Position numbers and translations under genes: made by a program
Shown: positions 1-64,000 of the stretch, in pieces
Position numbering within the stretch: the first letter of the stretch is position 1
Layout of the letters: the number at the start of each line of letters is the position of its first letter
The notes under the pieces: model-generated
What the model was told of the DNA's origin: nothing
Databases searched by the model: none
What the model saw: the letters and a program-made list of their open reading frames with translations, nothing else
Assembly: GCF_001636615.1 (NCBI RefSeq)
Contig: NZ_LGEK01000001.1
Location: 1 to 64,000, forward strand
DNA from: Mucilaginibacter sp. L294
Lineage (GTDB): Bacteria > Bacteroidota > Bacteroidia > Sphingobacteriales > Sphingobacteriaceae
Reading direction: 5' to 3'
Length of the DNA: 64,000 nucleotides

Positions 1-4
1 ATTT

Positions 5-39
5 AAAAGCCCTCCCAACATTAGTCGGGAGGGCTTTTT
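5..39 (+). terminator. Rho-independent terminator of an upstream gene
   Basis: A 9-bp GC-rich stem (AGCCCTCCC pairing with GGGAGGGCT) with a 10-nt loop is followed by a T run. It presumably ends a gene lying before the window. Confidence 0.8.
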
Positions 40-68
40 CTGTTTAGAACTTTTTTTTGCGAGCTGCT

Positions 69-97
69 TTGAATAATTGCGATAACTTTTACATTTG
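69..97 (+). promoter_or_regulatory. Bacteroidota-type promoter for the beta-barrel gene
   Basis: A TTG at 69-71 and a perfect TAnnTTTG box (TACATTTG, 90-97) are 18 nt apart, matching the Bacteroidota -33/-7 consensus. The start codon follows 32 nt later. Confidence 0.6.
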
Positions 98-129
98 TTA
101 CTATTAATCAACCTTTTATAACTAAAATC

Positions 130-627
130 ATGAGAAAATTATTACTGTTATTCGTAATTGTAGCGGGTGCTGCATTCTCTGCATCAGCTCAGTCATCATC
201 AGAATCAGGTAAATTCAGCATCGGCCTTGAAGCAGGTTTGCCAGTTGGTGATGCTAAAACCGTAGGTGGCAACCTTTTTATTGGTGGTTCATTAAAATAT
301 GATCAGCCGATAGCCACAGGTACATTTTTTACAATTTCTGCCGGTTATACAAGCCTTTCGTTTAAAGATACATATGGCGGTGGTTCATTGGGTTATGCAC
401 CGGTAAAAGTGGGTGTTAAATATTTCCTTGCCGAAAGTTTTTATGGTGAAGCACAGGTTGGTGCTGCTTTTGGCACCAAAAGCGGTACTGGGACATCATT
501 TGCATACTCACCGGGTATTGGTTATGCATTTGGTGGCGGCGTAGACCTTGGCATACGTTACGAAGCATGGTCAAAAAGTGGTATTACCCTTGGCCAGGTT
601 GCTGCACGTTTGGCGTATAGCTTCTAA
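130..627 (+). CDS. Small outer-membrane beta-barrel protein
   Basis: A 165-residue protein with a clear signal peptide (residues 1-20, ending SASAQ). The rest is rich in Gly, Tyr, Ser and alternating hydrophobic residues (for example GGGSLGYAPVKVGVKYFL), and it ends in an aromatic residue (LAYSF), as expected for an outer-membrane beta-barrel of the OmpW/OmpA-like 'outer membrane beta-barrel protein' type common in Bacteroidota. About eight strands would fit this length. It is a single-gene unit with its own promoter and a strong terminator. Ligand and role cannot be read from the sequence. The barrel fold is an inference from composition and the terminal Phe. Confidence 0.8.
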   Translation: MRKLLLLFVIVAGAAFSASAQSSSESGKFSIGLEAGLPVGDAKTVGGNLFIGGSLKYDQPIATGTFFTISAGYTSLSFKDTYGGGSLGYAPVKVGVKYFLAESFYGEAQVGAAFGTKSGTGTSFAYSPGIGYAFGGGVDLGIRYEAWSKSGITLGQVAARLAYSF

Positions 628-645
628 TTAAAAAAGAAACTTCTT

Positions 646-677
646 AAAAGCCCGGGATATATATCCCGGGCTTTTTT
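646..677 (+). terminator. Strong intrinsic terminator
   Basis: A perfect 15-bp inverted repeat (arms 646-660 and 661-675, core GCCCGGG) ends in a T run. It is symmetric enough to work in both directions. Confidence 0.9.
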
Positions 678-764
678 GTGCCTGTACTTTTCAACCTTAG
701 GCGCTTTACATTGCTTTATTATTATTGTATTTTCGGCCGTTAGCAATACATAACAAACAACAAC

Positions 765-3176
765 GTGCTTCATATCCTCAAAAAAGAGATCACAACATAC
801 CTTAGTTCGCTGGTGGCCTATATAACCATTGGAGTTTTTCTGCTTGTTTTAGGGTTGTTTTTGTGGGTATTTCCCGATACCAGCATACTGGCCTATGGTT
901 ACGCCGGTTTAGATAGCCTGTTTAGCACAGCGCCATACCTGTTTATGTTTTTGGTGCCGGCCATTACCATGCGCTCGCTTGCCGAAGAACGGAGGGAGGG
1001 CACTTTTGAGCTATTGCTTACCCGCCCCTTAACCAGCCTGCAAATAGTACTGGGTAAATATTTTGCCGGTGTGGTAATTGTGCTTTTTGCGTTGCTGCCA
1101 ACGCTGGTGTATTATTTCAGCGTGTACACTTTGGGTACACCGCAGGGTAATATTGATACCGGCGCGGTTATAGGTTCTTATATCGGCTTGTTCCTTTTAG
1201 GTTCGTTATTCACCGCCATTGGCTTGTTTGCCTCCTCGGTAAGTAAAAACCAGGTAATTGCGTTTACCATAGCCGTTTTTTTAAGCTTCTTTTTTTATAG
1301 TGGGTTCGATTCGTTGGGCACCATTTTATCGTTGCAAAGCCTGGGTTTACAGGGTTTGGGCATAACAGAACATTATCAATCCATCAGCCGTGGTGTGCTG
1401 GATACCCGCGACCTGATGTACTTCCTGGTGCTGGATGCCTTTTTTATCTGGGTTACACTTTTTGTACTACATAAGCAAAACGGCCGCAAGTTTGCCAACA
1501 CTGCTTTTTTAAGCACCATAGGGGTGCTGTTTTCGCTGATAGCGGTAACTGTATTGTCTGGCAATATCTTCACCCGGGTTGATTTTACCACAGAGAAACG
1601 CTTTACCATATCGCCCGTTAGCCGTAAGGTGATGGATGGCCTGCCACAAACGGTTAACGTAACGGTTTACCTGCAGGGCGATAATTTCCCCGGGGGGATG
1701 AAAAGGCTGCAAACATCGGTTAAAGATATGCTGGCCGATTTGCAGGCCTACAGCCATAGCAAACTGCAATTTGCATTTACCGATCCGCTTAAAGGCATTG
1801 CCGAAGATCAGCAAAAACAGGTGTATGACGACCTGGAAGCCAAAGGCATAGAGGCGCAAAACCTGAGCGTTAAAACGGACGATGGCGTTTCGCAAAAAGT
1901 GATCTTCCCGTTCGCGCTGGTAACTTATGGGGGCAAAAGCATCCCTGTTAAGCTGCTGCAATCGCAAAGCAGCATGAGCCTCTCGCCCGATGAAGTACTG
2001 AATAACTCTATCCAAAACCTGGAATATGCTTTTACATCGGCCATCAAAAAAATAACCAGCGGCGGCAAACAGCGTATTGGCTTTACCGAGGGCCATAACG
2101 AATTAACCGACCTGCAACTGAACGACGCTATGCGATCATTAAGTGATGGCTACCTGGTGGGGCGCGTTAATTTAACCAGCATCCCTTTTGATAGCCTGGC
2201 AAAAGTTAGCCTGCTGGTAATACCCAAGCCTGATAAAGCCTTTACCGAACTGGAAAAATTTAAACTCGACCAGTATATTATGCGTGGCGGCCGTGTGCTT
2301 TGGGCTATTGACCAGGTAAGCGCCGAGCTGGATAGCCTGCGGGGCCATGGGGGCGAGCAACTGGCGTTTAACAAACAACTTAACCTTGATGATCAGCTAT
2401 TCCGCTATGGTGTGCGCATCAATTACGACCTGATTGCGGATATGAACTGTTCTGCCATACCCGTTACTACGGGCAACGCCGGTGGGCAGGCGCAGATCCA
2501 GTTGCTGCAATGGCTGTATAACCCGGTTTACCTGCCGCTATCCAAGCACCCCATTGTAAAAAACCTGGATGGCATTACCAGCCAGTTTGCCAGCACTATT
2601 GACCTGCTGGAGACCAAAAATATTGAGAAAACCATCCTGCTTACCTCATCGCCTTATAACAAAAAGTTGTCGGCCCCGCATATGCTGTCGTTACAGGCCC
2701 TGCAGGACGAGCCCAAGCCGAAGGATTTTCAAAGCAACCCCAAAATAACCGGGGTATTGCTGGAAGGCAATTTCGTATCCGATTTCAGGAACAGGCCCCT
2801 GCCCGAAGGTTTAACCGAGAAGATAGATGTGCTGGCCCAAAGCAAAACCACAAAAATGGTTGTACTAAGCGATGGCGATATTTTACGCAACCAGGTTGGC
2901 TCGGATGGTTCGCCGTTCCCGCTGGGGTATGACCGTTATACACAGCAAACCTATGGCAACAAAAATCTGCTGCTCAACATTGCCGATTATATGACAGACG
3001 ATTCGGGCCTGATATCGCTGCGCAGTAAAGAGATCCAGATACGCCTGCTTAACCGTGCCCGCATACGCCAGGAGAAGCTGTTTTGGCAACTGGTTAATAA
3101 TATTGCCCCGATAGGGATAGTGTTAATATTTGCTATTTTTCAACATTATAACCGCAAGCGAAAGTATGCTCATTAA
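765..3176 (+). CDS. GldF-GldG fusion: ABC-2 permease joined to gliding-motility GldG-like protein
   Basis: An 803-residue protein with a GTG start. Residues 1 to about 242 match GldF, an ABC-2 permease with six predicted membrane segments and the typical 'MRSLAEERREGTFELLLTRP' stretch. A further helix begins near residue 245, and residues to about 770 match GldG (DFTTEKRFTISPVS, the ABC_transp_aux region with an 'IGFTEGHNEL' motif), closing with a final membrane helix before the basic tail (HYNRKRKYAH). In Flavobacterium johnsoniae GldF and GldG are separate proteins working with the ATPase GldA; here they form one reading frame and no gldA is nearby. The likely role is an ABC exporter linked to gliding or envelope assembly. 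dnaN follows after 36 nt but has its own promoter. Confidence 0.85.
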   Translation: MLHILKKEITTYLSSLVAYITIGVFLLVLGLFLWVFPDTSILAYGYAGLDSLFSTAPYLFMFLVPAITMRSLAEERREGTFELLLTRPLTSLQIVLGKYFAGVVIVLFALLPTLVYYFSVYTLGTPQGNIDTGAVIGSYIGLFLLGSLFTAIGLFASSVSKNQVIAFTIAVFLSFFFYSGFDSLGTILSLQSLGLQGLGITEHYQSISRGVLDTRDLMYFLVLDAFFIWVTLFVLHKQNGRKFANTAFLSTIGVLFSLIAVTVLSGNIFTRVDFTTEKRFTISPVSRKVMDGLPQTVNVTVYLQGDNFPGGMKRLQTSVKDMLADLQAYSHSKLQFAFTDPLKGIAEDQQKQVYDDLEAKGIEAQNLSVKTDDGVSQKVIFPFALVTYGGKSIPVKLLQSQSSMSLSPDEVLNNSIQNLEYAFTSAIKKITSGGKQRIGFTEGHNELTDLQLNDAMRSLSDGYLVGRVNLTSIPFDSLAKVSLLVIPKPDKAFTELEKFKLDQYIMRGGRVLWAIDQVSAELDSLRGHGGEQLAFNKQLNLDDQLFRYGVRINYDLIADMNCSAIPVTTGNAGGQAQIQLLQWLYNPVYLPLSKHPIVKNLDGITSQFASTIDLLETKNIEKTILLTSSPYNKKLSAPHMLSLQALQDEPKPKDFQSNPKITGVLLEGNFVSDFRNRPLPEGLTEKIDVLAQSKTTKMVVLSDGDILRNQVGSDGSPFPLGYDRYTQQTYGNKNLLLNIADYMTDDSGLISLRSKEIQIRLLNRARIRQEKLFWQLVNNIAPIGIVLIFAIFQHYNRKRKYAH

Positions 3177-3182
3177 ATTTTA

Positions 3183-3190
3183 TACTTTTG
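3183..3190 (+). promoter_or_regulatory. -7 box of the dnaN promoter
   Basis: A perfect TAnnTTTG box (TACTTTTG) lies 22 nt before the dnaN start codon. No convincing -33 TTG is visible. Confidence 0.5.
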
Positions 3191-3212
3191 GTAGATAAAC
3201 GTTAATAACATC

Positions 3213-4337
3213 ATGAGATTTATTGTTTCCACATCAACACTACTCAAGCAATTACAGTCGGTAAGTGGCGCGTTAAGCAACAGCACCGTATTGCCCATAC
3301 TGGAAAACTTTTTGTTCGAGATTAAAGACGGGAACTTAACCATTTCTGCTACCGACCTGCAAACCAGCATGACCACATCGCTGGCTGTTGAGGCCAAAGA
3401 GAATGGCCGTATTGCTATACCATCGCGTATCTTGTTAGATACCCTAAAATCGTTACCGGAGCAACCGGTGGCTTTCTCTGTTGATGACAGCACCTTCGCT
3501 ATTGAAATAAGCGCCGGCGACGGTAAATACAAGCTTAGCGGCGAAAACGGCGAGGATTTCCCGAAGATACCCGTTGTTGAGAACGCATCGTCAGTAAACC
3601 TGCCCGCATCTGTACTGGGCGAGGCTATCAATAAAACAATATTTGCTGTTAGCAACGATGAATTGCGCCCTGCCATGACAGGCGTGTTTTGCCAGTTAAG
3701 CAGCCAGCACCTTACCTTTGTAGCTACCGATGCCCACAAGCTGGTACGTTACCGCCGTAAGGATGCCAAGGCAGACAGCACCACATCATTTATATTGCCT
3801 AAAAAGGCGTTAACACTGCTTAAATCTGCTTTACCGGCCGATGATGTTAATGTATCTGTAGAATATAACAGCACAAGCGCTTTCTTTAAGTTTGGTAACA
3901 TTAACCTGGTGTGCCGCCTTATTGATGAGCGTTACCCCGATTACGAAGCGGTTATCCCTAAAGAAAACCCTAATAAATTAGCTATTGATCGTTTGGCGTT
4001 CCTGGGCTCACTTAACCGTGTGGCTATTTATGCTAACAAAACCACCCACCAGGTTAGGCTGAAAATAAACGGCAGCGAACTGAACATATCATCAGAAGAT
4101 ATTGATTTTGCTAACGAGGCGCACGAACGCCTTAGCTGCCAGTACGAAGGGGAAGATATGGAGATAGGCTTTAACGCCCGTTTCCTGATAGAAATGTTAA
4201 AGAATTTAAGTTGCGAAGAGGTATCGTTAGAGATGTCGACCCCTAACCGTGCAGGTTTACTGCTGCCACAAGGAGGCGATGAGAACGAAGACGTATTGAT
4301 GCTGGTAATGCCGGTAATGCTTAACAGCTACGCATAG
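3213..4337 (+). CDS. dnaN: DNA polymerase III subunit beta (sliding clamp)
   Basis: A 374-residue protein, the normal length for DnaN. Three consecutive clamp domains can be followed (about 1-120, 128-250 and 255-374): the N-terminus MRFIVSTSTLLKQLQSVSGA, the central 'FAVSNDELRPAMTGV' and 'FVATDAHKLVRYR', and the C-terminal 'VLMLVMPVML' tail are diagnostic. It forms the ring that tethers the replicative polymerase to DNA. dnaA and gyrB are not beside it, so the gene gives no evidence for an origin here. A terminator follows. Confidence 0.97.
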   Translation: MRFIVSTSTLLKQLQSVSGALSNSTVLPILENFLFEIKDGNLTISATDLQTSMTTSLAVEAKENGRIAIPSRILLDTLKSLPEQPVAFSVDDSTFAIEISAGDGKYKLSGENGEDFPKIPVVENASSVNLPASVLGEAINKTIFAVSNDELRPAMTGVFCQLSSQHLTFVATDAHKLVRYRRKDAKADSTTSFILPKKALTLLKSALPADDVNVSVEYNSTSAFFKFGNINLVCRLIDERYPDYEAVIPKENPNKLAIDRLAFLGSLNRVAIYANKTTHQVRLKINGSELNISSEDIDFANEAHERLSCQYEGEDMEIGFNARFLIEMLKNLSCEEVSLEMSTPNRAGLLLPQGGDENEDVLMLVMPVMLNSYA

Positions 4338-4341
4338 GTTA

Positions 4342-4420
4342 GTGAGTGGTGAATTGTTGAATAGGGAGTGGTTGCCGCTTGTTATTTAACTGCTCACCAA
4401 CAAACTGCTCACTATTCACC
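4342..4420. repeat. Low-complexity imperfect inverted repeat built of GTGA/TGAAT words
   Basis: The stretch after dnaN consists of GTGAGTGGTGAAT-like words that recur in reverse-complement form (CTCACTATTCACC) before the terminator. Similar word-based arms occur around 14624-14737 and, in looser form, at 9370-9485. Confidence 0.4.
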
Positions 4421-4422
4421 CC

Positions 4423-4452
4423 AAAAAAGTCTGGCTTCAGCCGGACTTTTTT
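4423..4452 (+). terminator. Intrinsic terminator after dnaN
   Basis: A hairpin with AAAAAAGTCTGGCT pairing with AGCCGGACTTTTTT (one wobble), closed by the dinucleotide loop TC and followed by T residues. Confidence 0.85.
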
Positions 4453-4506
4453 GTTCACCTTATAACAAAACCTGTTATAATTGAGTTATATAGCATCTGC
4501 TTATAT

Positions 4507-5178
4507 ATGATGAAATTTAAGTTGTTCGTATTTATCGTTTTTATTGGTGTTATAGCCATCGTATCCTGCAAAAAGGGTAATGATGATGCGCCTGCAACGC
4601 CTCTAAAAACCAGTATTAACTTTATAAATGCCAGTTCAGATACCATTAACTTTTATGTTAACGGCACAAGGTTAAATATAGCTGCAGCCTCGTATCCATT
4701 GGGGTCAACAGGGTATTTGACCACCCCCCTTGGCGAGCAAAACTACCAGGTGAAAAAAGACCGTAACCCAAATACCTTGTTTAATTTGGTATTGCCTGTA
4801 GATACGGGCAAAGTATATTCTTTTTTCGTTACCGATAATACATCCGAAAATACTTTTACGGTTGTTGATACTTTAAAAAAGGTTGATAAGCTTAGTTTAA
4901 TACGTTTTGTACATACATCGCCTAAGATGGGTGATGTGAAAATTTTAATGAACGATACGGTAATGTTTGCAAAAGCGAAATTTAAATCAGTTTCCGATTA
5001 TCTTCATGTAACGGGCGGCTTAAAAGTAATAAAAGTGCTTGATGCCGAAGGTAAGGTGCTTATTGAGGAAAGCCGTGTACTGGTGCTGGGCCGTGCTTAC
5101 ACCCTTTTTACAAAAGGAGGGTTAACAGCCACAGATAGTAAGGCAACAACAGGCACAGGGCTAATTATAAATAAATAA
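4507..5178 (+). CDS. DUF4397-type lipoprotein (first of a tandem pair)
   Basis: A 223-residue lipoprotein. Residues 1-21 are a signal peptide ending in a lipobox (IAIVSC) followed by KK. Two repeats typical of DUF4397 begin with 'INFINASSDTINFYVNGTRL' and 'IRFVHTSPKMGDVKILMNDT', each built around a short predicted beta-domain. The next gene is a paralogue 4 nt downstream, so they are surely co-transcribed. The function of DUF4397 proteins is unknown; surface exposure or adhesion-like packing is only inference from the lipid anchor and beta-rich repeats. Confidence 0.8.
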   Translation: MMKFKLFVFIVFIGVIAIVSCKKGNDDAPATPLKTSINFINASSDTINFYVNGTRLNIAAASYPLGSTGYLTTPLGEQNYQVKKDRNPNTLFNLVLPVDTGKVYSFFVTDNTSENTFTVVDTLKKVDKLSLIRFVHTSPKMGDVKILMNDTVMFAKAKFKSVSDYLHVTGGLKVIKVLDAEGKVLIEESRVLVLGRAYTLFTKGGLTATDSKATTGTGLIINK

Positions 5179-5182
5179 TACC

Positions 5183-5932
5183 ATGGTTAATCATCATAAA
5201 AGCAACGTACTACTTTATCTGTGCTTATTCATTACAGGTATCATGGTCATCCCGTCGCTTGTTTCGTGCGGTAAAACTGGGATAAGCGCTGGCAGTAACT
5301 CAAACGCGCGCCTGCAAATTGTAAATTTAAGCCAGGATATACAGCCATTTAACCTATACGCTGCTTATATAAAACAAAGTACAAGTTCATACTCTTATCC
5401 GTACGCTTCGGGGTATTTCCTGGTAAATGTTATTGATACCCCGTATCAGATCAGGACCGCGCAAACCGTAAACGGTGTAAACCCAACAAACCTGCTAACG
5501 TTGCGGGATACGATAAGGCCCAAAGTGCCGTATACCTGGTTTGTTACCGGCTTAAAGGCCGATAGTTCGTTAACATCTATATTTACTGTTGATACGGGCA
5601 GCGTTCCGCCTAATGGCAGGGGTAAGGTAAGGTTTGTAAATGCATCGCCCAGCACAACCGGGTTAGACTTAACCGCAAATGGCACCGTTGCTTTTACCAA
5701 TGTAAAGTATACAAAAGTAACCGACTATGTTGAGCTAACAGCAGGTAGTTATAATTTAAATGTTGCCGCTACAAATGCCCCAACTACTGTGCTCGCTGGC
5801 CAGAAGAACTTTACGGTGCTTGATGGTAAACTTTATACCATGTATTTTTATGGCCTGGCCAGTAAAACAGATACCGCTGCCTACGGTACAAATGTTATTT
5901 TAAACTCGTTACCGCCCGGTACTACATATTAA
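5183..5932 (+). CDS. DUF4397-type lipoprotein (second of a tandem pair)
   Basis: A 249-residue lipoprotein with a signal peptide and lipobox (PSLVSC) at about residue 29. The body has the same two-repeat layout as its upstream neighbour ('LQIVNLSQDIQPFNLYA' and 'VRFVNASPSTTGLDLTANGT'), followed by the 'VTDYVELTAGSYNLNV' signature. The pair probably arose by tandem duplication and has diverged strongly. It starts 4 nt after the stop of the first gene. Role unknown. Confidence 0.8.
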   Translation: MVNHHKSNVLLYLCLFITGIMVIPSLVSCGKTGISAGSNSNARLQIVNLSQDIQPFNLYAAYIKQSTSSYSYPYASGYFLVNVIDTPYQIRTAQTVNGVNPTNLLTLRDTIRPKVPYTWFVTGLKADSSLTSIFTVDTGSVPPNGRGKVRFVNASPSTTGLDLTANGTVAFTNVKYTKVTDYVELTAGSYNLNVAATNAPTTVLAGQKNFTVLDGKLYTMYFYGLASKTDTAAYGTNVILNSLPPGTTY

Positions 5933-5957
5933 AGGTTGGGTATGTGTTTTATCTTTC

Positions 5958-5965
5958 TATTTTTG
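5958..5965 (+). promoter_or_regulatory. -7 box upstream of the DedA gene
   Basis: A perfect TAnnTTTG box (TATTTTTG) ends 16 nt before the TTG start codon at 5982. It supports that start, since no upstream in-frame start would fit within the transcript. Confidence 0.5.
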
Positions 5966-5981
5966 CTAAAATTTTAACGCA

Positions 5982-6641
5982 TTGGAATTCATACACAGCA
6001 TCATCGATTTTATTTTACACATTGATAAACACCTGGTACAAATAACCAGCGAATACCAGGGTTGGACCTACCTCATCCTGTTTATCATCATATTTGCCGA
6101 AACCGGTTTTGTGGTAACACCGTTCCTCCCCGGCGATTCGTTGCTGTTTGCTGCTGGTGCCTTAATTGCGGGCGGCAAATCGGGGCTGGATATTTATTTG
6201 CTTACCGTGATACTTATTATAGCCGCTATTAGCGGTAATACCGTAAATTACCTGTTGGGTAAGTTTTTAGGCGCCCGGGTGTTTAAAGAAGAGAATAAGA
6301 TACTTAAACTAAGCTACTACCTGCAAACCAAAGCGTTTTTTGACAAGCATGGCGGCAAGGCTGTAATATTTAGCCGCTTTGTACCCATTATACGTACTGT
6401 AGCCCCTTTTGTGGCAGGAGTGGGGCATATGCCGTTTACCCGTTATAGCGTGTACAATATTATTGGCGGGGTATCGTGGATCTTTATCTTCCTGTTTTGT
6501 GGGTTTTGGTTTGGTAAGGTGCCTTTTATCGAGAAGAATTTTTCGCTGGTGGCTATCATTATCATACTGGTATCTATTATACCACCGATATTTGCTATTG
6601 TTAAAAGTAAGTTGGGCAAAAAAAGCCAGCCTGTTCAGTAA
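5982..6641 (+). CDS. DedA/VTT-family membrane protein
   Basis: A 219-residue integral membrane protein with an unusual TTG start. It carries the VTT/SNARE-associated signature of DedA proteins: 'ETGFVVTPFLPGDSLLF' near residues 41-57 (acidic residue, then PGD) and 'FSRFVPIIRTVAPFVAG' near residues 127-143 (the conserved arginines). Four to five membrane helices are predicted. DedA proteins act in undecaprenyl-phosphate and phospholipid flipping and membrane homeostasis. It is convergent with the next gene, with 13 nt between stops. Confidence 0.9.
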   Translation: MEFIHSIIDFILHIDKHLVQITSEYQGWTYLILFIIIFAETGFVVTPFLPGDSLLFAAGALIAGGKSGLDIYLLTVILIIAAISGNTVNYLLGKFLGARVFKEENKILKLSYYLQTKAFFDKHGGKAVIFSRFVPIIRTVAPFVAGVGHMPFTRYSVYNIIGGVSWIFIFLFCGFWFGKVPFIEKNFSLVAIIIILVSIIPPIFAIVKSKLGKKSQPVQ

Positions 6642-6654
6642 CAGGCACGGGCTA

Positions 6655-7074
6655 TTAGTTAGCTACAATCAATTTACCGGCTTTATAGTAATGGGGTTTA
6701 CTCCATTCGGGAGTGGTGCGCAAATGCCTCCATTGTTTTAGTGTTAATATTCCCTCACTGCCCTCTGTTGTTGCCAGGTCGACGTAAAAAACCTGAAAGG
6801 TTTTAGGGTCAACATAAAAATGAAAAATGGTGCGCATCATACTGTCGTCACCATACCCTACTTGTGCCCAATAATAGTTTAAACCGGGGTGTGGGCCGCC
6901 ATTGTAAATTATACTTGGTTTATGCTTTCGCGCGTACCGATAAAAACCCTTTACTTCTTTTACTGCGAGCACCTTAGCCAAAACTTGTTTTTCAGCTTTA
7001 TTGCCCGCTTGCTGCGCCTGGCCAAAAGCCGAATAACAGTATAATAATATTAGCAGCGTAACTAAAGGTTTCAT
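6655..7074 (-). CDS. Small secreted protein of unknown function
   Basis: A 139-residue protein with a signal peptide (residues 1-18, ending SAFG|QAQQ). The mature part contains 'RKHKPSIIYNGGPHPGLNYYWAQVGYGDDSMMRTIFHFYVDPKTFQVFYVDLA' as a run of conserved-looking aromatic residues (residues about 50-100), suggesting a small alpha/beta fold resembling NTF2-like proteins, but no family is recognised. It is the last gene of a probable three-gene minus-strand operon, 7 nt after the phospholipase-like gene. Confidence 0.65.
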   Translation of the reverse strand: MKPLVTLLILLYCYSAFGQAQQAGNKAEKQVLAKVLAVKEVKGFYRYARKHKPSIIYNGGPHPGLNYYWAQVGYGDDSMMRTIFHFYVDPKTFQVFYVDLATTEGSEGILTLKQWRHLRTTPEWSKPHYYKAGKLIVAN

Positions 7075-7081
7075 CTAATAA

Positions 7082-8044
7082 TCATTTCCCTAAAACTAAC
7101 ACTTTTCCCACTTTATACAGCGCCTCCTCCCGGGCTATCTGCTGCCTTTCGCCTTTGGTTAAAGGTTTCACGATCAGCTTATCCAGATCGGGTTGCCCGG
7201 CATCAACCCATGCCGAAAACCAGAAGCTGCCCACGCTGAGGATGGATGCCCGCATTTGCCTTTGCACCATACCCCGCAGCAGCTTATGGTAAGCCCTGCT
7301 ATACGCCACCGAATACACTTTTACCTTACGGTTGCCCCGCTGCTCTATAGCGTACTTATTTGTCGCCGGGAAGGTTTTGTTCAGCATACGCTCTGCCCGT
7401 AACACGGTATCCACACATTTAAATGAATTGCGGCTTATTTTAAAGGCTTCTGCTAAGGGGTTGCTGATGTACCTGGCCTTGCCAACGTTATAGTTGTAAC
7501 TATTGCTGAAAAGCTCGGGCAGGCGGCTTTCCCAAAGGGAATGGATGCCCTGCTGGTTGGTGAGTTGCCCGTCGTAATTTTGGGTAAGGTGCAGGGGCGT
7601 GTGCGCATCGGCTATGTAATGCGCCAGGTTAGCCGATGTGATTAATATAGCGGTAGTATCATGCGCTTTAAAAGCTTTTACCAGCCAGTAGTAGTTGGAG
7701 GTGATGGCCCAGGGTACGGTGCCATATTTGTTAAGCGTATCGGTTGAGTATTTGGCAGCGGCATCAACCCAATGCCGGGGCATATCCTTAAAAGGTTGTT
7801 TGCCGTAATGGTCGGCATCAAAAAAGTGGTGAGGGGCTTCGGTGCTGTCTACATAACGCTTTTTATCGGCGCTTACAGCGTGTTCTGTAATAAAGTTAAT
7901 ATTGGTCCTGTAAAAACCCGCCATGCCCTTAGGGAGCGTAAAAACCGCCAGCCTGTTAATGCGGTAATGCGCAAAGAAACCCCATGATGAGCAAAGCGTA
8001 AGCACAACTACCCCCGATAAAACCAAAGCAACAAGGCGTTTCAT
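7082..8044 (-). CDS. Zinc-dependent phospholipase C / S1-P1-nuclease-like secreted protein
   Basis: A 320-residue protein with a signal peptide (residues 1-20). It matches the Bacteroidota 'zinc dependent phospholipase C' family: WGFFAHYRINRLAVFTLP after the signal, 'EAPHHFFDADHYG' (about residues 68-80), and 'LAHYIADAHTPLHLTQNYDG' (about residues 143-162), which provide the His and Asp zinc ligands of the S1/P1-PLC fold. The tail has 'FSAWVDAGQPDL'. The substrate is not defined; phospholipid or nucleic-acid phosphodiester cleavage in the periplasm is inferred from the fold. It lies between a methyltransferase (30 nt upstream) and a small secreted protein (7 nt downstream). Confidence 0.85.
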   Translation of the reverse strand: MKRLVALVLSGVVVLTLCSSWGFFAHYRINRLAVFTLPKGMAGFYRTNINFITEHAVSADKKRYVDSTEAPHHFFDADHYGKQPFKDMPRHWVDAAAKYSTDTLNKYGTVPWAITSNYYWLVKAFKAHDTTAILITSANLAHYIADAHTPLHLTQNYDGQLTNQQGIHSLWESRLPELFSNSYNYNVGKARYISNPLAEAFKISRNSFKCVDTVLRAERMLNKTFPATNKYAIEQRGNRKVKVYSVAYSRAYHKLLRGMVQRQMRASILSVGSFWFSAWVDAGQPDLDKLIVKPLTKGERQQIAREEALYKVGKVLVLGK

Positions 8045-8074
8045 GGGGTAAATATGCTTAAATATTAAGGGATT

Positions 8075-8842
8075 TTAAGCAGGCTTTACAATGCCCGTGT
8101 ACACATTGGTGTCGTATTGAATGGTGATGCTGCCGTTTTGCTGGTATTGATCGAAAAGGGTTTGCAGGTCGGCTATCATGGCTTCATAGCCCTCTTCATC
8201 CTTTGTTGGCATGTATGATGACGAGGATAAGCGGCCTTTAAGGCCTTCAAAATCAAATATCTGCTCATTATAAAAAGTTTTGAGCTGATAGGGCTGCGGG
8301 TTAAAAAATGCCCCGATATGTTCGGCATCGATGTTACGGTGGTCAACCTGTACGTAATCTTTACCATGTTTAATGATCAGTTCATCGTACTCTTTTTCAA
8401 AGGCCGATCCGGTTCTGCGTTCGTTCCATATCAGGGCTATTAACCCGTTTGGTTTAAGGATGCGATCAAACTCGTGCCTGGTTTTTTTGGCATCAAACCA
8501 ATGGAAGGCCTGCCCGGCAATAACAGCATCTATACTTTCGGTGGCCAGGCCGGTATCTTCGGCAGTGCCGTTTTGTGCTTTAAAACCCGGCCAGTTGCCC
8601 AGCAGTTCAACGGCTTTATCGCGCATGGGGTCATTCGGTTCTATGGCAATTACGCGGTAACCCGCCTCTAAAAACAATTGGGTAGATATACCTGTGCCCG
8701 CACCAATATCGGCAATCAGTTTATCGGTAGTAAGGTTGTATTGCTGTTGCAGGTACCCGATGATCTGGGCAGGGTAGCCCGGGCGGTATTTTACGTAATC
8801 GTTTACCCGGTTGCTGAAACGGGTGGTGCTGTTGGTGGTCAT
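8075..8842 (-). CDS. Class I SAM-dependent methyltransferase
   Basis: A 255-residue protein. Motif I 'IADIGAGTGISTQLFLEAG' (about residues 43-61), the acidic end of strand 2 'VIAIEPND', and the post-motif 'IDAVIAGQAFHWFD' with 'FDRILKPNGLIALIWNER' mark a Methyltransf_11-type enzyme of the yeast Crg1/trans-aconitate-like group. The substrate cannot be predicted. It is the first gene of the minus-strand group 8842-6655. No clear -7 box is seen upstream. Confidence 0.9.
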   Translation of the reverse strand: MTTNSTTRFSNRVNDYVKYRPGYPAQIIGYLQQQYNLTTDKLIADIGAGTGISTQLFLEAGYRVIAIEPNDPMRDKAVELLGNWPGFKAQNGTAEDTGLATESIDAVIAGQAFHWFDAKKTRHEFDRILKPNGLIALIWNERRTGSAFEKEYDELIIKHGKDYVQVDHRNIDAEHIGAFFNPQPYQLKTFYNEQIFDFEGLKGRLSSSSYMPTKDEEGYEAMIADLQTLFDQYQQNGSITIQYDTNVYTGIVKPA

Positions 8843-8895
8843 CTATATTAAACGCAGGTTGAGGGGGTGTTATTTTGTGCGTTATCTTTTACAAC

Positions 8896-9170
8896 CCGTT
8901 ATTGCGAGGAACGAAGCAATCTCTTTAGGATAGATAATGAAGCGTATGTCTTGCTGAACTTGTTTCAGCATCTCTCATGCTTAGTGAGCCACTATAAACA
9001 TCGGCCCGCTCATTGCCGCGGGAGGGCTACTTCTTTTGTCTTGATACAAAAGGAAGCAAAAAATCAAGATAGAAAAAAGCTTCTCCCCACAGGCTTCTAC
9101 CTTTGGCCCGCTTTTCTGTCAGGCCACCGCTCGTTCGTTACCATTCTAAATCCTGGCAAGCTAACCCCTC
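8896..9170. repeat. Mosaic of intergenic repeat fragments
   Basis: No gene is credible in 8843-9555. The stretch starts with an interspersed word, TTGCGAGGAACGAAGCAATC, that is common in many bacterial genomes; a relative (TTGCGAGCGATAGCGTGGCAATC in two parts) is at 10966-10990. It is followed by TTGCTGAACTTGTTTCAGCA (a short palindrome), and then by the CTTTTGT/ACAAAAG hairpin of 9030-9055, whose flanking words recur at 11058-11110. The ORFs across it read through these repeats. Confidence 0.6.
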
Positions 9171-9270
9171 CTTGTCATCCTGAGCATCGCGAAGGATCTA
9201 TTCGCGAACTTTGCATGTCGGCGACTTGCATGTCGGCGATTAGATGCTTCAAACGTTCAGCATGACAAAG
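9171..9270 (+). repeat. Interspersed ~100-bp palindromic repeat, copy A
   Basis: The ends TTGTCATCCTGAGC and TTCAGCATGACAA are imperfect inverted repeats. The element matches 17752-17850 in opposite orientation over nearly its full length, including the shared core GAAGGATCTATTCGCGAACT. In copy A the 14-nt word TTGCATGTCGGCGA is tandemly duplicated, which copy B lacks. Confidence 0.8.
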
Positions 9271-9417
9271 TGGTGGTTTTGCGTTAGGGATAGCAGCGGA
9301 TACCGGCCCTGTGGCTAAGGCCTGTGCAGTATGAGCGGATAGCCCGCCCGAAGGGAACGCCATAAACAACCATTCACCAATAAACTAATGAACCAATAAA
9401 CTGATAAACCAATCGCC

Positions 9418-9467
9418 CCGTCCGTCCGTTTTATACCCCGCCACTTTGCGACAAAACGGACAAAAAA
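9418..9467. repeat. Isolated member of the TTTGTCCGTCCG palindrome family
   Basis: The half-site CCGTCCGTCCGTTTT (9418-9432) faces GACAAAACGGACAAA (9450-9464). The words match the cluster upstream of pheT (11554-12139). The surroundings (9361-9415 and 9468-9490) consist of AATAAACTAATGAACC-type low-complexity words. Confidence 0.5.
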
Positions 9468-9555
9468 CCAGTAAACTAATGAACCTCCAGATAGCTATCG
9501 GGAGAACTGAACATTAACTAATTTATCCACAATGCAAAAAATAACATAAACACTC

Positions 9556-9586
9556 TTGCAAATTAAAATTTATCAGCCTATATTTG
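9556..9586 (+). promoter_or_regulatory. Promoter of rpsT
   Basis: TTG at 9556-9558 and a perfect TAnnTTTG box (TATATTTG, 9579-9586) lie 20 nt apart. The box sits 38 nt before the rpsT ATG and inside the N-terminal extension of the longest ORF, so the longer start is excluded. Confidence 0.65.
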
Positions 9587-9624
9587 CATCCTCTAAAAAT
9601 AAAGAAAAGAATAACAAGCTTAAG

Positions 9625-9879
9625 ATGGCAAATCATAAATCATCCATAAAAAGAATCAGGTCAAACGCTGCGAAGCGTCTGCGTAACAGGTATCAGGCAA
9701 AAACCACCAGAAACGCTATCAAAAGATTAAGAGGTACCACAACTAAAGTTGATGCAACTCCTTTATTGTCTAAAGTGATCTCTATGTTAGATCGTTTGGC
9801 TAAAAAGAACGTTATTCACAAAAACAAAGCTTCGAACAACAAATCAAAGCTTACCAAATTTGTTAATGCTTTAAGCTAA
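9625..9879 (+). CDS. rpsT: 30S ribosomal protein S20
   Basis: An 84-residue protein starting [20 protein letters not shown], the standard bS20 N-terminus, and highly basic throughout, with the usual three-helix pattern to the tail '[11 protein letters not shown]'. bS20 binds 16S rRNA early in small-subunit assembly. The ORF can be extended 23 codons upstream to a TTG at 9556, but that extension has no S20 counterpart and overlaps the promoter. Monocistronic, with a terminator after it. Confidence 0.97.
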
Positions 9880-9898
9880 TAGCTTAATCTATAATATT

Positions 9899-9936
9899 AA
9901 AAAAGGGATAGTGCATTGCGCATTATCCCTTTTTTG
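9899..9936 (+). terminator. Intrinsic terminator after rpsT
   Basis: AAAAGGGATAGTGC pairs with GCATTATCCCTTTT (one G-T wobble), followed by T residues. Confidence 0.85.
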
Positions 9937-9966
9937 TTGTTTTATATTTTGGCTGGCGAGTGAAAA

Positions 9967-10193
9967 TCGCCGCTTTATTAGTTGACTCACCCCGACTACG
10001 CTGCGCTCGTCGACCCTCTCTGCTTACGCAAAGAGGGTGAAGAAAGGAAAAGTTTTCTAACCCTCTTTCCGCCGCAGGCGAAGAGAGGGTCGCGCACGTA
10101 GTGCCGCGGGGTGAGTTATAGACGCTATGCTTACCTCCCCTCTTTGCGCAGCAGAGAGGGGGCAGGGGGTGAGTTAAATTCGCCGCTTTATTA
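9967..10193. repeat. MITE-like palindromic element bounded by 14-bp direct repeats
   Basis: The word TCGCCGCTTTATTA occurs at 9967-9980 and again at 10180-10193. The ~200 bp between them begin GTTGACTCACCCC and end GGGGGTGAGTTAAA, i.e. terminal inverted repeats. Inside are further inverted copies of CGACCCTCTCTGC and GAAGAGAGGGTCG, and of CCTCCCCTCTTTGCGC. No ORF inside is convincing. This has the architecture of a non-autonomous mobile element with a target duplication. Confidence 0.6.
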
Positions 10194-10237
10194 TCGACCA
10201 ATTTTTCTATTTTAGGTGTTTATAAACCCGCACCCAC

Positions 10238-10936
10238 GTGGAAGATTACCCCAATAAAATAAGCATCAAATCCTGGGCTGAGGAAGACCGCCCCCGCGAA
10301 AAGCTAAGCGGGCAGGGCCGCCGTGCTTTGACCGATGCCGAACTGATCGCTATTTTGATTGGTAGCGGTAGCCGCGATGAAAGCGCTGTGGAGCTGAGCA
10401 AGCGCATATTGCACCACTACGATAACGACCTGAACAAGCTTGGCAAGGCCGGTATAAGCGAGTTAAGCAAGTTTAAGGGCATTGGCGAGGCGAAGGCAAT
10501 ATCTATCATTGCCGCCCTTGAAATAGGCCGCAGAAGGGGCGATACCGAGATTAAAGTATTGGACGAAGTGAAGAGCAGCCGCGATGGTTACAACATTATG
10601 CGCCGCCATTTAATGGACCTTAACCACGAAGAATTCTGGATCATGCTGATAGGCCGGTCAAGCAAGGTGCTGGCTAAAGAACTGGTGAGCAAAGGCGGCC
10701 TGAGCGGTACCGTTGCCGACCCGAAGATCATCTTCCACATGGCGTTGCAGCACCAGGCAAGCGCGCTTATTATGGTACACAACCACCCATCAGGTAACTT
10801 AAAACCAAGCCGCGAAGACCTGGTACTCACCAAAAAAATTGCCGATGCAGGCCGCATGCTGGATATTAATGTGCTGGACCATCTCATCATTACCGATAGC
10901 GGGTATTTTAGCTTTGGGGATGAAGGGCTGTTGTGA
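10238..10936 (+). CDS. radC: RadC/JAB-domain DNA repair-like protein
   Basis: A 232-residue protein with a GTG start. The N-terminal helix-hairpin-helix region (GIGEAKAISIIAALEIGRR, about residues 82-100) is followed by the RadC/JAB1-like metallopeptidase domain with the diagnostic 'HNHPSGN' (His181, His183) and 'LDHLIITDSGYFSF'. Length and architecture are normal for RadC. The biochemical role is still uncertain; a zinc-dependent JAMM fold is clear. The GTG is the first possible start after the MITE-like element, 45 nt from its end, and the only start that keeps the conserved SIKSWAEEDRPREKL N-terminus. Confidence 0.93.
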   Translation: MEDYPNKISIKSWAEEDRPREKLSGQGRRALTDAELIAILIGSGSRDESAVELSKRILHHYDNDLNKLGKAGISELSKFKGIGEAKAISIIAALEIGRRRGDTEIKVLDEVKSSRDGYNIMRRHLMDLNHEEFWIMLIGRSSKVLAKELVSKGGLSGTVADPKIIFHMALQHQASALIMVHNHPSGNLKPSREDLVLTKKIADAGRMLDINVLDHLIITDSGYFSFGDEGLL

Positions 10937-10958
10937 TATGTGTTCTTCGCCATTCTCC

Positions 10959-11110
10959 GCACGTCATTGCGAGCGATAGCGTGGCAATCTTCGATAGAAA
11001 AGTCGCCGATTAGTTCTTCGTTAGGGGTGGGTTATGGTTTATGAAGTGTTAGTGGTTGTTCTTTTTCTTTTCTCTCAAAAGAAAAAGAACCAAAAAGAAA
11101 AGTCGCGGCT
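10959..11110. repeat. Intergenic repeat fragments including a perfect 14-bp hairpin
   Basis: It contains the interspersed word GTCATTGCGAGCGATAGCG and the perfect hairpin GTTCTTTTTCTTTT / AAAAGAAAAAGAAC (11058-11071 and 11077-11090, 5-nt loop). After it comes ACCAAAAAGAAAAGTCGCGG, related to words at 9045-9070. 11111-11306 carries short fragments (GTCTTTGCGAGAA) and no gene. Confidence 0.55.
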
Positions 11111-11306
11111 TGGTTCCCCACTTTGTAAGCCAGTGCTTTAGCACTTGTGGTGCTGCCGTGCGTTACGCTATGCCGCATTTTGAGCTAAGGTTCCGTTCGT
11201 CAGGCTCCAAGTTACGCGTCTTAGCGTCTTTGCGAGAAAATCTGTTTTATACAAACAACCGCTCATATGCGCTGTTCTATCTACACAAAATTTAAAACTA
11301 TAAACC

Positions 11307-11543
11307 ATGATAGAACAACCAGAAGACCAGGACGACCAATTACAACAAGACGACCAACTGGAACAAACCGAGAACGAAGACCAGATAAGCCAGCAGGATG
11401 TGCACGGCAACGGCTTCGATGAAACCAACGAAGATATTGGCGAAACTGACGAAAGCAGCCAGGCCCAACGCGCTTATGATGCTGCCGAACCATCATACAC
11501 CCTTAACCTGGATGATGATGACAGTACCGGTGACGATGAATAA
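11307..11543 (+). CDS. Very acidic, probably disordered small protein
   Basis: A 78-residue ORF with ATG start. Twenty-eight residues are Asp or Glu, Gln is abundant, there is no Lys or Cys, and only one Arg. The tail is an acidic run (LNLDDDDSTGDDE). No family is recognised, and composition alone points to an intrinsically disordered acidic protein. It stands isolated between repeat-rich spacers, with no clear promoter. The clean ATG and the bias unlike random translation argue for a real gene, but confidence is moderate. Confidence 0.5.
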   Translation: MIEQPEDQDDQLQQDDQLEQTENEDQISQQDVHGNGFDETNEDIGETDESSQAQRAYDAAEPSYTLNLDDDDSTGDDE

Positions 11544-11553
11544 CTAATGAGTG

Positions 11554-12139
11554 TTTGTCCGTCCGATCCGGTTTGCGACAGCACCGGACGGACGGACAAA
11601 TGTTTACAGGTTACCGCATACCATAGCAGATTGGCTAATGTGCCAAACAGTTTTGTAAAAGTGTGAGCTATTTGTCCGTATTTTCCGCAATGTCCGCATA
11701 GGTGAACGGACGGACAAGATGTATCGTCGTATCACATCGATGATATAATTAGCGATTGGTAACCACACCTCTTTGCCTGCAACCTTATAGCGCACGTTTA
11801 TTTGATTGTTGCCTTACCGGTATTTTTTTTCTTTGCTAAGAAATATAAACCACGGTTTTATATAATACTCCCCCTTTACTATATTTATATATACATATAA
11901 AAGTAGATGGCTGTGTAACGTAGTCCTTAGAAGGTTGCTTTGGGGATATACAAATGTACGCATAAATATTTGATTTGCAAATAGTTGTCCGCAAATATAT
12001 TGAAATATACTCAAGTAAATATTTGTCCGTCCGCTGGGGGGAGCAAACATAAAGAACAAGGCGGACAAGATCAAAGTATGGGTTTGTCTGTCCGCTTTTT
12101 TTGTCCTGTTCGTCCGCATCGGTAAGCGGACGGACAAAT
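11554..12139. repeat. Cluster of TTTGTCCGTCCG palindromes upstream of pheT
   Basis: Copies of TTTGTCCGTCCG or its complement occur at 11554-11565, 11585-11600, 11671-11679 (truncated), 11706-11718, about 11985-11992, 12021-12034, 12061-12069, 12083-12095 and 12126-12139. The first pair makes an 18-bp hairpin with one inserted A. The spacer (11544-12225) has no convincing gene. A 14-bp tandem word (AAATCTAAAAYCGT) follows at about 12137-12165. Confidence 0.75.
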
Positions 12140-12197
12140 CTAAAACCGTAAATCTAAAATCGTAAATCATAAGCCTTTCTCCTTTCTGCCTAAATCG

Positions 12198-12205
12198 TAT
12201 CTTTG
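12198..12205 (+). promoter_or_regulatory. -7 box of pheT
   Basis: A perfect TAnnTTTG box (TATCTTTG) lies 20 nt upstream of the pheT ATG. Confidence 0.55.
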
Positions 12206-12225
12206 CCGATTATCATTCTCCTATA

Positions 12226-14625
12226 ATGAAGATATCGTACAACTGGCTTAAAGAATTTATTGATACAGATAAAACCCCTGCGGAATTATCTACCATACTT
12301 ACAGGTACCGGCTTAGAGGTGGAGAGCCTTGAGAAGGTGCAGGCCATCCCCGGCGGTTTAGAAGGCCTGGTGATAGGTTATGTTAAAGAATGCATTGATC
12401 ACGCCAACTCCGATCACCTGCACGTTACCAAAGTAGACGTAGGCACCGGCGAAGACCTGCAAATTGTTTGCGGCGCGCATAACGTTGCCGCAGGCCAAAA
12501 GGTAGTGGTGGCAACCGTTGGTACAACCATATACCCAACCGTTGGCGAGCCGTTCAGCATCAAAAAATCAAAAATAAGGGGCGAGGTATCCGAAGGGATG
12601 ATCTGCGCCGAAGATGAGATAGGCCTTGGCCATGACCATGCCGGTATTATGGTGCTTGATGCCAATACCCCTGTGGGCACCCTGGCTAAAAACCATTTTA
12701 ACCTGAACGACGATTATCTGTACGAGATTGGCCTTACACCAAATCGTGCCGATGCGGCTTCGCACCTGGGTACGGCAAGGGATATAGCCGCTTTCCTGAA
12801 ACTGGGCATCAAAAAGCCCGATGTAAGCGCGTTTAAGGTGGATAGCAACACCAGCCCAATACAGGTTGTTGTGGAGAATGAAGCTTCTGCGCCAAGGTAT
12901 TCTGGATTAACAATATCAAATATAAAAGTTGGCGAATCACCCGCGTGGTTAAAAGAGCGTTTGGCCGTTATAGGTGTACGCAGCATTAACAATGTGGTTG
13001 ATGTAACCAACTATGTACTGCACGAACTTGGGCAACCCCTGCATGCCTTTGATGCCGCAGCCATAACAGGCAACAAGGTAATTGTAAAAAACGTAGCCGA
13101 AGGCACCGTATTTAAAACATTGGATGATGTTGACCGCAAACTAAGCGCCGATGACCTGATGATATGCAATGCCGACGAGGCCATGTGTATTGCTGGTGTA
13201 TTTGGCGGTGCAAAAAGCGGCGTGAACGAAAGCACTACCGGGATATTTTTAGAGAGCGCTTACTTCAACTCGGTAGCGGTACGTAAAACATCAAAAAGGT
13301 TTGGGTTAAAAACTGATGCATCGTTCCGTTTTGAGCGTGGCACCGACCCGGATATGACCGTATTTGCACTTAAACGCGCGGCCTTGCTGATACAGCAGGT
13401 AGCAGGCGGTAAAGTAACGTCAGAGATCTTTGATCATTACCCTGCGCCGGTAGCGCCGTTTGCTGTCGAGATCACTTATAATACTATCGACAGGCTGATA
13501 GGCAAAGCCATTGGTAACGATACCATCAAAAGCATCATTACCGCTTTAGATATTAAAATAGAGAACGAAACCGCCGAAGGCTTATCCCTAAAAGTGCCCC
13601 CATACCGTGTGGATGTAACCCGCGATGTGGATGTGGTAGAAGAGATACTGCGTATTTACGGCTATAACAATATCGAGATCCCAACGCAGATCAGGGCATC
13701 GCTGAACAATTCGATCCGCCCCGAGAAAGATACCGTGCAAAACGTAATTGCCGATCTGCTTAGCGCAAACGGCTTTAACGAGATGCTGGCCAATTCGCTT
13801 ACCAAACTGGCTTATTCGGATAACCCCGATGCTGCCGTAAAAATAGTGAACCCGCTAAGCAGCGACCTGGATGCGATGCGCCAAACCCTGCTATACTCGG
13901 GTTTAGAGGCTATTGCCTACAACCAGAACCGCCGCAGCGCCGATTTGAAGTTCTACGAATTTGGCAAGGTGTACAGTACCAAAGAGGATAAGTATATCGA
14001 AACACAGCGTTTCAGCGTATTTATCACCGGTGCCAACACAAACGAGCAATGGAACCTAAAGCAAAAGCCGGTAACTTTTTATAATTTGAAAGCTATTGTT
14101 GATGGTATCCTGCAGCGCCTTAAAATAACCGATGTGGTTACCGAAGATGCTACCTGCAGCAAGCTGGCCTTTGGTTTACAGTACACGCTTAACGGCAAAC
14201 AACTGGTTAAATTCGGACTGGTGGGTGCAGCAGCATTGAAGAAAGTTGATGTAGACAAAGATGTTTTCTACGCCGATTTTAACTTTGACCTGGTGCTGAA
14301 CGCGGTACGTAAAAATGTAATTGTTTACCAGGAGGTATCAAAATTCCCGGCGGTGCGCAGGGACTTGAGCATGCTGGTAGATACGGCTGTTACCTTTGGG
14401 CAGTTAAAACAGATAGCAACCCGTACCGACAAAAAGCTGCTGAAAGAAGTGAACGTGTTTGATGTTTACCAGGGCGATAAGCTGCCAGCGGGTAAAAAAT
14501 CGTACGCGCTGAGCTTTGTATTGCAGGACACCGAAAAAACTTTAACCGATAAAGCGGTTGATGCCGTGATGCAGAAATTAATTTATAATTTAGGCAAGGA
14601 AGCGGGAGCGGAGATACGGAAATAA
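12226..14625 (+). CDS. pheT: Phenylalanine-tRNA ligase beta subunit
   Basis: A 799-residue protein of normal PheT length, starting MKISYNWLKEFIDTDKTPAEL. Domains in order: tRNA-binding EMAP-like domain (about 40-155, 'DHLHVTKVDVGTGEDLQIVCGAHN'), B3/B4 editing domain (about 215-380, 'VVDVTNYVLHELGQPLHAFD', 'RFERGTDPDM'), B5 domain (about 405-475), synthetase core-like domain (about 490-690) and the C-terminal FDX-ACB anticodon-binding domain (about 706-799, 'KFPAVRRDLSMLVD'). It charges tRNA-Phe together with PheS, which is not adjacent. Its stop codon lies at the edge of an inverted repeat preceding the next operon. Confidence 0.97.
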   Translation: MKISYNWLKEFIDTDKTPAELSTILTGTGLEVESLEKVQAIPGGLEGLVIGYVKECIDHANSDHLHVTKVDVGTGEDLQIVCGAHNVAAGQKVVVATVGTTIYPTVGEPFSIKKSKIRGEVSEGMICAEDEIGLGHDHAGIMVLDANTPVGTLAKNHFNLNDDYLYEIGLTPNRADAASHLGTARDIAAFLKLGIKKPDVSAFKVDSNTSPIQVVVENEASAPRYSGLTISNIKVGESPAWLKERLAVIGVRSINNVVDVTNYVLHELGQPLHAFDAAAITGNKVIVKNVAEGTVFKTLDDVDRKLSADDLMICNADEAMCIAGVFGGAKSGVNESTTGIFLESAYFNSVAVRKTSKRFGLKTDASFRFERGTDPDMTVFALKRAALLIQQVAGGKVTSEIFDHYPAPVAPFAVEITYNTIDRLIGKAIGNDTIKSIITALDIKIENETAEGLSLKVPPYRVDVTRDVDVVEEILRIYGYNNIEIPTQIRASLNNSIRPEKDTVQNVIADLLSANGFNEMLANSLTKLAYSDNPDAAVKIVNPLSSDLDAMRQTLLYSGLEAIAYNQNRRSADLKFYEFGKVYSTKEDKYIETQRFSVFITGANTNEQWNLKQKPVTFYNLKAIVDGILQRLKITDVVTEDATCSKLAFGLQYTLNGKQLVKFGLVGAAALKKVDVDKDVFYADFNFDLVLNAVRKNVIVYQEVSKFPAVRRDLSMLVDTAVTFGQLKQIATRTDKKLLKEVNVFDVYQGDKLPAGKKSYALSFVLQDTEKTLTDKAVDAVMQKLIYNLGKEAGAEIRK

Positions 14626-14737
14626 TTAGTGATTTAGCGAATGAGTGAATTAGTGATTTTTAAAAAAAAATATCGGTAATTCATATAACTTGCAAATTAA
14701 AAAATCGCTAATTCACTAAATCAATAATTCACTAATT
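14624..14737. repeat. Long imperfect inverted repeat around the promoter of the zapA operon
   Basis: The left arm (14624-14661) and right arm (14699-14737) are each about 38 bp of AATTCACTAATT-type words; read as reverse complements they match at roughly 85 percent of positions by eye. Between them is TATAACTTGC (14684-14693), a one-off version of the TAnnTTTG box. The left arm begins within the pheT stop codon. Confidence 0.6.
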
Positions 14738-14742
14738 GAACA

Positions 14743-15033
14743 ATGGCCTCAGTAGCAGAACAATTAAATAAAGTTGTAGAAAAAACCGAAAGGTTAATTG
14801 AGCTTTGTGCTGCGTTGCAGGAAGAGAATGATCTGCTTAAACTGGAAAGTGAAGCATTAAACGTGGCCCTAAAAGCCAGTACAAACAAAACAAAAGACCT
14901 CGAAGAAAAGCTTCGTGTGTTAAAGCTGGCAAAGTCGTTTTCAGAAACAAATGAAAAAAGTGTTGACATTAAGCAAAAAATTAACGACTTTGTGCAGGAA
15001 ATAGATAAGTGTATTGTATTGCTTAAAAAGTAG
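14743..15033 (+). CDS. Coiled-coil protein encoded just before zapA
   Basis: A 96-residue, almost entirely helical protein with heptad-like spacing of Leu/Val (QLNKVVEKTERLIELCAALQ, EEKLRVLKLAKSF) and no signal or membrane segment. A gene for a small coiled-coil protein directly before zapA is a common arrangement in Bacteroidota; by position and shape it may act as a partner in Z-ring assembly, like ZapB in proteobacteria, but no homology is claimed. zapA starts 21 nt downstream. Confidence 0.8.
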   Translation: MASVAEQLNKVVEKTERLIELCAALQEENDLLKLESEALNVALKASTNKTKDLEEKLRVLKLAKSFSETNEKSVDIKQKINDFVQEIDKCIVLLKK

Positions 15034-15054
15034 TACAGAAAGTGAAAAGCTCAA

Positions 15055-15348
15055 ATGGGAGAAATCTCAATAAAAATAAATATTGCTGACAGAGTTTACC
15101 CCTTAAAGGTAAACATGGAAGAAGAGGAAATAATAAGAAGGGCAGCCAAGCTGATCAATGACCGTATAAAGGAATATCAAGAAAATTACGCGGTTAGGGA
15201 TAAACAGGATTTGCTTTCAATGTGTGTGCTGCATTATGCAACATCGTCATTAAAGGCGGATAAGAAAGTTACTACGGATGATACCGAAGTGGCCGAGAAG
15301 GTTTATCAACTGGATCATTTGCTGACTGATTTTTTTTCGAAACAATAA
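15055..15348 (+). CDS. zapA: Cell division protein ZapA
   Basis: A 97-residue protein. The N-terminal beta-hairpin 'SIKINIADRVYPLKVNMEEEEIIRRAAKLIN' region (residues 4-35) is the typical ZapA domain, followed by a helical dimerisation tail ('LSMCVLHYATSSLKAD'). ZapA bundles FtsZ filaments at midcell. Co-transcribed with the coiled-coil gene upstream. A structured RNA follows, as is classic for zapA-ssrS synteny. Confidence 0.93.
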   Translation: MGEISIKINIADRVYPLKVNMEEEEIIRRAAKLINDRIKEYQENYAVRDKQDLLSMCVLHYATSSLKADKKVTTDDTEVAEKVYQLDHLLTDFFSKQ

Positions 15349-15381
15349 CGTTCTTACACATAACAGAGCATTTTAAGATTT

Positions 15382-15550
15382 AACCGCAGTTAAATTTTAA
15401 GTTTCACTATTAAAAACTTAACGCTTCAATATCTTCGGATTACAAAGAGGCATGCGTTGATCGTGTATTTAACGGGAACCCGTGATCCACTCCATCCGAC
15501 AAGAAGTTTAACAATACATGAACACTTAGAAGTTTAGTTGCGGTTTTTTT
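15382..15550 (+). ncRNA. ssrS: Probable 6S RNA (ssrS)
   Basis: The 225-nt gap between zapA and rny folds into a long rod. AACCGCA (15382-15388) pairs perfectly with TGCGGTT (15539-15545), and the helix continues through GTTAAATTTT pairing with AGAAGTTTAGT and AAGTTTC with GAACACTT. Further in, CGGAT (15436-15440) pairs with ATCCG (15494-15498), and a GATC-closed apical arm contains ACGGGAACCCGT. A T run follows the basal stem. A rod-like RNA of ~165 nt directly after zapA is the classic 6S RNA context; 6S RNA mimics an open promoter to sequester the housekeeping polymerase. The identity is inferred from synteny and shape, and the 5' end is uncertain. Confidence 0.6.
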
Positions 15551-15573
15551 ATTTTATATAACCTAAATAACCA

Positions 15574-17139
15574 ATGAATAGTATATTATATGTAATTATC
15601 GGGCTCCTTGCGGGGGTCCCGACAGGGATAGTCATAGGGCGATTCCTGCTGCGCAAGCTCTTTAAAGACCAGGAGGTTGGCGCCCAGAACAAAGTGAAAA
15701 AGATCCTGAAGGATGCTGAAAATAATGCTGAGATCTTAAAAAAGAACCGCCTTTTGGAAGCAAAAGAGAAGTTCTTACAAATGAAGGCCGAGCATGAGCA
15801 GGAAGTAAACTCCAAAAACAACGTACTAAACCAGCGCGAAAACGGCATCAAACAAAAAGAGCAATCTTTTAACCAGAAGCTGGAGAACATGAACCGTAAA
15901 GAAACGGAACTGGATAACGCACGTAAAAAACTGGAAACCCAAACAGAGGTACTTGTAAAAAAACAGGAAGATGTTGAAGTGTTGAAAAACCAGCACGTAC
16001 AACAACTGGAAACCATTGCAGGCTTAAGCGCCGAAGATGCGAAGAACCAACTGATAGACAACCTGCGTGAAGAAGCACGCAGCAAGGCTATGGCGCAGAT
16101 AAAAGATATTGTTGACGAAGCCAAGCTAACCGCTACCAAAGAGGCTAAGAAAATTGTTATCCAAACCATACAGCGTACCGCTACCGAAAGCGCTATCGAG
16201 AACACGGTATCTATCTTCAACATCGAGAATGATGAGATAAAAGGCCGTATCATTGGTCGCGAAGGCCGTAACATCCGCGCGCTGGAAGCAGCAACCGGTA
16301 TTGAAATTATTGTGGATGATACCCCCGAGGCTATTATCCTATCAGGCTTTGACCCGGTTCGCCGCGAGATTGCCCGTTTGGCCATGCACCGTTTGGTGAC
16401 AGACGGACGTATCCACCCGGCACGTATTGAAGAAGTGGTTGCCAAAACCAAAAAGCAGATCGAAGAAGAAATTGTTGAGATAGGCGAACGTACGGTTATC
16501 GATTTGGGTATTACCGGTTTGCACCCCGAGCTGATCAGGATGGTAGGGCGTATGCGTTACCGCTCATCGTACGGGCAAAACCTGTTGCAGCACTCGCGCG
16601 AAGTAGCTAATTTCTGTGCTACCATGGCGGCAGAACTGGGCCTGAACGTAAAGCTGGCCAAACGCGCAGGCTTACTGCACGATATTGGTAAAGTGCCTGA
16701 TGATAACCCCGAATTGCCACACGCAATTTTGGGTATGCAGCTTGCCGAAAAATATAAAGAACACCCAGAAGTGTGTAACGCCATTGGCGCCCACCACGAC
16801 GAGGTAGAAATGACATCGATGCTATCGCCGATCATACAGGTTTGTGATGCTATTTCAGGCGCAAGGCCGGGCGCACGCCGCGAGGTGGTAGAAAGTTACA
16901 TCAAGCGCTTAAAAGAGCTTGAGGAGCTTGCTTTGTCGTATCCAGGTGTCGAAAAAACATTCGCTATACAGGCAGGCCGCGAATTGCGTGTTGTGGTAGA
17001 AAGCGAAAAGATCTCAGACGCGCAATCAGAAGTATTGGCGGCAGATATCTCAAACCGTATCCAAACAGAAATGACCTATCCGGGCCAGATAAAAGTTACC
17101 GTTATCAGGGAAACCCGTTCGGTAGCGTTTGCAAAATAA
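15574..17139 (+). CDS. rny: Ribonuclease Y
   Basis: A 521-residue protein with the RNase Y layout: N-terminal membrane helix (about 3-22, [18 protein letters not shown]), a long charged coiled coil (about 28-200), a KH domain ('[20 protein letters not shown]', about 222-241) and an HD domain with His340 (LLQHSREV) and His369-Asp370 (GLLHDIGK) as metal ligands. It is an endoribonuclease that starts mRNA decay at the membrane. Length matches the family. A terminator follows. Confidence 0.97.
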
Positions 17140-17154
17140 TTTATAGCTTTGCAC

Positions 17155-17187
17155 AAGCCCTCTCTTTAAACGGAGGGGGCTTTTTTG
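17155..17187 (+). terminator. Intrinsic terminator after rny
   Basis: AAGCCCTC pairs imperfectly with GAGGGGGCTT, followed by six T residues. The T run contains the TTG that would begin a longer version of the next gene. Confidence 0.7.
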
Positions 17188-17205
17188 TTTTATAGGAAAT
17201 CCACA

Positions 17206-17742
17206 ATGGGAAAACAACATCCGCAACCTAAAACCCAAGCCGCTAAGCCGGGCGATAAACGTAAGATCGAAGTTTATTTCGACCGTTTAGATGCCAGCCA
17301 CCAAAACCCAACCAACCAGTTGCTGCATTACTTTTTTGTACCGCTAATGGTATTTGGCATATTGGGTATGGCCTGGGCTATCCCGTTTCCGCATATCGCC
17401 TTTATCGGCAAGTATAACGGTTACTTTAACTGGGCATCGTTCATCATCGCCTTTGCTATTTATTACTACCTTAAAATGTCGCCGTTGTTATCCTACTTCG
17501 CACTGTTTTTGTTTTTCGGCCTTAGCTACGGCATTATGCAGCTGGAGCTTTATGAAAAAGCCGGAGGGACGGAGTTAAGCGCGATCAGCGTAGCTATTTT
17601 GTTGGTGTCCCTTGCAGGCCAGTACATAGGCGGCAAAATAGAAGGCAAGGAAGCCTCTTTTAATAATGATACCAAACTGGCCGCCATTACCCCGTTATGG
17701 GTAATGTACAAGCTTACGCAAAGGTTTGGGTTGAGGTATTAG
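17206..17742 (+). CDS. DUF962 / Mpo1-like membrane protein
   Basis: A 178-residue protein. 'YFDRLDASHQNPTNQLLHYFFVPLMVFGILG' (about residues 22-52) is the DUF962/Mpo1 signature, followed by four hydrophobic segments ('FNWASFIIAFAIYYYL', 'LLSYFALFLFFGLSYG', 'ISVAILLVSLAGQYIG'). Yeast Mpo1 is an Fe-dependent dioxygenase that alpha-oxidises 2-hydroxy fatty acids derived from phytosphingosine; sphingolipids are typical of Sphingobacteriaceae, so a related lipid role is plausible. The ATG at 17206 is preferred over a TTG 21 nt upstream that lies in the rny terminator. Confidence 0.85.
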   Translation: MGKQHPQPKTQAAKPGDKRKIEVYFDRLDASHQNPTNQLLHYFFVPLMVFGILGMAWAIPFPHIAFIGKYNGYFNWASFIIAFAIYYYLKMSPLLSYFALFLFFGLSYGIMQLELYEKAGGTELSAISVAILLVSLAGQYIGGKIEGKEASFNNDTKLAAITPLWVMYKLTQRFGLRY

Positions 17743-17751
17743 TGTTCCCAA

Positions 17752-17850
17752 ATTGTCATGCTGAACGTAGTGAAGCATCTAATAACCGACACGCATAGTC
17801 GATATGCAAAGTTCGCGAATAGATCCTTCGCTCTCGCTCAGGATGACAAG
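17752..17850 (-). repeat. Interspersed ~100-bp palindromic repeat, copy B
   Basis: Inverted copy of the element at 9171-9270. It begins TTGTCATGCTGAACG and ends GAGCGAGAGCG-complement plus ATGACAAGG. It sits between two convergent genes and may serve as a bidirectional terminator-like structure, though no T run is obvious. Confidence 0.8.
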
Positions 17851-17857
17851 GTGGAAA

Positions 17858-19612
17858 TTACAGGTTCTTCCCTAATTTCTCTAATATATCCTGCGGTACT
17901 TTCTCCAGATCCAGCACCAGGAAACCATCCAGGCAATCGGCAAACTTAGGGTCAATGTTAAAGCTGATGATATGGGCGTTAAGGGCAAGGTACTGGCGAA
18001 GTAATACCGGTACCTTCATGTTATGCGTTTCCACTTCCGATATCAGGTTGTCAAGGCCTTTAAAGCTATCGCCGGCAGATAAAAGCAGGTCGGTATCAAT
18101 ATTCTCGAAATTCACCTTGAATTTTTTACGCGGCTTTACATACTGCGCCATCTCGTGGTCAAAGTGGTTACGGTTGATGTAGTCAACAATAAGCGATTTG
18201 CTGAACTGCGAGAAGGAGTTACTGATGCTTACCGGGCCTATCAGGTAACGGTAACGCGGGTTGTCTATCACAAACTTCAGGATACCTTTCCACAGCAGGA
18301 ACAGGGGCAGGGGTTTGGTTTGGTATTCCTTACGGATCCACGAGCGGCCAAGCTCCAGGCTTTTCTTTAATACCGGGGTAAACTGCTCTTTCAGCTTAAA
18401 CAGCTCGTTGATGTAGAACCCCTTTTTACCAACACCATAAAATATTTCATCGCCAAGGCCAATACGGTAGGCACCTACTATCCGTTTAGCTTCGGTATCC
18501 CAAATAAACAGGTGGTGGTAGTAAATATCGTATTCGTCCAGGTCGGTAGCCTTGTTAGTGCCTTCGCCAACCTCGCGGAAGGTGATCTCACGCAAACGGC
18601 CTATCTCGCGGATGATGGACGGGATCTGCGATGTTGGGGTGATGTATACCTCATAGTTTTTCTCCGTCCAAACCTTGTAATTATCGCGCAGCTTGTCAAC
18701 CTCTGCCTCCAGTTTATCAGCCGGAGTCTCGGGAACTATCGCTTCGGGCAGTTTTTTTATTTTGAACAGGTTACGCGGGTTAAAAAGCTTTTTCTCCTCA
18801 TCTAAACCTGCACCAAGGGCGTAGGTTTTAGCACGCAGAAAGTTCAGTAACTTGGCGCTGTTGTTATTGTCGGGGATATCCTCAACCTTAATGGGCTTGC
18901 CAATACGTAGTTTGATGGTTTGCCCCTGCTTGTTAAATAACTCCGACGGTAGTTTGGCCGTGCGCAGGGCAGGGTGTATCAGGCTCAGCAGGTTAAACAG
19001 CAGGCCGTTATTGCCATCAAAGTATATAGGCACCACCGGCACCTTTGCCTTGGCAATTATCTTGCCCACAACAGGGTGCCAAAGGCGGTCTGTGATCTCT
19101 TGTTTATCCAGCTTAAAGGTAGATACCTCACCGGCGGGGAAAATGCCTATAGGGGTGCCGTTATTCAGTAATTCGAGGGTGTTCTTCAATCCGCTGATGC
19201 TGGATGAGTGCTCTACGTTCTCAAAAGGGTTTACGGCAATAAAGTAATCGCTCAGGTTAGGGATCTTCTTAAGCAGGAAGTTGGCCATCAGCTTAGCATC
19301 GGGCCTGGCCATGGTCAGTATTTTCAATAGTATCAATCCCTCAATACCACCATAGGGGTGGTTGGCAATGGCTATAAATGCACCCTCTTTGGGGATATGC
19401 CTAAGCTCGCGTTCATCAAATTCAATCTCAATGCCACAGCCTTTTAAAATAGCGTCAACAAACTCGGGGCCTTGCTTGGGCTGGGCCTGGGCAAACAGAT
19501 CGTTCACCTGGTTTATCTTCATCAGTTCCATCAGGAAAGATGCCAGTCCCGGCAATTTTAGGGTATCCAGTTTAGTGGCTTTGGCAAACTCTTCGGTGGT
19601 TATTATTTTCAT
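17858..19612 (-). CDS. Bifunctional PlsC-GNAT acyltransferase (OlsF-like aminolipid synthase)
   Basis: A 584-residue two-domain protein. The N-terminal half is a PlsC-type O-acyltransferase with 'IANHPYGGIEG' (His85 of the catalytic motif) and 'GIFPAGEVSTF' (about 156-166). The C-terminal half (about 330-540) is the hemolysin-like GNAT N-acyltransferase ('AKRIVGAYRIGLGDEIF', 'FYINELFKLKEQF', 'LELGRSWIRKEYQ'). This order is that of OlsF, reported in Flavobacterium johnsoniae and Serratia to make ornithine lipids in one protein; Bacteroides makes glycine lipids with separate GlsA and GlsB. The product is therefore likely an N-acyl amino-acid membrane lipid, with the amino acid unknown. The motif has Glu91 where related proteins usually have Asp. 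Confidence 0.85.
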   Translation of the reverse strand: MKIITTEEFAKATKLDTLKLPGLASFLMELMKINQVNDLFAQAQPKQGPEFVDAILKGCGIEIEFDERELRHIPKEGAFIAIANHPYGGIEGLILLKILTMARPDAKLMANFLLKKIPNLSDYFIAVNPFENVEHSSSISGLKNTLELLNNGTPIGIFPAGEVSTFKLDKQEITDRLWHPVVGKIIAKAKVPVVPIYFDGNNGLLFNLLSLIHPALRTAKLPSELFNKQGQTIKLRIGKPIKVEDIPDNNNSAKLLNFLRAKTYALGAGLDEEKKLFNPRNLFKIKKLPEAIVPETPADKLEAEVDKLRDNYKVWTEKNYEVYITPTSQIPSIIREIGRLREITFREVGEGTNKATDLDEYDIYYHHLFIWDTEAKRIVGAYRIGLGDEIFYGVGKKGFYINELFKLKEQFTPVLKKSLELGRSWIRKEYQTKPLPLFLLWKGILKFVIDNPRYRYLIGPVSISNSFSQFSKSLIVDYINRNHFDHEMAQYVKPRKKFKVNFENIDTDLLLSAGDSFKGLDNLISEVETHNMKVPVLLRQYLALNAHIISFNIDPKFADCLDGFLVLDLEKVPQDILEKLGKNL

Positions 19613-19664
19613 GCTGTTATTAACGCAATAATAGTTAGGGGAAATTACTAATTTAACGGCTCAA

Positions 19665-19672
19665 TACCTTTG
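19665..19672 (+). promoter_or_regulatory. -7 box almost touching the HhH gene start
   Basis: A perfect TAnnTTTG box (TACCTTTG) ends only 4 nt before the ATG at 19677, implying a leaderless or near-leaderless transcript if it is used. Confidence 0.4.
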
Positions 19673-19676
19673 ATAA

Positions 19677-20510
19677 ATGAAAGCGCAGATCAAAAATTAC
19701 CTGTCCCTTACCAAAAAAGAATGGAATGGCATGGTGGTGCTCCTCGTATTGATCGCACTGGTTTTAATTGCCCCTTACGTTTATCAATGGTTACGCAAAG
19801 ATAATACAATAAACGTTACAGCGTTTAACACCGCCGCTGCGGCGCTTAACAACGCCAATCCGCGGCCAACAAACGGAATTAATCCGTCAAAAAACGCCCT
19901 GTATAAGTTCGACCCGAATACTGCATCGGCAAATGACTGGCAAAAGCTGGGCATCACAGCAAAACAAGCTGCCATCATCAAAAACTATACGGCAAAAGGC
20001 GGCCGGTTCCGCAAGGCGGAGGACCTGCAAAAGATCTACGGCCTTACCAAAGTTGATTATGCCAGGCTGGCCCCGTTCATCATCATCCCAAAGGAGCGCG
20101 CAAAAGCGAATATTGTAGTAGAATTAAACGATGCGGATTCCGCAGGCTTAACGGCGATTGACGGGATAGGCGGAGCATTCGCTAAACGCATTATTTATTA
20201 CCGCGAAAGGCTTGGCGGCTTTATAGCCAAAGAACAACTGAAAGAGGTTTTTGGGATTGACGAACTGAAGTACGACGAAATAAAAAACCAGGTTAAGGTT
20301 GATGCCGCCCGCATCCGTAAGATCAATATCAACACCATTACTTTTGATAAACTGCGGTTAATGCCTTATCTGAATTACAAACTGGTAAATGCCATTGTTG
20401 AATACCGCAAACAGCACGGCGATTACACTTCCATCAGCGACCTGAAAAATATTGCCATTATAGATGACGATATTTTGCGTAAAATTGAGCCTTATTTAGT
20501 TTTTAAATGA
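19677..20510 (+). CDS. ComEA-like helix-hairpin-helix protein with membrane anchor
   Basis: A 277-residue protein. A cytoplasmic stub is followed by one membrane helix (about 18-38, GMVVLLVLIALVLIAPYVYQ), a low-complexity linker, and then three helix-hairpin-helix repeats: 'DWQKLGITAKQAAIIKNYTAKGG' (about 85-107), 'GLTAIDGIGGAFAKRIIYYRERLG' (about 158-181) and 'FDKLRLMPYLNYKLVNAIVEYRKQHG' (about 223-248). This is the Bacteroidota ComEA-like family, expected to bind DNA non-specifically on the far side of the inner membrane and possibly to aid DNA uptake. Its stop overlaps the apt start (ATGA), so the two are translationally coupled. Confidence 0.9.
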   Translation: MKAQIKNYLSLTKKEWNGMVVLLVLIALVLIAPYVYQWLRKDNTINVTAFNTAAAALNNANPRPTNGINPSKNALYKFDPNTASANDWQKLGITAKQAAIIKNYTAKGGRFRKAEDLQKIYGLTKVDYARLAPFIIIPKERAKANIVVELNDADSAGLTAIDGIGGAFAKRIIYYRERLGGFIAKEQLKEVFGIDELKYDEIKNQVKVDAARIRKININTITFDKLRLMPYLNYKLVNAIVEYRKQHGDYTSISDLKNIAIIDDDILRKIEPYLVFK

Positions 20511-21034
20511 TTGAGCAGCAAATAAAGACCGCTATCCGCGATATTCACGACTTCCCGAAGCCGGGTATTATCTTTAAAGATATCACCCCGATACTGAAAG
20601 ACCCCGAACTTTGCACCAAAATAAATGATGCCTTTTTAGAAAAGATAAAGGGCATGCAGATTGATGCCATTGCAGGTATTGAAAGCCGCGGCTTTCTGTT
20701 CGGGCTATCATTAGCAACCAAACTGGGCGTACCGTTTATACCGGTGCGTAAGGCAGGCAAGCTGCCGCATACCGTTAACCAAAAGATTTACGAACTGGAG
20801 TACGGTACCGCCACTATAGAGATCCATACCGATGCCTTTAACCCGGGCGACAGGATACTTATCCACGACGATTTGCTGGCAACAGGGGGCACCGTAACCG
20901 CCACCAGCGAGCTGATACAGGACATGGGCGGCATTGTTGCAGGCTTTAGTTTTGTGGTTGGTTTAAGCTTTTTAAACGGGATAGAAAAAATAGCTCCCAT
21001 TAGCAATAACATTATTGTACTGGCCGATTATTGA
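20507..21034 (+). CDS. apt: Adenine phosphoribosyltransferase
   Basis: A 175-residue protein of normal length. 'IRDIHDFPKPGIIFKDITPIL' at the N-terminus, 'AGIESRGFLFG' (about 60-70), 'VRKAGKLPHTV' and the PRPP-binding loop 'RILIHDDLLATGGT' (about 115-128) are the APRT signatures. It salvages adenine to AMP using PRPP. It overlaps the preceding gene by 4 nt, and a terminator follows. Confidence 0.97.
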   Translation: MIEQQIKTAIRDIHDFPKPGIIFKDITPILKDPELCTKINDAFLEKIKGMQIDAIAGIESRGFLFGLSLATKLGVPFIPVRKAGKLPHTVNQKIYELEYGTATIEIHTDAFNPGDRILIHDDLLATGGTVTATSELIQDMGGIVAGFSFVVGLSFLNGIEKIAPISNNIIVLADY

Positions 21035-21092
21035 TTTTTGCCGGTTATACGCATTAATATTCCACCTTATATTTTTGGTTTAGCAAAACACT

Positions 21093-21127
21093 AAAAACCC
21101 GCTAATTTTAATAATTAGCGGGTTTTT
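21093..21127 (+). terminator. Intrinsic terminator after apt
   Basis: A perfect 15-bp stem, AAAAACCCGCTAATT pairing with AATTAGCGGGTTTTT, with a 5-nt loop. Confidence 0.9.
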
Positions 21128-21211
21128 GCTTTATAAAAAAATCAGCACGATTGATATTGTATACGCCATGCCATAAATCTGTTCTAATTTCAGCAATTAA
21201 TCGGCGGCAGT

Positions 21212-21365
21212 ATGCCAAAGGTGCAATTCAATTGTAGCATTTTCGCCAACCACCAAGCGTTCCGCTGGAACGACGGCTGGTTGGTAGAATAGATAATAAA
21301 GTTCCATTCACGTTCCGGAGGAACGTTTGGTGCTGAAGCGACAATTTGAATTGTACACATATGCC
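21212..21365. repeat. Imperfect ~150-bp inverted-repeat element with two CGTTCCnnnGGAACG cores
   Basis: The outer arms GTGCAATTCAATTGTAGC and GACAATTTGAATTGTACAC are inverted repeats, and CCAACCACCAA faces TTGGTGCTG. Two short palindromes of the form CGTTCCnnnGGAACG lie within (about 21259-21273 and 21323-21337). No ORF. It resembles a small palindromic mobile element and occupies most of the apt-GH31 spacer. Confidence 0.6.
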
Positions 21366-21437
21366 AATAGGCTGCCGGTGTTAAACAGCCCTTAAACTGT
21401 TTAAATAAACCATTGCTAAACCGTACATAAAATTAAC

Positions 21438-23897
21438 ATGAAACTAAACCGCTGCATTGCCCTTGCTGTATTATTTACGGCCTGCGCGCAACTCTTATCT
21501 GCCCAAAGCCCTGTAAAACAGGTTGGCAAGGTAACCGCCGTAACCGTAAATAACCAGGAAGTAGATATTACAACAGATAACGCTTTTGTTAAAGTAACGG
21601 TGTATAGCCCTAATATCATCAGGGTGCGTATGGATAAGCAAAAGCTGGCGGCCGATTTTTCGTACGCGGTGGTAGGCGAGCCGGTTAAAACCAAGGTGAA
21701 CATCACCCAAACCAATGATGAGATAAACCTTACAACCGATTCGCTAAAGGTAAACATCCGTAAAAACCCATACCAGGTAACGTTTAGCAACCTTGCAGGC
21801 GAGGTGATCAACCAGGATGAAGCGGGTTTGACAACCTCATGGGTTAATGAATCTGTTACCACCTACAAGCACATGCAGGATAACGAGCACTTTATAGGCC
21901 TGGGCGAAAAAACCGGTCCACTTGACCGTAAGGGTAATGCATATACGCACTGGAACAGCGATACCTATGCTTATGCAACCGGGCAGGATCCTATCTACTC
22001 TACCATCCCTTTTTATATAGGCGTGCACCACAACGTGCAGTACGGGATATTTTTTGATAACACCTGGCAAAGTGATTTTAACTTCGGTGCCAGTAACAAC
22101 AGGTTCTCATCATTCGGTGCCAAGGGTGGCGAAATGAACTACTATTTTATTTACAACACCCACATTGCCGATATTATTACCTCATACACCTCGCTTACCG
22201 GCCGTATGAAAATGCCGCCGCTATGGAGCCTGGGTTACCAGCAAAACCGCTACAGTTACTATCCGGAGGCAGAGGTACTGCGCATAGCCGAAACCCTGCG
22301 CGAGAAAAAGATCCCAGCGGATGGTATTACGCTTGATATCCACTATATGGATAAATACAAAGTGTTTAGCTGGGATGCCAACCGTTTCCCCGACCCGGCA
22401 GCCATGATCAAAAAGTTGAATAATACGGGCTTTAAAGTAACGCTGATCGTTGACCCGGGTATAAAAGTGGAGAAAGGTTACGGCGTTTACGACCGTGGTG
22501 TGAAAGAAGATATTTTTGCCAAATACCCCGATGGCAGCTATTACACCGGCCAGGTTTGGCCCGGCTGGTGCCACTTCCCCGATTTTACCGACCCAAAAGG
22601 CCGCGCATGGTGGGGCAGCGAGCTTAAAAAGTATGCAGCCGAAGGTGTAAGCGGTATATGGAACGATATGAACGAGTTTAGTACCTGGGGCCAGAAAGCG
22701 CCGGATAACATATTGTTCAGCTACGAAGGGAAGGGTGCATCGCATATGCAGATCCATAACGCTTATGGATTAGAGATGATCCGCGCGAGTTATGAAGGCT
22801 ACAAAGCCGCACGTGATAATAAAAGGCCGTTTATTTTAACCCGGTCGGGCTATGCAGGCCTGCAACGCTATGCCGCTATCTGGACGGGTGATAACCGTGC
22901 CGAGAACGACCACATGCTGTTAGGCGTTAGGTTGATGAACAGCCTTGGCTTAAGCGGAGTGCCATTTTCAGGCATGGATGTAGGTGGGTTTACAGGTGGC
23001 GCATCGCCATCGTTATATGCCCGCTGGATGCAGATAGGCGCATTTAACCCATACATGCGTAACCACTCGGGCATCAACTCAAAAGCATCTGAGCCCTGGG
23101 CTTACGGCGAGGAGGTGTTAGAGATAACCCGCAACTATATTAACCTGCGTTACCGCTTGCTGCCATACCTGTACTCAAGCTTTTATGAGGCAACACAAAG
23201 CGGCAGCCCTATTATGCGATCGTTAACCATTGATTATACACATGATGAGAACGTGTATAATGGTTTATATGAAAACCAATATATGTTTGGCAAAGCGTTT
23301 TTGGTGTTCCCGTTTGATGGAGTAACCAATTACGGTAAACTTTACTTCCCGGCAGGTAAATGGTATAACCTGTATAACGGCCAGGTGCAGCAGGGTAACC
23401 AAAAAATAGCTATAGACCTGGGCATCTCCCAATTGCCGGTTTATGTAAAAGAGAGCAGCATTATCCCCATGCAATCGCAAATACAAACCACGGTTGAAAA
23501 ACCAACCGATACCCTTTACGTGCATGTGTACAAAGGCGATGTAAATAACAAATTTGTGTATTACGAAGATGATGGCGAAAGCTTTGACTACGAAGGCGGG
23601 GCATTCTACAAACGTACCATAGCGTATGATCCGGCTAAAAAAACCATCAGTTTTGCAAAGGCAGAAGGATCGGCAAAGTCAAAATTCAACAACATAAAAC
23701 TATTGTTACATGGCTTTGGCGATAACGTGGCTGTTAAAGTAAACGGCAAACAAGGCAAAGCCGAAAGCAGCTTTGAAGCTTTGATGGTACCTATCTCCAG
23801 GTTCGACCCAACGGGTTTGTCAAACCCGGTAGAAGGTGAGAAGGTAAAAGCGGTGCTGGTTAAAAATACCGCCGACCAGTTTACCATCAGCTATTAG
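21438..23897 (+). CDS. Glycoside hydrolase family 31 alpha-glucosidase-like enzyme
   Basis: An 819-residue secreted enzyme (signal peptide about 1-23, ending LLSAQ). The N-terminal GH31 beta-sandwich leads to the barrel with 'GIWNDMNEFSTWG' (nucleophile Asp410) and 'AIWTGDNRAENDHM' (acid/base Asp485), then 'PFSGMDVGGFTG' and 'RNHSGINSKASEPW', and a C-terminal beta-domain with DUF5110-like character. Retaining exo-alpha-glucosidase activity is most likely; alpha-xylosidase or a transglucosidase cannot be excluded. It lies upstream of a SusC/SusD locus holding GH65 and GH37 enzymes, which suits degradation of an alpha-glucoside. Confidence 0.93.
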   Translation: MKLNRCIALAVLFTACAQLLSAQSPVKQVGKVTAVTVNNQEVDITTDNAFVKVTVYSPNIIRVRMDKQKLAADFSYAVVGEPVKTKVNITQTNDEINLTTDSLKVNIRKNPYQVTFSNLAGEVINQDEAGLTTSWVNESVTTYKHMQDNEHFIGLGEKTGPLDRKGNAYTHWNSDTYAYATGQDPIYSTIPFYIGVHHNVQYGIFFDNTWQSDFNFGASNNRFSSFGAKGGEMNYYFIYNTHIADIITSYTSLTGRMKMPPLWSLGYQQNRYSYYPEAEVLRIAETLREKKIPADGITLDIHYMDKYKVFSWDANRFPDPAAMIKKLNNTGFKVTLIVDPGIKVEKGYGVYDRGVKEDIFAKYPDGSYYTGQVWPGWCHFPDFTDPKGRAWWGSELKKYAAEGVSGIWNDMNEFSTWGQKAPDNILFSYEGKGASHMQIHNAYGLEMIRASYEGYKAARDNKRPFILTRSGYAGLQRYAAIWTGDNRAENDHMLLGVRLMNSLGLSGVPFSGMDVGGFTGGASPSLYARWMQIGAFNPYMRNHSGINSKASEPWAYGEEVLEITRNYINLRYRLLPYLYSSFYEATQSGSPIMRSLTIDYTHDENVYNGLYENQYMFGKAFLVFPFDGVTNYGKLYFPAGKWYNLYNGQVQQGNQKIAIDLGISQLPVYVKESSIIPMQSQIQTTVEKPTDTLYVHVYKGDVNNKFVYYEDDGESFDYEGGAFYKRTIAYDPAKKTISFAKAEGSAKSKFNNIKLLLHGFGDNVAVKVNGKQGKAESSFEALMVPISRFDPTGLSNPVEGEKVKAVLVKNTADQFTISY

Positions 23898-23928
23898 TTT
23901 TTAAGAGATTTATTTAATTAATATGTTG

Positions 23929-23962
23929 GCCTGCATCTTATTGATAAGATGCGGGCTTTTTT
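23929..23962 (+). terminator. Intrinsic terminator after GH31
   Basis: GCATCTTA pairs with TAAGATGC across a TTGA loop; the stem extends via GGC/GGGC and is followed by a T run. Confidence 0.8.
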
Positions 23963-24104
23963 ATTAGGGTTTTTATAAAAATGTGCCTACTGGTATAAGT
24001 TTGGGGGATAATTGTTAATATTACGTTTGAAAGATTTGTGAGTTAAGTTTTTAATTTAAAAGCTATAAGTTATTAACTTTTAAGCCCTTTTGTAAACCAG
24101 CTAT

Positions 24105-25724
24105 ATGAGATTTTTTCTGAGGTTTTTTTTCGCGATGCTGTTTGCGTACCCCGCCATGTCTATAGGCGCCGGTACTGATAGTTTGCTAATAACATTAAAA
24201 AAGGAGATTGGCAGAAAAAACACTTACGACGAAGAAAAGCAGGACAGGATAAATCACCTGAAAAAACTGCAGCATATTACCAACAAGCTCGATTATTCGA
24301 AGCAGTACGATCTTTGTTTGAAGTTATATGACGAGTATAAATCGTACCAGTACGATTCGGCATACGTGTATGTAAATAAGCTGAAGGATATCAGCATAGC
24401 CATGAACGATATGTCGAGGGCATACTACAGCCAGATTAAACTTGGCTTTATCCTGCTCTCATCAGGCATGTTTAAAGAAACCTTTGACAGTATGCGTAAG
24501 GTTGACCCCAAGGTGCTTAACGACTCGATGAAGGTTGAGTATTACTTTATTATGTACCGCTGCAACAGCGACCTTGCCAAATATAACAACGATAAATACT
24601 TCACCCCCGAGTATATCAGAAAAGGTTACGCTTACATCGATTCGGCCATTAAACTAAGCAAACCCGGCTCTGTTGACCGTATTTATTACACCGGCTTAAA
24701 GCACGTGGCCGAAAATGATAATAAGAACGGATCATGGGAGCTGAATAAACTTATAGCACCAAGTGCCCCTATATCCATGCATTTGCGTGCCATGATCACC
24801 TGTTCGCTGGGGCAGATCTATATCAGCACCAACCGTAGGGAAGAGGGGGTTAGCTTGCTTATCCAATCGGCCATTGCCGATATTAAATCATCTACAAAAG
24901 AAACGGTAGCGCTTTTTACCCTTGCCGAGCAGTTATATAAAAACGGCAACATAAAAGATGCTTATGCCTTTATACAATTAGCTAAAGCCGATGCCGATTT
25001 TTATGGCGCAAGGCAGCGTAAAATACAAATAGGGGCCATTTTACCACTGGTAGCCGCTGAGGAGTTAAACCATTCAGAAAAAGAAAAACAAACCATACTG
25101 AAATACCTGCTGGCCATAACGGCCCTGGCATCGCTGGTTATTTTGTTTTTGATAATGATATACAAGCAGTTAGGTAAGCTTAAACATAAAGAACGTATTA
25201 TTGAAGACCAGAATATCCAGCTAAAGGAGATCAACCATAAGCTGGGCGAGGATGCGCATATCAAGGAAGAGTACATCGGGCAGTTTTTTAAGATCATATC
25301 CGGTTATATACTTAAGCTGGAGAAGTTAAAAATGTCTGTCGATACCAAGCTATCGATAAAGAAATATGACGATATCAGGCTGATTGTTAATAACATCAAT
25401 ATAAAGAAAGAACGCGAGGCGCTGTACTACAGTTTCGACCATATCTTCCTGAAAATATTCCCCAATTTTATTTCGGTGTTCAATTCGCAGTTTGATGAGA
25501 AGGACCAGATATGGCCGCATGAACACGAAGTGCTGAACACCGACCTGCGCATCTTCGCGCTGATCCGGATGGGTATAGACGATAACGAAACCATCGCCAA
25601 AATTTTAGAATACTCAGTAAACACCATTTATGTTTACAAAATGCGCGTAAAAGCAAAAGCCATAAACCCCGAACAATTTGAACAGTGTATTATGGACATT
25701 AAGGCTGTTGATATAATAGAATAA
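24105..25724 (+). CDS. DUF6377 membrane-bound sensor/regulator
   Basis: A 539-residue protein. A signal peptide (about 1-22) is followed by a helical TPR-like periplasmic region (about 30-325), one membrane helix (about 333-352, LLAITALASLVILFLIM), a coiled coil ('IIEDQNIQLKEINHKLGED'), and a cytoplasmic DUF6377 region ending in a LuxR-like helix-turn-helix ('DNETIAKILEYSVNTIYVYKMRVKAK', about 493-518). This is a one-protein transmembrane regulator family of Bacteroidota, often placed beside SusC/SusD genes, as here. It probably senses a sugar signal in the periplasm and controls the downstream locus. Ligand unknown. Confidence 0.88.
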   Translation: MRFFLRFFFAMLFAYPAMSIGAGTDSLLITLKKEIGRKNTYDEEKQDRINHLKKLQHITNKLDYSKQYDLCLKLYDEYKSYQYDSAYVYVNKLKDISIAMNDMSRAYYSQIKLGFILLSSGMFKETFDSMRKVDPKVLNDSMKVEYYFIMYRCNSDLAKYNNDKYFTPEYIRKGYAYIDSAIKLSKPGSVDRIYYTGLKHVAENDNKNGSWELNKLIAPSAPISMHLRAMITCSLGQIYISTNRREEGVSLLIQSAIADIKSSTKETVALFTLAEQLYKNGNIKDAYAFIQLAKADADFYGARQRKIQIGAILPLVAAEELNHSEKEKQTILKYLLAITALASLVILFLIMIYKQLGKLKHKERIIEDQNIQLKEINHKLGEDAHIKEEYIGQFFKIISGYILKLEKLKMSVDTKLSIKKYDDIRLIVNNINIKKEREALYYSFDHIFLKIFPNFISVFNSQFDEKDQIWPHEHEVLNTDLRIFALIRMGIDDNETIAKILEYSVNTIYVYKMRVKAKAINPEQFEQCIMDIKAVDIIE

Positions 25725-25730
25725 CGCTGC

Positions 25731-25818
25731 GTTCAAATTGTATCATTATTGATACTTTAAAAACTATATAGGATACTTTTTTATCAAAAAACAACTTGAA
25801 AAGTGTTAAAAAGTGTTA
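25731..25818. promoter_or_regulatory. Cluster of short phased repeats, candidate operator region of the SusC operon
   Basis: Just after the regulator stop: the inverted word TATCATTATTGATA (25741-25754), GATACTTT at 25751-25758 and 25772-25779 (21 bp apart, two helical turns), and an exact 10-bp tandem AAAAGTGTTA x2 (25799-25818). A GTTsAAATTGTATC word at 25731-25744 recurs at 25977-25990. The rest of the 460-nt spacer to SusC shows no gene; ACACACATCTTTGTGTG (25929-25945) is a small palindrome. Confidence 0.4.
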
Positions 25819-26186
25819 TATTTTTAAATCCTTTTTGTTAATTAACTACTTGATTTATAGTTTTTTAACTGTTATAAAGTTTATATTTTTTTGCAATTAA
25901 TATAAAGTAGTAGGGAATAAGGATCAGGACACACATCTTTGTGTGGGGATAAAGTATTTTAATAAGTGATAAGCTTGTTGAAATTGTATCCAAAGGCTTT
26001 AAAAAGCACAATTATAAACCAATATAAACTGTACCAATTTTTACTGAAGTTTTTTGTCGGGCGATATTATCTCACACGACGCTATGGAAATTGATTTACC
26101 GGCTTTGCCTGTAACTATGTTTTTATGATGAAAAGCAAACCAAGTACTAAAATTTATATAACCAATTATCAATTAAACCACAAACT

Positions 26187-29100
26187 ATGCAATTTAAACA
26201 CTTACTCACATTATGTTTTTTTGCTTTAACCTGCCTGTTTGTTCAGCCTGCCCTGGCACAGAACAAAATTATAACAGGTAAAGTTATCGACAAGAAAGAC
26301 AATTCGCCCTTAATTGGCGTATCAGTAGGCGCTACAGGCGGTGTTGGCACGTTAACCAATGTTGACGGTACCTTCAGGCTTTCGGTACCTGCAACTGTAA
26401 CAAGTTTAAACTTTAGCTACATTGGCTATAAGCCTTTAATACTGCCATTGGGTGCTCAAACTTCGTTTACTGTGAGTCTTGAATCATCAAGCACCAGCCT
26501 TAATGAGGTTGTTGTAATAGGTTACGGTACGCAGCGCGTTCGTGATGCTACGGGCTCGGTAGCTTCATTAAGCCCTAAAGACTTCAACAAAGGTGTTATT
26601 GCAACTCCCGATCAATTATTACAAGGCCGTATTGCCGGTGTGCAGGTTACTCCATCAAGTGGTGAACCGGGCGCAGGCGCAAGTATCAATATCCGTGGTG
26701 CGGGTTCTATCCGTTCTGGCGATGGCCCTCTTTATGTAGTTGACGGTGTTCCTTTGGATAACGGAGGAACAAGCGGTGGTTACGGTGTTGGTGCAGGTAA
26801 CTCTTCGGCGCGTAACCCATTAGCTTTTATTAACCCTTCAGATATCGAAAACATATCGGTATTAAAGGATGCGTCATCAGCTGCTATATATGGTGCACGC
26901 GGTGCAAACGGTGTAATTTTAATTACAACCAAAAAAGGGCGCAGTGGCCAGGGGGTACAATTCTCCAGCAATTTCAGTGTGGCAAATACAGCAAAACGTT
27001 ATGATGTACTTGGCCGCGAAGATTTCCTGAAAGCTGTTGCGAGTGTTGGCTCAAATGCCGGTACGGTAGCCCAGGGCGGTGTAGATTACGGTGGCAACAC
27101 TGATTGGCAAGATCAGATCTTCCGTCAAGCTTTATCTCAAAATTATAACCTTGGTTTCGGCGGGGCAAGCAGTACTGCAAGCTACCGTGCGTCAGTAGGT
27201 TATGATGATCAACAGGGTATTGTTAAAAACTCAGCATTAAAACGCTTTAATGCACGTATCAACGCATCCAAATCGTTTTTTAAAGACGCGTTGAAATTTG
27301 ATTTACAATCAACCTACTCGAACGTAAAAGATCAGTTTGCTCCAATTACAAACAACGCGGGCTTTAACGGTAGCTTAATAGGTGCTGCAATACAATTAAA
27401 CCCAACTGCCCCTGTGTTTGATTCACAAGGCAGGTATTTTACCATATCTAACCCGGCTTATGATGCCAATGGTTTCCCTATTGGTAACGGTTTTAGAAAC
27501 CCGGTATCATTATTAAACCAGATTGACGACAGGGATAATATAAACAGGTTCTTAAATAACTTAACCGCTACTGTAAGGTTATTTGAAGGCTTATCATACA
27601 AAGGCAATTTTGGTGCAGATATATCAAGAGGCTTAAGAAAAACCTTTTATGACCCAAAAGTAGTAGGCTTTACTGATCAAATTAACATTAGGGACCAAAA
27701 CTTTCCATCACCGACAGGTAACGGTACTGCTATTTATCAATACAACGAGCAAACCAACTTAACTACAGAACACACTTTAAATTACGACAAAAAGTGGAGC
27801 GATAATAGCTCACTGACTGTATTGGCCGGTTATTCATACCAAACATTTAAAAACTATAGCCGTAACGAGTTTGGTTTCGGAACATCAAGACCTGGCGTAT
27901 TGGTTAAAGATTACGATGATTTTAAAACACATTTAAAATACCCTGTAGGAGATAGTTCCAGCTATAAACTGCAATCATATTTTGCGCGTGTTAACTATTC
28001 TTATAAAGATCGTTACATCTTAACAGGTACTATCAGAAGAGACGGTTCGTCTCGTTTTGGCGAGAATCATAAATATGGTAACTTCCCTGCCCTTGCTGCA
28101 AAATGGCGTATCAGTAATGAAAGCTTTATGCCAAAAGGCGGTTTCTTTGATGATTTGAGCCTGAGGTTAAATTATGGTAAAACAGGTAACCAGGAAATTC
28201 CTTCTTACGCATCTTTACCAGTTAGACAAATCAATTACAACGGTAATTCAAATCCACAATTATACTTAGAAAACCCCGACCTGAAATGGCAGGCAAATAC
28301 CACATATGGCGCGGGGCTTGATTTCTCCATATTTAATGGCCGTTTAACAGGTACGGTAGATTACTTTAAGAAATCTATTTCCGATCTTTTATTCTACCAG
28401 TATAATGCGCAGCCTGCCTTTTCACCCTATATATATGTGAACTTGCCGGGTAACGTTATTAACAAAGGTTTTGAGGTTGGTTTAAACCTTGCCGCAGTGC
28501 AAAACAAAGGATTTACCTGGGATGTATCATACAACATGACCTTTATCAAAAACAGTGTAGAGAACTTTGTAGGCAGGAATATCATAACAGGTAATATAGA
28601 TGGGCAAGGCTTATCTGGTGCATACTCACAGTTAATTGCTAATGGGTTGCCATTATTTACGTTCAACGTGCCAAACTATTCAGGCTTAGATGCTGATGGT
28701 TTCGGTATTTACCCACAGGGTATTGACGTTTCTTCTGTACAAGGAAGCCCTAACCCTAAATTTACTGCCAGCTTAACCAATAGTTTCACTTTGAAAAATT
28801 GGAGCTTAAGCTTCTTCCTGAACGCTGCAACCGGTTTCCAGATCTATAATAACACTGCCAACGCATTCTTTTACAAAGGCAACCTTGTTAGCGGTCGTAA
28901 CGTAACAAAAGCAATAGCAGAAACTAACGAAAATCCGCTTAACTCGGGCGAGGTTTCAACCCGTTTCCTTGAAAAAGGTGACTTCCTGAGATTAAGTAAC
29001 GCTACTATTGGTTATACATTCCCGCTTGATGGTAGCGTGTTTAAATCACTAAGAATGTCTTTCACAGGGCAAAATTTATTCCTGATCACAAGTTACACTG

Positions 29101-29219
29101 GTTTAGATCCTGAGATCAACACTGATAAGCAAAGGGATAATGTTGCTTCAAAAGGTATAGATTATACTTCGTATCCAAAAGCACGCATATTCACATTAGG
29201 TTTAAATGCAAGTTTCTAA
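26187..29219 (+). CDS. SusC/RagA-family TonB-linked outer-membrane transporter
   Basis: A 1010-residue protein. Signal peptide (1-24, ending PALAQ), carboxypeptidase-like domain ('ITGKVIDKKDNSPLIGVSVGA' through about residue 95), TonB-dependent plug ('LNEVVVIGYGTQ', 'LLQGRIAGVQV', 'INIRGAGSI', 'YVVDGVPLDN', 'SDIENISVLKDASSAAIYG', about 106-245) and a 22-strand barrel ending in Phe. The SusC-type signatures are complete. It imports oligosaccharides or other ligands bound by the SusD partner encoded next. No TonB-sensing N-terminal extension is present, so it is unlikely to signal through an anti-sigma factor. Confidence 0.96.
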   Translation: MQFKHLLTLCFFALTCLFVQPALAQNKIITGKVIDKKDNSPLIGVSVGATGGVGTLTNVDGTFRLSVPATVTSLNFSYIGYKPLILPLGAQTSFTVSLESSSTSLNEVVVIGYGTQRVRDATGSVASLSPKDFNKGVIATPDQLLQGRIAGVQVTPSSGEPGAGASINIRGAGSIRSGDGPLYVVDGVPLDNGGTSGGYGVGAGNSSARNPLAFINPSDIENISVLKDASSAAIYGARGANGVILITTKKGRSGQGVQFSSNFSVANTAKRYDVLGREDFLKAVASVGSNAGTVAQGGVDYGGNTDWQDQIFRQALSQNYNLGFGGASSTASYRASVGYDDQQGIVKNSALKRFNARINASKSFFKDALKFDLQSTYSNVKDQFAPITNNAGFNGSLIGAAIQLNPTAPVFDSQGRYFTISNPAYDANGFPIGNGFRNPVSLLNQIDDRDNINRFLNNLTATVRLFEGLSYKGNFGADISRGLRKTFYDPKVVGFTDQINIRDQNFPSPTGNGTAIYQYNEQTNLTTEHTLNYDKKWSDNSSLTVLAGYSYQTFKNYSRNEFGFGTSRPGVLVKDYDDFKTHLKYPVGDSSSYKLQSYFARVNYSYKDRYILTGTIRRDGSSRFGENHKYGNFPALAAKWRISNESFMPKGGFFDDLSLRLNYGKTGNQEIPSYASLPVRQINYNGNSNPQLYLENPDLKWQANTTYGAGLDFSIFNGRLTGTVDYFKKSISDLLFYQYNAQPAFSPYIYVNLPGNVINKGFEVGLNLAAVQNKGFTWDVSYNMTFIKNSVENFVGRNIITGNIDGQGLSGAYSQLIANGLPLFTFNVPNYSGLDADGFGIYPQGIDVSSVQGSPNPKFTASLTNSFTLKNWSLSFFLNAATGFQIYNNTANAFFYKGNLVSGRNVTKAIAETNENPLNSGEVSTRFLEKGDFLRLSNATIGYTFPLDGSVFKSLRMSFTGQNLFLITSYTGLDPEINTDKQRDNVASKGIDYTSYPKARIFTLGLNASF

Positions 29220-29223
29220 AAAC

Positions 29224-30768
29224 ATGAAAATGAAAAATATTATATCAAGAACAGTTATTTGCTGTATTGCTTGTTTAACAGTAGCGAGTTGCGCGAAATT
29301 AGATGAGAAACTTTATGGCTCTAAGTCATTAAGCGATGGTACTATAGGTGCTGCAGAACTTGGTGCGGTATATGCTCAATTAAATGGTCAAACTGATCAG
29401 GCGAATACTTACGCATTACAAGAGCATCCAACAGATGAAATGATGGGCCCTACACGTGGTACTGACTGGGGCGATTTTGGTACGTGGCGTAAGTTGCACA
29501 CCCATACCTGGACCGCATCACACAACCAGGTTAACGATACCTGGGATCAGTTGAACATCGGTGTATTCCGTGCTACACAGGTTGTTGAGAAGGCATCAGA
29601 TACACAGATAAAGGCTGAAGCAAGTTTTTTACGCGCTTACTTTATGTTCCAGGTGGTTGACTTGTATGGGCAGCAACCATTCCGTGATCCAAACGCGCCT
29701 ACCTCGGCAATCCCAACGGTTATGTCGCGTACAGAAGCTACAGACTATATGATTAAAGACCTTGAGTTTGCTGAAACCAATCTTCCGCAAACCTCAGCAA
29801 ATATTGGTAAAGCAAATAAAGCAGCAGCACAGGCATTGTTAGCTAAAGTTTACTTAAACAGGGCAGTATATAATTCTGCTACTGTTGGCGGGCCGTTCAC
29901 TTTTGCTAAAGCAGATATGGATAAGGTTATTGAGTATGCTAACAAAATTACCGCAGCGGGCTACACTTTAGAACCTGCCGGTAAATACTTCCAGGATTTT
30001 GCATGGGACAACTCAGACCAATCTCATGGTAATATATTTGGTATGTACAACACTACCGAAAACGCTCCGGCGTCAGCCCAAAACCGCTGGAAAATGGGTT
30101 TGCATTATAACCAAACACCAGATGGCTGGAACGGCTTTACCACATTAGCAGATTTTTATGATTCATTCCAGGCAACCGACGAGCGCCGTGGTGTAGCCTA
30201 CCCTGGGTTAACTGATAAAATAGGTTTAAGGGCAGGTTTTGCTATTGGCCAGCAGTATGGACCTGGCAATAAAGCGCTAACGCAGCGTAGTGGTAAGCCA
30301 TTAGTGTTTACAAGAGAGGTAAACCTTAATTATTCTACAGAGGCCCAGGGTATCAGGGTGTTTAAGTATTTTCCGCAGCCAAATGCTGATGGTACAGTAC
30401 CTAATAGCCCTAACGATAATGACTACGTGTTTTTACGTTATGCCGATGTGGTGTTAGAAAAAGCCGAAGCTATTATGCGCGGTGGTACTGACCCGGGTGG
30501 CGCAACAGTTTTAGGGCTTGTTAACTCAATACGTACACCTCGTGGTGCTACTGCATTAGGTGCTGTTACAGAAGCCGATATGCTTGCAGAGCGCGGCCGT
30601 GAATTATACTGGGAAGGCTGGAGAAGAAATGACCTGATCCGTTTCGGTAAATTTAACGATCCGGTTGATCAGCGCCCCGCTACTACTGATAAAACACGCA
30701 CGCTTTATCCAATACCACAACGTGCGATTGATACTAACCCTAACCTGAAACAAAACCCAGGTTATTAA
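29224..30768 (+). CDS. SusD/RagB-family nutrient-binding lipoprotein
   Basis: About 514 residues; a lipoprotein signal (lipobox LTVASC) anchors it to the outer membrane. TPR-like helices carry the SusD signatures 'ASFLRAYFMFQVVDLYGQQPF' (about 138-158), 'AAAQALLAKVYLNRAVYN', 'DYVFLRYADVVLEKAEAI' and 'ERGRELYWEGWRRNDLIRFGKF' near the C-terminus. It forms the lid of the SusC transporter. The longest ORF begins at 29206, inside susC; the ATG at 29224, which gives a normal signal peptide, is preferred (29230 is also possible). Confidence 0.95.
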   Translation: MKMKNIISRTVICCIACLTVASCAKLDEKLYGSKSLSDGTIGAAELGAVYAQLNGQTDQANTYALQEHPTDEMMGPTRGTDWGDFGTWRKLHTHTWTASHNQVNDTWDQLNIGVFRATQVVEKASDTQIKAEASFLRAYFMFQVVDLYGQQPFRDPNAPTSAIPTVMSRTEATDYMIKDLEFAETNLPQTSANIGKANKAAAQALLAKVYLNRAVYNSATVGGPFTFAKADMDKVIEYANKITAAGYTLEPAGKYFQDFAWDNSDQSHGNIFGMYNTTENAPASAQNRWKMGLHYNQTPDGWNGFTTLADFYDSFQATDERRGVAYPGLTDKIGLRAGFAIGQQYGPGNKALTQRSGKPLVFTREVNLNYSTEAQGIRVFKYFPQPNADGTVPNSPNDNDYVFLRYADVVLEKAEAIMRGGTDPGGATVLGLVNSIRTPRGATALGAVTEADMLAERGRELYWEGWRRNDLIRFGKFNDPVDQRPATTDKTRTLYPIPQRAIDTNPNLKQNPGY

Positions 30769-30774
30769 TAACAG

Positions 30775-30804
30775 TTGAAACCAGTTTACAATTAGTTATA
30801 TTTG
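30775..30804 (+). promoter_or_regulatory. Possible promoter before the SusCD terminator
   Basis: TTG (30775-30777) and TATATTTG (30797-30804) fit the -33/-7 consensus with 19 nt spacing, but the terminator-like hairpin starts 12 nt downstream. It is either an attenuated promoter for the VCBS genes or a chance match. Confidence 0.35.
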
Positions 30805-30816
30805 ATTTGATTTTTT

Positions 30817-30851
30817 AAACGTAGCGAAGCAATTCGCTACGTTTGTTTTTT
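30817..30851 (+). terminator. Strong hairpin with GCAA tetraloop
   Basis: A perfect 12-bp stem (AAACGTAGCGAA / TTCGCTACGTTT) closed by a GCAA tetraloop and followed by T residues. It separates SusD from the first VCBS gene and would end or attenuate transcription. Confidence 0.8.
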
Positions 30852-30863
30852 ATAATCTTTACG

Positions 30864-33800
30864 ATGTTAAAAAAAAGCAACCTTTTAGCCCTTATCGGAG
30901 TTCTAATTGCCTTATCATCCTGCCATAACAGCGATGTAAAGAACCCTCTTTTCTCCCTGCAATCAAATGATGAGCTGGGGGTTAATTTTATTAACCAACT
31001 GGTTGATAAAAACAAAACCAACGTATTTACTTTCCGTAATTATTATAATGGCGGGGGCGTTGCCATTGGCGATGTAAATAACGATGGGTTAAATGATATT
31101 TACCTTACATCAAACCAGGGGAGCAATAAACTATACCTGAATAAAGGCAATTGGAAATTTGAGGATGTTACCGATAAAGCAGGCGTAAAAGGGACTAAAT
31201 ATTGGAGCACCGGCGCTACCATGGTTGATATAAATGGCGATGGCTGGCTTGATATTTACGTTTGCCACAGTGGTAATATTATTGATAAAAAAGGGAACGA
31301 GCTTTTTATAAACCAGCACGATGGTACTTTTAAAGAAGAAGCCGAAAAATACGGGCTGGTAGATAATGGGCTGTCAACACAATCTATATTTTTTGATATG
31401 GATAACGACGGCGACCTGGACTGCTTTATACTCAACAATTCTTTCAGGCCTATTGGTTCGTTTGATTTTAGCCAAAACCTTCGTGCTGTGTTCGATCCGT
31501 TGGGCGGCGCCCGGCTGTATCGTAACGATGGCGGGCATTTTACAAATGTTACTAAAGAGGCCGGTATCTTCTCCAGCGATATTGGTTTTGGGTTAGGCGT
31601 ATCTGTTGCTGATATTAACCAGGATGGCTACCCGGATATTTACGTATCTAACGATTTTTTTGAACGCGACTACCTGTACATCAACCAGCATAACGGAACT
31701 TTTAAGGAAGACATACAAGCAGAAGCAGGCCACCTGAGCCTGGCGTCGATGGGGTCGGATATCGCGGATATCAATAACGATGGTAACCTGGATATTTTTA
31801 CCACAGAGATGTTACCCGAAAGCGATAAACGAATGAAACAAATAACCTCGTTCGAATCATTCGATGTGATCAAGCTTAAGCAGCACGATGGGTATTACAA
31901 CCAGTTTATGCAAAATTGCCTGCAACTGAACAACGGCGATGGCACCTTCTCTGAAATTTCATTTAACGCAGGGGTTAGCGCTACCGATTGGAGCTGGGGC
32001 GCCCTATTCTTTGATATGGATAACGATGGCTGGAAAGACATATTCGTATCTAACGGTATCTATAAAGACCTTACCGATCAGGATTACATCGAATTTTTGG
32101 GCAATCGCGAAAACATGGACAAGATTGCCGAAAAGAAGAAATTTGATTATAAAAACTTTGCCGACAAAATGGTATCAACACCGGTTAGCAGTTATGCTTT
32201 TAAAAATAACGGCAACCTTACCTTTACCAATAAGGCGCACGAGTATGGGCTCGACCAGTTATCGTTTAGTAATGGCGCTGCCTACGGCGACCTGGATGGC
32301 GACGGGGATAACGACCTGGTGGTAAATAACGTGAACATGCCGCTGTTCATTTATAAAAACAATGCAGAAAAGCTGCACAATAATTACATCCAGTTAAAAC
32401 TGCAGGGCGAGGGGCTTAATCGCTTCGGTATAGGTGCTACTATAAAAGTTTTCTCAAAAAACTCATCAATACTACAGTACCACCAGCCAACACGTGGCTT
32501 TGAAAGCAGCACGCCGCCAAACATCATTACTATAGGCCTGGGTAAAGTTAAACAGATAGACTCTGTGATGGTGATATGGCCGGGTGGTAGGTACCAGGTT
32601 GCCAAAAATGTACAACCCAATAAGGTTTATACCTATAAAATTGCCGATGCTAAATTGCAGTATAATTTTACAAAGCCACCGGTAAAAACCTTGTTTGTAG
32701 AAGCAGAGAAAACCCTGTTTGATTCGGTGCCTAAACATACCGAAGACGGCTTTATTGATTTTGATAACGAGCGCCTGATGCTGCAAATGCTATCAACAGA
32801 AAACCCTTACATGGCAAAAGGCGATATCAATAAAGATGGGCTTACCGATTTTTATTTTGGCGCTTCAAAGGATAGCCCCGCCGCTATATACGTGCAGCAA
32901 AAAAATGGCAGGTTTAAGCAGTATATCCCTGATGATCTGGCTAAACAAAGTTACCTTGAAAACGCCGGCGCGGTATTTGGCGATTTTGATGGCGATGGCG
33001 ACGAAGACCTGATTATAGGCGTAGGCGGCAATGCCGAAGAAGCGGGTACAAACATATATTACCCGCGCTTTTATGAAAACGAAGGAAAGGGTAACCTGCA
33101 CCGTAACGCGCAAAAGGCCATACCGGTAGCTGTAAACGCATCTGTAATAACCGCCTGCGATTATGATAAGGATGGCCACCTTGATCTGTTTATTGGCGGG
33201 CGCAGTGTACCCGGCACTTACGGAGCATCGCCAAATTCATACGTAATGCATAACGATGGTAAGGGCAACTTTACCGATGTTACTAAACAGGTTTTAGGTG
33301 CCGATGTAAAGCCCGGGATGGTTACGGCAGCGCAATGGGCTGATATTGATAATAACGGCTACCCCGACCTGATAATAACAGGTAACTGGATGGGTATAAA
33401 AATATACAGGAATAATAAAGGGGTATTTACGCAGGATAAACAGCTTGATGGCTACAAAGGATGGTGGGGTAGCCTGCAAATTGCCGATATTAATAATGAT
33501 GGCAAACTGGATATCATAGCCGGCAACCTGGGCCTTAACTCAAAATTTAAGGCATCCGCTACCGAGCCAATGAAAATTTATGTAAAAGATTTTGATGGTA
33601 ACGGCACCAAAGAATGTGTAACATCTATTTACAGGCAGGGTACCGCCTATGTATTCCATATGAAGCCCGATCTGGTGGGGCAAATGCCTATCCTCAAGAA
33701 ACAGTACTTAAAATATAAGGATTACGCCGGCAAACCGTTTAACGAAGTTTTTACCGATAAGATGTTAGAAGGCGCCGAAGAACATGAAATGAACTACCTG

Positions 33801-34163
33801 GCATCGGCAGTATTTATAAATGATGGTAATGGTAAATTTACCTGTAAGCCACTGCCTTACAATGCGCAACTATCAAACGTAGGCACCATTTTGTGCGATG
33901 ATATTGATAACAGCGGCACGCCATCCATTATACTTGGTGGTAATTTTTACGGCTTTAAGCCCGAAGTTGGCCGTTTAGATGCAAGTTATGGACAAATTTA
34001 TAAGTATACTAAAAACGGATTTGTTTATATTTCACCAGCCAAAAGCGGTATTAAACTTAATGGGCAGGTACGCTCATCATTAATGATGAAAAACAGCCAG
34101 GGAGATAAATACTATTTATTCGGAATAAACGACGATAAGCTTAAAGCCTATAAATTACGTTAA
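30864..34163 (+). CDS. VCBS/FG-GAP and ASPIC/UnbV repeat lipoprotein 1
   Basis: About 1099 residues. A lipoprotein signal ('LIALSSC') precedes some 12 FG-GAP/VCBS repeats with calcium-binding cores such as GDVNNDGLNDIYL, DINGDGWLDIYV, DMDNDGDLDCFI and DINNDGKLDIIAG, forming one or two beta-propellers. An ASPIC/UnbV segment ('GIGATIKVFS', 'GFESSTPPNIITIGLGKVKQIDSVMVIWPGG', about residues 520-575) lies mid-protein between them. It is surface-exposed by its lipid anchor and tied by position to SusC/SusD. The ligand is unknown. The longest ORF adds 7 codons upstream; the ATG at 30864 starts the signal peptide. A close paralogue follows after 6 nt. Confidence 0.92.
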   Translation: MLKKSNLLALIGVLIALSSCHNSDVKNPLFSLQSNDELGVNFINQLVDKNKTNVFTFRNYYNGGGVAIGDVNNDGLNDIYLTSNQGSNKLYLNKGNWKFEDVTDKAGVKGTKYWSTGATMVDINGDGWLDIYVCHSGNIIDKKGNELFINQHDGTFKEEAEKYGLVDNGLSTQSIFFDMDNDGDLDCFILNNSFRPIGSFDFSQNLRAVFDPLGGARLYRNDGGHFTNVTKEAGIFSSDIGFGLGVSVADINQDGYPDIYVSNDFFERDYLYINQHNGTFKEDIQAEAGHLSLASMGSDIADINNDGNLDIFTTEMLPESDKRMKQITSFESFDVIKLKQHDGYYNQFMQNCLQLNNGDGTFSEISFNAGVSATDWSWGALFFDMDNDGWKDIFVSNGIYKDLTDQDYIEFLGNRENMDKIAEKKKFDYKNFADKMVSTPVSSYAFKNNGNLTFTNKAHEYGLDQLSFSNGAAYGDLDGDGDNDLVVNNVNMPLFIYKNNAEKLHNNYIQLKLQGEGLNRFGIGATIKVFSKNSSILQYHQPTRGFESSTPPNIITIGLGKVKQIDSVMVIWPGGRYQVAKNVQPNKVYTYKIADAKLQYNFTKPPVKTLFVEAEKTLFDSVPKHTEDGFIDFDNERLMLQMLSTENPYMAKGDINKDGLTDFYFGASKDSPAAIYVQQKNGRFKQYIPDDLAKQSYLENAGAVFGDFDGDGDEDLIIGVGGNAEEAGTNIYYPRFYENEGKGNLHRNAQKAIPVAVNASVITACDYDKDGHLDLFIGGRSVPGTYGASPNSYVMHNDGKGNFTDVTKQVLGADVKPGMVTAAQWADIDNNGYPDLIITGNWMGIKIYRNNKGVFTQDKQLDGYKGWWGSLQIADINNDGKLDIIAGNLGLNSKFKASATEPMKIYVKDFDGNGTKECVTSIYRQGTAYVFHMKPDLVGQMPILKKQYLKYKDYAGKPFNEVFTDKMLEGAEEHEMNYLASAVFINDGNGKFTCKPLPYNAQLSNVGTILCDDIDNSGTPSIILGGNFYGFKPEVGRLDASYGQIYKYTKNGFVYISPAKSGIKLNGQVRSSLMMKNSQGDKYYLFGINDDKLKAYKLR

Positions 34164-34169
34164 GCAAAT

Positions 34170-37100
34170 ATGCCAGCAGCTAAACCAAATAAGCCCAAAG
34201 TTAAGCCATACAAACAAATATTATTTTTCTGCTGTGTAATACTGGCGGGCATTGCCATGTACACATCATGCCACACCAAAAAAAGTGGCGATGGCATTTT
34301 TAAGTTGTTATCGGCAGATAACACCCATATCGATTTTGTAAACAAAAACACCGTTTCAGATTCGGTGAATATATTAGATTACCTGTATTTCTATAACGGG
34401 GCAGGCGTAGCATCGGCCGATTTTAATAACGATGGGCTGGAAGATCTGTACTTTGTATCAAACCAGGGGCCTAATAAACTATACCTCAACAAAGGCGGCC
34501 TTAAATTTGAAGATATTACCGCCAAAGCAGGTGTTGCCGGTACCGGCAACTGGAAAACCGGCGTAACCGTTGTTGATATAAACGGCGATGGTTATAAGGA
34601 TATTTACGTGTGTGTAGTATCTGGCTACAAAGGCTTTAAAGGGAAAAATCAGCTGTATATCAATAATGGCGACCTGACGTTCACCGAATCGGCTGCTAAA
34701 TACGGGTTAGATTTTGCAGGCTTCTCCACCCAGGCATCTTTTTTTGATTATGATAAAGATGGCGACCTGGATATGTTCCTGCTAACTTCATCGGTACACA
34801 GTAACGATACCTATGGCGACTCTACCCTGCGTTTTAAAACCAGCCATGATGCCGGCGACCACCTGTTCAGGAATGATAACAACAAATTTGTTGATGTAAC
34901 CGCAAACTCGGGCATTTATTCGGCACCAATAGGGTACGGTCTCGGCCTAAGTGTGGGCGACCTTAATAACGATGGCTGGGACGATATCTACGTAAGCAAC
35001 GATTTTTTTGAACAGGATTACTATTATATAAACCAACGTAACGGTACATTTAAAGAGGAGTTGAAAAACGCATTCGGGCATACCAGCTTATTCTCAATGG
35101 GGAACACACTCGCCGATGTTAATAAAGACGGGCACCTGGATGTGATAAGTACTGATATGTTGCCCGAAGAAATAAAGGCGCTAAAATCAACCATCAATGA
35201 TGAACCGCTTGATATTTATAACCAGGAGGTAAACGCCGGTTACTATTACCAGTACTCGAAAAATAGCTTGCAGTTAAATGTGGGCAACGGTAAAAAGTTT
35301 GTTGATATCAGTTTGTACTCGGGCGTGTCGGCCACCGACTGGACCTGGTCGCCCCTGGTGCAGGATTTTGATATGGATGGCCGTAAGGATATGTTCTTCT
35401 CAAACGGTATCAAAAAACGGTTAAACGATATGGATTACCTGAAATACCTGGGCGACCCTAACGTGATAAAAGATTTCAAGACCAGCCGGTTTTTCGACAA
35501 GGAAAAAATTAACCTGATGCCCGATGGTGATGTGCACAATTACCTTTACCGTGGCGAAGATAAGCTGAAGTTTAGCGATATATCGGCAGGGAATGATATG
35601 CGCGATCCGTCCATCTCGGCCGGTTCGGTAGCGGTTGACCTGGATAACGACGGCGACCTGGAATTGGTTACCAATAATATGGATGCACCGGCTTTTGTAT
35701 ACCAAAACATGACGATGGAAAACCATAAGGACAATAAGCCGTCGTATCTTAAAATGAGTGTTAAATACACTAAAGCGAATGTAGATGGTATTGGTACCAA
35801 ATTTTTCCTGCGCTCAACCCAACAGGTAGATCATCAGGAGATCCAAACCAGTACCGCTTATGAGAGCACACAGGGTACTAACCTGCTGTTTACCTTTTTG
35901 CCAGGCGATAAACCGGTAGAACTGATGGTGCTTTGGCCCGATAATTCATACCAGGTGATAAAAGATTTTAGCCTGAACAAAAAAACTGTTATTACTTACG
36001 ATAAGGGTAAAACCAAAACCACTACCGATGTGCCGGCATTAATCGGCAACTACATCAGCGATAAAAAGGAGTTTACTTCCGTAGATGTAAAGGCAACTGT
36101 TTTGGCCAGTATGCAGCCCTTTGAAACCCCCGATTTTAACTATTATAATTTGTTACCGCATGCTTATTTACCACACACCCCGGCCATTGCTGTTGCCGAT
36201 GTAAACAAGGATGGTATTGAAGATATTTATGTGGGCGGAGTAGCAGGAGAGGATAAATATATTTTAGCAGGCAGTAAAGATGGTAAATTTACCAAAGTAG
36301 CTGTTGATGCCTTTACTGCGTTTAAAGATCGATCAGATACCGAAGCCCAATGGGTAGATGTAAATAACGATGGCCTGCCCGATCTGGTAGTGTTTAGCGC
36401 CAGTCACCCATTTTTTGAAGCAGCAAAAATTGTACAACCACGCCTTTATATAAACAAGGGCAATTATAAATTTGAATATAAAGCATTGCCATTTGTGGGT
36501 GCTTTAACATCAAAAATACTGGCGTATGATTTTGATGGCGATGGCCTCAAAGACCTGTTTTTTAGCAGCAGCGTAAACTTTAGGGATTACACCAAACCCG
36601 CATCATCAGTTATATTACTCAATAAAGGGAAAGGTAACTTTGTTGCCGCACCTGCAAATCAATATGCAGATCTGACCAGCATTCGGTACATAACAAATAT
36701 TTCAACAGCAGATATAGACCATAATGGCGCTGCTGATATCATTGTGAGCGCAGAATGGCAACCGGTGCAAATATTTCTGAACAAGAATAAAAAGCTGGTT
36801 AAATTCTCATCGGCCCTGCTTGATAATGAAAAAGGCTGGTGGCAATCGGCCATTATAACCGATGCCGACGGTGATGGCAAGGCCGACCTTATAGCCGGTA
36901 ACTGGGGCGATAACAATAAATATAATGTAACAAGCACCCAGCCGCTTTATGCCTATAATAATGATGTTGATAATGACGGGAAAAATGATTTGATATTATC
37001 CTATTTCTATAAAGACAAATACTATCCGTTTCGCCCAAAGAATGATTTGGAGCAGGAACTCCCTTTCTTGAAAAAGGAATTTTTGAGCTATCAAAAAATG

Positions 37101-37523
37101 GCCGATAAAACCACCACCGAAATTTTTAAAGACAAACTGAGCGATAGTGGTCGTTTAGAGGCTAACCAGTTCAGGAGCATTTTTGTGAGTGATATTTTAA
37201 ACGCCAAAAAAATTACAGAACTGCCATACTTGTATCAACAGGCGCCAATCCGTTCTATCACTCCGCTTAACAATCAGCAGAGCGATATTTTGCTGAATGG
37301 TAACTTTTGGGGTGTAGTACCTTACGAAGGTAAGTACGATGCCTTAGGCCTGGTAACCACGCATTATGATAAACGTACCAAACAATTAGCAATGCCCGAA
37401 TACTGGTTGAATGCCATGCTGAACCCACAGGAGATAACCCATCTTTACCCATACAAAACCGCTACGGGTACAAGTTTTATTATCACCACGTACGATGGTA
37501 AGCTGATGCTGCTAACCAAATAA
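34170..37523 (+). CDS. VCBS/FG-GAP and ASPIC/UnbV repeat lipoprotein 2
   Basis: 1117 residues, same layout as its upstream neighbour: hydrophobic signal with lipobox ('MYTSC', about residue 34), calcium-type cores (DFNNDGLEDLYFV, DINGDGYKDIYV, DLNNDGWDDIYV, DVNKDGHLDVIS, DADGDGKADLIAG) and a mid-protein ASPIC/UnbV stretch ('GIGTKFFLRS', 'YESTQGTNLLFTFLPGDKPVELMVLWPD'). The unusually long positively charged N-terminus (KPNKPKVKPYK) before the signal helix is noteworthy. Tandem duplication with strong divergence is likely. The stop is close to the convergent SRPBCC-like gene. Confidence 0.92.
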   Translation: MPAAKPNKPKVKPYKQILFFCCVILAGIAMYTSCHTKKSGDGIFKLLSADNTHIDFVNKNTVSDSVNILDYLYFYNGAGVASADFNNDGLEDLYFVSNQGPNKLYLNKGGLKFEDITAKAGVAGTGNWKTGVTVVDINGDGYKDIYVCVVSGYKGFKGKNQLYINNGDLTFTESAAKYGLDFAGFSTQASFFDYDKDGDLDMFLLTSSVHSNDTYGDSTLRFKTSHDAGDHLFRNDNNKFVDVTANSGIYSAPIGYGLGLSVGDLNNDGWDDIYVSNDFFEQDYYYINQRNGTFKEELKNAFGHTSLFSMGNTLADVNKDGHLDVISTDMLPEEIKALKSTINDEPLDIYNQEVNAGYYYQYSKNSLQLNVGNGKKFVDISLYSGVSATDWTWSPLVQDFDMDGRKDMFFSNGIKKRLNDMDYLKYLGDPNVIKDFKTSRFFDKEKINLMPDGDVHNYLYRGEDKLKFSDISAGNDMRDPSISAGSVAVDLDNDGDLELVTNNMDAPAFVYQNMTMENHKDNKPSYLKMSVKYTKANVDGIGTKFFLRSTQQVDHQEIQTSTAYESTQGTNLLFTFLPGDKPVELMVLWPDNSYQVIKDFSLNKKTVITYDKGKTKTTTDVPALIGNYISDKKEFTSVDVKATVLASMQPFETPDFNYYNLLPHAYLPHTPAIAVADVNKDGIEDIYVGGVAGEDKYILAGSKDGKFTKVAVDAFTAFKDRSDTEAQWVDVNNDGLPDLVVFSASHPFFEAAKIVQPRLYINKGNYKFEYKALPFVGALTSKILAYDFDGDGLKDLFFSSSVNFRDYTKPASSVILLNKGKGNFVAAPANQYADLTSIRYITNISTADIDHNGAADIIVSAEWQPVQIFLNKNKKLVKFSSALLDNEKGWWQSAIITDADGDGKADLIAGNWGDNNKYNVTSTQPLYAYNNDVDNDGKNDLILSYFYKDKYYPFRPKNDLEQELPFLKKEFLSYQKMADKTTTEIFKDKLSDSGRLEANQFRSIFVSDILNAKKITELPYLYQQAPIRSITPLNNQQSDILLNGNFWGVVPYEGKYDALGLVTTHYDKRTKQLAMPEYWLNAMLNPQEITHLYPYKTATGTSFIITTYDGKLMLLTK

Positions 37524-37528
37524 TTATC

Positions 37529-38467
37529 TTAAAAAATTGGGCAGTAAATTTTAGTGACCCAGTTAGCCGTATCTTTTTCGGCAAGCCTGTTGGTGATTAA
37601 TGATTCAAACGGCATTGCGGCTGATGTTAAACGATGCGCCTTTTGGTAGTTTCTTAACTGAGCAAAGGCATTTAGCACGGTGTTTTTACCGCCTTTAACC
37701 TGGGTTTCTAATATGTTAGCATTTTTAACCAGCTTGTTTATTGCCGCATTTTTACCCGGGGTAATTATTGTATTAATAGGTACGGCAACTGTTACAAAAT
37801 AGCCGCCGGTTTCAGCCGGGTGTACATTCATAATAGGCGAATCAACAACTGCTGCATGTTCTGCGCTGATCTGTTTTTTTAACTCGGCCACCTTGTTGTA
37901 AATAAGCCCTGCGGCGGGGTAGTCAGTTGTACTTAATGTAGTTGCAAGCACAATAGGGTGTTGTATTTTCGATATCGTGAAATTCATACCGTACACATTG
38001 ATATCTGCCTGAATAAACTTCTTAAAATCGGCTAACACCGCGTCAATATCTTTGGCTATTCGTTTAATTTTAAAGTATTCGGCAACACGTTCAAAAGGGT
38101 TAATGCTGCTCTGTATTTCGGCAAACCAGGTTACATCGCACATCCCTTCGCCTGTTGTAGCATAGGTTATCACACTATTTAGTTCAATATCGCCTTGCCT
38201 GATAAGCACATGCATCTCGCTATTGGTGTTTTTTTGCAGGGTAAAGCTGATGTTTTTATAACTGTAAGATGAACTATCGGTAGCTACGTGTTTGCCCGGC
38301 CACCATTTGACCCATGGCCTTTTGTTAACAAGGAATTTTGATATGTTTACATCTGTAGCATCTATTTCAACAACACGGGTTGCCTGTATTTTTTGAGGGA
38401 TAATAAAGTAAACACTTATAAAGGCTAAAAAAAGGAAACCAAAAATAAACAGAACGGGTTTTTTCAT
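37529..38467 (-). CDS. Membrane-anchored SRPBCC plus GyrI-like protein
   Basis: A 312-residue protein. An N-terminal membrane helix (residues 5-25) is followed by an SRPBCC/polyketide-cyclase-like domain ('WVKWWPGKHV', about 30-150) and a GyrI-like (AraC effector-binding) domain (about 160-300: 'MNFTISKIQHPIVLATTLSTTDYP', 'GGYFVTVAVPI', 'QLRNYQKAHRL'). SRPBCC and GyrI folds both bind small hydrophobic molecules; here they seem to be a periplasmic ligand-binding protein. Role unknown. It lies between the VCBS genes and the haloperoxidase on the opposite strand. Confidence 0.75.
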   Translation of the reverse strand: MKKPVLFIFGFLFLAFISVYFIIPQKIQATRVVEIDATDVNISKFLVNKRPWVKWWPGKHVATDSSSYSYKNISFTLQKNTNSEMHVLIRQGDIELNSVITYATTGEGMCDVTWFAEIQSSINPFERVAEYFKIKRIAKDIDAVLADFKKFIQADINVYGMNFTISKIQHPIVLATTLSTTDYPAAGLIYNKVAELKKQISAEHAAVVDSPIMNVHPAETGGYFVTVAVPINTIITPGKNAAINKLVKNANILETQVKGGKNTVLNAFAQLRNYQKAHRLTSAAMPFESLITNRLAEKDTANWVTKIYCPIF

Positions 38468-38627
38468 ACAAGTACAGCAACAATTTACGGCAAAATAAAA
38501 CTAATATTTTTACCCAATTTAAAACATAAAAGTACTTATTTAAGCTGGTTAAAATCAAACAATTTATGTGCCCGGCAATTTGCTGAAAAACCTTATATTA
38601 GCCCATAATCTCACAAAAAAGCCAATA

Positions 38628-38635
38628 TAATTTTG
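38628..38635 (+). promoter_or_regulatory. -7 box of the haloperoxidase gene
   Basis: A perfect TAnnTTTG box (TAATTTTG) 41 nt before the start. A small GATGG/CCATC hairpin with T6 follows (38635-38656), which could act as an attenuator. Confidence 0.45.
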
Positions 38636-38676
38636 ATGGTGCAAGCCATCTTTTTTCTAAACCCCAATAAGCTGTT

Positions 38677-40005
38677 ATGAAACGTTTCCTGTTTTTAATT
38701 GCAGGTGTAATTTTTGTATTTGCATCTTGTAAAAAAGCCGACTACCAAAAGGTTACCCACGATCCCGAACTTTACCGTGTTACCGTAAAAAAACTAAACG
38801 ATATTGTTCTTGAGAATAACTTTCCACCTGTTATAGCATCCCGTAATTATGTTTATGCTAACATTGCCGCATACGAGGTAATTGCCGCCGGCGACCCAAC
38901 GCATTACCGTTCATTAGCCGGGCAAATAAAACACCTGCCGGCCATGCCCCAACCAGATAAGGGCAAGGAGATAGATTTTCAGTTCGCATCATTACTATCG
39001 TTTTGTATAGTAGGAAATGCCGTTACTTTCCCCGAAGGTAGCATGTCTGTTTATGTTGATGAGCTGAAGCAAAAAGCCAAAGATGCGGGTATGCCATCAG
39101 ATGTGTTTAAAAATACTGTTGCTTATTCAGATACTGTTGCTAAGTCCATTATGAAATGGAGCAAAAAAGATCATTACGCGCAAACCCGTTCGGCAAGCAA
39201 ATATACCGTTGTGCGTAAGGATGGCCGCTGGATACCTACGCCGCCCATGTATGCCCAGGCACTTGAGCCGCATTGGGGCGAGATCCGCACGATGGTGTTA
39301 GATTCGGCTTCGCAGATCCCTGCACCCGAGACGCCACCTTATAACATGACGGATAAGAACAGCGTATTCTACAAAAGCGTAATGTATGTAAAAGGTAAGG
39401 TTGACAGCCTTACAGAAGATCAGGCCCACATGGCCGATTTTTGGGACGACAACGCTTTTAAGCTGAACGTAATAGGCCACGCCTCGTTCGCCACAAAAAA
39501 GTTTGGCCCGGCCGGGCATTGGATGAATATAGCCGGTATAGGATCGAAAATGAATAAAGCCGATTTTAACACTACCGTGGCAGCATATACCAAGGCTTCA
39601 ATAGCCTTGTTTGATGCCTTTATTAACTGCTGGTATGTTAAATACAAAGCAAATAGCGTTCGCCCCGAAACGGTTATTAATAAACTGATAGATCCGGATT
39701 GGAAACCGCACATCCAAACACCGCCATTCCCTGAATATATCAGTGGGCACGCCGTAATATCTGCTGCTGCCGCCGAAACCCTTACTGATAGTTATGGCGA
39801 TAATAAAGCCTATACAGATTCATCCGAAAGTGAGTTTGGTATCCCGCCGCGGTCGTTCAAATCATTCCGCGAAGCTGCTCAAGAGGCTGCCACGTCGCGT
39901 GTTTACGGAGGTATACACTATAAAATTGCCTGCGATATTGGCAACGCGAATGGCCGCCAAATAGGCGATTTAGTAAACAAAAAACTGCAATTAAAAATAA
40001 AGTAA
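38677..40005 (+). CDS. Vanadium-dependent haloperoxidase-like lipoprotein
   Basis: A 442-residue lipoprotein (lipobox FASC). The PAP2/chloroperoxidase active site is complete: motif 1 K-x6-RP (KYKANSVRP, about residues 325-333), motif 2 'YISGHAVIS' (about 350-358) and motif 3 'SRVYGGIHYKIACD' (about 407-420). These residues bind vanadate in haloperoxidases and phosphate in acid phosphatases. The long N-terminal helical region fits the Bacteroidota haloperoxidase group; the oxidase-versus-phosphatase choice cannot be settled by reading. It is 11 nt upstream of the GH65 gene and co-oriented with the VCBS genes. Confidence 0.87.
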   Translation: MKRFLFLIAGVIFVFASCKKADYQKVTHDPELYRVTVKKLNDIVLENNFPPVIASRNYVYANIAAYEVIAAGDPTHYRSLAGQIKHLPAMPQPDKGKEIDFQFASLLSFCIVGNAVTFPEGSMSVYVDELKQKAKDAGMPSDVFKNTVAYSDTVAKSIMKWSKKDHYAQTRSASKYTVVRKDGRWIPTPPMYAQALEPHWGEIRTMVLDSASQIPAPETPPYNMTDKNSVFYKSVMYVKGKVDSLTEDQAHMADFWDDNAFKLNVIGHASFATKKFGPAGHWMNIAGIGSKMNKADFNTTVAAYTKASIALFDAFINCWYVKYKANSVRPETVINKLIDPDWKPHIQTPPFPEYISGHAVISAAAAETLTDSYGDNKAYTDSSESEFGIPPRSFKSFREAAQEAATSRVYGGIHYKIACDIGNANGRQIGDLVNKKLQLKIK

Positions 40006-40016
40006 CGATACTTTTT

Positions 40017-42050
40017 ATGAGAAGAATTGTATCAATTATCGCATTGATAAGCCTGGTTACTGCCAAAAGCGTATCGGCACAAAACCCCTGGTTGATAAAA
40101 GCCGATAAGATAGACCCTAACAACTACTATGGCATCACCGCGGCTAACGGTATGATAGGTATCGTATCGTCGCCCGAGCCGTTTAAGGTAAAAAACGTGG
40201 TGCTTGCTGGTGCTTATGACTTGTATGGCCGTGGACGGGTGAGCAATTTTTTGAACAGCTTTAATCTGCTTAACATGTATCTTGAAGTTGATGGCAAACG
40301 TATCGACGCCAAAATGGTAAGCAACTTTAAACAGGAGCTTGATATGCAGCATGCCGCCTTTACCACCACGTTTGATTATGGCGACAAGGCAAGCATCAAA
40401 TACACCTATTACTCACTGCGCCAGCTGCCTTTTACGGTTTTGATGGATGTAGCCATTACCGCTAAAAAAGCCATCAACGTAACTGCTGCCAGCGTAATGG
40501 AAGCGCCCGATGCTTTAAAGGAAGTACAGAATTATTATAATGAGATTGACAGGCCGCATGTAACCATCAGCCTGCTAACCTCAACTGCTAAAAGCCCTAC
40601 AGGCAAGTTGCAATTATGCGCATCAACCTCGTTTTTGTTTAACGAGGAGCACGGCAAAGAACCCCGTGTTATCCACGAAATGTGGGACAATAATATGCAC
40701 CTGATGAAGTTCAGCCGTGCTATCGCGGCCGGGCAAACGTATAAATATGGCGTTACCGGCTCGTCCATAACATCGGCACACCACGCCGACCCATTGAACG
40801 AAGCGGAGCGCCTTACCATCTTTGCCAAACTGGAAGGCCGCGACAGGTTGATCCAATTCCATAACAAAGCATGGGATGAGCTTTGGAAAAGTGATATACA
40901 GATAGAAGGCGACGCGCAGGCGCAGCAGGATGTACACAGCATGTTGTATCACCTTTATTCGTTCTCGCGGGCGGGTACGGCCTTATCGCCGTCGCCAATG
41001 GGCTTATCAGGTTTAGGCTATAACGGCCACGTTTTTTGGGATACCGACCTGTGGATGTTCCCGGCTATGCTGGTGATGCACCCCGAGATTGCCAGATCAA
41101 TGGTGGAATATAGGTTTGAACGATTGGAGAATGCACGTAAAAATGCTTTCTCGCACGGTTACAAAGGCGCCATGTACCCATGGGAGAGTGCCGATAGCGG
41201 GGTAGAAGAAACGCCTGTTTGGGCGTTAAGCGGCCCGTTTGAGCATCATATCAGCGCCGATGTAGCCAATGCTGCATGGGCTTATTACTGCGTAACGCAG
41301 GATAAACAATGGCTGCGCGATAGGGGGTGGCCTATCCTTTCTGCCACTGCCGATTTTTGGGCGAGCCGTGTAGAGCGCAACGGCCCCGGGCATTATGATA
41401 TTAAGAATGTTGTTGCTGCCGACGAATGGGCGGAGAATATCGACAATAATGCCTTTACCAATGCTGCCGCGCAGGCAAACCTGATGAATGCTACCGCTGC
41501 CGCTAAAATATTAGGTATGCAGGCCGATACCGATTGGGTGAATGTGGCTAATAATATCCCCATCCTTAAAATGGCAAACGGTGTAACGCAGGAACATGCC
41601 CAGTATAAAGGTGAAGGCATTAAACAAGCTGATGTTAACCTGCTTGCCTATCCGCTTAAAACCATAACCGACCCGGCGCAGATCAGAAAAGACCTGGAGT
41701 ATTACGAAACCCGTGTACCTAACGAAGGTACCCCGGCCATGACCCAGGGCGTATTTGCCTTACTTTACGCCCGCCTTGGCGACGGGCAAAAGGCTTACCA
41801 TTGGTTTAAGGAAGCATACGAGCCAAACCTGAACCCGCCGTTCAGGGTGATAGCCGAAACAAAAGGGGGTACCAACCCATACTTTGCTACAGGCGCGGGT
41901 GGTATAATCCAGGCCATGTTGATGGGTTTCGGTGGATTGGATATTACACCAACGGGCATCACCCAAATAAAAAGCAAGCTGCCACCCAACTGGAAATCGT
42001 TAAAAATTACCGGCGTAGGGGTTAATAAGGCAACCTACACGGTAAAATAA
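40017..42050 (+). CDS. GH65 enzyme, probable kojibiose (alpha-1,2-glucoside) hydrolase
   Basis: A 677-residue secreted enzyme (signal ends SVSAQ). The GH65 fold is clear: 'ANGMIGIVSSPEPF' at the N-terminus, 'GFEHHISADVANAAWAYY'-like barrel region (GPFEHHISADVANAAWAYY) and the acid residue Glu470 in VAADEWAENID. The phosphate-binding loop is replaced by 'FRVIAETKGGTNPYF', with Glu614 well placed as a general base. The 144-residue spacing between these glutamates equals that which I recall for Glu472 and Glu616 in FjGH65A, a kojibiose hydrolase of Flavobacterium johnsoniae. It should therefore be a hydrolase, not a phosphorylase. A terminator follows. Confidence 0.9.
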   Translation: MRRIVSIIALISLVTAKSVSAQNPWLIKADKIDPNNYYGITAANGMIGIVSSPEPFKVKNVVLAGAYDLYGRGRVSNFLNSFNLLNMYLEVDGKRIDAKMVSNFKQELDMQHAAFTTTFDYGDKASIKYTYYSLRQLPFTVLMDVAITAKKAINVTAASVMEAPDALKEVQNYYNEIDRPHVTISLLTSTAKSPTGKLQLCASTSFLFNEEHGKEPRVIHEMWDNNMHLMKFSRAIAAGQTYKYGVTGSSITSAHHADPLNEAERLTIFAKLEGRDRLIQFHNKAWDELWKSDIQIEGDAQAQQDVHSMLYHLYSFSRAGTALSPSPMGLSGLGYNGHVFWDTDLWMFPAMLVMHPEIARSMVEYRFERLENARKNAFSHGYKGAMYPWESADSGVEETPVWALSGPFEHHISADVANAAWAYYCVTQDKQWLRDRGWPILSATADFWASRVERNGPGHYDIKNVVAADEWAENIDNNAFTNAAAQANLMNATAAAKILGMQADTDWVNVANNIPILKMANGVTQEHAQYKGEGIKQADVNLLAYPLKTITDPAQIRKDLEYYETRVPNEGTPAMTQGVFALLYARLGDGQKAYHWFKEAYEPNLNPPFRVIAETKGGTNPYFATGAGGIIQAMLMGFGGLDITPTGITQIKSKLPPNWKSLKITGVGVNKATYTVK

Positions 42051-42059
42051 AATACTGTC

Positions 42060-42086
42060 GAGACGCGATACTTCGCGTCTCTTTTT
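42060..42086 (+). terminator. Intrinsic terminator after GH65
   Basis: GAGACGCGA pairs with TCGCGTCTC, followed by five T residues. Confidence 0.85.
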
Positions 42087-42165
42087 GTTTATAGGCGAAA
42101 TTTAAAGTAACGCAGATAATACATAATTCATTTCTCTGCAGCGCTGGTATTTTATAAATTGCTTT

Positions 42166-43509
42166 ATGAAACGTATCAGCCTGTTCATCATCTCCATTTT
42201 AACCATTTCTGCATCGGCACAAACTACTGTGAAGCAGGATGCGGGTATCAAACAAATGGTTGATGAGGTATCCTCTAAAAACATTGAAGCCATTGTGCGT
42301 AAACTGGTGAGCTTTAAAACCAGGCATACCCTAAGCGATACCGTAAGCAAAACCGAAGGGGTAGGCGCGGCACGTAACTGGATAAAGGCAGAATACGAGC
42401 GATACGCCGCTGCATCAAACGGCCGCATGAAGGTGGAGTTTGATGCGTTTATTCAGCCGCAGGGTAACCGGGTAGATAAGCCAACGCCGATGAAAAACGT
42501 GCTGGCCATCTTAAAAGGAACAGACACGACAGATAAACGCATCTACATCATATCGGGCCATTACGATTCGAGGGTAACGGATGTGATGAATATAAAAGAT
42601 TTTGCACCGGGCGCGGTTGATGATGCATCAGGCACCGCGGTATCAATGGAACTGGCGAGGGTAATGGCTAAGCGATCGTTCCCGGCAACCATTATATTTA
42701 TGGCCGTGGTTGGCGAGGAGCAAGGGCTTTATGGTTCTACCAACGTAGCCAAACGCGCTAAAGCCGAGGGCTGGCAGATTGATGCCATGCTGAATAACGA
42801 TATTGTTGGCAACACCTACGGGATGGAAACCGGGCTGAAAGATAACCGCAGCGTGCGTGTTTTTAGCGAAGGCGTGCCCGCAGTTGAAAATGAAAAACAG
42901 GCTGCCACGCGTAATTCGGTAGGGGGAGAAAATGATAGCCCGGCCCGCGAACTGGCCCGCTACACTAAAGAAATTGCCGAGCGATATGTAGAACAACTGG
43001 ATGTGAAACTGATCTATCGCCGTGACCGTTACCTGCGTGGCGGCGACCATACACCATTTTCGCAACAAGGTTATACCGCCATCCGCATCACCGAAATGAA
43101 TGAGGACTTTAACCGCCAGCATCAGGATATCCGCAAGGAAAACGGTGTGGATTACGGCGATCTGCCCGATTTTGCCGATTACGACTACATTCAGAAAGTT
43201 GCCCGCATGAACCTTACGGTACTGGCCAACCTTTCTCTTGCACCATCCGAACCGCAAAATGTTGGCATTTTAACCAGCGGATTAACCAATAAAACCCAAC
43301 TGAAATGGGATGCTCCTAAAGGCAAAGCGCCCGCAGGCTACTACGTGCTGATGCGCGAAACCATCAGTCCGTTTTGGGAAAAGAAATTTTATGTGACCGG
43401 CACCAGCGCCAATATCGGTTACTCAAAAGATAACTACCTGTTTGCCGTGCAAGCAGTAGATGCAGATGGGCATGAAAGTTTGCCAGTGTTCCCCAAACCT
43501 GTGAGGTAG
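42166..43509 (+). CDS. M28-family zinc aminopeptidase
   Basis: A 447-residue secreted protein (signal 1-18, ending SASAQ). The M28 zinc ligands are present: 'SGHYDSR' (His about 128), 'GAVDDASGTA' (Asp about 150), 'VVGEEQGLYGS' (catalytic Glu and ligand Glu), 'NNDIVG' (Asp) and 'RGGDHTPFSQQGYTAIRIT' (His). The C-terminal ~90 residues are fibronectin-III-like ('GKAPAGYYVLMRETISPFW', 'DGHESLP'). It probably trims peptides in the periplasm or outside the cell. No operon link with the preceding gene because of the terminator. Confidence 0.93.
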   Translation: MKRISLFIISILTISASAQTTVKQDAGIKQMVDEVSSKNIEAIVRKLVSFKTRHTLSDTVSKTEGVGAARNWIKAEYERYAAASNGRMKVEFDAFIQPQGNRVDKPTPMKNVLAILKGTDTTDKRIYIISGHYDSRVTDVMNIKDFAPGAVDDASGTAVSMELARVMAKRSFPATIIFMAVVGEEQGLYGSTNVAKRAKAEGWQIDAMLNNDIVGNTYGMETGLKDNRSVRVFSEGVPAVENEKQAATRNSVGGENDSPARELARYTKEIAERYVEQLDVKLIYRRDRYLRGGDHTPFSQQGYTAIRITEMNEDFNRQHQDIRKENGVDYGDLPDFADYDYIQKVARMNLTVLANLSLAPSEPQNVGILTSGLTNKTQLKWDAPKGKAPAGYYVLMRETISPFWEKKFYVTGTSANIGYSKDNYLFAVQAVDADGHESLPVFPKPVR

Positions 43510-43537
43510 GTTTATAGCTGTTTGCAGCTGCGAAACC

Positions 43538-44647
43538 CTACACCCTCGTCAACTTCACCGGGGCCGTATGGTTAGCATTCCACTGGCATACATAGATGCT
43601 TTTATCTTCGTCGATGCATACGTCGTGCCCATGCATAAAGGTCGCGTTTTTGGCTTGCAGCGTTTGCTGTAAAACACCGTTTTTGTAAACCGGTGCTTCG
43701 CCGCCGGGGTTGGATATTACCTTGTTGTCCTTATCCAAAATGGTTACAAAGCCCGAGCCCTCAAACTGCTTGCCCTGGGCATTTTTCGACCAGCAAACGC
43801 CCGCATAGATATTACTTTCGTTTATAACCGCCCTGCAAACGTACATGCCGGGCATATCAATGCGCTTGATGAATTTGCCATCCATGGTGAAGATCTTAAA
43901 GCAATTTTCCTCGCGCGAGGTGCAGATCAGCACCGGATTACTTTGGTTGCGCGTGTCTACCGTAATGCCGTGGGCATTGTGCAGGTTATGGTCGGGATTG
44001 GTGTTGTTATGCCCACCAAAATGGCGGATGTATTGACCCTTGCTGTTGTATTGGATGATATAGTCAGACCCGTAACCATCTGCCACATAAATATCGCCGT
44101 TGGGTGCTACGGCTGTTTCGGTAGGCTTAAAAAGTTCCGTGTCTTTATAGATGCCTATAGTGCGTGGGTGGCCAATGGCAAAGATCAATTTACCATCAAC
44201 AGTGGTTTTTAGCACCTGGCCCGATTGGCCGTAGGTATTGCCGGTACGGTCTAAAGCCCAACCGCAATCGGTTAATAATAAAAAATCTTCGCCGCCTTCT
44301 TTGCTGATGCTGAGGCCATGCCCGCCGGGCAGCGCAGTTCCCCAATAATCAAGCAACTTGCCCGATTTATCGAAGATGAGGATGTTGTTATGCGTATGGT
44401 CGCCCAGCATAATGAGGCGGCCTTTACTGTCCTGTACCATCTCGTGGCAATTAGCCAGCGGGGTGTTGGTTACGCTTACTTTAGCCCAGTTTTTATCAAC
44501 TTTATAGGTAAAGCCGTTATGGCCAATGGTTTGCTCGTCGGGCTGTTTATCCTTGTGCAGTATAGCAAAGCTTTTTGTGGGAACGGTAGCGGCAGCTATA
44601 GATGCTATGGCGGTATTCTTTATAAAGTTCCTTCTTGAGTTTTTCAT
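43538..44647 (-). CDS. NHL/six-bladed beta-propeller protein with a Tat-like signal
   Basis: About 369 residues. 'SRRNFIKNTAIASIAAATVP' is a twin-arginine-type signal. Six beta-propeller blades follow, e.g. 'NCHEMVQDSKGRLIMLGDHTHNNILIFDKSGKLL', 'PTETAVAPNGDIYVADGYGSDYIIQYNSKGQYIRHFG' (described by position about 55-90 and 185-220). The NHL blade core resembles peptidyl-alpha-hydroxyglycine lyase propellers, but the activity is not predictable. The longest ORF adds 11 codons upstream (44680), which overlaps the promoter box at 44682-44689, so the ATG at 44647 is preferred. Confidence 0.82.
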   Translation of the reverse strand: MKNSRRNFIKNTAIASIAAATVPTKSFAILHKDKQPDEQTIGHNGFTYKVDKNWAKVSVTNTPLANCHEMVQDSKGRLIMLGDHTHNNILIFDKSGKLLDYWGTALPGGHGLSISKEGGEDFLLLTDCGWALDRTGNTYGQSGQVLKTTVDGKLIFAIGHPRTIGIYKDTELFKPTETAVAPNGDIYVADGYGSDYIIQYNSKGQYIRHFGGHNNTNPDHNLHNAHGITVDTRNQSNPVLICTSREENCFKIFTMDGKFIKRIDMPGMYVCRAVINESNIYAGVCWSKNAQGKQFEGSGFVTILDKDNKVISNPGGEAPVYKNGVLQQTLQAKNATFMHGHDVCIDEDKSIYVCQWNANHTAPVKLTRV

Positions 44648-44681
44648 TAGTTGATATGTCGGATTGAATAATTGGGGCATT

Positions 44682-44689
44682 CAAATATA
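44682..44689 (-). promoter_or_regulatory. -7 box of the beta-propeller gene
   Basis: On the minus strand TATATTTG is a perfect TAnnTTTG box, 34 nt before the start at 44647. Confidence 0.5.
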
Positions 44690-44713
44690 GTAAGCTATGC
44701 CAATAATGCGTAA

Positions 44714-46285
44714 TTATTCCCCCTGCTTATCATCATAATGATATCTGTTCATCAGTTTCAACAATACCCCATTCGTCCAGCCGAAGCCATCCTGTAGCGG
44801 GTATTCGCCGCCGCCTGCGGTTAGGCTGGTATCAACCACGTTGTATTTTTCAAGCAGTTTACCGGTCTTCTTAAACACGCGGATGTTGAGCTGCAGCCAG
44901 CGGGTAGCTATGTCTTTTGCCAGTTCGCTGTGGCCGTAGTTTTCCAACCCGTCAATAGCCATGTATTGCAGTGGGGCCCAGCCATTTGGGGCGTCCCATT
45001 GCTGGCCGCTAAAGTTTAGGGTGGTTACGAGGCCGCCGGGTTTTAAAAAGTTTTGCTTTAAGCCATCGGCTATTTTTTGTGCCTGCGCGGGTGTAGCTAT
45101 CTTAAATTCCAGCGGGAAAACAGCGGCTAAGGTTTGTACGGGCGAAAATTGTTTAGTGGCCCAGTTATAATCGCCAAACCAGCCGGTTTTTTCATCCCAA
45201 AAGTATTTTAGTATAGCCTTTTTGCGTGCCGTAGCTTTGCCCGTATAAAGCGCGTAAAGCTTTTGGTTGCCTTTAAGCTGGTAAGAGTGGGCAATGGTTA
45301 GTTCCAGGTTATACAGCAGGCAGTTCAGGTCTACAGGTACCAGGTCGGTAGTTTTAATGGTGCCTAACTTGTTGGGGTCATCAAACCAGCGGCTGCTAAA
45401 ATCCCAGCCCGAAGCCGCCGCCGCGCGGATATGATGGTAAAAAACAGGCAGCGCTTGTGTGGTGGTTTTGGCTGCATCTACGTCTTTAATATAGCTTTCT
45501 TCGCGCGGCTCGTCGCTTTCGTCCCAGTAACGGTTAAGCAGGGTGCCATCGGCCATGCGCACCGCGCGATGGGTTGCCTTGTTATTTGTTAAACCGGCAC
45601 CGCCCAGCATCCAGTAATTGTATTCTTTTATCAATTGCGGCTGATATTTAGTTAGGATAGCGTTGCCCTGGCTTTTGGCAAGCAGGTTTACCATCAGCGA
45701 GAAAAATGGTGGCTGCGAACGGGTAAGGTAGTAAGCCCGGTTGCCATTCGGGATAAAGCCGTAGGTATCTATCAGGTAAGCAAAGTTATCTATCATATTG
45801 CTGATAACTTTTGTTTGTTTGCTTTCCTGCAGACCCAGCATGGTAAAATAGCTGTCCCAGTAATAGATCTCGCGGAAACGGCCACCGGGTACAATATATG
45901 GGTTAGGCAATGCTGCCAATGATGATAGCTTTGAAGCCGCATCGGGCTTGCGTTGCAGTACCTGCCACAAGGTATCTATATGCTTGCGGATACCGTCCTC
46001 AATATCGGTCTGGAAGGCGTGCGTACCGGCAGGTACGGTGAAGTTGGTTAGTACAAACTCTTTCAGATCGAAACCAGCTTTGCCTAACTGCTCGTTATAA
46101 GCCTTCATGATAAGGGCCGGGGCATATTTCGGCGTGCAGTCTACAAAGGTTTTATTATCGGGGAATATATCTGACGATTGCACCGATTCGAAAAGGCCCG
46201 GAAATAATTGGCGGGGTGTTTTTTGCTGCGCGCCTGCAACAAAGGTACAAAGCATTAAAGCTGCCACAATTAGGTTCTTTTTCAT
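44714..46285 (-). CDS. treA: Periplasmic alpha,alpha-trehalase (GH37)
   Basis: About 523 residues with a signal peptide (MKKNLIVAALMLCTFVAGA). Both GH37 signatures are visible: 'PGGRFREIYYWDSYF' (about 134-148) and 'QWDAPNGWAPLQ' (about 435-446), with 'PPFFSLMV' and 'RPREESYIKD'-like segments between them (written ...DEPREESYIKDV). It cleaves trehalose to two glucose molecules outside the cytoplasm. The ATG at 46285 is preferred over one 7 codons upstream because it begins the signal peptide. It is 46 nt downstream of the PAP2-like gene on the same strand. Confidence 0.95.
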   Translation of the reverse strand: MKKNLIVAALMLCTFVAGAQQKTPRQLFPGLFESVQSSDIFPDNKTFVDCTPKYAPALIMKAYNEQLGKAGFDLKEFVLTNFTVPAGTHAFQTDIEDGIRKHIDTLWQVLQRKPDAASKLSSLAALPNPYIVPGGRFREIYYWDSYFTMLGLQESKQTKVISNMIDNFAYLIDTYGFIPNGNRAYYLTRSQPPFFSLMVNLLAKSQGNAILTKYQPQLIKEYNYWMLGGAGLTNNKATHRAVRMADGTLLNRYWDESDEPREESYIKDVDAAKTTTQALPVFYHHIRAAAASGWDFSSRWFDDPNKLGTIKTTDLVPVDLNCLLYNLELTIAHSYQLKGNQKLYALYTGKATARKKAILKYFWDEKTGWFGDYNWATKQFSPVQTLAAVFPLEFKIATPAQAQKIADGLKQNFLKPGGLVTTLNFSGQQWDAPNGWAPLQYMAIDGLENYGHSELAKDIATRWLQLNIRVFKKTGKLLEKYNVVDTSLTAGGGEYPLQDGFGWTNGVLLKLMNRYHYDDKQGE

Positions 46286-46331
46286 GTATTTAGGGGCTAA
46301 TAACAAACACCTAAATATAAGTAACAGAACC

Positions 46332-46991
46332 TTAGTTTTCGTTGTTTTTTAAAGTATCGAGCTTTAAAAGTTTGCGTACCATTAAAAATATCATGTACAC
46401 AATAACCGGGGCGGCTACCACATCAATGGTATAATGTATGTGTTGTACCAGTAACAGCACCATCACAATGATGATAGAGATAAAGCCAAGGATCTTGTCG
46501 TTACGCTTCTCCAGGCATAAAAATATCAGCACAAGGGTTGATGTATGGCCCGAGAAGAATAAATCGCGGGTTATCACATTGTGCCCGTAAAATACACCGG
46601 TAAGGGGGTCGGTAAGGTGTATTAACCCACGCGGCGGATCGAGCGCTATAAACGTGATGGTTAACATCCGGGCTATATTGATGAAAATAAGCGTCCAAAC
46701 GTAGTTGATGTATATAACAGGATTGTAAAGCGCCCTTACAAATATCAGGGTAGCCATACCCCAAATAATGGTGAAAATAATGATAGATACATCGTAAGCG
46801 GGTAAATGGGATAATATCCAATCATTTAACACAACGCCCTGGCGATTTTGTATGTAGCTGAAAAATATGGGTAACGAGGATAATATGATGGCAACGATGA
46901 AGGAGCCGATCAATAATTTATCACGTTTTTTTGGCGATTGAAGCGCAGCAATCCAGGCTCGTTTGATAGAAGGGGTACCTAATTCCGTCAC
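46332..46991 (-). CDS. PAP2_C / sphingomyelin-synthase-like phosphotransferase
   Basis: A 219-residue membrane protein with a GTG start and five to six helices. 'FFSGHTSTLVL' (about 165-175) and 'HIHYTIDVVAAP' (about 195-206) form the His-His-Asp active site of the PAP2_C family, the fold of sphingomyelin and ceramide phosphoethanolamine synthases. Sphingobacteriaceae make sphingolipids, so a head-group transferase or lipid phosphatase role is attractive but unproven. Independent promoter box at 47015-47022 on the minus strand. Confidence 0.8.
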   Translation of the reverse strand: MTELGTPSIKRAWIAALQSPKKRDKLLIGSFIVAIILSSLPIFFSYIQNRQGVVLNDWILSHLPAYDVSIIIFTIIWGMATLIFVRALYNPVIYINYVWTLIFINIARMLTITFIALDPPRGLIHLTDPLTGVFYGHNVITRDLFFSGHTSTLVLIFLCLEKRNDKILGFISIIIVMVLLLVQHIHYTIDVVAAPVIVYMIFLMVRKLLKLDTLKNNEN

Positions 46992-47014
46992 TATAAAAAA
47001 TTAATTATGGAACG

Positions 47015-47022
47015 CAAATTTA
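47015..47022 (-). promoter_or_regulatory. -7 box upstream of the PAP2_C gene
   Basis: TAAATTTG on the minus strand, a perfect TAnnTTTG, 23 nt before the GTG start. Confidence 0.45.
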
Positions 47023-47197
47023 CGAAAACCCTGAATATTAAATAAGGGTTAATTGAATATTACAATTTTGTTAGAATAGCCCCATGCAGTACCTGAAGGG
47101 TGTTTATGCTGATTATATAACATAAAAATTATTTGAGGTGAAGCAACCATCGCCCAAAGACCGCCGTAACCCTAATAAACATTTAAACCATTTTAAC

Positions 47198-47578
47198 ATG
47201 AAAAAGTACATTTTAGGGATATCGTTAATGATAGCGGTAGTTGTGGTTGCAATTGCAGCTTGTTCAAAATCTGATAGCGGCAGCACGCCTACGCCAACAA
47301 AACCAGACCCCAGCGCTCCGGCACCTGATGCTACCGTGAATATATCAAACTTTGCCTTTGTGCCTGCAAGTGTAACTGTAAAAGCAGGCGGTACTGTACA
47401 GTGGACAAACTCAGACAGTGCGCCCCACACCGCTACAGACCTTAACAGTGCTTTTACCAGTGGTAATTTAGCGCAGGGTGGAAAATATTCCTTTAAATTT
47501 ACTACCCCGGGTACTTATACATACCATTGCCTTGTACATTCCATGATGGCTAACGCAACGGTGGTAGTTACACAGTAA
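47198..47578 (+). CDS. Cupredoxin (plastocyanin/azurin-like) lipoprotein
   Basis: A 126-residue lipoprotein (lipobox IAAC, then a Pro/Thr linker to about residue 45). The blue-copper fold has its ligands in place: His in 'APHTATD', then Cys, His and Met in 'YHCLVHSMM'. It should carry one type 1 copper and serve as a periplasmic electron carrier. The ATG at 47198 is preferred over the longest ORF (47138) because the signal peptide begins there. Confidence 0.9.
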   Translation: MKKYILGISLMIAVVVVAIAACSKSDSGSTPTPTKPDPSAPAPDATVNISNFAFVPASVTVKAGGTVQWTNSDSAPHTATDLNSAFTSGNLAQGGKYSFKFTTPGTYTYHCLVHSMMANATVVVTQ

Positions 47579-47598
47579 ATATTAACTGATCTTTTTAT

Positions 47599-47639
47599 AA
47601 AACAGGAGGTTTCGTGTAAACGAAGCCTCCTGTTTTTTT
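47599..47639 (+). terminator. Intrinsic terminator after the cupredoxin
   Basis: AAAACAGGAGGTTTCG pairs with CGAAGCCTCCTGTTTT (one wobble), followed by T residues. Confidence 0.9.
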
Positions 47640-47680
47640 AGGCACCCACCAACTAAGCAAGTAAAACTTTTAATACACAA

Positions 47681-47710
47681 TTTGCCGGTATTAATAAATT
47701 GATAACTTTA
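47681..47710 (+). promoter_or_regulatory. Probable promoter of the TIM-barrel gene
   Basis: TTTG (47681-47684) and TAACTTTA (47703-47710, one mismatch to TAnnTTTG) with 18 nt between them, 34 nt before the start codon. Confidence 0.4.
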
Positions 47711-47743
47711 CTATCAACCAAATACATCAACAAAACCGGTATT

Positions 47744-48682
47744 ATGAAAAAACAAAACATAAGCAGGCGCCAGTTTATTGGCACCGGGGCAATTGCGGCC
47801 ACGGGTGTACTGTTACTTTCAAAAGCATCGTTCGCATCCTCATTTTTAAGGGCTGCTAATAAACCAAACTCAGTAATAAATGGCGTACAGATAGGGGTTA
47901 TAACCTATTCGTTCCGTAGTATGCCCGGCACTGTCGAAGACCTGCTGAAATACTGTATCGACTGTAATATAAACGCCATTGAACTGATGGGTGATGCTGC
48001 CGAAGCCTACGCAGGTGCGCCAAAGCGTGCGGCCGACCAAAGCTGGGCCGATTTTGCACCAAAACTGGCCGAATGGCGAGCAGGTGCAACCATGGATAAA
48101 TTTAAAGAGCTGCGCAAAATGTACAATGATGCCGGTGTAAGCATTTATGCCTGGAAACCAAACGCTTTAGGCGCTAAAAATACCGATGCCGAAATAGACT
48201 ATGCCTTTAATGCCGGTAAGGTACTTGGCTGTAACCACGTAACGGTTGAACTGCCCGATGAGGCCCAAACCAAACGCCTTGGCGACCTGGCCACCAAACA
48301 TAAAATGATGGTTGGTTACCATGCCCATACGCAGGCAACACCAACGCTTTGGGATACTGCCTTAAGCCAATCAAAATACAATGGTGTAAACCTTGATATT
48401 GGCCACTATGCATCGGGTACCAGCAGTAGCCCCGTGCCGTTCATTGAAAAATACCACGACCGTATTACCAGCATGCACATTAAAGATCGTAAGTTTCATG
48501 ACGGGCCAAACGCACCCTGGGGCGAAGGCGATACACCGATAAAAGAGGTATTGCAGCTGATGAAAAAGAACAAATATAAATTCCCGGCTACTATTGAACT
48601 GGAGTATACTATCCCGGCGGGATCTGACGCTGTGGCCGAAGTGAAAAAGTGCCGCGCTTATGCTGCCGACGCCTTAAAATAA
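47744..48682 (+). CDS. Sugar phosphate isomerase/epimerase-type TIM barrel, Tat-exported
   Basis: About 312 residues. A twin-arginine signal ('NISRRQFIGTGAIAATGVLLL') leads into an AP-endonuclease-2/xylose-isomerase-like TIM barrel with 'IGVITYSFRSMPG', 'CNINAIELMGDAAEAYAG', 'HKMMVGYHAHTQ', 'GVNLDIGHYASG' and 'ITSMHIKDRK', where Glu, His and Asp residues bind a divalent metal. Bacteroidota use such exported barrels for sugar or inositol epimerisation near carbohydrate loci; the substrate is unknown. The ATG at 47744, not the longest ORF, begins the Tat signal. Confidence 0.88.
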   Translation: MKKQNISRRQFIGTGAIAATGVLLLSKASFASSFLRAANKPNSVINGVQIGVITYSFRSMPGTVEDLLKYCIDCNINAIELMGDAAEAYAGAPKRAADQSWADFAPKLAEWRAGATMDKFKELRKMYNDAGVSIYAWKPNALGAKNTDAEIDYAFNAGKVLGCNHVTVELPDEAQTKRLGDLATKHKMMVGYHAHTQATPTLWDTALSQSKYNGVNLDIGHYASGTSSSPVPFIEKYHDRITSMHIKDRKFHDGPNAPWGEGDTPIKEVLQLMKKNKYKFPATIELEYTIPAGSDAVAEVKKCRAYAADALK

Positions 48683-48706
48683 TAATATATTTATCTGACA
48701 CCTTTT

Positions 48707-48755
48707 AACGGATCGGTGCGTCTACCTTATAGGAGATGCACCGATCCGTTTTTTG
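48707..48755 (+). terminator. Intrinsic terminator
   Basis: AACGGATCGGTGC pairs with GCACCGATCCGTT, with a partially paired inner loop, then T residues. Confidence 0.9.
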
Positions 48756-48787
48756 CATCCCGGGGCGCAATTAATTAAAACACATAT

Positions 48788-49183
48788 ATGAAAAAATACC
48801 TTTACCTTTTTCTCCTTGCTATTGTTGGCAGTAGCTGCAATTACACTATTTATGATATGAACCGGGGCGATTTGAAGATGGCCAAAAAAGACACCTACCA
48901 GGTTGAATATATGGCTGATATCCCTGAAGGTACTACAGCTACCATTACTTACCGTGGCGAAAACAATGTAAAATATATCGAAGAAAGCCACAAAGGCAAA
49001 CTGGATAAAGTGGTTACAATTCCATCCGGCCAAAGATGTAGGTTTACGGTAGATGTTAAGTTGCCGAAAACCACCCCGAAAAGCAGTTTACATACCTTTG
49101 TAAAAGTGGATGGTGAAACCATTGTTGAAGAAAACCAAAGTGGTAAAAGTGTAAAATTCCGGATTGGGTTTACACTACCCTAA
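48788..49183 (+). CDS. Small lipoprotein of unknown function
   Basis: A 131-residue lipoprotein (lipobox IVGSSC). The mature part is beta-rich ('TYQVEYMADIPEGTTATITYRGENNVKYIEES', about residues 36-68, then 'SGQRCRFTVDVKLPK'), with a second Cys near residue 84. No family recognised. Its TAA stop overlaps the stop codon of the convergent collar-protein gene. Confidence 0.7.
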   Translation: MKKYLYLFLLAIVGSSCNYTIYDMNRGDLKMAKKDTYQVEYMADIPEGTTATITYRGENNVKYIEESHKGKLDKVVTIPSGQRCRFTVDVKLPKTTPKSSLHTFVKVDGETIVEENQSGKSVKFRIGFTLP

Positions 49184-49596
49184 GGCCTCTGCGGGAAATA
49201 CCCCTCTAACGCAATAATAAAGTTAACCGCAAGCACAGGCTGAATGAGCGATTGGTTTGCAGGTATGGCTTTAAACTGGGTTGGCGACTGCGCTTTGTAC
49301 CGGGAGGGTATACCTTTATAGTCTGATACCGTTTCCGTCCCCACGTAATCGCCTATTTCATAAGGGATACATAAGTTATCCCCTACACCGTTGTGTATAG
49401 GTACGCGGCTGCGCAGGTCAGGCAATCTAACGGTGTCGGAATTAATGCTCCCGTACCTTTCATATAATAACGTAAACAGGGCAGGGTTTTTCTGGCCGCT
49501 AAGAGGCGAACCATCGCAAAAAGCCCAGCCTCTGGGGGCAAAATCGCCGGCAAATATTCTTATTTCACCAATGAATTGATCGTCGTCGTAATACAT
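49180..49596 (-). CDS. Phage-tail-collar/MdpB-like protein 3
   Basis: A 138-residue protein, the last of three tandem genes on the minus strand. It has the collar-domain pattern: 'IGEIRIFAGDFAPRGWAFCDG' (about 9-28), 'ALFTLLYERYGS', 'RLPDLRSRVPIHNGVG' and a hydrophobic C-terminus ('PVLAVNFIIALEGYFPQRP'). No signal peptide. Proteins of this type are also called microcystin-dependent protein (MdpB)-like; such runs of genes are frequent in Bacteroidota without any phage. Function unknown. Confidence 0.85.
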   Translation of the reverse strand: MYYDDDQFIGEIRIFAGDFAPRGWAFCDGSPLSGQKNPALFTLLYERYGSINSDTVRLPDLRSRVPIHNGVGDNLCIPYEIGDYVGTETVSDYKGIPSRYKAQSPTQFKAIPANQSLIQPVLAVNFIIALEGYFPQRP

Positions 49597-49613
49597 AATA
49601 TAATAATTTAGGT

Positions 49614-50036
49614 TTAACTGCGCATAGGGTATTTACCCTTAAGCGAAATAATAAAGTTTAAAGGCAGTGCAGGTTGCATGATGGTGTGAGTGCCGTTAAT
49701 AGTTGGTTGCTGGTCCTTATCGGGTATGCCGTTGGTGCGTAACACACCTACTCCGTTTTGCGCATTCTGTGCATCATTAATTGTGGGCTTTTCTGCACCT
49801 GCTTTTTGGCCCAGCCTGTAATAGGCGAGCCCATGGCCTTGCCCCATACCCACCGGGCCACGGCCGCGCATATCGGGCAGGTTAAAATATTCCGCATCGC
49901 CGCCATAGGTGTTGCCAAGTATGGTATATAACGCTTCATTACCCCTTATAGGTAGCTTTTGCCCGTTACAGGATGCCCAGCCATTAGGTGGGGTTGCAAA
50001 AGGGACTATTCTTATCTCGCCAATATATGGATCCAT
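49614..50036 (-). CDS. Phage-tail-collar/MdpB-like protein 2
   Basis: 140 residues, with 'YIGEIRIVPFATPPNGWASC', 'EALYTILGNTYGGD', 'FNLPDMRGRGPVGMGQG', and the tail 'LPLNFIISLKGKYPMRS'. It shares the same domain layout as its two neighbours, 17 nt from each, so an operon is very likely. No signal sequence. Confidence 0.88.
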   Translation of the reverse strand: MDPYIGEIRIVPFATPPNGWASCNGQKLPIRGNEALYTILGNTYGGDAEYFNLPDMRGRGPVGMGQGHGLAYYRLGQKAGAEKPTINDAQNAQNGVGVLRTNGIPDKDQQPTINGTHTIMQPALPLNFIISLKGKYPMRS

Positions 50037-50053
50037 GATTTTTTGTTTTAACG

Positions 50054-50440
50054 TTAAGGTTTTGCGCCCCTGTAGGCAATAATAAAATTAATAGTAAGCG
50101 CGGGCTGCGTATTAACGGCAGCTGTTTCGGGCGCGCGGCTGTAGGTGGCAGGTTCTTCGGCGCGGCCGGTGTTGTTACGCAGCGTAACAAACTCATCTCC
50201 TACGGGCTTGCCTATAGGGTAATCAGTTAAATTTTCGCCCTGGCCAAAATGCATGGGTAAGCGGCCCCGCATATCCGGCAGTTTAAAATTATCCTTACCA
50301 TCGCCGCCGTAAGTGGTGCCGATAGCTTCATACAGGTCGGGGTACGAGTATTTGTTAAATTCCTGCCCCTCGCAAGGGAACCAGTATTCGGGCGCAAAGT
50401 TGAAGGACACCATCCGTATTTCTCCAATAATTGGGATCAT
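50054..50440 (-). CDS. Phage-tail-collar/MdpB-like protein 1
   Basis: 128 residues, first gene of the triplet: 'IGEIRMVSFNFAPEYWFPCEG', 'DLYEAIGTTYGGDG', 'FKLPDMRGRLPMHFGQG', 'PALTINFIIAYRGA'. The 132-nt gap to the divergently transcribed Crp-type gene probably contains both promoters; no clean -7 box was identified. Confidence 0.88.
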   Translation of the reverse strand: MIPIIGEIRMVSFNFAPEYWFPCEGQEFNKYSYPDLYEAIGTTYGGDGKDNFKLPDMRGRLPMHFGQGENLTDYPIGKPVGDEFVTLRNNTGRAEEPATYSRAPETAAVNTQPALTINFIIAYRGAKP

Positions 50441-50572
50441 AGTGTTTAAAGTTAGGTTGTGGTTATCTTTTGATATTCAGGTAAATGTATTTTTTATAGG
50501 TGATGATGAAAAGGGTATAAAAAGCTTTTTAAAAAGTGGATATAACCCGGGATTACTTATTTTAGCCGCCTG

Positions 50573-51172
50573 ATGTATCCACAGCTACTTGCCCATATAA
50601 AACGCCTGGTGCAGCTTACCCCCGCCGAAGAGCAATTGCTATGCGATAGGGTGGAGCTGCTGAAATTCAAAAAGAAGGAGATAATCCTCGAGCCCGGCCA
50701 GCATTGCAAAGGCGAATACTTTGTACTAAGTGGTTTATTAAGGCAGTATTACGTAAATGCCAAACTGAACGAGCAGATAGTGCAGTTTGCCCTGGAGAAT
50801 TGGTGGGTTGCCGACCACGACAGCATTGTGAACCATGTGCCCGCGGGTACCTATATCCAAACTATTGAGGCATCGGAAGTATTATTGCTGCACAACCGGG
50901 ATAAAGGCCCACTGCTGGAGCAGATTCCCAAACTGGATACCTACTTTAGGCTAACTATGCAAAGAGCGTTCATAGCCTCACAGCGCCGCATAGGGTTCCT
51001 GTTTAACCAAACCGACGAACAGCGTTTCCATTACTTTACCGCTACGTTCCCCGATTTTGTACAGCGCGTACCCCAATACATGCTGGCATCATACCTGGGC
51101 TTTACCCCGCAGTTTTTAAGCAGGATAAGGGCGAAGAAACCCCCTAACCCCCTGAAGGGGGAACCAAAGTAA
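50573..51172 (+). CDS. Crp/Fnr-family regulator with a repeat-derived C-terminus
   Basis: A 199-residue protein. A cyclic-nucleotide-binding-like domain (about 20-120: 'EIILEPGQHCKGEYFVLSGLLRQYY') leads to a C-terminal winged helix shortened in the usual Bacteroidota way ('RVPQYMLASYLGFTPQFLSRIRAKK', about 163-187). Normally such proteins end near this helix; here about the last 11 residues (PPNPLKGEPK) are coded by the inverted repeat at 51136-51219. It lies 117 nt upstream of the AhpD-like gene, a pairing common in Bacteroidota, and may control it. Confidence 0.88.
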   Translation: MYPQLLAHIKRLVQLTPAEEQLLCDRVELLKFKKKEIILEPGQHCKGEYFVLSGLLRQYYVNAKLNEQIVQFALENWWVADHDSIVNHVPAGTYIQTIEASEVLLLHNRDKGPLLEQIPKLDTYFRLTMQRAFIASQRRIGFLFNQTDEQRFHYFTATFPDFVQRVPQYMLASYLGFTPQFLSRIRAKKPPNPLKGEPK

Positions 51173-51219
51173 AGTGTTTTTTCAAAAGTTCCCCCCTTCA
51201 GGGGATTAGGGGGTAATTT
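51136..51219. repeat. Inverted-repeat element inserted at the Crp gene 3' end
   Basis: The arms GAAACCCCCTAACCCCC-TGAAGG (51135-51163) and its counterpart TTCCCCCCTTCAGGGG-ATTAGGGGG (51189-51215) are complementary, each with an inner CCCCTGAAGGGG palindrome. The stop codon of the regulator lies between the arms. Non-coding otherwise. Confidence 0.75.
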
Positions 51220-51289
51220 CTTAACCTCAGTTCATTTTTTGAGGGGGTGTTTATGTGCAACTTTGTCTTAACAAAAACAAAGACAAATC

Positions 51290-51733
51290 ATGAAAAGGAC
51301 AAACATTTTACAGACACAACCCGATGCATATAAAGCAATAATGGCTTTAGAAAACTTTGTAATAGGCAGCGAGATAGAACCCCTCCATAAAGAACTGATC
51401 AAACTCCGCTCATCACAAATAAACGGTTGTGCTTATTGCCTGGATATGCATAGCAGGGATGCCCGTAAATTAGGCGAAACCGAGCAACGCATCTACACCT
51501 TAAGCGCCTGGAGAGATACCCCATTCTTTGACGAAAAGGAACAAGCCATACTTGCTTTAACAGAAGAAACCACGCTGATAAGCAAAGGCGGCGTATCTGA
51601 CGATACTTATAACAAAGCGGTTGAACTTTTGGGTGCCAAATATGTAGGCCAGGTAATTATAGCCATCATCACCATAAACGCGTGGAACAGGATTGCTATA
51701 AGCTCACACTTCCAGCCGGCGCTGGAGAAATAG
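51290..51733 (+). CDS. Carboxymuconolactone decarboxylase/AhpD-like protein
   Basis: A 147-residue protein with 'QINGCAYCLDMHSRDARKLGE' (CxxC with following His, about residues 43-63) typical of AhpD-type CMD proteins, and the helical tail 'QVIIAIITINAWNRIAI'. It is probably a thiol peroxidase/antioxidant protein. A near-consensus -7 box (CAACTTTG, 51259-51266) lies before the start. The Crp-type gene upstream is its likely regulator. Confidence 0.92.
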   Translation: MKRTNILQTQPDAYKAIMALENFVIGSEIEPLHKELIKLRSSQINGCAYCLDMHSRDARKLGETEQRIYTLSAWRDTPFFDEKEQAILALTEETTLISKGGVSDDTYNKAVELLGAKYVGQVIIAIITINAWNRIAISSHFQPALEK

Positions 51734-51810
51734 TTTTTCAGTTGAATAACAGCTGGTTACTTGCAAAGTAGCTATTTGTTAAGTAATTGATTATCAATAA
51801 ATTCAAAATA

Positions 51811-51848
51811 TTCATGGTGTTCACGGCAGTGAACGAGAACACCATGAA
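51811..51848. repeat. Nested palindrome after the AhpD-like gene
   Basis: TTCATGGTGTTC faces GAACACCATGAA (12-bp arms). Inside, GTTCAC faces GTGAAC around GGCA, so two alternative hairpins share the central bases. No T run follows, so it is not an ordinary terminator. Confidence 0.6.
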
Positions 51849-51851
51849 CAG

Positions 51852-51887
51852 AAAAAGCCGCTTACGTAATGTAAACGGCTTTTCTTA
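51852..51887. terminator. Bidirectional intrinsic terminator
   Basis: AAAAGCCG pairs with CGGCTTTT, with an inner TTAC/GTAA helix and T runs on both sides in opposite directions. Confidence 0.75.
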
Positions 51888-51904
51888 TTTCATATCATTA
51901 TCAC

Positions 51905-52246
51905 CTATTTATAAGAAGATACGGTTGTGGTTTTTATGCTCAGCATAAAGGTTTTACCAACGCTTATTTTGATGTTTTTATCTTGTATCAATTCCTTGAT
52001 CGCATCATCGGTTTTAAGGGCCTCATACAAATCGCGGGCTACAGCCGAGCCGCTTATGTTGTTGGTTACCTTGCCATTCTCCATAGCCAGGCTAAAGGTA
52101 TAGCCCGATTTTCCCCTGTCGCCGGCCGATTCAAAATCGGTGATGTTCAGTTTAAAAGTTTGATCCTCATTCAGGCTCCTTTTCAGATGCAGGCGTATAA
52201 CCGGGATGTATTTTCTCCAGGTTGTTAAATATTTTCTTTCTTCCAT
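51905..52246 (-). CDS. Hypothetical small cytoplasmic protein
   Basis: A 113-residue protein with no signal or membrane segment, mixed charge, with 'TTWRKYIPVIRLHLKRSL' and 'RGKSGYTFSLAMENGKVTN'. The pattern suggests a compact alpha/beta fold. No family recognised. It lies between the AhpD-like and GH127 genes on the minus strand, with a 45-nt gap to GH127, which is transcribed toward it. Confidence 0.65.
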   Translation of the reverse strand: MEERKYLTTWRKYIPVIRLHLKRSLNEDQTFKLNITDFESAGDRGKSGYTFSLAMENGKVTNNISGSAVARDLYEALKTDDAIKELIQDKNIKISVGKTFMLSIKTTTVSSYK

Positions 52247-52291
52247 GTGTGTGTGTAAAGGTAGGGTAATTAATCGGTTACCCTAATTATT

Positions 52292-54313
52292 CTACCTTTT
52301 CTCTATCACCGGGAACTGAGTTATACGTAAACGGCTGCATCCGTAAGGTATCAATATCAATTCTTCTTCCTCTTTGGCTGTCTCAAAATTCCAGATGGTA
52401 CTGAATGGTAACGGCCCAGCCGACTCATTATACAAGCCCCATGTTGGGATACGCCTGCCCTTTGTTTTGATCTGGATAGGAGCGTTGGCGGGCGTCCACG
52501 GGTTGGCGCTCACCGCCTTTAAGTTCTCTACTTTATAGCTGTCGGCCAGTTTGTTATCATCAACTCTTATTAAACCATAGTTCCACGGGGTAGTAGGGCG
52601 TATCTCGGTAAAACTGTTGCCGTAGTCTATCGAGTCCTTACCGGTTTTAACAACTTTTTCTTCTTCGCCAATTTTTAAGGCATAAACAATGGGGCCGCGC
52701 TGAACAGAGATAGAGTTTTCATAACCTGTGTTTTTAAACACATGCATGGGCAGGGTTAATTCTATAACGTCGCCCTGTTTCCACTCGCGGGTTATTTTTA
52801 CTATCTGGTTGCCATTGGGTTGCTGGTAATCAGCACCATTTATTTTGATGGATGCCTTGCTGCACCACTCAGGGATACGCAAACTAAGCGGAAACGACAC
52901 GCTTTTTTTACTACCGAAAGTGAACTTGATGGTTTCATCAAACGGGTAGTTGGTTTCCTCTTTAAAGGATACTTCGGTGTTATTACCCACAAAAGCTTTC
53001 ACCTCGCTTGCCGAATAAACCAACGCTGCCAGCCCTTTATCAGGCGTGGCATACCACAGGTTCTGCGTGAATTTTGGCCAGCCCTGGTGCATATTTGATG
53101 TACAGCAGGCATAACCTGTTAGCAAACCAAAGCAAACGTCGGTACCATCGTGGTTGATGTCAAAATTGCGGACAGCCCGGGTCAGCATTACCTGGTTGGC
53201 TTGCTGAAAATACTGCCTGCCAACAAAATTCTCGTCTATTTGCGTAGGCATCACATTGAAGGCGATTTTTTCCAGATGGTCGGCATAGTTCACATCGCCG
53301 GTAATGGCCAGTGTGTTTTCCAGCGTGTACATCATTTCCACGGCGCTGCAAAGTTCCGATCCCTGCGTTGGGTTGTTGCCATGCAGTGATTCGTCCCCGC
53401 CAAACATCCCCGGTACCGATTCATTAAACCTGCGCAGGTCTTTAAACCCTTTTGTCATAGCGTCGGTATATTTTGCCTCGGGGTGGTACTGGTAATATAT
53501 AGCAGGTTCTTTCATACCCTCGGCAAGGTTTACACCATGGATGCTGTTATCTGTAGATAGCAGGTCGGTATTCAGGAAAGCGTTTGTAAAATCAAAGGTT
53601 TGCTTGTGTACCAGGTCGGCAAGGTCAAGTAAAAACTTGTCGCCGGTTTGGTTATACAGCCATAATACCATGGCCAGGTTATCGCCGCCGCGGTAGCGCG
53701 CCCAAAAAGTCCAATGATCAAGCGGGTGTGCCGGCAGCTCTTTTAGCTGGTACTTAAAGTAGTTGGTCATCAGGTTAATAACCCTTTTGTCGCCGGTGGC
53801 CGAGTAATATTGTTGTAAAACCTTCAGCATCACAATTTTTGGCCACCAGTCCTGCGCGTTATCGCGTTGTATGCCTGGTTCAGGCCCAAGATCTTTTGAA
53901 GGGCCAAAGTAGCCATCGGGGCGCTGGCTTTTTATGCTCCATTCTATCCAGGGTTTTACTTTTGCTATCAGCGCTTTATCCTGTAAGATGTAGGCAAGAG
54001 GCAGCAAACCGTCTATCCAGTAGGGGCCGCGTTCCCAAAGGTCGCCGTCGCCGCCAAGCCAGCCGTTGCGTTTGCCCATTACAAGCGGGTATAGTTTATC
54101 CAGGTTGCCCGTAGCGCCGGTTTTTTGGCGGATCAGCATCTCGCGCAGCCAACCCTGGGGTTTTATAGCGCCAAGCGGCAGTTCGATATAAGGGTTTTGG
54201 CGTAAAGGTGCTTTGGCTTGCGCATAAACAGCAATGGATTTGTTATTGGTTTGTGCTAAAACATTTAAAGAGCTGGCCACAAGTGCAACTTGCAGGATCA
54301 ATTTAATTTTCAT
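52292..54313 (-). CDS. GH127-type (DUF1680) beta-L-arabinofuranosidase-like enzyme
   Basis: A 673-residue secreted enzyme (signal about 1-20, ending NVLAQ). The (alpha/alpha)6-barrel begins 'YIELPLGAIKPQGWLREML' (about 43-61) and the catalytic region contains 'GYACCTSNMHQGWPKF' (paired cysteines, one of which is the nucleophile in GH127), followed by beta-sandwich domains ('SLRIPEWCSKASIKING', 'VQRGPIVYALK'). GH127-like enzymes release L-arabinofuranose, but the broad family has several activities. Single gene. Confidence 0.88.
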   Translation of the reverse strand: MKIKLILQVALVASSLNVLAQTNNKSIAVYAQAKAPLRQNPYIELPLGAIKPQGWLREMLIRQKTGATGNLDKLYPLVMGKRNGWLGGDGDLWERGPYWIDGLLPLAYILQDKALIAKVKPWIEWSIKSQRPDGYFGPSKDLGPEPGIQRDNAQDWWPKIVMLKVLQQYYSATGDKRVINLMTNYFKYQLKELPAHPLDHWTFWARYRGGDNLAMVLWLYNQTGDKFLLDLADLVHKQTFDFTNAFLNTDLLSTDNSIHGVNLAEGMKEPAIYYQYHPEAKYTDAMTKGFKDLRRFNESVPGMFGGDESLHGNNPTQGSELCSAVEMMYTLENTLAITGDVNYADHLEKIAFNVMPTQIDENFVGRQYFQQANQVMLTRAVRNFDINHDGTDVCFGLLTGYACCTSNMHQGWPKFTQNLWYATPDKGLAALVYSASEVKAFVGNNTEVSFKEETNYPFDETIKFTFGSKKSVSFPLSLRIPEWCSKASIKINGADYQQPNGNQIVKITREWKQGDVIELTLPMHVFKNTGYENSISVQRGPIVYALKIGEEEKVVKTGKDSIDYGNSFTEIRPTTPWNYGLIRVDDNKLADSYKVENLKAVSANPWTPANAPIQIKTKGRRIPTWGLYNESAGPLPFSTIWNFETAKEEEELILIPYGCSRLRITQFPVIEKR

Positions 54314-54500
54314 GATGATAGTGTAGCGTTAGGTAACTGAATTCGACTTTACAATAATAGTCAGTAATACAGTTAAAACAAAAACCACCTTAAATTTAAT
54401 TAGGCGGGTTTTGGCCCTGCTGGCCTAACCGATCATTTATTTTTTATTTTTTGCAATAAAACGCTTTAAGCCCCGTTTATACTTTTTAATCCCCGCGTTT

Positions 54501-54647
54501 ATGGAGCCCATACATCAGGCATCACATACATTAAAACCTGTTCCTGCAATTGCTTTGCAGACAGGAAATGGTGTGCCCGTTGCTATGATAGCCGGCTCTA
54601 AACTCACCTACGCTTTCCTTAAAACAAGTAAGGACTTTATTAACTAA
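54501..54647 (+). CDS. Possible 48-residue small ORF upstream of the GltB-like gene
   Basis: An ATG ORF of 48 codons starts MEPIHQASHTLKPVPAIALQ and ends KTSKDFIN, in a 400-nt spacer with no other gene. It is followed closely by a GCCCCA/TGGGGC hairpin without a T run (54647-54674). There is no Shine-Dalgarno and the -7 box is weak (TACTTTTT, 54479-54486). No family recognised. It could equally be non-coding; the region 54376-54413 also contains a hairpin (AAAACCACCT facing AGGCGGGTTTT). Confidence 0.35.
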   Translation: MEPIHQASHTLKPVPAIALQTGNGVPVAMIAGSKLTYAFLKTSKDFIN

Positions 54648-54717
54648 GCCCCAGCCATTGTTGGTTTTGGGGCCGGTCACAAAACAGTTGTTTTTGTTAT
54701 CTCATTAAAGCTTACTT

Positions 54718-55926
54718 ATGAATTTTTCTGCATCCCGTACCTGGGCAGGTGTCGGTTTTATACTGCTTTTTTTAATAAATGCAGGCCTTGTTATCACAGG
54801 CTTATTTTTCAATTATCTCTGGTGTACCATTGGGGGTATCTTGCTGGCTTCGGTGCAGATTTTGCTGCATGGGCAGTTATTTAGCAGGCAACAGGTTTTA
54901 CAAGAAAGCCTTTTATCAATAGGTGATTTGGAACTGGTTATAGGGCGGTCGCAAACAAATACACCCTTAAGTATCTCAACCGGTAACGGGCCAAATTTTG
55001 ATGCCGGCTACCGGTATGTGCAATGCTGTGATACTACTTTACAAATGGCCGGCAATATGCTTTATACAGAAATTGGTGCCGGCAATTGCCGCATGCCCTA
55101 CCGCATGAACCTGTTAAATATAGCATCATTAAACACTGCTACCTTTGATAAAGGGTCGGTACTGGCGTTTTCGAGGAGTGCAAAAATGAGTGATTGTGCC
55201 CTCAACACCGGCGTGCTGGGCATTGTGCCCGAATTGCTGAGAGGTGGGAGTGACCTGGTTTGGCGCATGGACCGTTTGGAAGCCTTTTACCGAAATGCCG
55301 ATGGTTCATTTAACGAAACCCTGTTTAAAAAGGCGGCTAACCGGCCTTATATTAAAATGATAGAGGTTAGGATAAGCGCTGCCCACTTTTTACCTGATGT
55401 TTCAGAGATCTCTTTAAAATGTTTCGTCAACTTCCTGGAGCGGCTCAAGGTACTGTCGGGCGGTAAGCCCATAGGTGTTTGTTTGGCTGTGGCCGATCAT
55501 GAGCTATTTACAAGGCTGTGCCGCGTTATGGCCGATAGTGTTGTATACCTGGACTTTGTGACGGTGGATAGTGCATCACATAATAGGCCTGTTACAGCCT
55601 TATTTACAGCAATTGATGCTGTACGGTTTGCCATTGCTAAATATAAATTACCAACAAAGATCATTGCCTCTGGCGACCTGGTCAAGGAGCGTGACATACT
55701 ACAGGCCATTGGGCACGGGGCGCATGCCTGCTATAGCGTTCGCCCTTTTCAGGCTTCCCTTGGTGCTGCCCGGGGGCTTGTTAAACCCACAACCAATAGT
55801 AAAGTAGCGGCTATTACAGCCTTTCATCGAAATACGCTGGCTGCCACTTTTAGGTTGATAGATGCCTGCACGGCTCAACAAGCCACGGCAAATAAACAGG
55901 CCCTGCTAAATTCTGAATTAAATTAA
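54718..55926 (+). CDS. Degenerate, membrane-anchored glutamate-synthase-like (GltB-type) protein
   Basis: A 402-residue protein. Two N-terminal membrane helices (about 10-31 and 33-53) are followed by a region colinear with FMN-binding glutamate synthase proteins: 'SRSAKMSDCALNTGVLGI', 'LLRGGSDLVWRMDRLEAFYRNADGSF', 'KMIEVRISAAHFLPDVSEI', 'FLERLKVLSGGKPIGVCLAV', 'YLDFVTVDSASHN', 'KLPTKIIASGDLVKERDILQAIGHGAHACYSVRPFQASLG', 'AFHRNTLAATFRLIDAC' (positions 150-390). Family members are ~530 residues. Missing here are the GAKPGHGG loop, the EGGTGAAP loop and the cysteine cluster for the iron-sulphur centre, so catalysis is unlikely. Next gene is 21 nt away. Confidence 0.75.
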   Translation: MNFSASRTWAGVGFILLFLINAGLVITGLFFNYLWCTIGGILLASVQILLHGQLFSRQQVLQESLLSIGDLELVIGRSQTNTPLSISTGNGPNFDAGYRYVQCCDTTLQMAGNMLYTEIGAGNCRMPYRMNLLNIASLNTATFDKGSVLAFSRSAKMSDCALNTGVLGIVPELLRGGSDLVWRMDRLEAFYRNADGSFNETLFKKAANRPYIKMIEVRISAAHFLPDVSEISLKCFVNFLERLKVLSGGKPIGVCLAVADHELFTRLCRVMADSVVYLDFVTVDSASHNRPVTALFTAIDAVRFAIAKYKLPTKIIASGDLVKERDILQAIGHGAHACYSVRPFQASLGAARGLVKPTTNSKVAAITAFHRNTLAATFRLIDACTAQQATANKQALLNSELN

Positions 55927-55947
55927 TTTTTAACCCATCTATCTGAT

Positions 55948-56328
55948 ATGATAACTCAACCCTTAATAATGCCTGCAAGGGAGCATGAACTGCTAAAGAA
56001 GCATTGTGCCCATGCAACCCTTTGCGATTACAACTTGAACAAACTTACCACCGAACTTAAGAATGCCAGTATTATACCCAAAAGCCAGTTGCCGCATGAT
56101 GTGGTATGCCTTAGTGCTGCAATCAAATTCAGGGAGGTGAATAGTGGGAAACACTACGCTTTTAGTATTGTGGAACCACATGAAGCAGATATCCGGCAGC
56201 AAAAAATGTCAGCGCTGGCGCCTTTATCTATTGCCTTGTTGGGCTACCGTAAAGGGGCGCTTGTTGATTGGCAGATGCCCGGCGGGGTAATGACTTTTGA
56301 AATATTAGAAGTTGTACAGCATGCCTGA
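55948..56328 (+). CDS. Rnk/GreA-GreB-family elongation-factor-like protein
   Basis: A 126-residue protein. The C-terminal ~75 residues match the GreA/GreB-Rnk C-terminal domain: 'LPHDVVCLSAAIKFREVNSGKHYAFSIVEPHEADIR' region (about 50-85), 'MSALAPLSIALLGYRKGALVDWQMPGG' (about 88-114). The N-terminal part lacks the long GreA coiled coil that enters the polymerase channel, as in Rnk. It should bind RNA polymerase or a related target. It is co-transcribed with the GltB-like gene (21 nt) and the following membrane protein (38 nt). Confidence 0.82.
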   Translation: MITQPLIMPAREHELLKKHCAHATLCDYNLNKLTTELKNASIIPKSQLPHDVVCLSAAIKFREVNSGKHYAFSIVEPHEADIRQQKMSALAPLSIALLGYRKGALVDWQMPGGVMTFEILEVVQHA

Positions 56329-56366
56329 AAACGAGTTGCCAATTGTGAATATTTAACCCTTAACTT

Positions 56367-56864
56367 ATGAAACAAATTATAGAAAACAGCCTCATAGCAG
56401 GTACGCTATTTATATTAATTGTATTGCCATTTATAATACTTGGCCGCAAACTAAAGAAAAAACGGGAAGCCGGGATGTTAAACAAGCTGAACGAGGCCGC
56501 CCGGGGTTATGGTTTAAAGCTAACCCGTTATGTAGCGATCAATAATAATTTGATTGGCTGGGACAGGGAGAACGCCGCGCTACTATTTGCATTGGATGAG
56601 GAAAGGCCGGAATACATAAAGCTTGATGGTGTTGGCCGGTGCTACACGTTAAAAAAAATGAATGGCCGCGCGGTGCGTTCAATAAGTTTGGAACTGCAGG
56701 ACAGAAATGGCAGGCTGATAAACAGCATCCCTTTTTACCGGCAGTTTACTGATAGCGAAATGACCTTAAAAAAAGCGCTTAAGTATGCTGCTGAGTGGGA
56801 ATTGATCGTTGCAGCCGATATTAAGGAGCGCGGTAATAAATTAGTTAATTTGCAAAGGGCGTAG
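56367..56864 (+). CDS. Membrane-anchored protein of unknown function
   Basis: A 165-residue protein with one N-terminal membrane helix (about 8-26, AGTLFILIVLPFIILG) followed by basic residues (RKLKKKRE) and a soluble domain ('YVAINNNLIGWDRENAALLFAL', 'IKLDGVGRCYTLKKMNGRAV', 'LINSIPFYRQFTDSEMTLKKALKYAAEW'). It is predicted to face the cytoplasm. No family recognised. It is the last gene of the 54.7-56.9 kb cluster, ended by a strong terminator. Confidence 0.75.
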   Translation: MKQIIENSLIAGTLFILIVLPFIILGRKLKKKREAGMLNKLNEAARGYGLKLTRYVAINNNLIGWDRENAALLFALDEERPEYIKLDGVGRCYTLKKMNGRAVRSISLELQDRNGRLINSIPFYRQFTDSEMTLKKALKYAAEWELIVAADIKERGNKLVNLQRA

Positions 56865-56891
56865 CGTGGACACCAAATAGACACCAGCCAA

Positions 56892-56928
56892 TAAAAAAGC
56901 CTTTAACACTATGTTAAAGGCTTTTTTG
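56892..56928. terminator. Bidirectional terminator between the cluster and tRNA-Arg
   Basis: AAAAAAGCCTTTAACA pairs perfectly with TGTTAAAGGCTTTTTT around CTA. Both directions carry a T run, so it ends the plus-strand operon and the minus-strand tRNA transcript. Confidence 0.9.
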
Positions 56929-57000
56929 TGTTCTCGATGAGATTCGAACTCATATCGACGGCTTCGGAGGCCATAATTCTATCCATTGAACTACGAGAAC
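56929..57000 (-). tRNA. tRNA-Arg (anticodon CCG)
   Basis: 72 nt on the minus strand. The acceptor stem GTTCTCG / CGAGAAC is perfect; the anticodon arm ATGGC-CTCCGAA-GCCGT gives CCG, reading CGG codons. The T-arm GTTCGAAT motif is present and the discriminator base is A. The CCA end is not encoded. The first base is at 57000. Confidence 0.93.
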
Positions 57001-57042
57001 AATATTTGCGCAAATATAGAATATTTTTGGTGGCGGCTGTTG

Positions 57043-57567
57043 CTAAAAAGTTTGCGTAACCGTTTTATCCGGTGCATCCAGGCGGGTGCTTTTGCGGGTG
57101 CCGTTAACAGTCATGTGTACAATGTTCAACTGGTCGTTATACAAGCTTTGTAGCAGGGTTACCTGTGCATCTATCTTTTTAGGGGTAGCTATCTTGCCCG
57201 ATTCCAGGTAAATGTTCACCGCCTCGCGGTTTATCTCAAACCCGATGTAGGTAAGGGGTAAAGCCGTCCCGGTTGTTTTTAGCTGCAAATGGCTGTTGAT
57301 ATAATTTTTTACCAATACATCCATAGCGGCATGCATGTCGGGCTTGGCCAGGTCTGCTTTGGCATGGAATTGTTTTTCAAGCGCCAGTTCAAAATCATCG
57401 GTAAAAATGGTGCATATAATCTCTAACTGGCTGTCTTTAGCGTTAAAACTCACATCAGTAGTACTTACGTGCAGCGGGTGGAATTTTGTTTCCGCCGGTT
57501 TTTTAACAAAAAACAAACCTGTTAAAATGTAACAATATAATAGAGATTTACCTAAAAAAGCAGTCAT
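57043..57567 (-). CDS. DUF6702-type protein
   Basis: A 174-residue protein with an N-terminal hydrophobic stretch ('LLYCYILTGLFFV') and the DUF6702 hallmark 'FHPLHVSTTDVSFNAKDSQLEIICTIFTDDFE' (about residues 29-60), followed by 'YIGFEINREAVNIYLES'. It probably sits in the periplasm. It is divergent to HupE (64 nt between starts). In Bacteroidota the DUF6702, HupE-like and M1-peptidase genes tend to travel together, which fits the order here. Function unknown. Confidence 0.8.
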   Translation of the reverse strand: MTAFLGKSLLYCYILTGLFFVKKPAETKFHPLHVSTTDVSFNAKDSQLEIICTIFTDDFELALEKQFHAKADLAKPDMHAAMDVLVKNYINSHLQLKTTGTALPLTYIGFEINREAVNIYLESGKIATPKKIDAQVTLLQSLYNDQLNIVHMTVNGTRKSTRLDAPDKTVTQTF

Positions 57568-57631
57568 GGCGCCTATGCGGTTCGTTTATATTTAAAAGCT
57601 GTTAAATTTACGCTTTCATCAAAGAAATATT

Positions 57632-58210
57632 ATGTCTGATTTTGGTTTTTATTTCGGGTTAGGATGGAAACACATTATCAGCACCGATGCGATTGACCAC
57701 CAGTTGTTTATCCTGGTGCTGGCATCGGTTTATACATTTAAGAATATAAAACAGGTACTGATACTGGTTACCGCCTTTACCATCGGCCACTCGTTAACAC
57801 TGGCCTTAAGCGTGTTGGATGTGATCCGTTTCCCCGGTAAATGGGTGGAGTTTTTAATACCCTGTACTATTTTTATAACGGCTATAAACAACCTGTGGCG
57901 GGTAAATAAAAAAAACGGCAGCGTAAATGTAAATTACTGGCTGGCGCTTTTCTTTGGGCTGATACACGGGATGGGCTTTGCCAATACCATCCGTATTATG
58001 CTTGCCCGCGACCAAACCATAGGTTGGGGCCTGTTTGGCTTTAATGCAGGGTTAGAGGCCGGGCAGATAGTTGTTGTAGCCATAATACTGGTACTGGCTA
58101 TGCTTTTTATGAATTTGGTGAAAGTAACCCGGCGCGACTGGGTACTTTTTATATCGGCAGGTGTTTTTGCGTTATCCGTACAGATGGCGTTTGAAAGATT
58201 GCCATTTTAA
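57632..58210 (+). CDS. HupE/UreJ_2-family membrane protein
   Basis: A 192-residue protein with about six membrane helices and 'GWKHIISTDAIDHQLFILVL' (about 11-30; histidines typical of HupE/UreJ) and 'ALFFGLIHGMGFANTIR' (about 109-125). HupE/UreJ proteins carry nickel or cobalt in some bacteria, but the Bacteroidota group has no assigned substrate. It precedes an M1 peptidase gene by 28 nt. Confidence 0.85.
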   Translation: MSDFGFYFGLGWKHIISTDAIDHQLFILVLASVYTFKNIKQVLILVTAFTIGHSLTLALSVLDVIRFPGKWVEFLIPCTIFITAINNLWRVNKKNGSVNVNYWLALFFGLIHGMGFANTIRIMLARDQTIGWGLFGFNAGLEAGQIVVVAIILVLAMLFMNLVKVTRRDWVLFISAGVFALSVQMAFERLPF

Positions 58211-58220
58211 GTTAAATTTG
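58190..58220 (+). promoter_or_regulatory. Promoter of the M1 peptidase gene
   Basis: TTTG at 58190-58193 and a perfect TAnnTTTG box (TAAATTTG, 58213-58220) are 19 nt apart. It overlaps the end of hupE and shows the peptidase can be transcribed on its own. Confidence 0.5.
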
Positions 58221-58238
58221 ATCTTTAAATAAACAATA

Positions 58239-60635
58239 ATGAAGCGAATTTTTACAAGCTTTCTTCTTTCGGTAAGTATAGTGGGCGCTGCCTTTGCCCA
58301 GGATATACAAAACAACCCCGGCAGCAATCACGGTAACAAGTTTGAGCAGTTAGGTACCATATTAAATACCCCTAACGAGCAAAGAACAGCCAGCGGTGCG
58401 CCCGGTGTTAAATACTGGCAGCAACGTGCCGATTATAACATTAAGTGCGAGCTTGATGAAAAAAACCTGAAGCTAACCGGTAGTGAAACGGTTACCTACT
58501 ACAACAACTCGCCAGATCCGCTTACTTATATCTGGCTTCAGCTTGACGAAAATCAGCATAATAGCCTTAAAAACTCGGGTTACCAGAGCAGTTCGGGTAT
58601 GCCAAAGGCTACTACCACCCAAAACGTTGATAAAAACGAAGCGCGCAATGGCGATATTGACAACGGCCTTGGCGATATGATCACCAAGCTGACTGATGCA
58701 ACAGGCAAAAACTTAAAATACACCATCAATAAAACCATGATGCGTATTGACCTGCCGACTCCGCTAAAACCGGGCGCGCAGTTTATTTTTAACCTGGACT
58801 GGAACTACAAAATAACCGACCGTATGACCGTTGGTGGCCGTGGCGGTTATGAGCTTTTCCCCGAGGATGGCAACTACCTGTTCACCATGTCGCAGTGGTA
58901 CCCGCGCCTTTGCGTTTACAGCGATTTCCAGGGATGGCAAAACCACCAGTTTACCGGCCGTGGCGAATTTGCCCTTACCTTCGGAAACTTCCGCGTACAA
59001 ATGACTGTACCTGCCGACCACGTTGTTGGCGGCACCGGCGAATGTATCAACTACAGCGCGGTGCTTAGCCCCGAACGTTTAGCCCGCTACAACCGCGCTA
59101 AAACAGCAGCAGCACCTGTTGAGATAGTAACCCTTGCCGAAGCTAAGAAAGCAGAGAAAGCGCCTGCATCAGGTAAAAAAACATGGGTTTTTGTTGCCAA
59201 TAACGTACGCGATTTTGCCTGGGGATCATCACGTAAGTTTGTGTGGGATGGCATGGGCCAAAAGGTTAGCGGCAAAAACGTAATGTGCATGAGCTACTAT
59301 GGTAAAGAAGCTTACAACCTGTACAGCAAATACTCAACCCGTTTGGTAGCCCACACGGTTAAAACTTATTCAGATTTTACTTTCCCTTACCCATACCCGG
59401 TAGCGCAGTCTGTTGAAGCATCAAACGGTATGGAGTACCCGATGATATGCTTTAACTACGGCCGTACCGAAAAAGATGGCGCATACAGCGAAAGCACCAA
59501 AAATGGGATGATAGGCGTTATCATCCACGAGGTTGGCCACAACTTCTTCCCGATGATCGTAAACAGCGACGAGCGCCAGTGGACATGGATGGACGAAGGC
59601 CTGAACTCGTTTGTGGAATACCTTACCGAAGAGCTTTGGGATAACAAGTTCCCAAGCAAAAAAGGCGCGGCATACACCATTGTTGATTACATGAAACTGC
59701 CTAAGAACGAACTGGAGCCGGTAATGACCAACTCTGAGAACATTGTTCGTTTCGGGCCAAATGCTTACTCAAAACCGGCTACAGCGTTGAACATCCTGCG
59801 CGAAACCATTATGGGCCGTAAGTTATTTGATTACGCGTTTAAAGAATACGCACACCGTTGGGCATTTAAACACCCAACCCCTGCCGACTTGTTCCGTACC
59901 ATGGAAGATGCCAGCGGAGAGGATCTGGATTGGTTTTGGAGAGGCTGGTTCTACGGGACCGACCCGGTTGATATCTCTTTAGATTCGGTTAAATACGCTA
60001 AGGCCGATCTGGATGGTAAAATGCCGGCTATGAGGCAGCGTGGTACGCCAAAAGTTGCGCCACCTGCTGTAAACAGTTTTGAGGATATCTCTAAAGTACG
60101 TAACCGTACCGATAAGGGCATCAAGTTCCAAACAGACAGGGATACTGCTGCGCAGGATTTTTACTGGAAGTACGATAGGGGTGTGGTAACAGTTGATACC
60201 GTAAAATTTGATGCTATTGTTAAGGCACAGCCTGCACCGCAAGCTTTTGCTACCGACCCTTTAACAGATGCTGATAAAACCAACTACAACAGCAAATATT
60301 TTTACGAACTAAACTTTAGCAATAAAGGTGGTTTGGTAATGCCTATCATAGTAGAGTTTACCTTTAAGGATGGCACCAAATGGACAGACCGTATCCCGGT
60401 TCAGATCTGGAGGCTGAATGAGAAGACAGCTTCTAAATTCTACATCCATGATAAAGAGGTTGCTTCTATAAAACTTGACCCAATGCGCGAAACCGCGGAT
60501 ATTGACGAAAGTAATAACTATTGGGGTAAAATGCCCGAGCCATCTAAGTTCCAGTTGTTTAAACAAAAGGCAGGCGGCCCGGCCCGTGGGCAGTCTGTAG
60601 GTACCAACCCAATGCAGGTTGCATCACCTAAATAA
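58239..60635 (+). CDS. M1-family zinc metallopeptidase
   Basis: A 798-residue secreted enzyme (signal 1-20, ending GAAFAQ). HEVGH (His430, Glu431, His434) and Glu453 exactly 18 residues later (zinc ligands), with GMEYP in place of the canonical GxMEN motif (about residues 397-401). The N-terminal ~200 residues form the M1 beta-saddle. Bacteroidota 'M1 family metallopeptidase' proteins are of this length. An aminopeptidase-like role outside the inner membrane is likely. A terminator follows. Confidence 0.93.
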   Translation: MKRIFTSFLLSVSIVGAAFAQDIQNNPGSNHGNKFEQLGTILNTPNEQRTASGAPGVKYWQQRADYNIKCELDEKNLKLTGSETVTYYNNSPDPLTYIWLQLDENQHNSLKNSGYQSSSGMPKATTTQNVDKNEARNGDIDNGLGDMITKLTDATGKNLKYTINKTMMRIDLPTPLKPGAQFIFNLDWNYKITDRMTVGGRGGYELFPEDGNYLFTMSQWYPRLCVYSDFQGWQNHQFTGRGEFALTFGNFRVQMTVPADHVVGGTGECINYSAVLSPERLARYNRAKTAAAPVEIVTLAEAKKAEKAPASGKKTWVFVANNVRDFAWGSSRKFVWDGMGQKVSGKNVMCMSYYGKEAYNLYSKYSTRLVAHTVKTYSDFTFPYPYPVAQSVEASNGMEYPMICFNYGRTEKDGAYSESTKNGMIGVIIHEVGHNFFPMIVNSDERQWTWMDEGLNSFVEYLTEELWDNKFPSKKGAAYTIVDYMKLPKNELEPVMTNSENIVRFGPNAYSKPATALNILRETIMGRKLFDYAFKEYAHRWAFKHPTPADLFRTMEDASGEDLDWFWRGWFYGTDPVDISLDSVKYAKADLDGKMPAMRQRGTPKVAPPAVNSFEDISKVRNRTDKGIKFQTDRDTAAQDFYWKYDRGVVTVDTVKFDAIVKAQPAPQAFATDPLTDADKTNYNSKYFYELNFSNKGGLVMPIIVEFTFKDGTKWTDRIPVQIWRLNEKTASKFYIHDKEVASIKLDPMRETADIDESNNYWGKMPEPSKFQLFKQKAGGPARGQSVGTNPMQVASPK

Positions 60636-60652
60636 TTAAACAAATTTTATAC

Positions 60653-60685
60653 AAGGCCGCGCTTATTTAAGCGCGGCCTTTTTTG
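60653..60685 (+). terminator. Intrinsic terminator
   Basis: AAGGCCGCGCTTA pairs with TAAGCGCGGCCTT across a TT loop, followed by T residues. Confidence 0.9.
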
Positions 60686-60794
60686 TTTATAGCCAATTGT
60701 TAATATTTATTTAATATTGGTGTTTGGCAAAAGGCTTAATTACAGAGAATTAAGCAATGTGGCTAATACAATTCTAATCTCATTCTAATAAGTG

Positions 60795-60811
60795 GTTAAC
60801 GGCGCGTTAAC
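60795..60811. promoter_or_regulatory. Candidate operator upstream of the TonB-dependent receptor
   Basis: A 17-nt inverted repeat GTTAACG-gcg-CGTTAAC in the 217-nt leader, 42 nt before the start. A near-match -7 box (CACATTTG, 60822-60829) follows it. Confidence 0.35.
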
Positions 60812-60852
60812 ATTGCCACGGCACATTTGAGGGAAATAATTTATCCCTTAAA

Positions 60853-63800
60853 ATGAAAAAGTTTTACCTGATCATCTTAACACTTTTCTTCGCGGCAGCA
60901 GCCAACGCGCAGATCACAACATCCGTAGTAAGCGGTAAGGTTGTAGATCAAAAAGGCGTTACTATGCCGGGAGTAACCGTATCTGTTGTAAACACAAGTA
61001 CAGGTACCCGTTACGGCTCGCAAACCAACGCCGATGGTCGTTACACCATCCCCAATGTTAACCCGGGAGGCCCTTATACTATAAGCGCTACTTTTGTAGG
61101 TTACAAAAAAGACGAACATACCGATATCAACCTTTCATTGGGTAGTACAACATTCAACATTGTATTGACCGATGAAACCACAAGCCTTAAAGAGGTAAGG
61201 ATAACAGCAACAGGCGGTGCTTCAAAAACAGGTGCCAGCACCCGTATAAGCCAAAGCCAGATCCGCAACATGCCAACCATTAACCGCAGCCTGCAGGATC
61301 TTACCCGTACTACGCCACAAAGCAATAACAACTCGTTCCAGGGTACTAACTACCGTTACAACAACGTAACGCTTGATGGTGCTATTAATAACGATGCGAT
61401 AGGCTTTAGCCCATCATTAGGCGGCCAGAACAATGCATCAGGCCAGGTGGGTAGTAGCACTCGTACCAGTCCAATATCGTTAGATGCGATACAGGATATA
61501 CAAGTATTGGTTGCCCCTTATGATATTAAAATTGGTAACGTGCTTGGTGGTAGTATCAACGCGGTTACCCGCAGCGGTACTAACGATGTTACAGGCGCTA
61601 TATATGGATATGGCCGCGGCGCATTTTTAGTAGGGCCAAACAATGCGGCTTTAGCAGCCGGTGGTGATGGCTCTAAACTGCCAAACACCTTTCATGATTA
61701 CCAAACGGGCATCCGCTTAGGTTTACCTATTGTAAAAAACAAACTGTTCTTCTTCACTAACGAAGAGATTGCCCGCCGCCAGGACCCGGTTATCCGTGGT
61801 GCAGGCACAGCAGGCTCTACACAAATTTTATCATTGCAGGATGCTCAGGCCATTTCCAAGAAATTCTCTGATGCTGGTTTTGACGCGGGTACTTATGATA
61901 ATACCACCATCTTCTCAAATTCAAACAAGTTTTTTAACCGTTTGGACTGGAATATCAACGATAATAACCAGCTAACCATCCGCAACAATACCATTAGCTC
62001 TACAGCTACCAACCTGGAGCGCGATCAGCAAAACTTTCGTTTTGGCGGTATCGATTATACCTCACATAACAACTCAACATCAACCGTTGCCGAGTTAAAA
62101 TCGAGGTTATCTAATACGGTGAACAATAGTTTGGTGCTGGGTTACTCAAACGTGCATGATTACCGCGACCCGAACTCAAACCCTGCTTTACCGCAGATAG
62201 AGATAACAGGTAAAGCCCCGGGTTCGACCATATTTGTTGGTACCGATCGCGAGGCCGCTATTTTTGATATGCATCAAAAAACAGCCGAGTTTACCGATAA
62301 CCTTACGTGGACAAAAGGCAAACACACCTTTACTTTTGGTACACACAACGAGTTTTATGATATTACATACAACTTTGTTAACGCCTGGAACGGCCGCGAC
62401 GCCTTTAAAAGTGTTGCCGACTTCTTAGCTGACGCCCCTTCACGTATCCGTGCTAACTATAACTATACAAATGATACCCGCGATTATATTTTAGCTCATC
62501 CATCGGCACAATTTAATGTTAACTTGCTTAGTTTATATGGCCAGGACGAGATCCAGCTATCAGATAAATTTAAATTAACTGTAGCGTTACGGGCAGATTA
62601 CGCCGGTGTGCCAAACAAGCAACCATTAAGCGATAAAACAACAAACGCACCAGTTGATGCAAACTACGGCAATACCTTTACATACACCAAGCCAAAGGAT
62701 ATTAAACAGAACTATTTAAACAACGTGGAGTTTAACCCGCGCGTATCATTCAACTATGATATAAACGGCGACCAAAGCGCTATTTTACGTGGTGGTAGCG
62801 GCTTATTTACCGGTCGTGTTCCGTTTGCATGGTTTGGTTACGCATTCTACAACAACGGCCAAACTTATGGCGCTTATGATGGCAACCCACCAGCAGCAGG
62901 TCCAAGCGTTGTAAAAGCACCAGCAAATGGTGGCGCCGGTGCTGCACAAGATAGAGGCCAAAACATTACTAACGCCGCCGGTGCTACCCAGGTTGACTTA
63001 ATTGACAACCACTTTAAAATGCCACAGGTATGGAGAAGCAGCTTAGCGCTTGATTATACAACTGCCGATCAGTGGAAATTTACTGTTGAAGGTATTTATA
63101 CCAAAGTTATCCATGATTTGAAATTCCAGCAGATAAATACGCTTGATCAGGTAACTTACTACCCTTACGATACCCAACATCAACAGCCTATATTTAATAA
63201 TGGGGCAGATGTTAACAAAGGGAAAATAAATCCGTTATACACTAACGCTTACCTGTTATCAAACACCAGCGAGGGCTACCGTTACAGTGCTACCGCGCAG
63301 ATTGGTAAAAACACACAGTTTAGCCCTGTAAGTTCATTAAACTTTACGGTTGCTTATACTTATGGTCATTCAAAAGATGTTACCAATGGTATCCGTAATT
63401 CAATGGAATCAAACTGGCAGTTAAACCAGGCATTGAACCCAAATAACCCGGGCTTGGCTAATTCAAACTTTGATATCCGTAACCGCATCGTGTCAACCCT
63501 TAATTTCAAACACGATTGGGATGCTTCTCAAAACTATACCGCAAACTTTAGCTTCTTCTTCAGCGCACAATCAGGTAACCCATACACTTATGGCTTCTAC
63601 CCAAGCGCTATCGACGGAACAGGCCAGCAGGTTAGCTTAGCTTACATTCCTAAACAAGGCGAAACCGTTAACTTCTTCTCTGACATCCCGGCTACGCCTA
63701 CCGCTCCTGCACAAATAGCAGCACAGCAGGCAGCAGCTTTTGATGCCTTCATAGATAAGAGCAAATACTTATCGTCTCGTCGTGGCGATTTTACAGCGCG

Positions 63801-64000
63801 TAACGCTGCCTTTACACCATGGAACAACCAACTTGATTTCCGCTTCGCGCAGGACTTTAAATTTGGGAACGGTAAACACAAACAAGTAATAACATTCACT
63901 TACGATATTGTTAACCTTACTAACCTGTTGAACAAAAAATGGGGCCAGTATTACTTCTCGGCCAACACGTTTAACTCAACAGCTAATATTGGCTTAACAC
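60853..64000 (+). CDS. TonB-dependent receptor with CarboxypepD-like N-terminal domain (partial)
   Basis: The ORF runs open through the window edge: 1049 codons from ATG at 60853 with no stop. Signal peptide (1-20, ending AAAANAQ); a carboxypeptidase-regulatory-like beta-domain ('VSGKVVDQKGVTMPGVTVSVV', 'NADGRYTIPNVNPGGPY', about 25-95); then a plug ('LKEVRITATGG', 'YRYNNVTLDGAINNDAIGF', 'PISLDAIQDIQVLVAPYDIKIG' around residues 108-250) and the barrel. It resembles the OmpA-related/Oar-like TBDR group, not SusC. The last residues seen (NSTANIGLT) suggest the gene ends soon after 64000. Confidence 0.93.
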   Translation, partial: MKKFYLIILTLFFAAAANAQITTSVVSGKVVDQKGVTMPGVTVSVVNTSTGTRYGSQTNADGRYTIPNVNPGGPYTISATFVGYKKDEHTDINLSLGSTTFNIVLTDETTSLKEVRITATGGASKTGASTRISQSQIRNMPTINRSLQDLTRTTPQSNNNSFQGTNYRYNNVTLDGAINNDAIGFSPSLGGQNNASGQVGSSTRTSPISLDAIQDIQVLVAPYDIKIGNVLGGSINAVTRSGTNDVTGAIYGYGRGAFLVGPNNAALAAGGDGSKLPNTFHDYQTGIRLGLPIVKNKLFFFTNEEIARRQDPVIRGAGTAGSTQILSLQDAQAISKKFSDAGFDAGTYDNTTIFSNSNKFFNRLDWNINDNNQLTIRNNTISSTATNLERDQQNFRFGGIDYTSHNNSTSTVAELKSRLSNTVNNSLVLGYSNVHDYRDPNSNPALPQIEITGKAPGSTIFVGTDREAAIFDMHQKTAEFTDNLTWTKGKHTFTFGTHNEFYDITYNFVNAWNGRDAFKSVADFLADAPSRIRANYNYTNDTRDYILAHPSAQFNVNLLSLYGQDEIQLSDKFKLTVALRADYAGVPNKQPLSDKTTNAPVDANYGNTFTYTKPKDIKQNYLNNVEFNPRVSFNYDINGDQSAILRGGSGLFTGRVPFAWFGYAFYNNGQTYGAYDGNPPAAGPSVVKAPANGGAGAAQDRGQNITNAAGATQVDLIDNHFKMPQVWRSSLALDYTTADQWKFTVEGIYTKVIHDLKFQQINTLDQVTYYPYDTQHQQPIFNNGADVNKGKINPLYTNAYLLSNTSEGYRYSATAQIGKNTQFSPVSSLNFTVAYTYGHSKDVTNGIRNSMESNWQLNQALNPNNPGLANSNFDIRNRIVSTLNFKHDWDASQNYTANFSFFFSAQSGNPYTYGFYPSAIDGTGQQVSLAYIPKQGETVNFFSDIPATPTAPAQIAAQQAAAFDAFIDKSKYLSSRRGDFTARNAAFTPWNNQLDFRFAQDFKFGNGKHKQVITFTYDIVNLTNLLNKKWGQYYFSANTFNSTANIGLT

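Follow-up and report, generated by a model that had tools for sequence, protein, structure and literature searches.

The window analysed here, a stretch of 64,000 nucleotides from Mucilaginibacter sp. L294, carries an operon of three co-directional open reading frames, spaced by 21 nt and 38 nt, which encode a degenerate member of the glutamate synthase family (hereafter GltS'), a Rnk-like protein and a third protein with one transmembrane (TM) helix, and which are preceded by a leader small ORF (sORF) and a hairpin, H1 (Table 1). The first-pass annotation of this region started at 54501 and thereby took in the leader start codon, but passed over the leader ORF and its hairpin. At the other end, an A/T-flanked hairpin probably terminates the operon ahead of a tRNA-Arg gene. 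Among named species, M. rigui has the closest counterpart of the locus, with a GltB-like protein that is 87% identical. The operon is real and conserved, and it is undescribed within what could be searched: as the first-pass annotation had supposed, a search of libraries and papers brought up no system of such composition, and PADLOC gave no match at the locus. Elsewhere in the window, two adjoining ORFs on the minus strand (49614-50440) resemble phage tail-collar or Mdp-type proteins.

Table 1. Features of the operon and its surroundings in the window, with the positions of a second Rnk-like gene in relatives
Feature	Position	Strand	Remarks
Leader sORF, 48 codons, MEPIHQASHTLKPVPAIALQTGNGVPVAMIAGSKLTYAFLKTSKDFIN*	54501..54647	+	C-terminal SKDF followed by I/V/L kept in relatives, N-terminus variable
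Hairpin H1, GCCCCA...TGGGGC, abutting the leader stop	54648..54673	+	-16.1 kcal/mol, z -2.6
GltS', 402 aa, glutamate-synthase-family, hydrophobic segments ~12-31 and 34-52	54718..55926	+	Membrane-anchored, catalytically degenerate
Rnk-like protein, 126 aa, GreA/GreB C-terminal family	55948..56328	+	PF01272 5.2e-17
Third protein, 165 aa, one N-terminal TM helix	56367..56864	+	No family match
Symmetrical A/T-flanked hairpin, probable terminator	56893..56927		-20.8 kcal/mol, z -8.8
tRNA-Arg(CCG)	56928-57000	minus	
Rnk2 (second Rnk-like gene, in relatives)	L036:3980-4390; L038:7370-7870; L086:7443-7892; L087:7418-7867; L089:4494-4898; L090:4515-4919		

The assignment of the first gene product to the glutamate synthase fold, as initially proposed, holds in terms of homology to the intact family but not of direct recognition, the window protein giving no match to PF01645 at E<=1 and not reaching the Pfam gathering score for glutamate synthase. 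More distant members of the GltS' clade score 27-44 bits with PF01645, and the profile of the clade matches intact FMN-binding glutamate-synthase-family proteins of ~520-550 aa at 1e-72 to 1e-105. One such intact homologue, L044, is encoded in the same genome, matches PF01645 at 2.4e-83 and can be aligned to the Azospirillum GltS. These profile comparisons indicate that the barrel domain of GltS' shares descent with the glutamate synthase family. In the alignment with the intact homologues, the GAKPGHGG and GGEGGTG loops, which we take to serve FMN and 2-oxoglutarate in GltS, are missing or replaced in GltS', and the three cysteines aligned to positions 1102, 1108 and 1113 of the Azospirillum enzyme, which presumably hold its 3Fe-4S cluster, are lost in every degenerate member aligned. 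The loss of the loops and of the iron-sulphur cysteines had been read correctly from the window, and, judging by these residues, GltS' cannot perform glutamate-synthase chemistry. The two membrane helices, for which gain and retention had both been considered, are real; since the intact homologues carry the same two N-terminal hydrophobic segments, they are ancestral and kept rather than gained. As for the claim that the barrel was kept, homology to the intact proteins speaks for it and the barrel is probably retained, but the structural modelling adds little, the AlphaFold2 (AF2) model built from five sequences being poor (pLDDT 51) and the TIM-barrel matches obtained with it in Foldseek being weak.

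The degenerate form is present at 16 loci with the same losses; window-type proteins are ~402-404 aa long and those of distant relatives mostly ~464-474 aa, while a seventeenth protein of 384 aa (G194) is an uncertain outlier kept apart from these loci. The many missing catalytic residues, together with a frameshift in the M. rigui Rnk-like gene, could be taken to mean that GltS' is a decaying pseudogene of glutamate synthase. This idea, to which we give almost no credence, is contradicted by the identical losses at the 16 loci, by a tree in which a single branch (support 100/99) parts the degenerate from the intact proteins, and by a dN/dS of 0.13-0.19 for GltS' in the window clade, where the Rnk-like gene is at 0.04-0.10, the third gene at 0.12-0.24 and three neighbouring control genes at 0.02-0.08. 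An intact synthase at this place in relatives, which had been named beforehand as the sign of decay, was not seen: syntenic relatives carry the same degenerate gene of ~402-404 codons, and unlinked relatives at ~30% identity show the same losses, the Rnk-like gene still lying downstream of GltS'.

The purifying selection acting on GltS' would also suit a remodelled pocket with a new enzymatic activity instead of a regulatory role. To evaluate the residues concerned, ten intact homologues were compared with nine degenerate proteins. Among the 153 positions invariant in the intact set, 21 are retained throughout, among them K213, E216, D279 and those of the GKP-G segment, which is in line with such an activity, whereas 55 are lost in all nine degenerate proteins. 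The absence of both loops and of the cluster cysteines argues in the same direction as these losses, and the only new invariants of the degenerate proteins are R175 and E324, apart from S152 and a further three that lie within the TM region or close to it. A new enzyme is therefore considered unlikely, and a non-catalytic, regulatory GltS' is preferred.

The second gene product was rightly described as a Rnk/GreA-like protein adjacent to the GltB-like one. It belongs to the GreA/GreB C-terminal family (PF01272, 62 bits against a cut-off of 26.9), but is named Rnk-like rather than Rnk because its best NCBIfam model, PRK05753, scores 78.5 bits, below the cut-off of 109. In the PDB, the family profile matches 2pn0 (2.8e-18) and Rnk itself (3bmb, 5.6e-18), and in PHROGs the protein matches only an unnamed family. 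Rnk/GreA family proteins bind RNA polymerase, and by analogy the window protein may act on this enzyme too; a review from 2015 (PMC4598747) lists Rnk as a protein of unknown function.

At 15 of the 16 GltS' loci, which lie in unrelated neighbourhoods, the Rnk-like gene is found directly downstream of GltS' at a distance of 7-104 nt, and the pairing is kept down to 25-33% identity; in G012 the Rnk-like gene is present but unlinked from GltS'. In a family sample of 301 genomes, with Rnk-like genes called at E<=1e-20, all 12 GltS' carriers possess one, compared to 63 of the 289 non-carriers (hypergeometric estimate ~3e-8, phylogeny being ignored). The distance matrices of the two proteins are correlated (r 0.84-0.90, Mantel p 2e-4), although co-inheritance of neighbours inflates this correlation. 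One could object that the two genes do not act together and are inherited jointly only as neighbours, given that GltS' is patchy, occurring in 15 of 400 genomes of the order, and that Rnk-like genes preceded by a leader often lack GltS'. Such a reading is quite improbable in our view: it sits badly with a pairing maintained over such divergence and in such different contexts, with its separate repetition in two operons of one genome (G770), and with the fact that GltS' carriers always have a Rnk-like gene. Besides, a few intact GltS-family homologues also adjoin Rnk-like genes (L022, L087, L091, L092); this gene order suggests that the two genes may have been paired before GltS' degenerated.

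Several arrangements in relatives deserve mention here. In distant relatives, the first Rnk-like gene is often followed by a second, more diverged one (Rnk2, Table 1), which is absent from the window type. In G770, the region L087:1061-9150 pairs an intact GltS-family gene with a Rnk-like one and also contains the third gene twice, preceded by two leader elements; two further leader elements accompany a degenerate GltS' operon there, and a window-type operon is located elsewhere in this genome (L088). Finally, the frameshift in the M. rigui Rnk-like gene (L033:8122-8559) falls in a run of A and splits the gene, with intact genes on both sides, and may stem from a sequencing error as well as from a recent loss.

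The third gene product is indeed membrane-anchored, by a single N-terminal segment, and has no family match in Pfam-type or NCBIfam searches. Its AF2 model (pLDDT 61) predicts a cytoplasmic domain of seven strands and a C-terminal helix, for which a PH-like topology is possible at low confidence, and this model gives weak matches in Foldseek. The proposed co-occurrence of the trio stands for GltS' and the Rnk-like gene but not for the third gene, which is 61-87% identical among syntenic relatives, is found at 8 of the 16 GltS' loci (with only ~20 bits at one of them, L036) and occurs in other contexts elsewhere in the genus, being the loosest member of the set. In other Mucilaginibacter (L066-L071), this family mostly lies behind a gene of ~115-130 aa with an apparent signal peptide, and at L120 a Rnk-like gene stands between an upstream gene of this signal-peptide type and the third protein downstream.

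The most conserved feature of the locus is the leader sORF. A search of all loci yielded 52 distinct leader elements. Of these, 49 keep frame 0 open across their last 47 codons, whereas frame 1 is closed in 49 and frame 2 in 51; 39 have an in-frame ATG at 47-49 codons upstream of the stop, compared to ~2% per slot elsewhere. The encoded C-terminus reads G-Y/F-S-F-Q-x-S/T-S-K-D-F-I/V-N/K, then stop; K, D and F are present in 52/52, partly as set by the search pattern, and S in 51/52. At fixed residues the synonymous codons alternate (AAG 27 and AAA 25; AGC 24 and AGT 22), with GAC in 52/52. Taken together, the open frame, the position of the start and the synonymous variation show at the sequence level that the leader is coding, its translation being predicted. 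A Bacteroidetes -7 motif (TAnnTTTG) precedes the leader ATG in 9 of 47 cases compared to 3.3% in shuffles, which is suggestive only.

Immediately after the leader stop, in nearly all elements, starts the GCCC...GGGG hairpin. Since the H1 core is nearly invariant, covariation is nearly absent, apart from 14 double changes at pair 9-39. A terminator-like hairpin overlaps H1 in 10 of the 52 elements, and is for this reason not claimed as a general mechanism. In relatives, the elements occur in one to three tandem copies, and GltS' genes may be preceded by two or three.

The placement of the leader was further assessed with a 23-nt pattern, AARGAYTTYNTNNANTARGCCCC, searched in 201 family genomes with a reversed control. 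It gave 29 matches in 24 genomes and none in the control, and each of the 29 has a Rnk-like gene or a GltS' operon downstream of it on its own strand, so that the placement is exclusive among the pattern matches. The last leader codons and the hairpin recur upstream of every GltS' gene, and the link of the leader to the Rnk-like gene does not depend on GltS': among 23 examined Rnk-like loci that have no GltS' next to them, 20 carry the element, the stop being out of frame at one of these, whereas all 7 canonical greA loci lack it. In 178 genomes from across the phylum, the pattern matches only in the two that belong to the Sphingobacteriaceae. Two matches in viral contigs sit in unrelated phage-type genes and were discarded as chance. 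Rfam gave no match in the window or in seven loci, the known rnk/greA leader RNAs included; the leader was not found by the Pfam-type search, and the literature searched, with partial coverage, holds no description of such an element in this family. As far as searched, this leader ORF-hairpin family is therefore undescribed and the most novel part of the operon.

How the leader operates can be viewed in two ways. It could be a free-standing small protein acting in trans, for instance by binding the Rnk-like factor or GltS', with the hairpin serving only as an mRNA stability or terminator element. The length, kept near 48-49 codons, a weaker inner conservation (Q at -30 in 18 of 47, an aromatic residue at -24) and the diverged tandem copies, which resemble a small gene family, would fit such a protein. 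Nevertheless, the N-terminal two thirds of the leader vary almost freely, and this part is barely constrained since five close relatives give a pN/pS of 0.47-1.0 over all 48 codons of the window-type sORF; the hairpin abuts the stop in nearly all elements, and the element keeps the same genes directly behind it. A role in trans is accordingly a minority view, albeit one to be taken seriously.

The reading that we favour, while holding it tentatively and at somewhat less than an even chance, is that the leader controls expression of the Rnk-like gene in cis and that GltS', tethered to the membrane and without catalytic function, regulates the Rnk-like factor. The transcript would begin with the ~48-codon leader ORF, with its fixed C-terminus and its stop abutting the GC-rich hairpin. 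Most likely, by analogy with TnaC, a ribosome held or slowed at SKDF-I/V-x-stop would cover the 5' arm of H1 and thereby open the hairpin, and the changed state of H1 would alter expression of the downstream genes as in TnaC-type termination arrest, which is known to control an operon (PMC8429421). In Proteobacteria and Firmicutes, rnk and greA are often under attenuation (PMC2965389), which makes a leader on a Rnk-like gene plausible. GltS', which descends from a membrane-anchored FMN-binding enzyme of the glutamate synthase family, would most likely regulate the Rnk-like factor from the membrane, either by binding a ligand or as a scaffold, and presumably through contact with it; the Rnk-like factor would in turn act on RNA polymerase, and the third protein, with its TM helix, would be an accessory part at the membrane. 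A more specific version, which we regard as speculative and rather improbable as a whole, is a metabolite-sensing circuit of the Sphingobacteriaceae in which the tethered barrel binds a small molecule and controls the Rnk-like factor in the secondary channel of RNA polymerase, while the SKDF-I/V leader peptides sense the translation state or a metabolite and gate expression of this factor. The first-pass annotation had likewise proposed that a small molecule may bind in the old active site of GltS', which would then signal to the Rnk-like protein.

An inactive membrane synthase next to a Rnk-like gene, with a tiny leader gene at a hairpin, suggests an unstudied transcription switch in Mucilaginibacter, which are soil bacteria, and their relatives. 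By tying a Rnk-like factor to a conserved pseudoenzyme and a leader ORF, the operon would make the signals to which these factors respond directly accessible to study. In addition, the leader would represent an undescribed family of cis-regulatory peptide or RNA in Bacteroidota that can be found by a single 23-nt pattern.

Compared to known systems, GltS' is homologous over the barrel region to the membrane-anchored FMN-binding glutamate-synthase-family proteins (PF01645, COG0069-like; L044), with which it shares the two N-terminal hydrophobic segments and the absence of the amidotransferase domain; it differs by the missing GAKPG and GGEGGTG loops and Fe-S cysteines, and by the Rnk-like gene that follows it, a neighbour that only a few intact homologues have. 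The Rnk-like protein resembles E. coli Rnk (3bmb) and GreA/GreB in combining a C-terminal GreA/GreB domain with a short N-terminal part, and its 126 aa are close to the 136 aa of E. coli Rnk, but unlike these proteins it has GltS' and a leader ORF as operon partners and lies below the PRK05753 cut-off. In Proteobacteria and Firmicutes, greA and rnk, genes of the same family, likewise have 5' leader elements (PMC2965389; GraL, PMC6829880), yet these are described as terminator/antiterminator RNAs, whereas the window leader is a conserved ORF ending at a hairpin and has no Rfam match. Finally, while no sequence similarity to TnaC was seen, and while the abutting hairpin and the tandem copies are features of this leader family absent from the TnaC description (PMC8429421), the leader shares with TnaC-type arrest peptides a short ORF, conserved C-terminal residues and a putative regulatory point at the stop codon.
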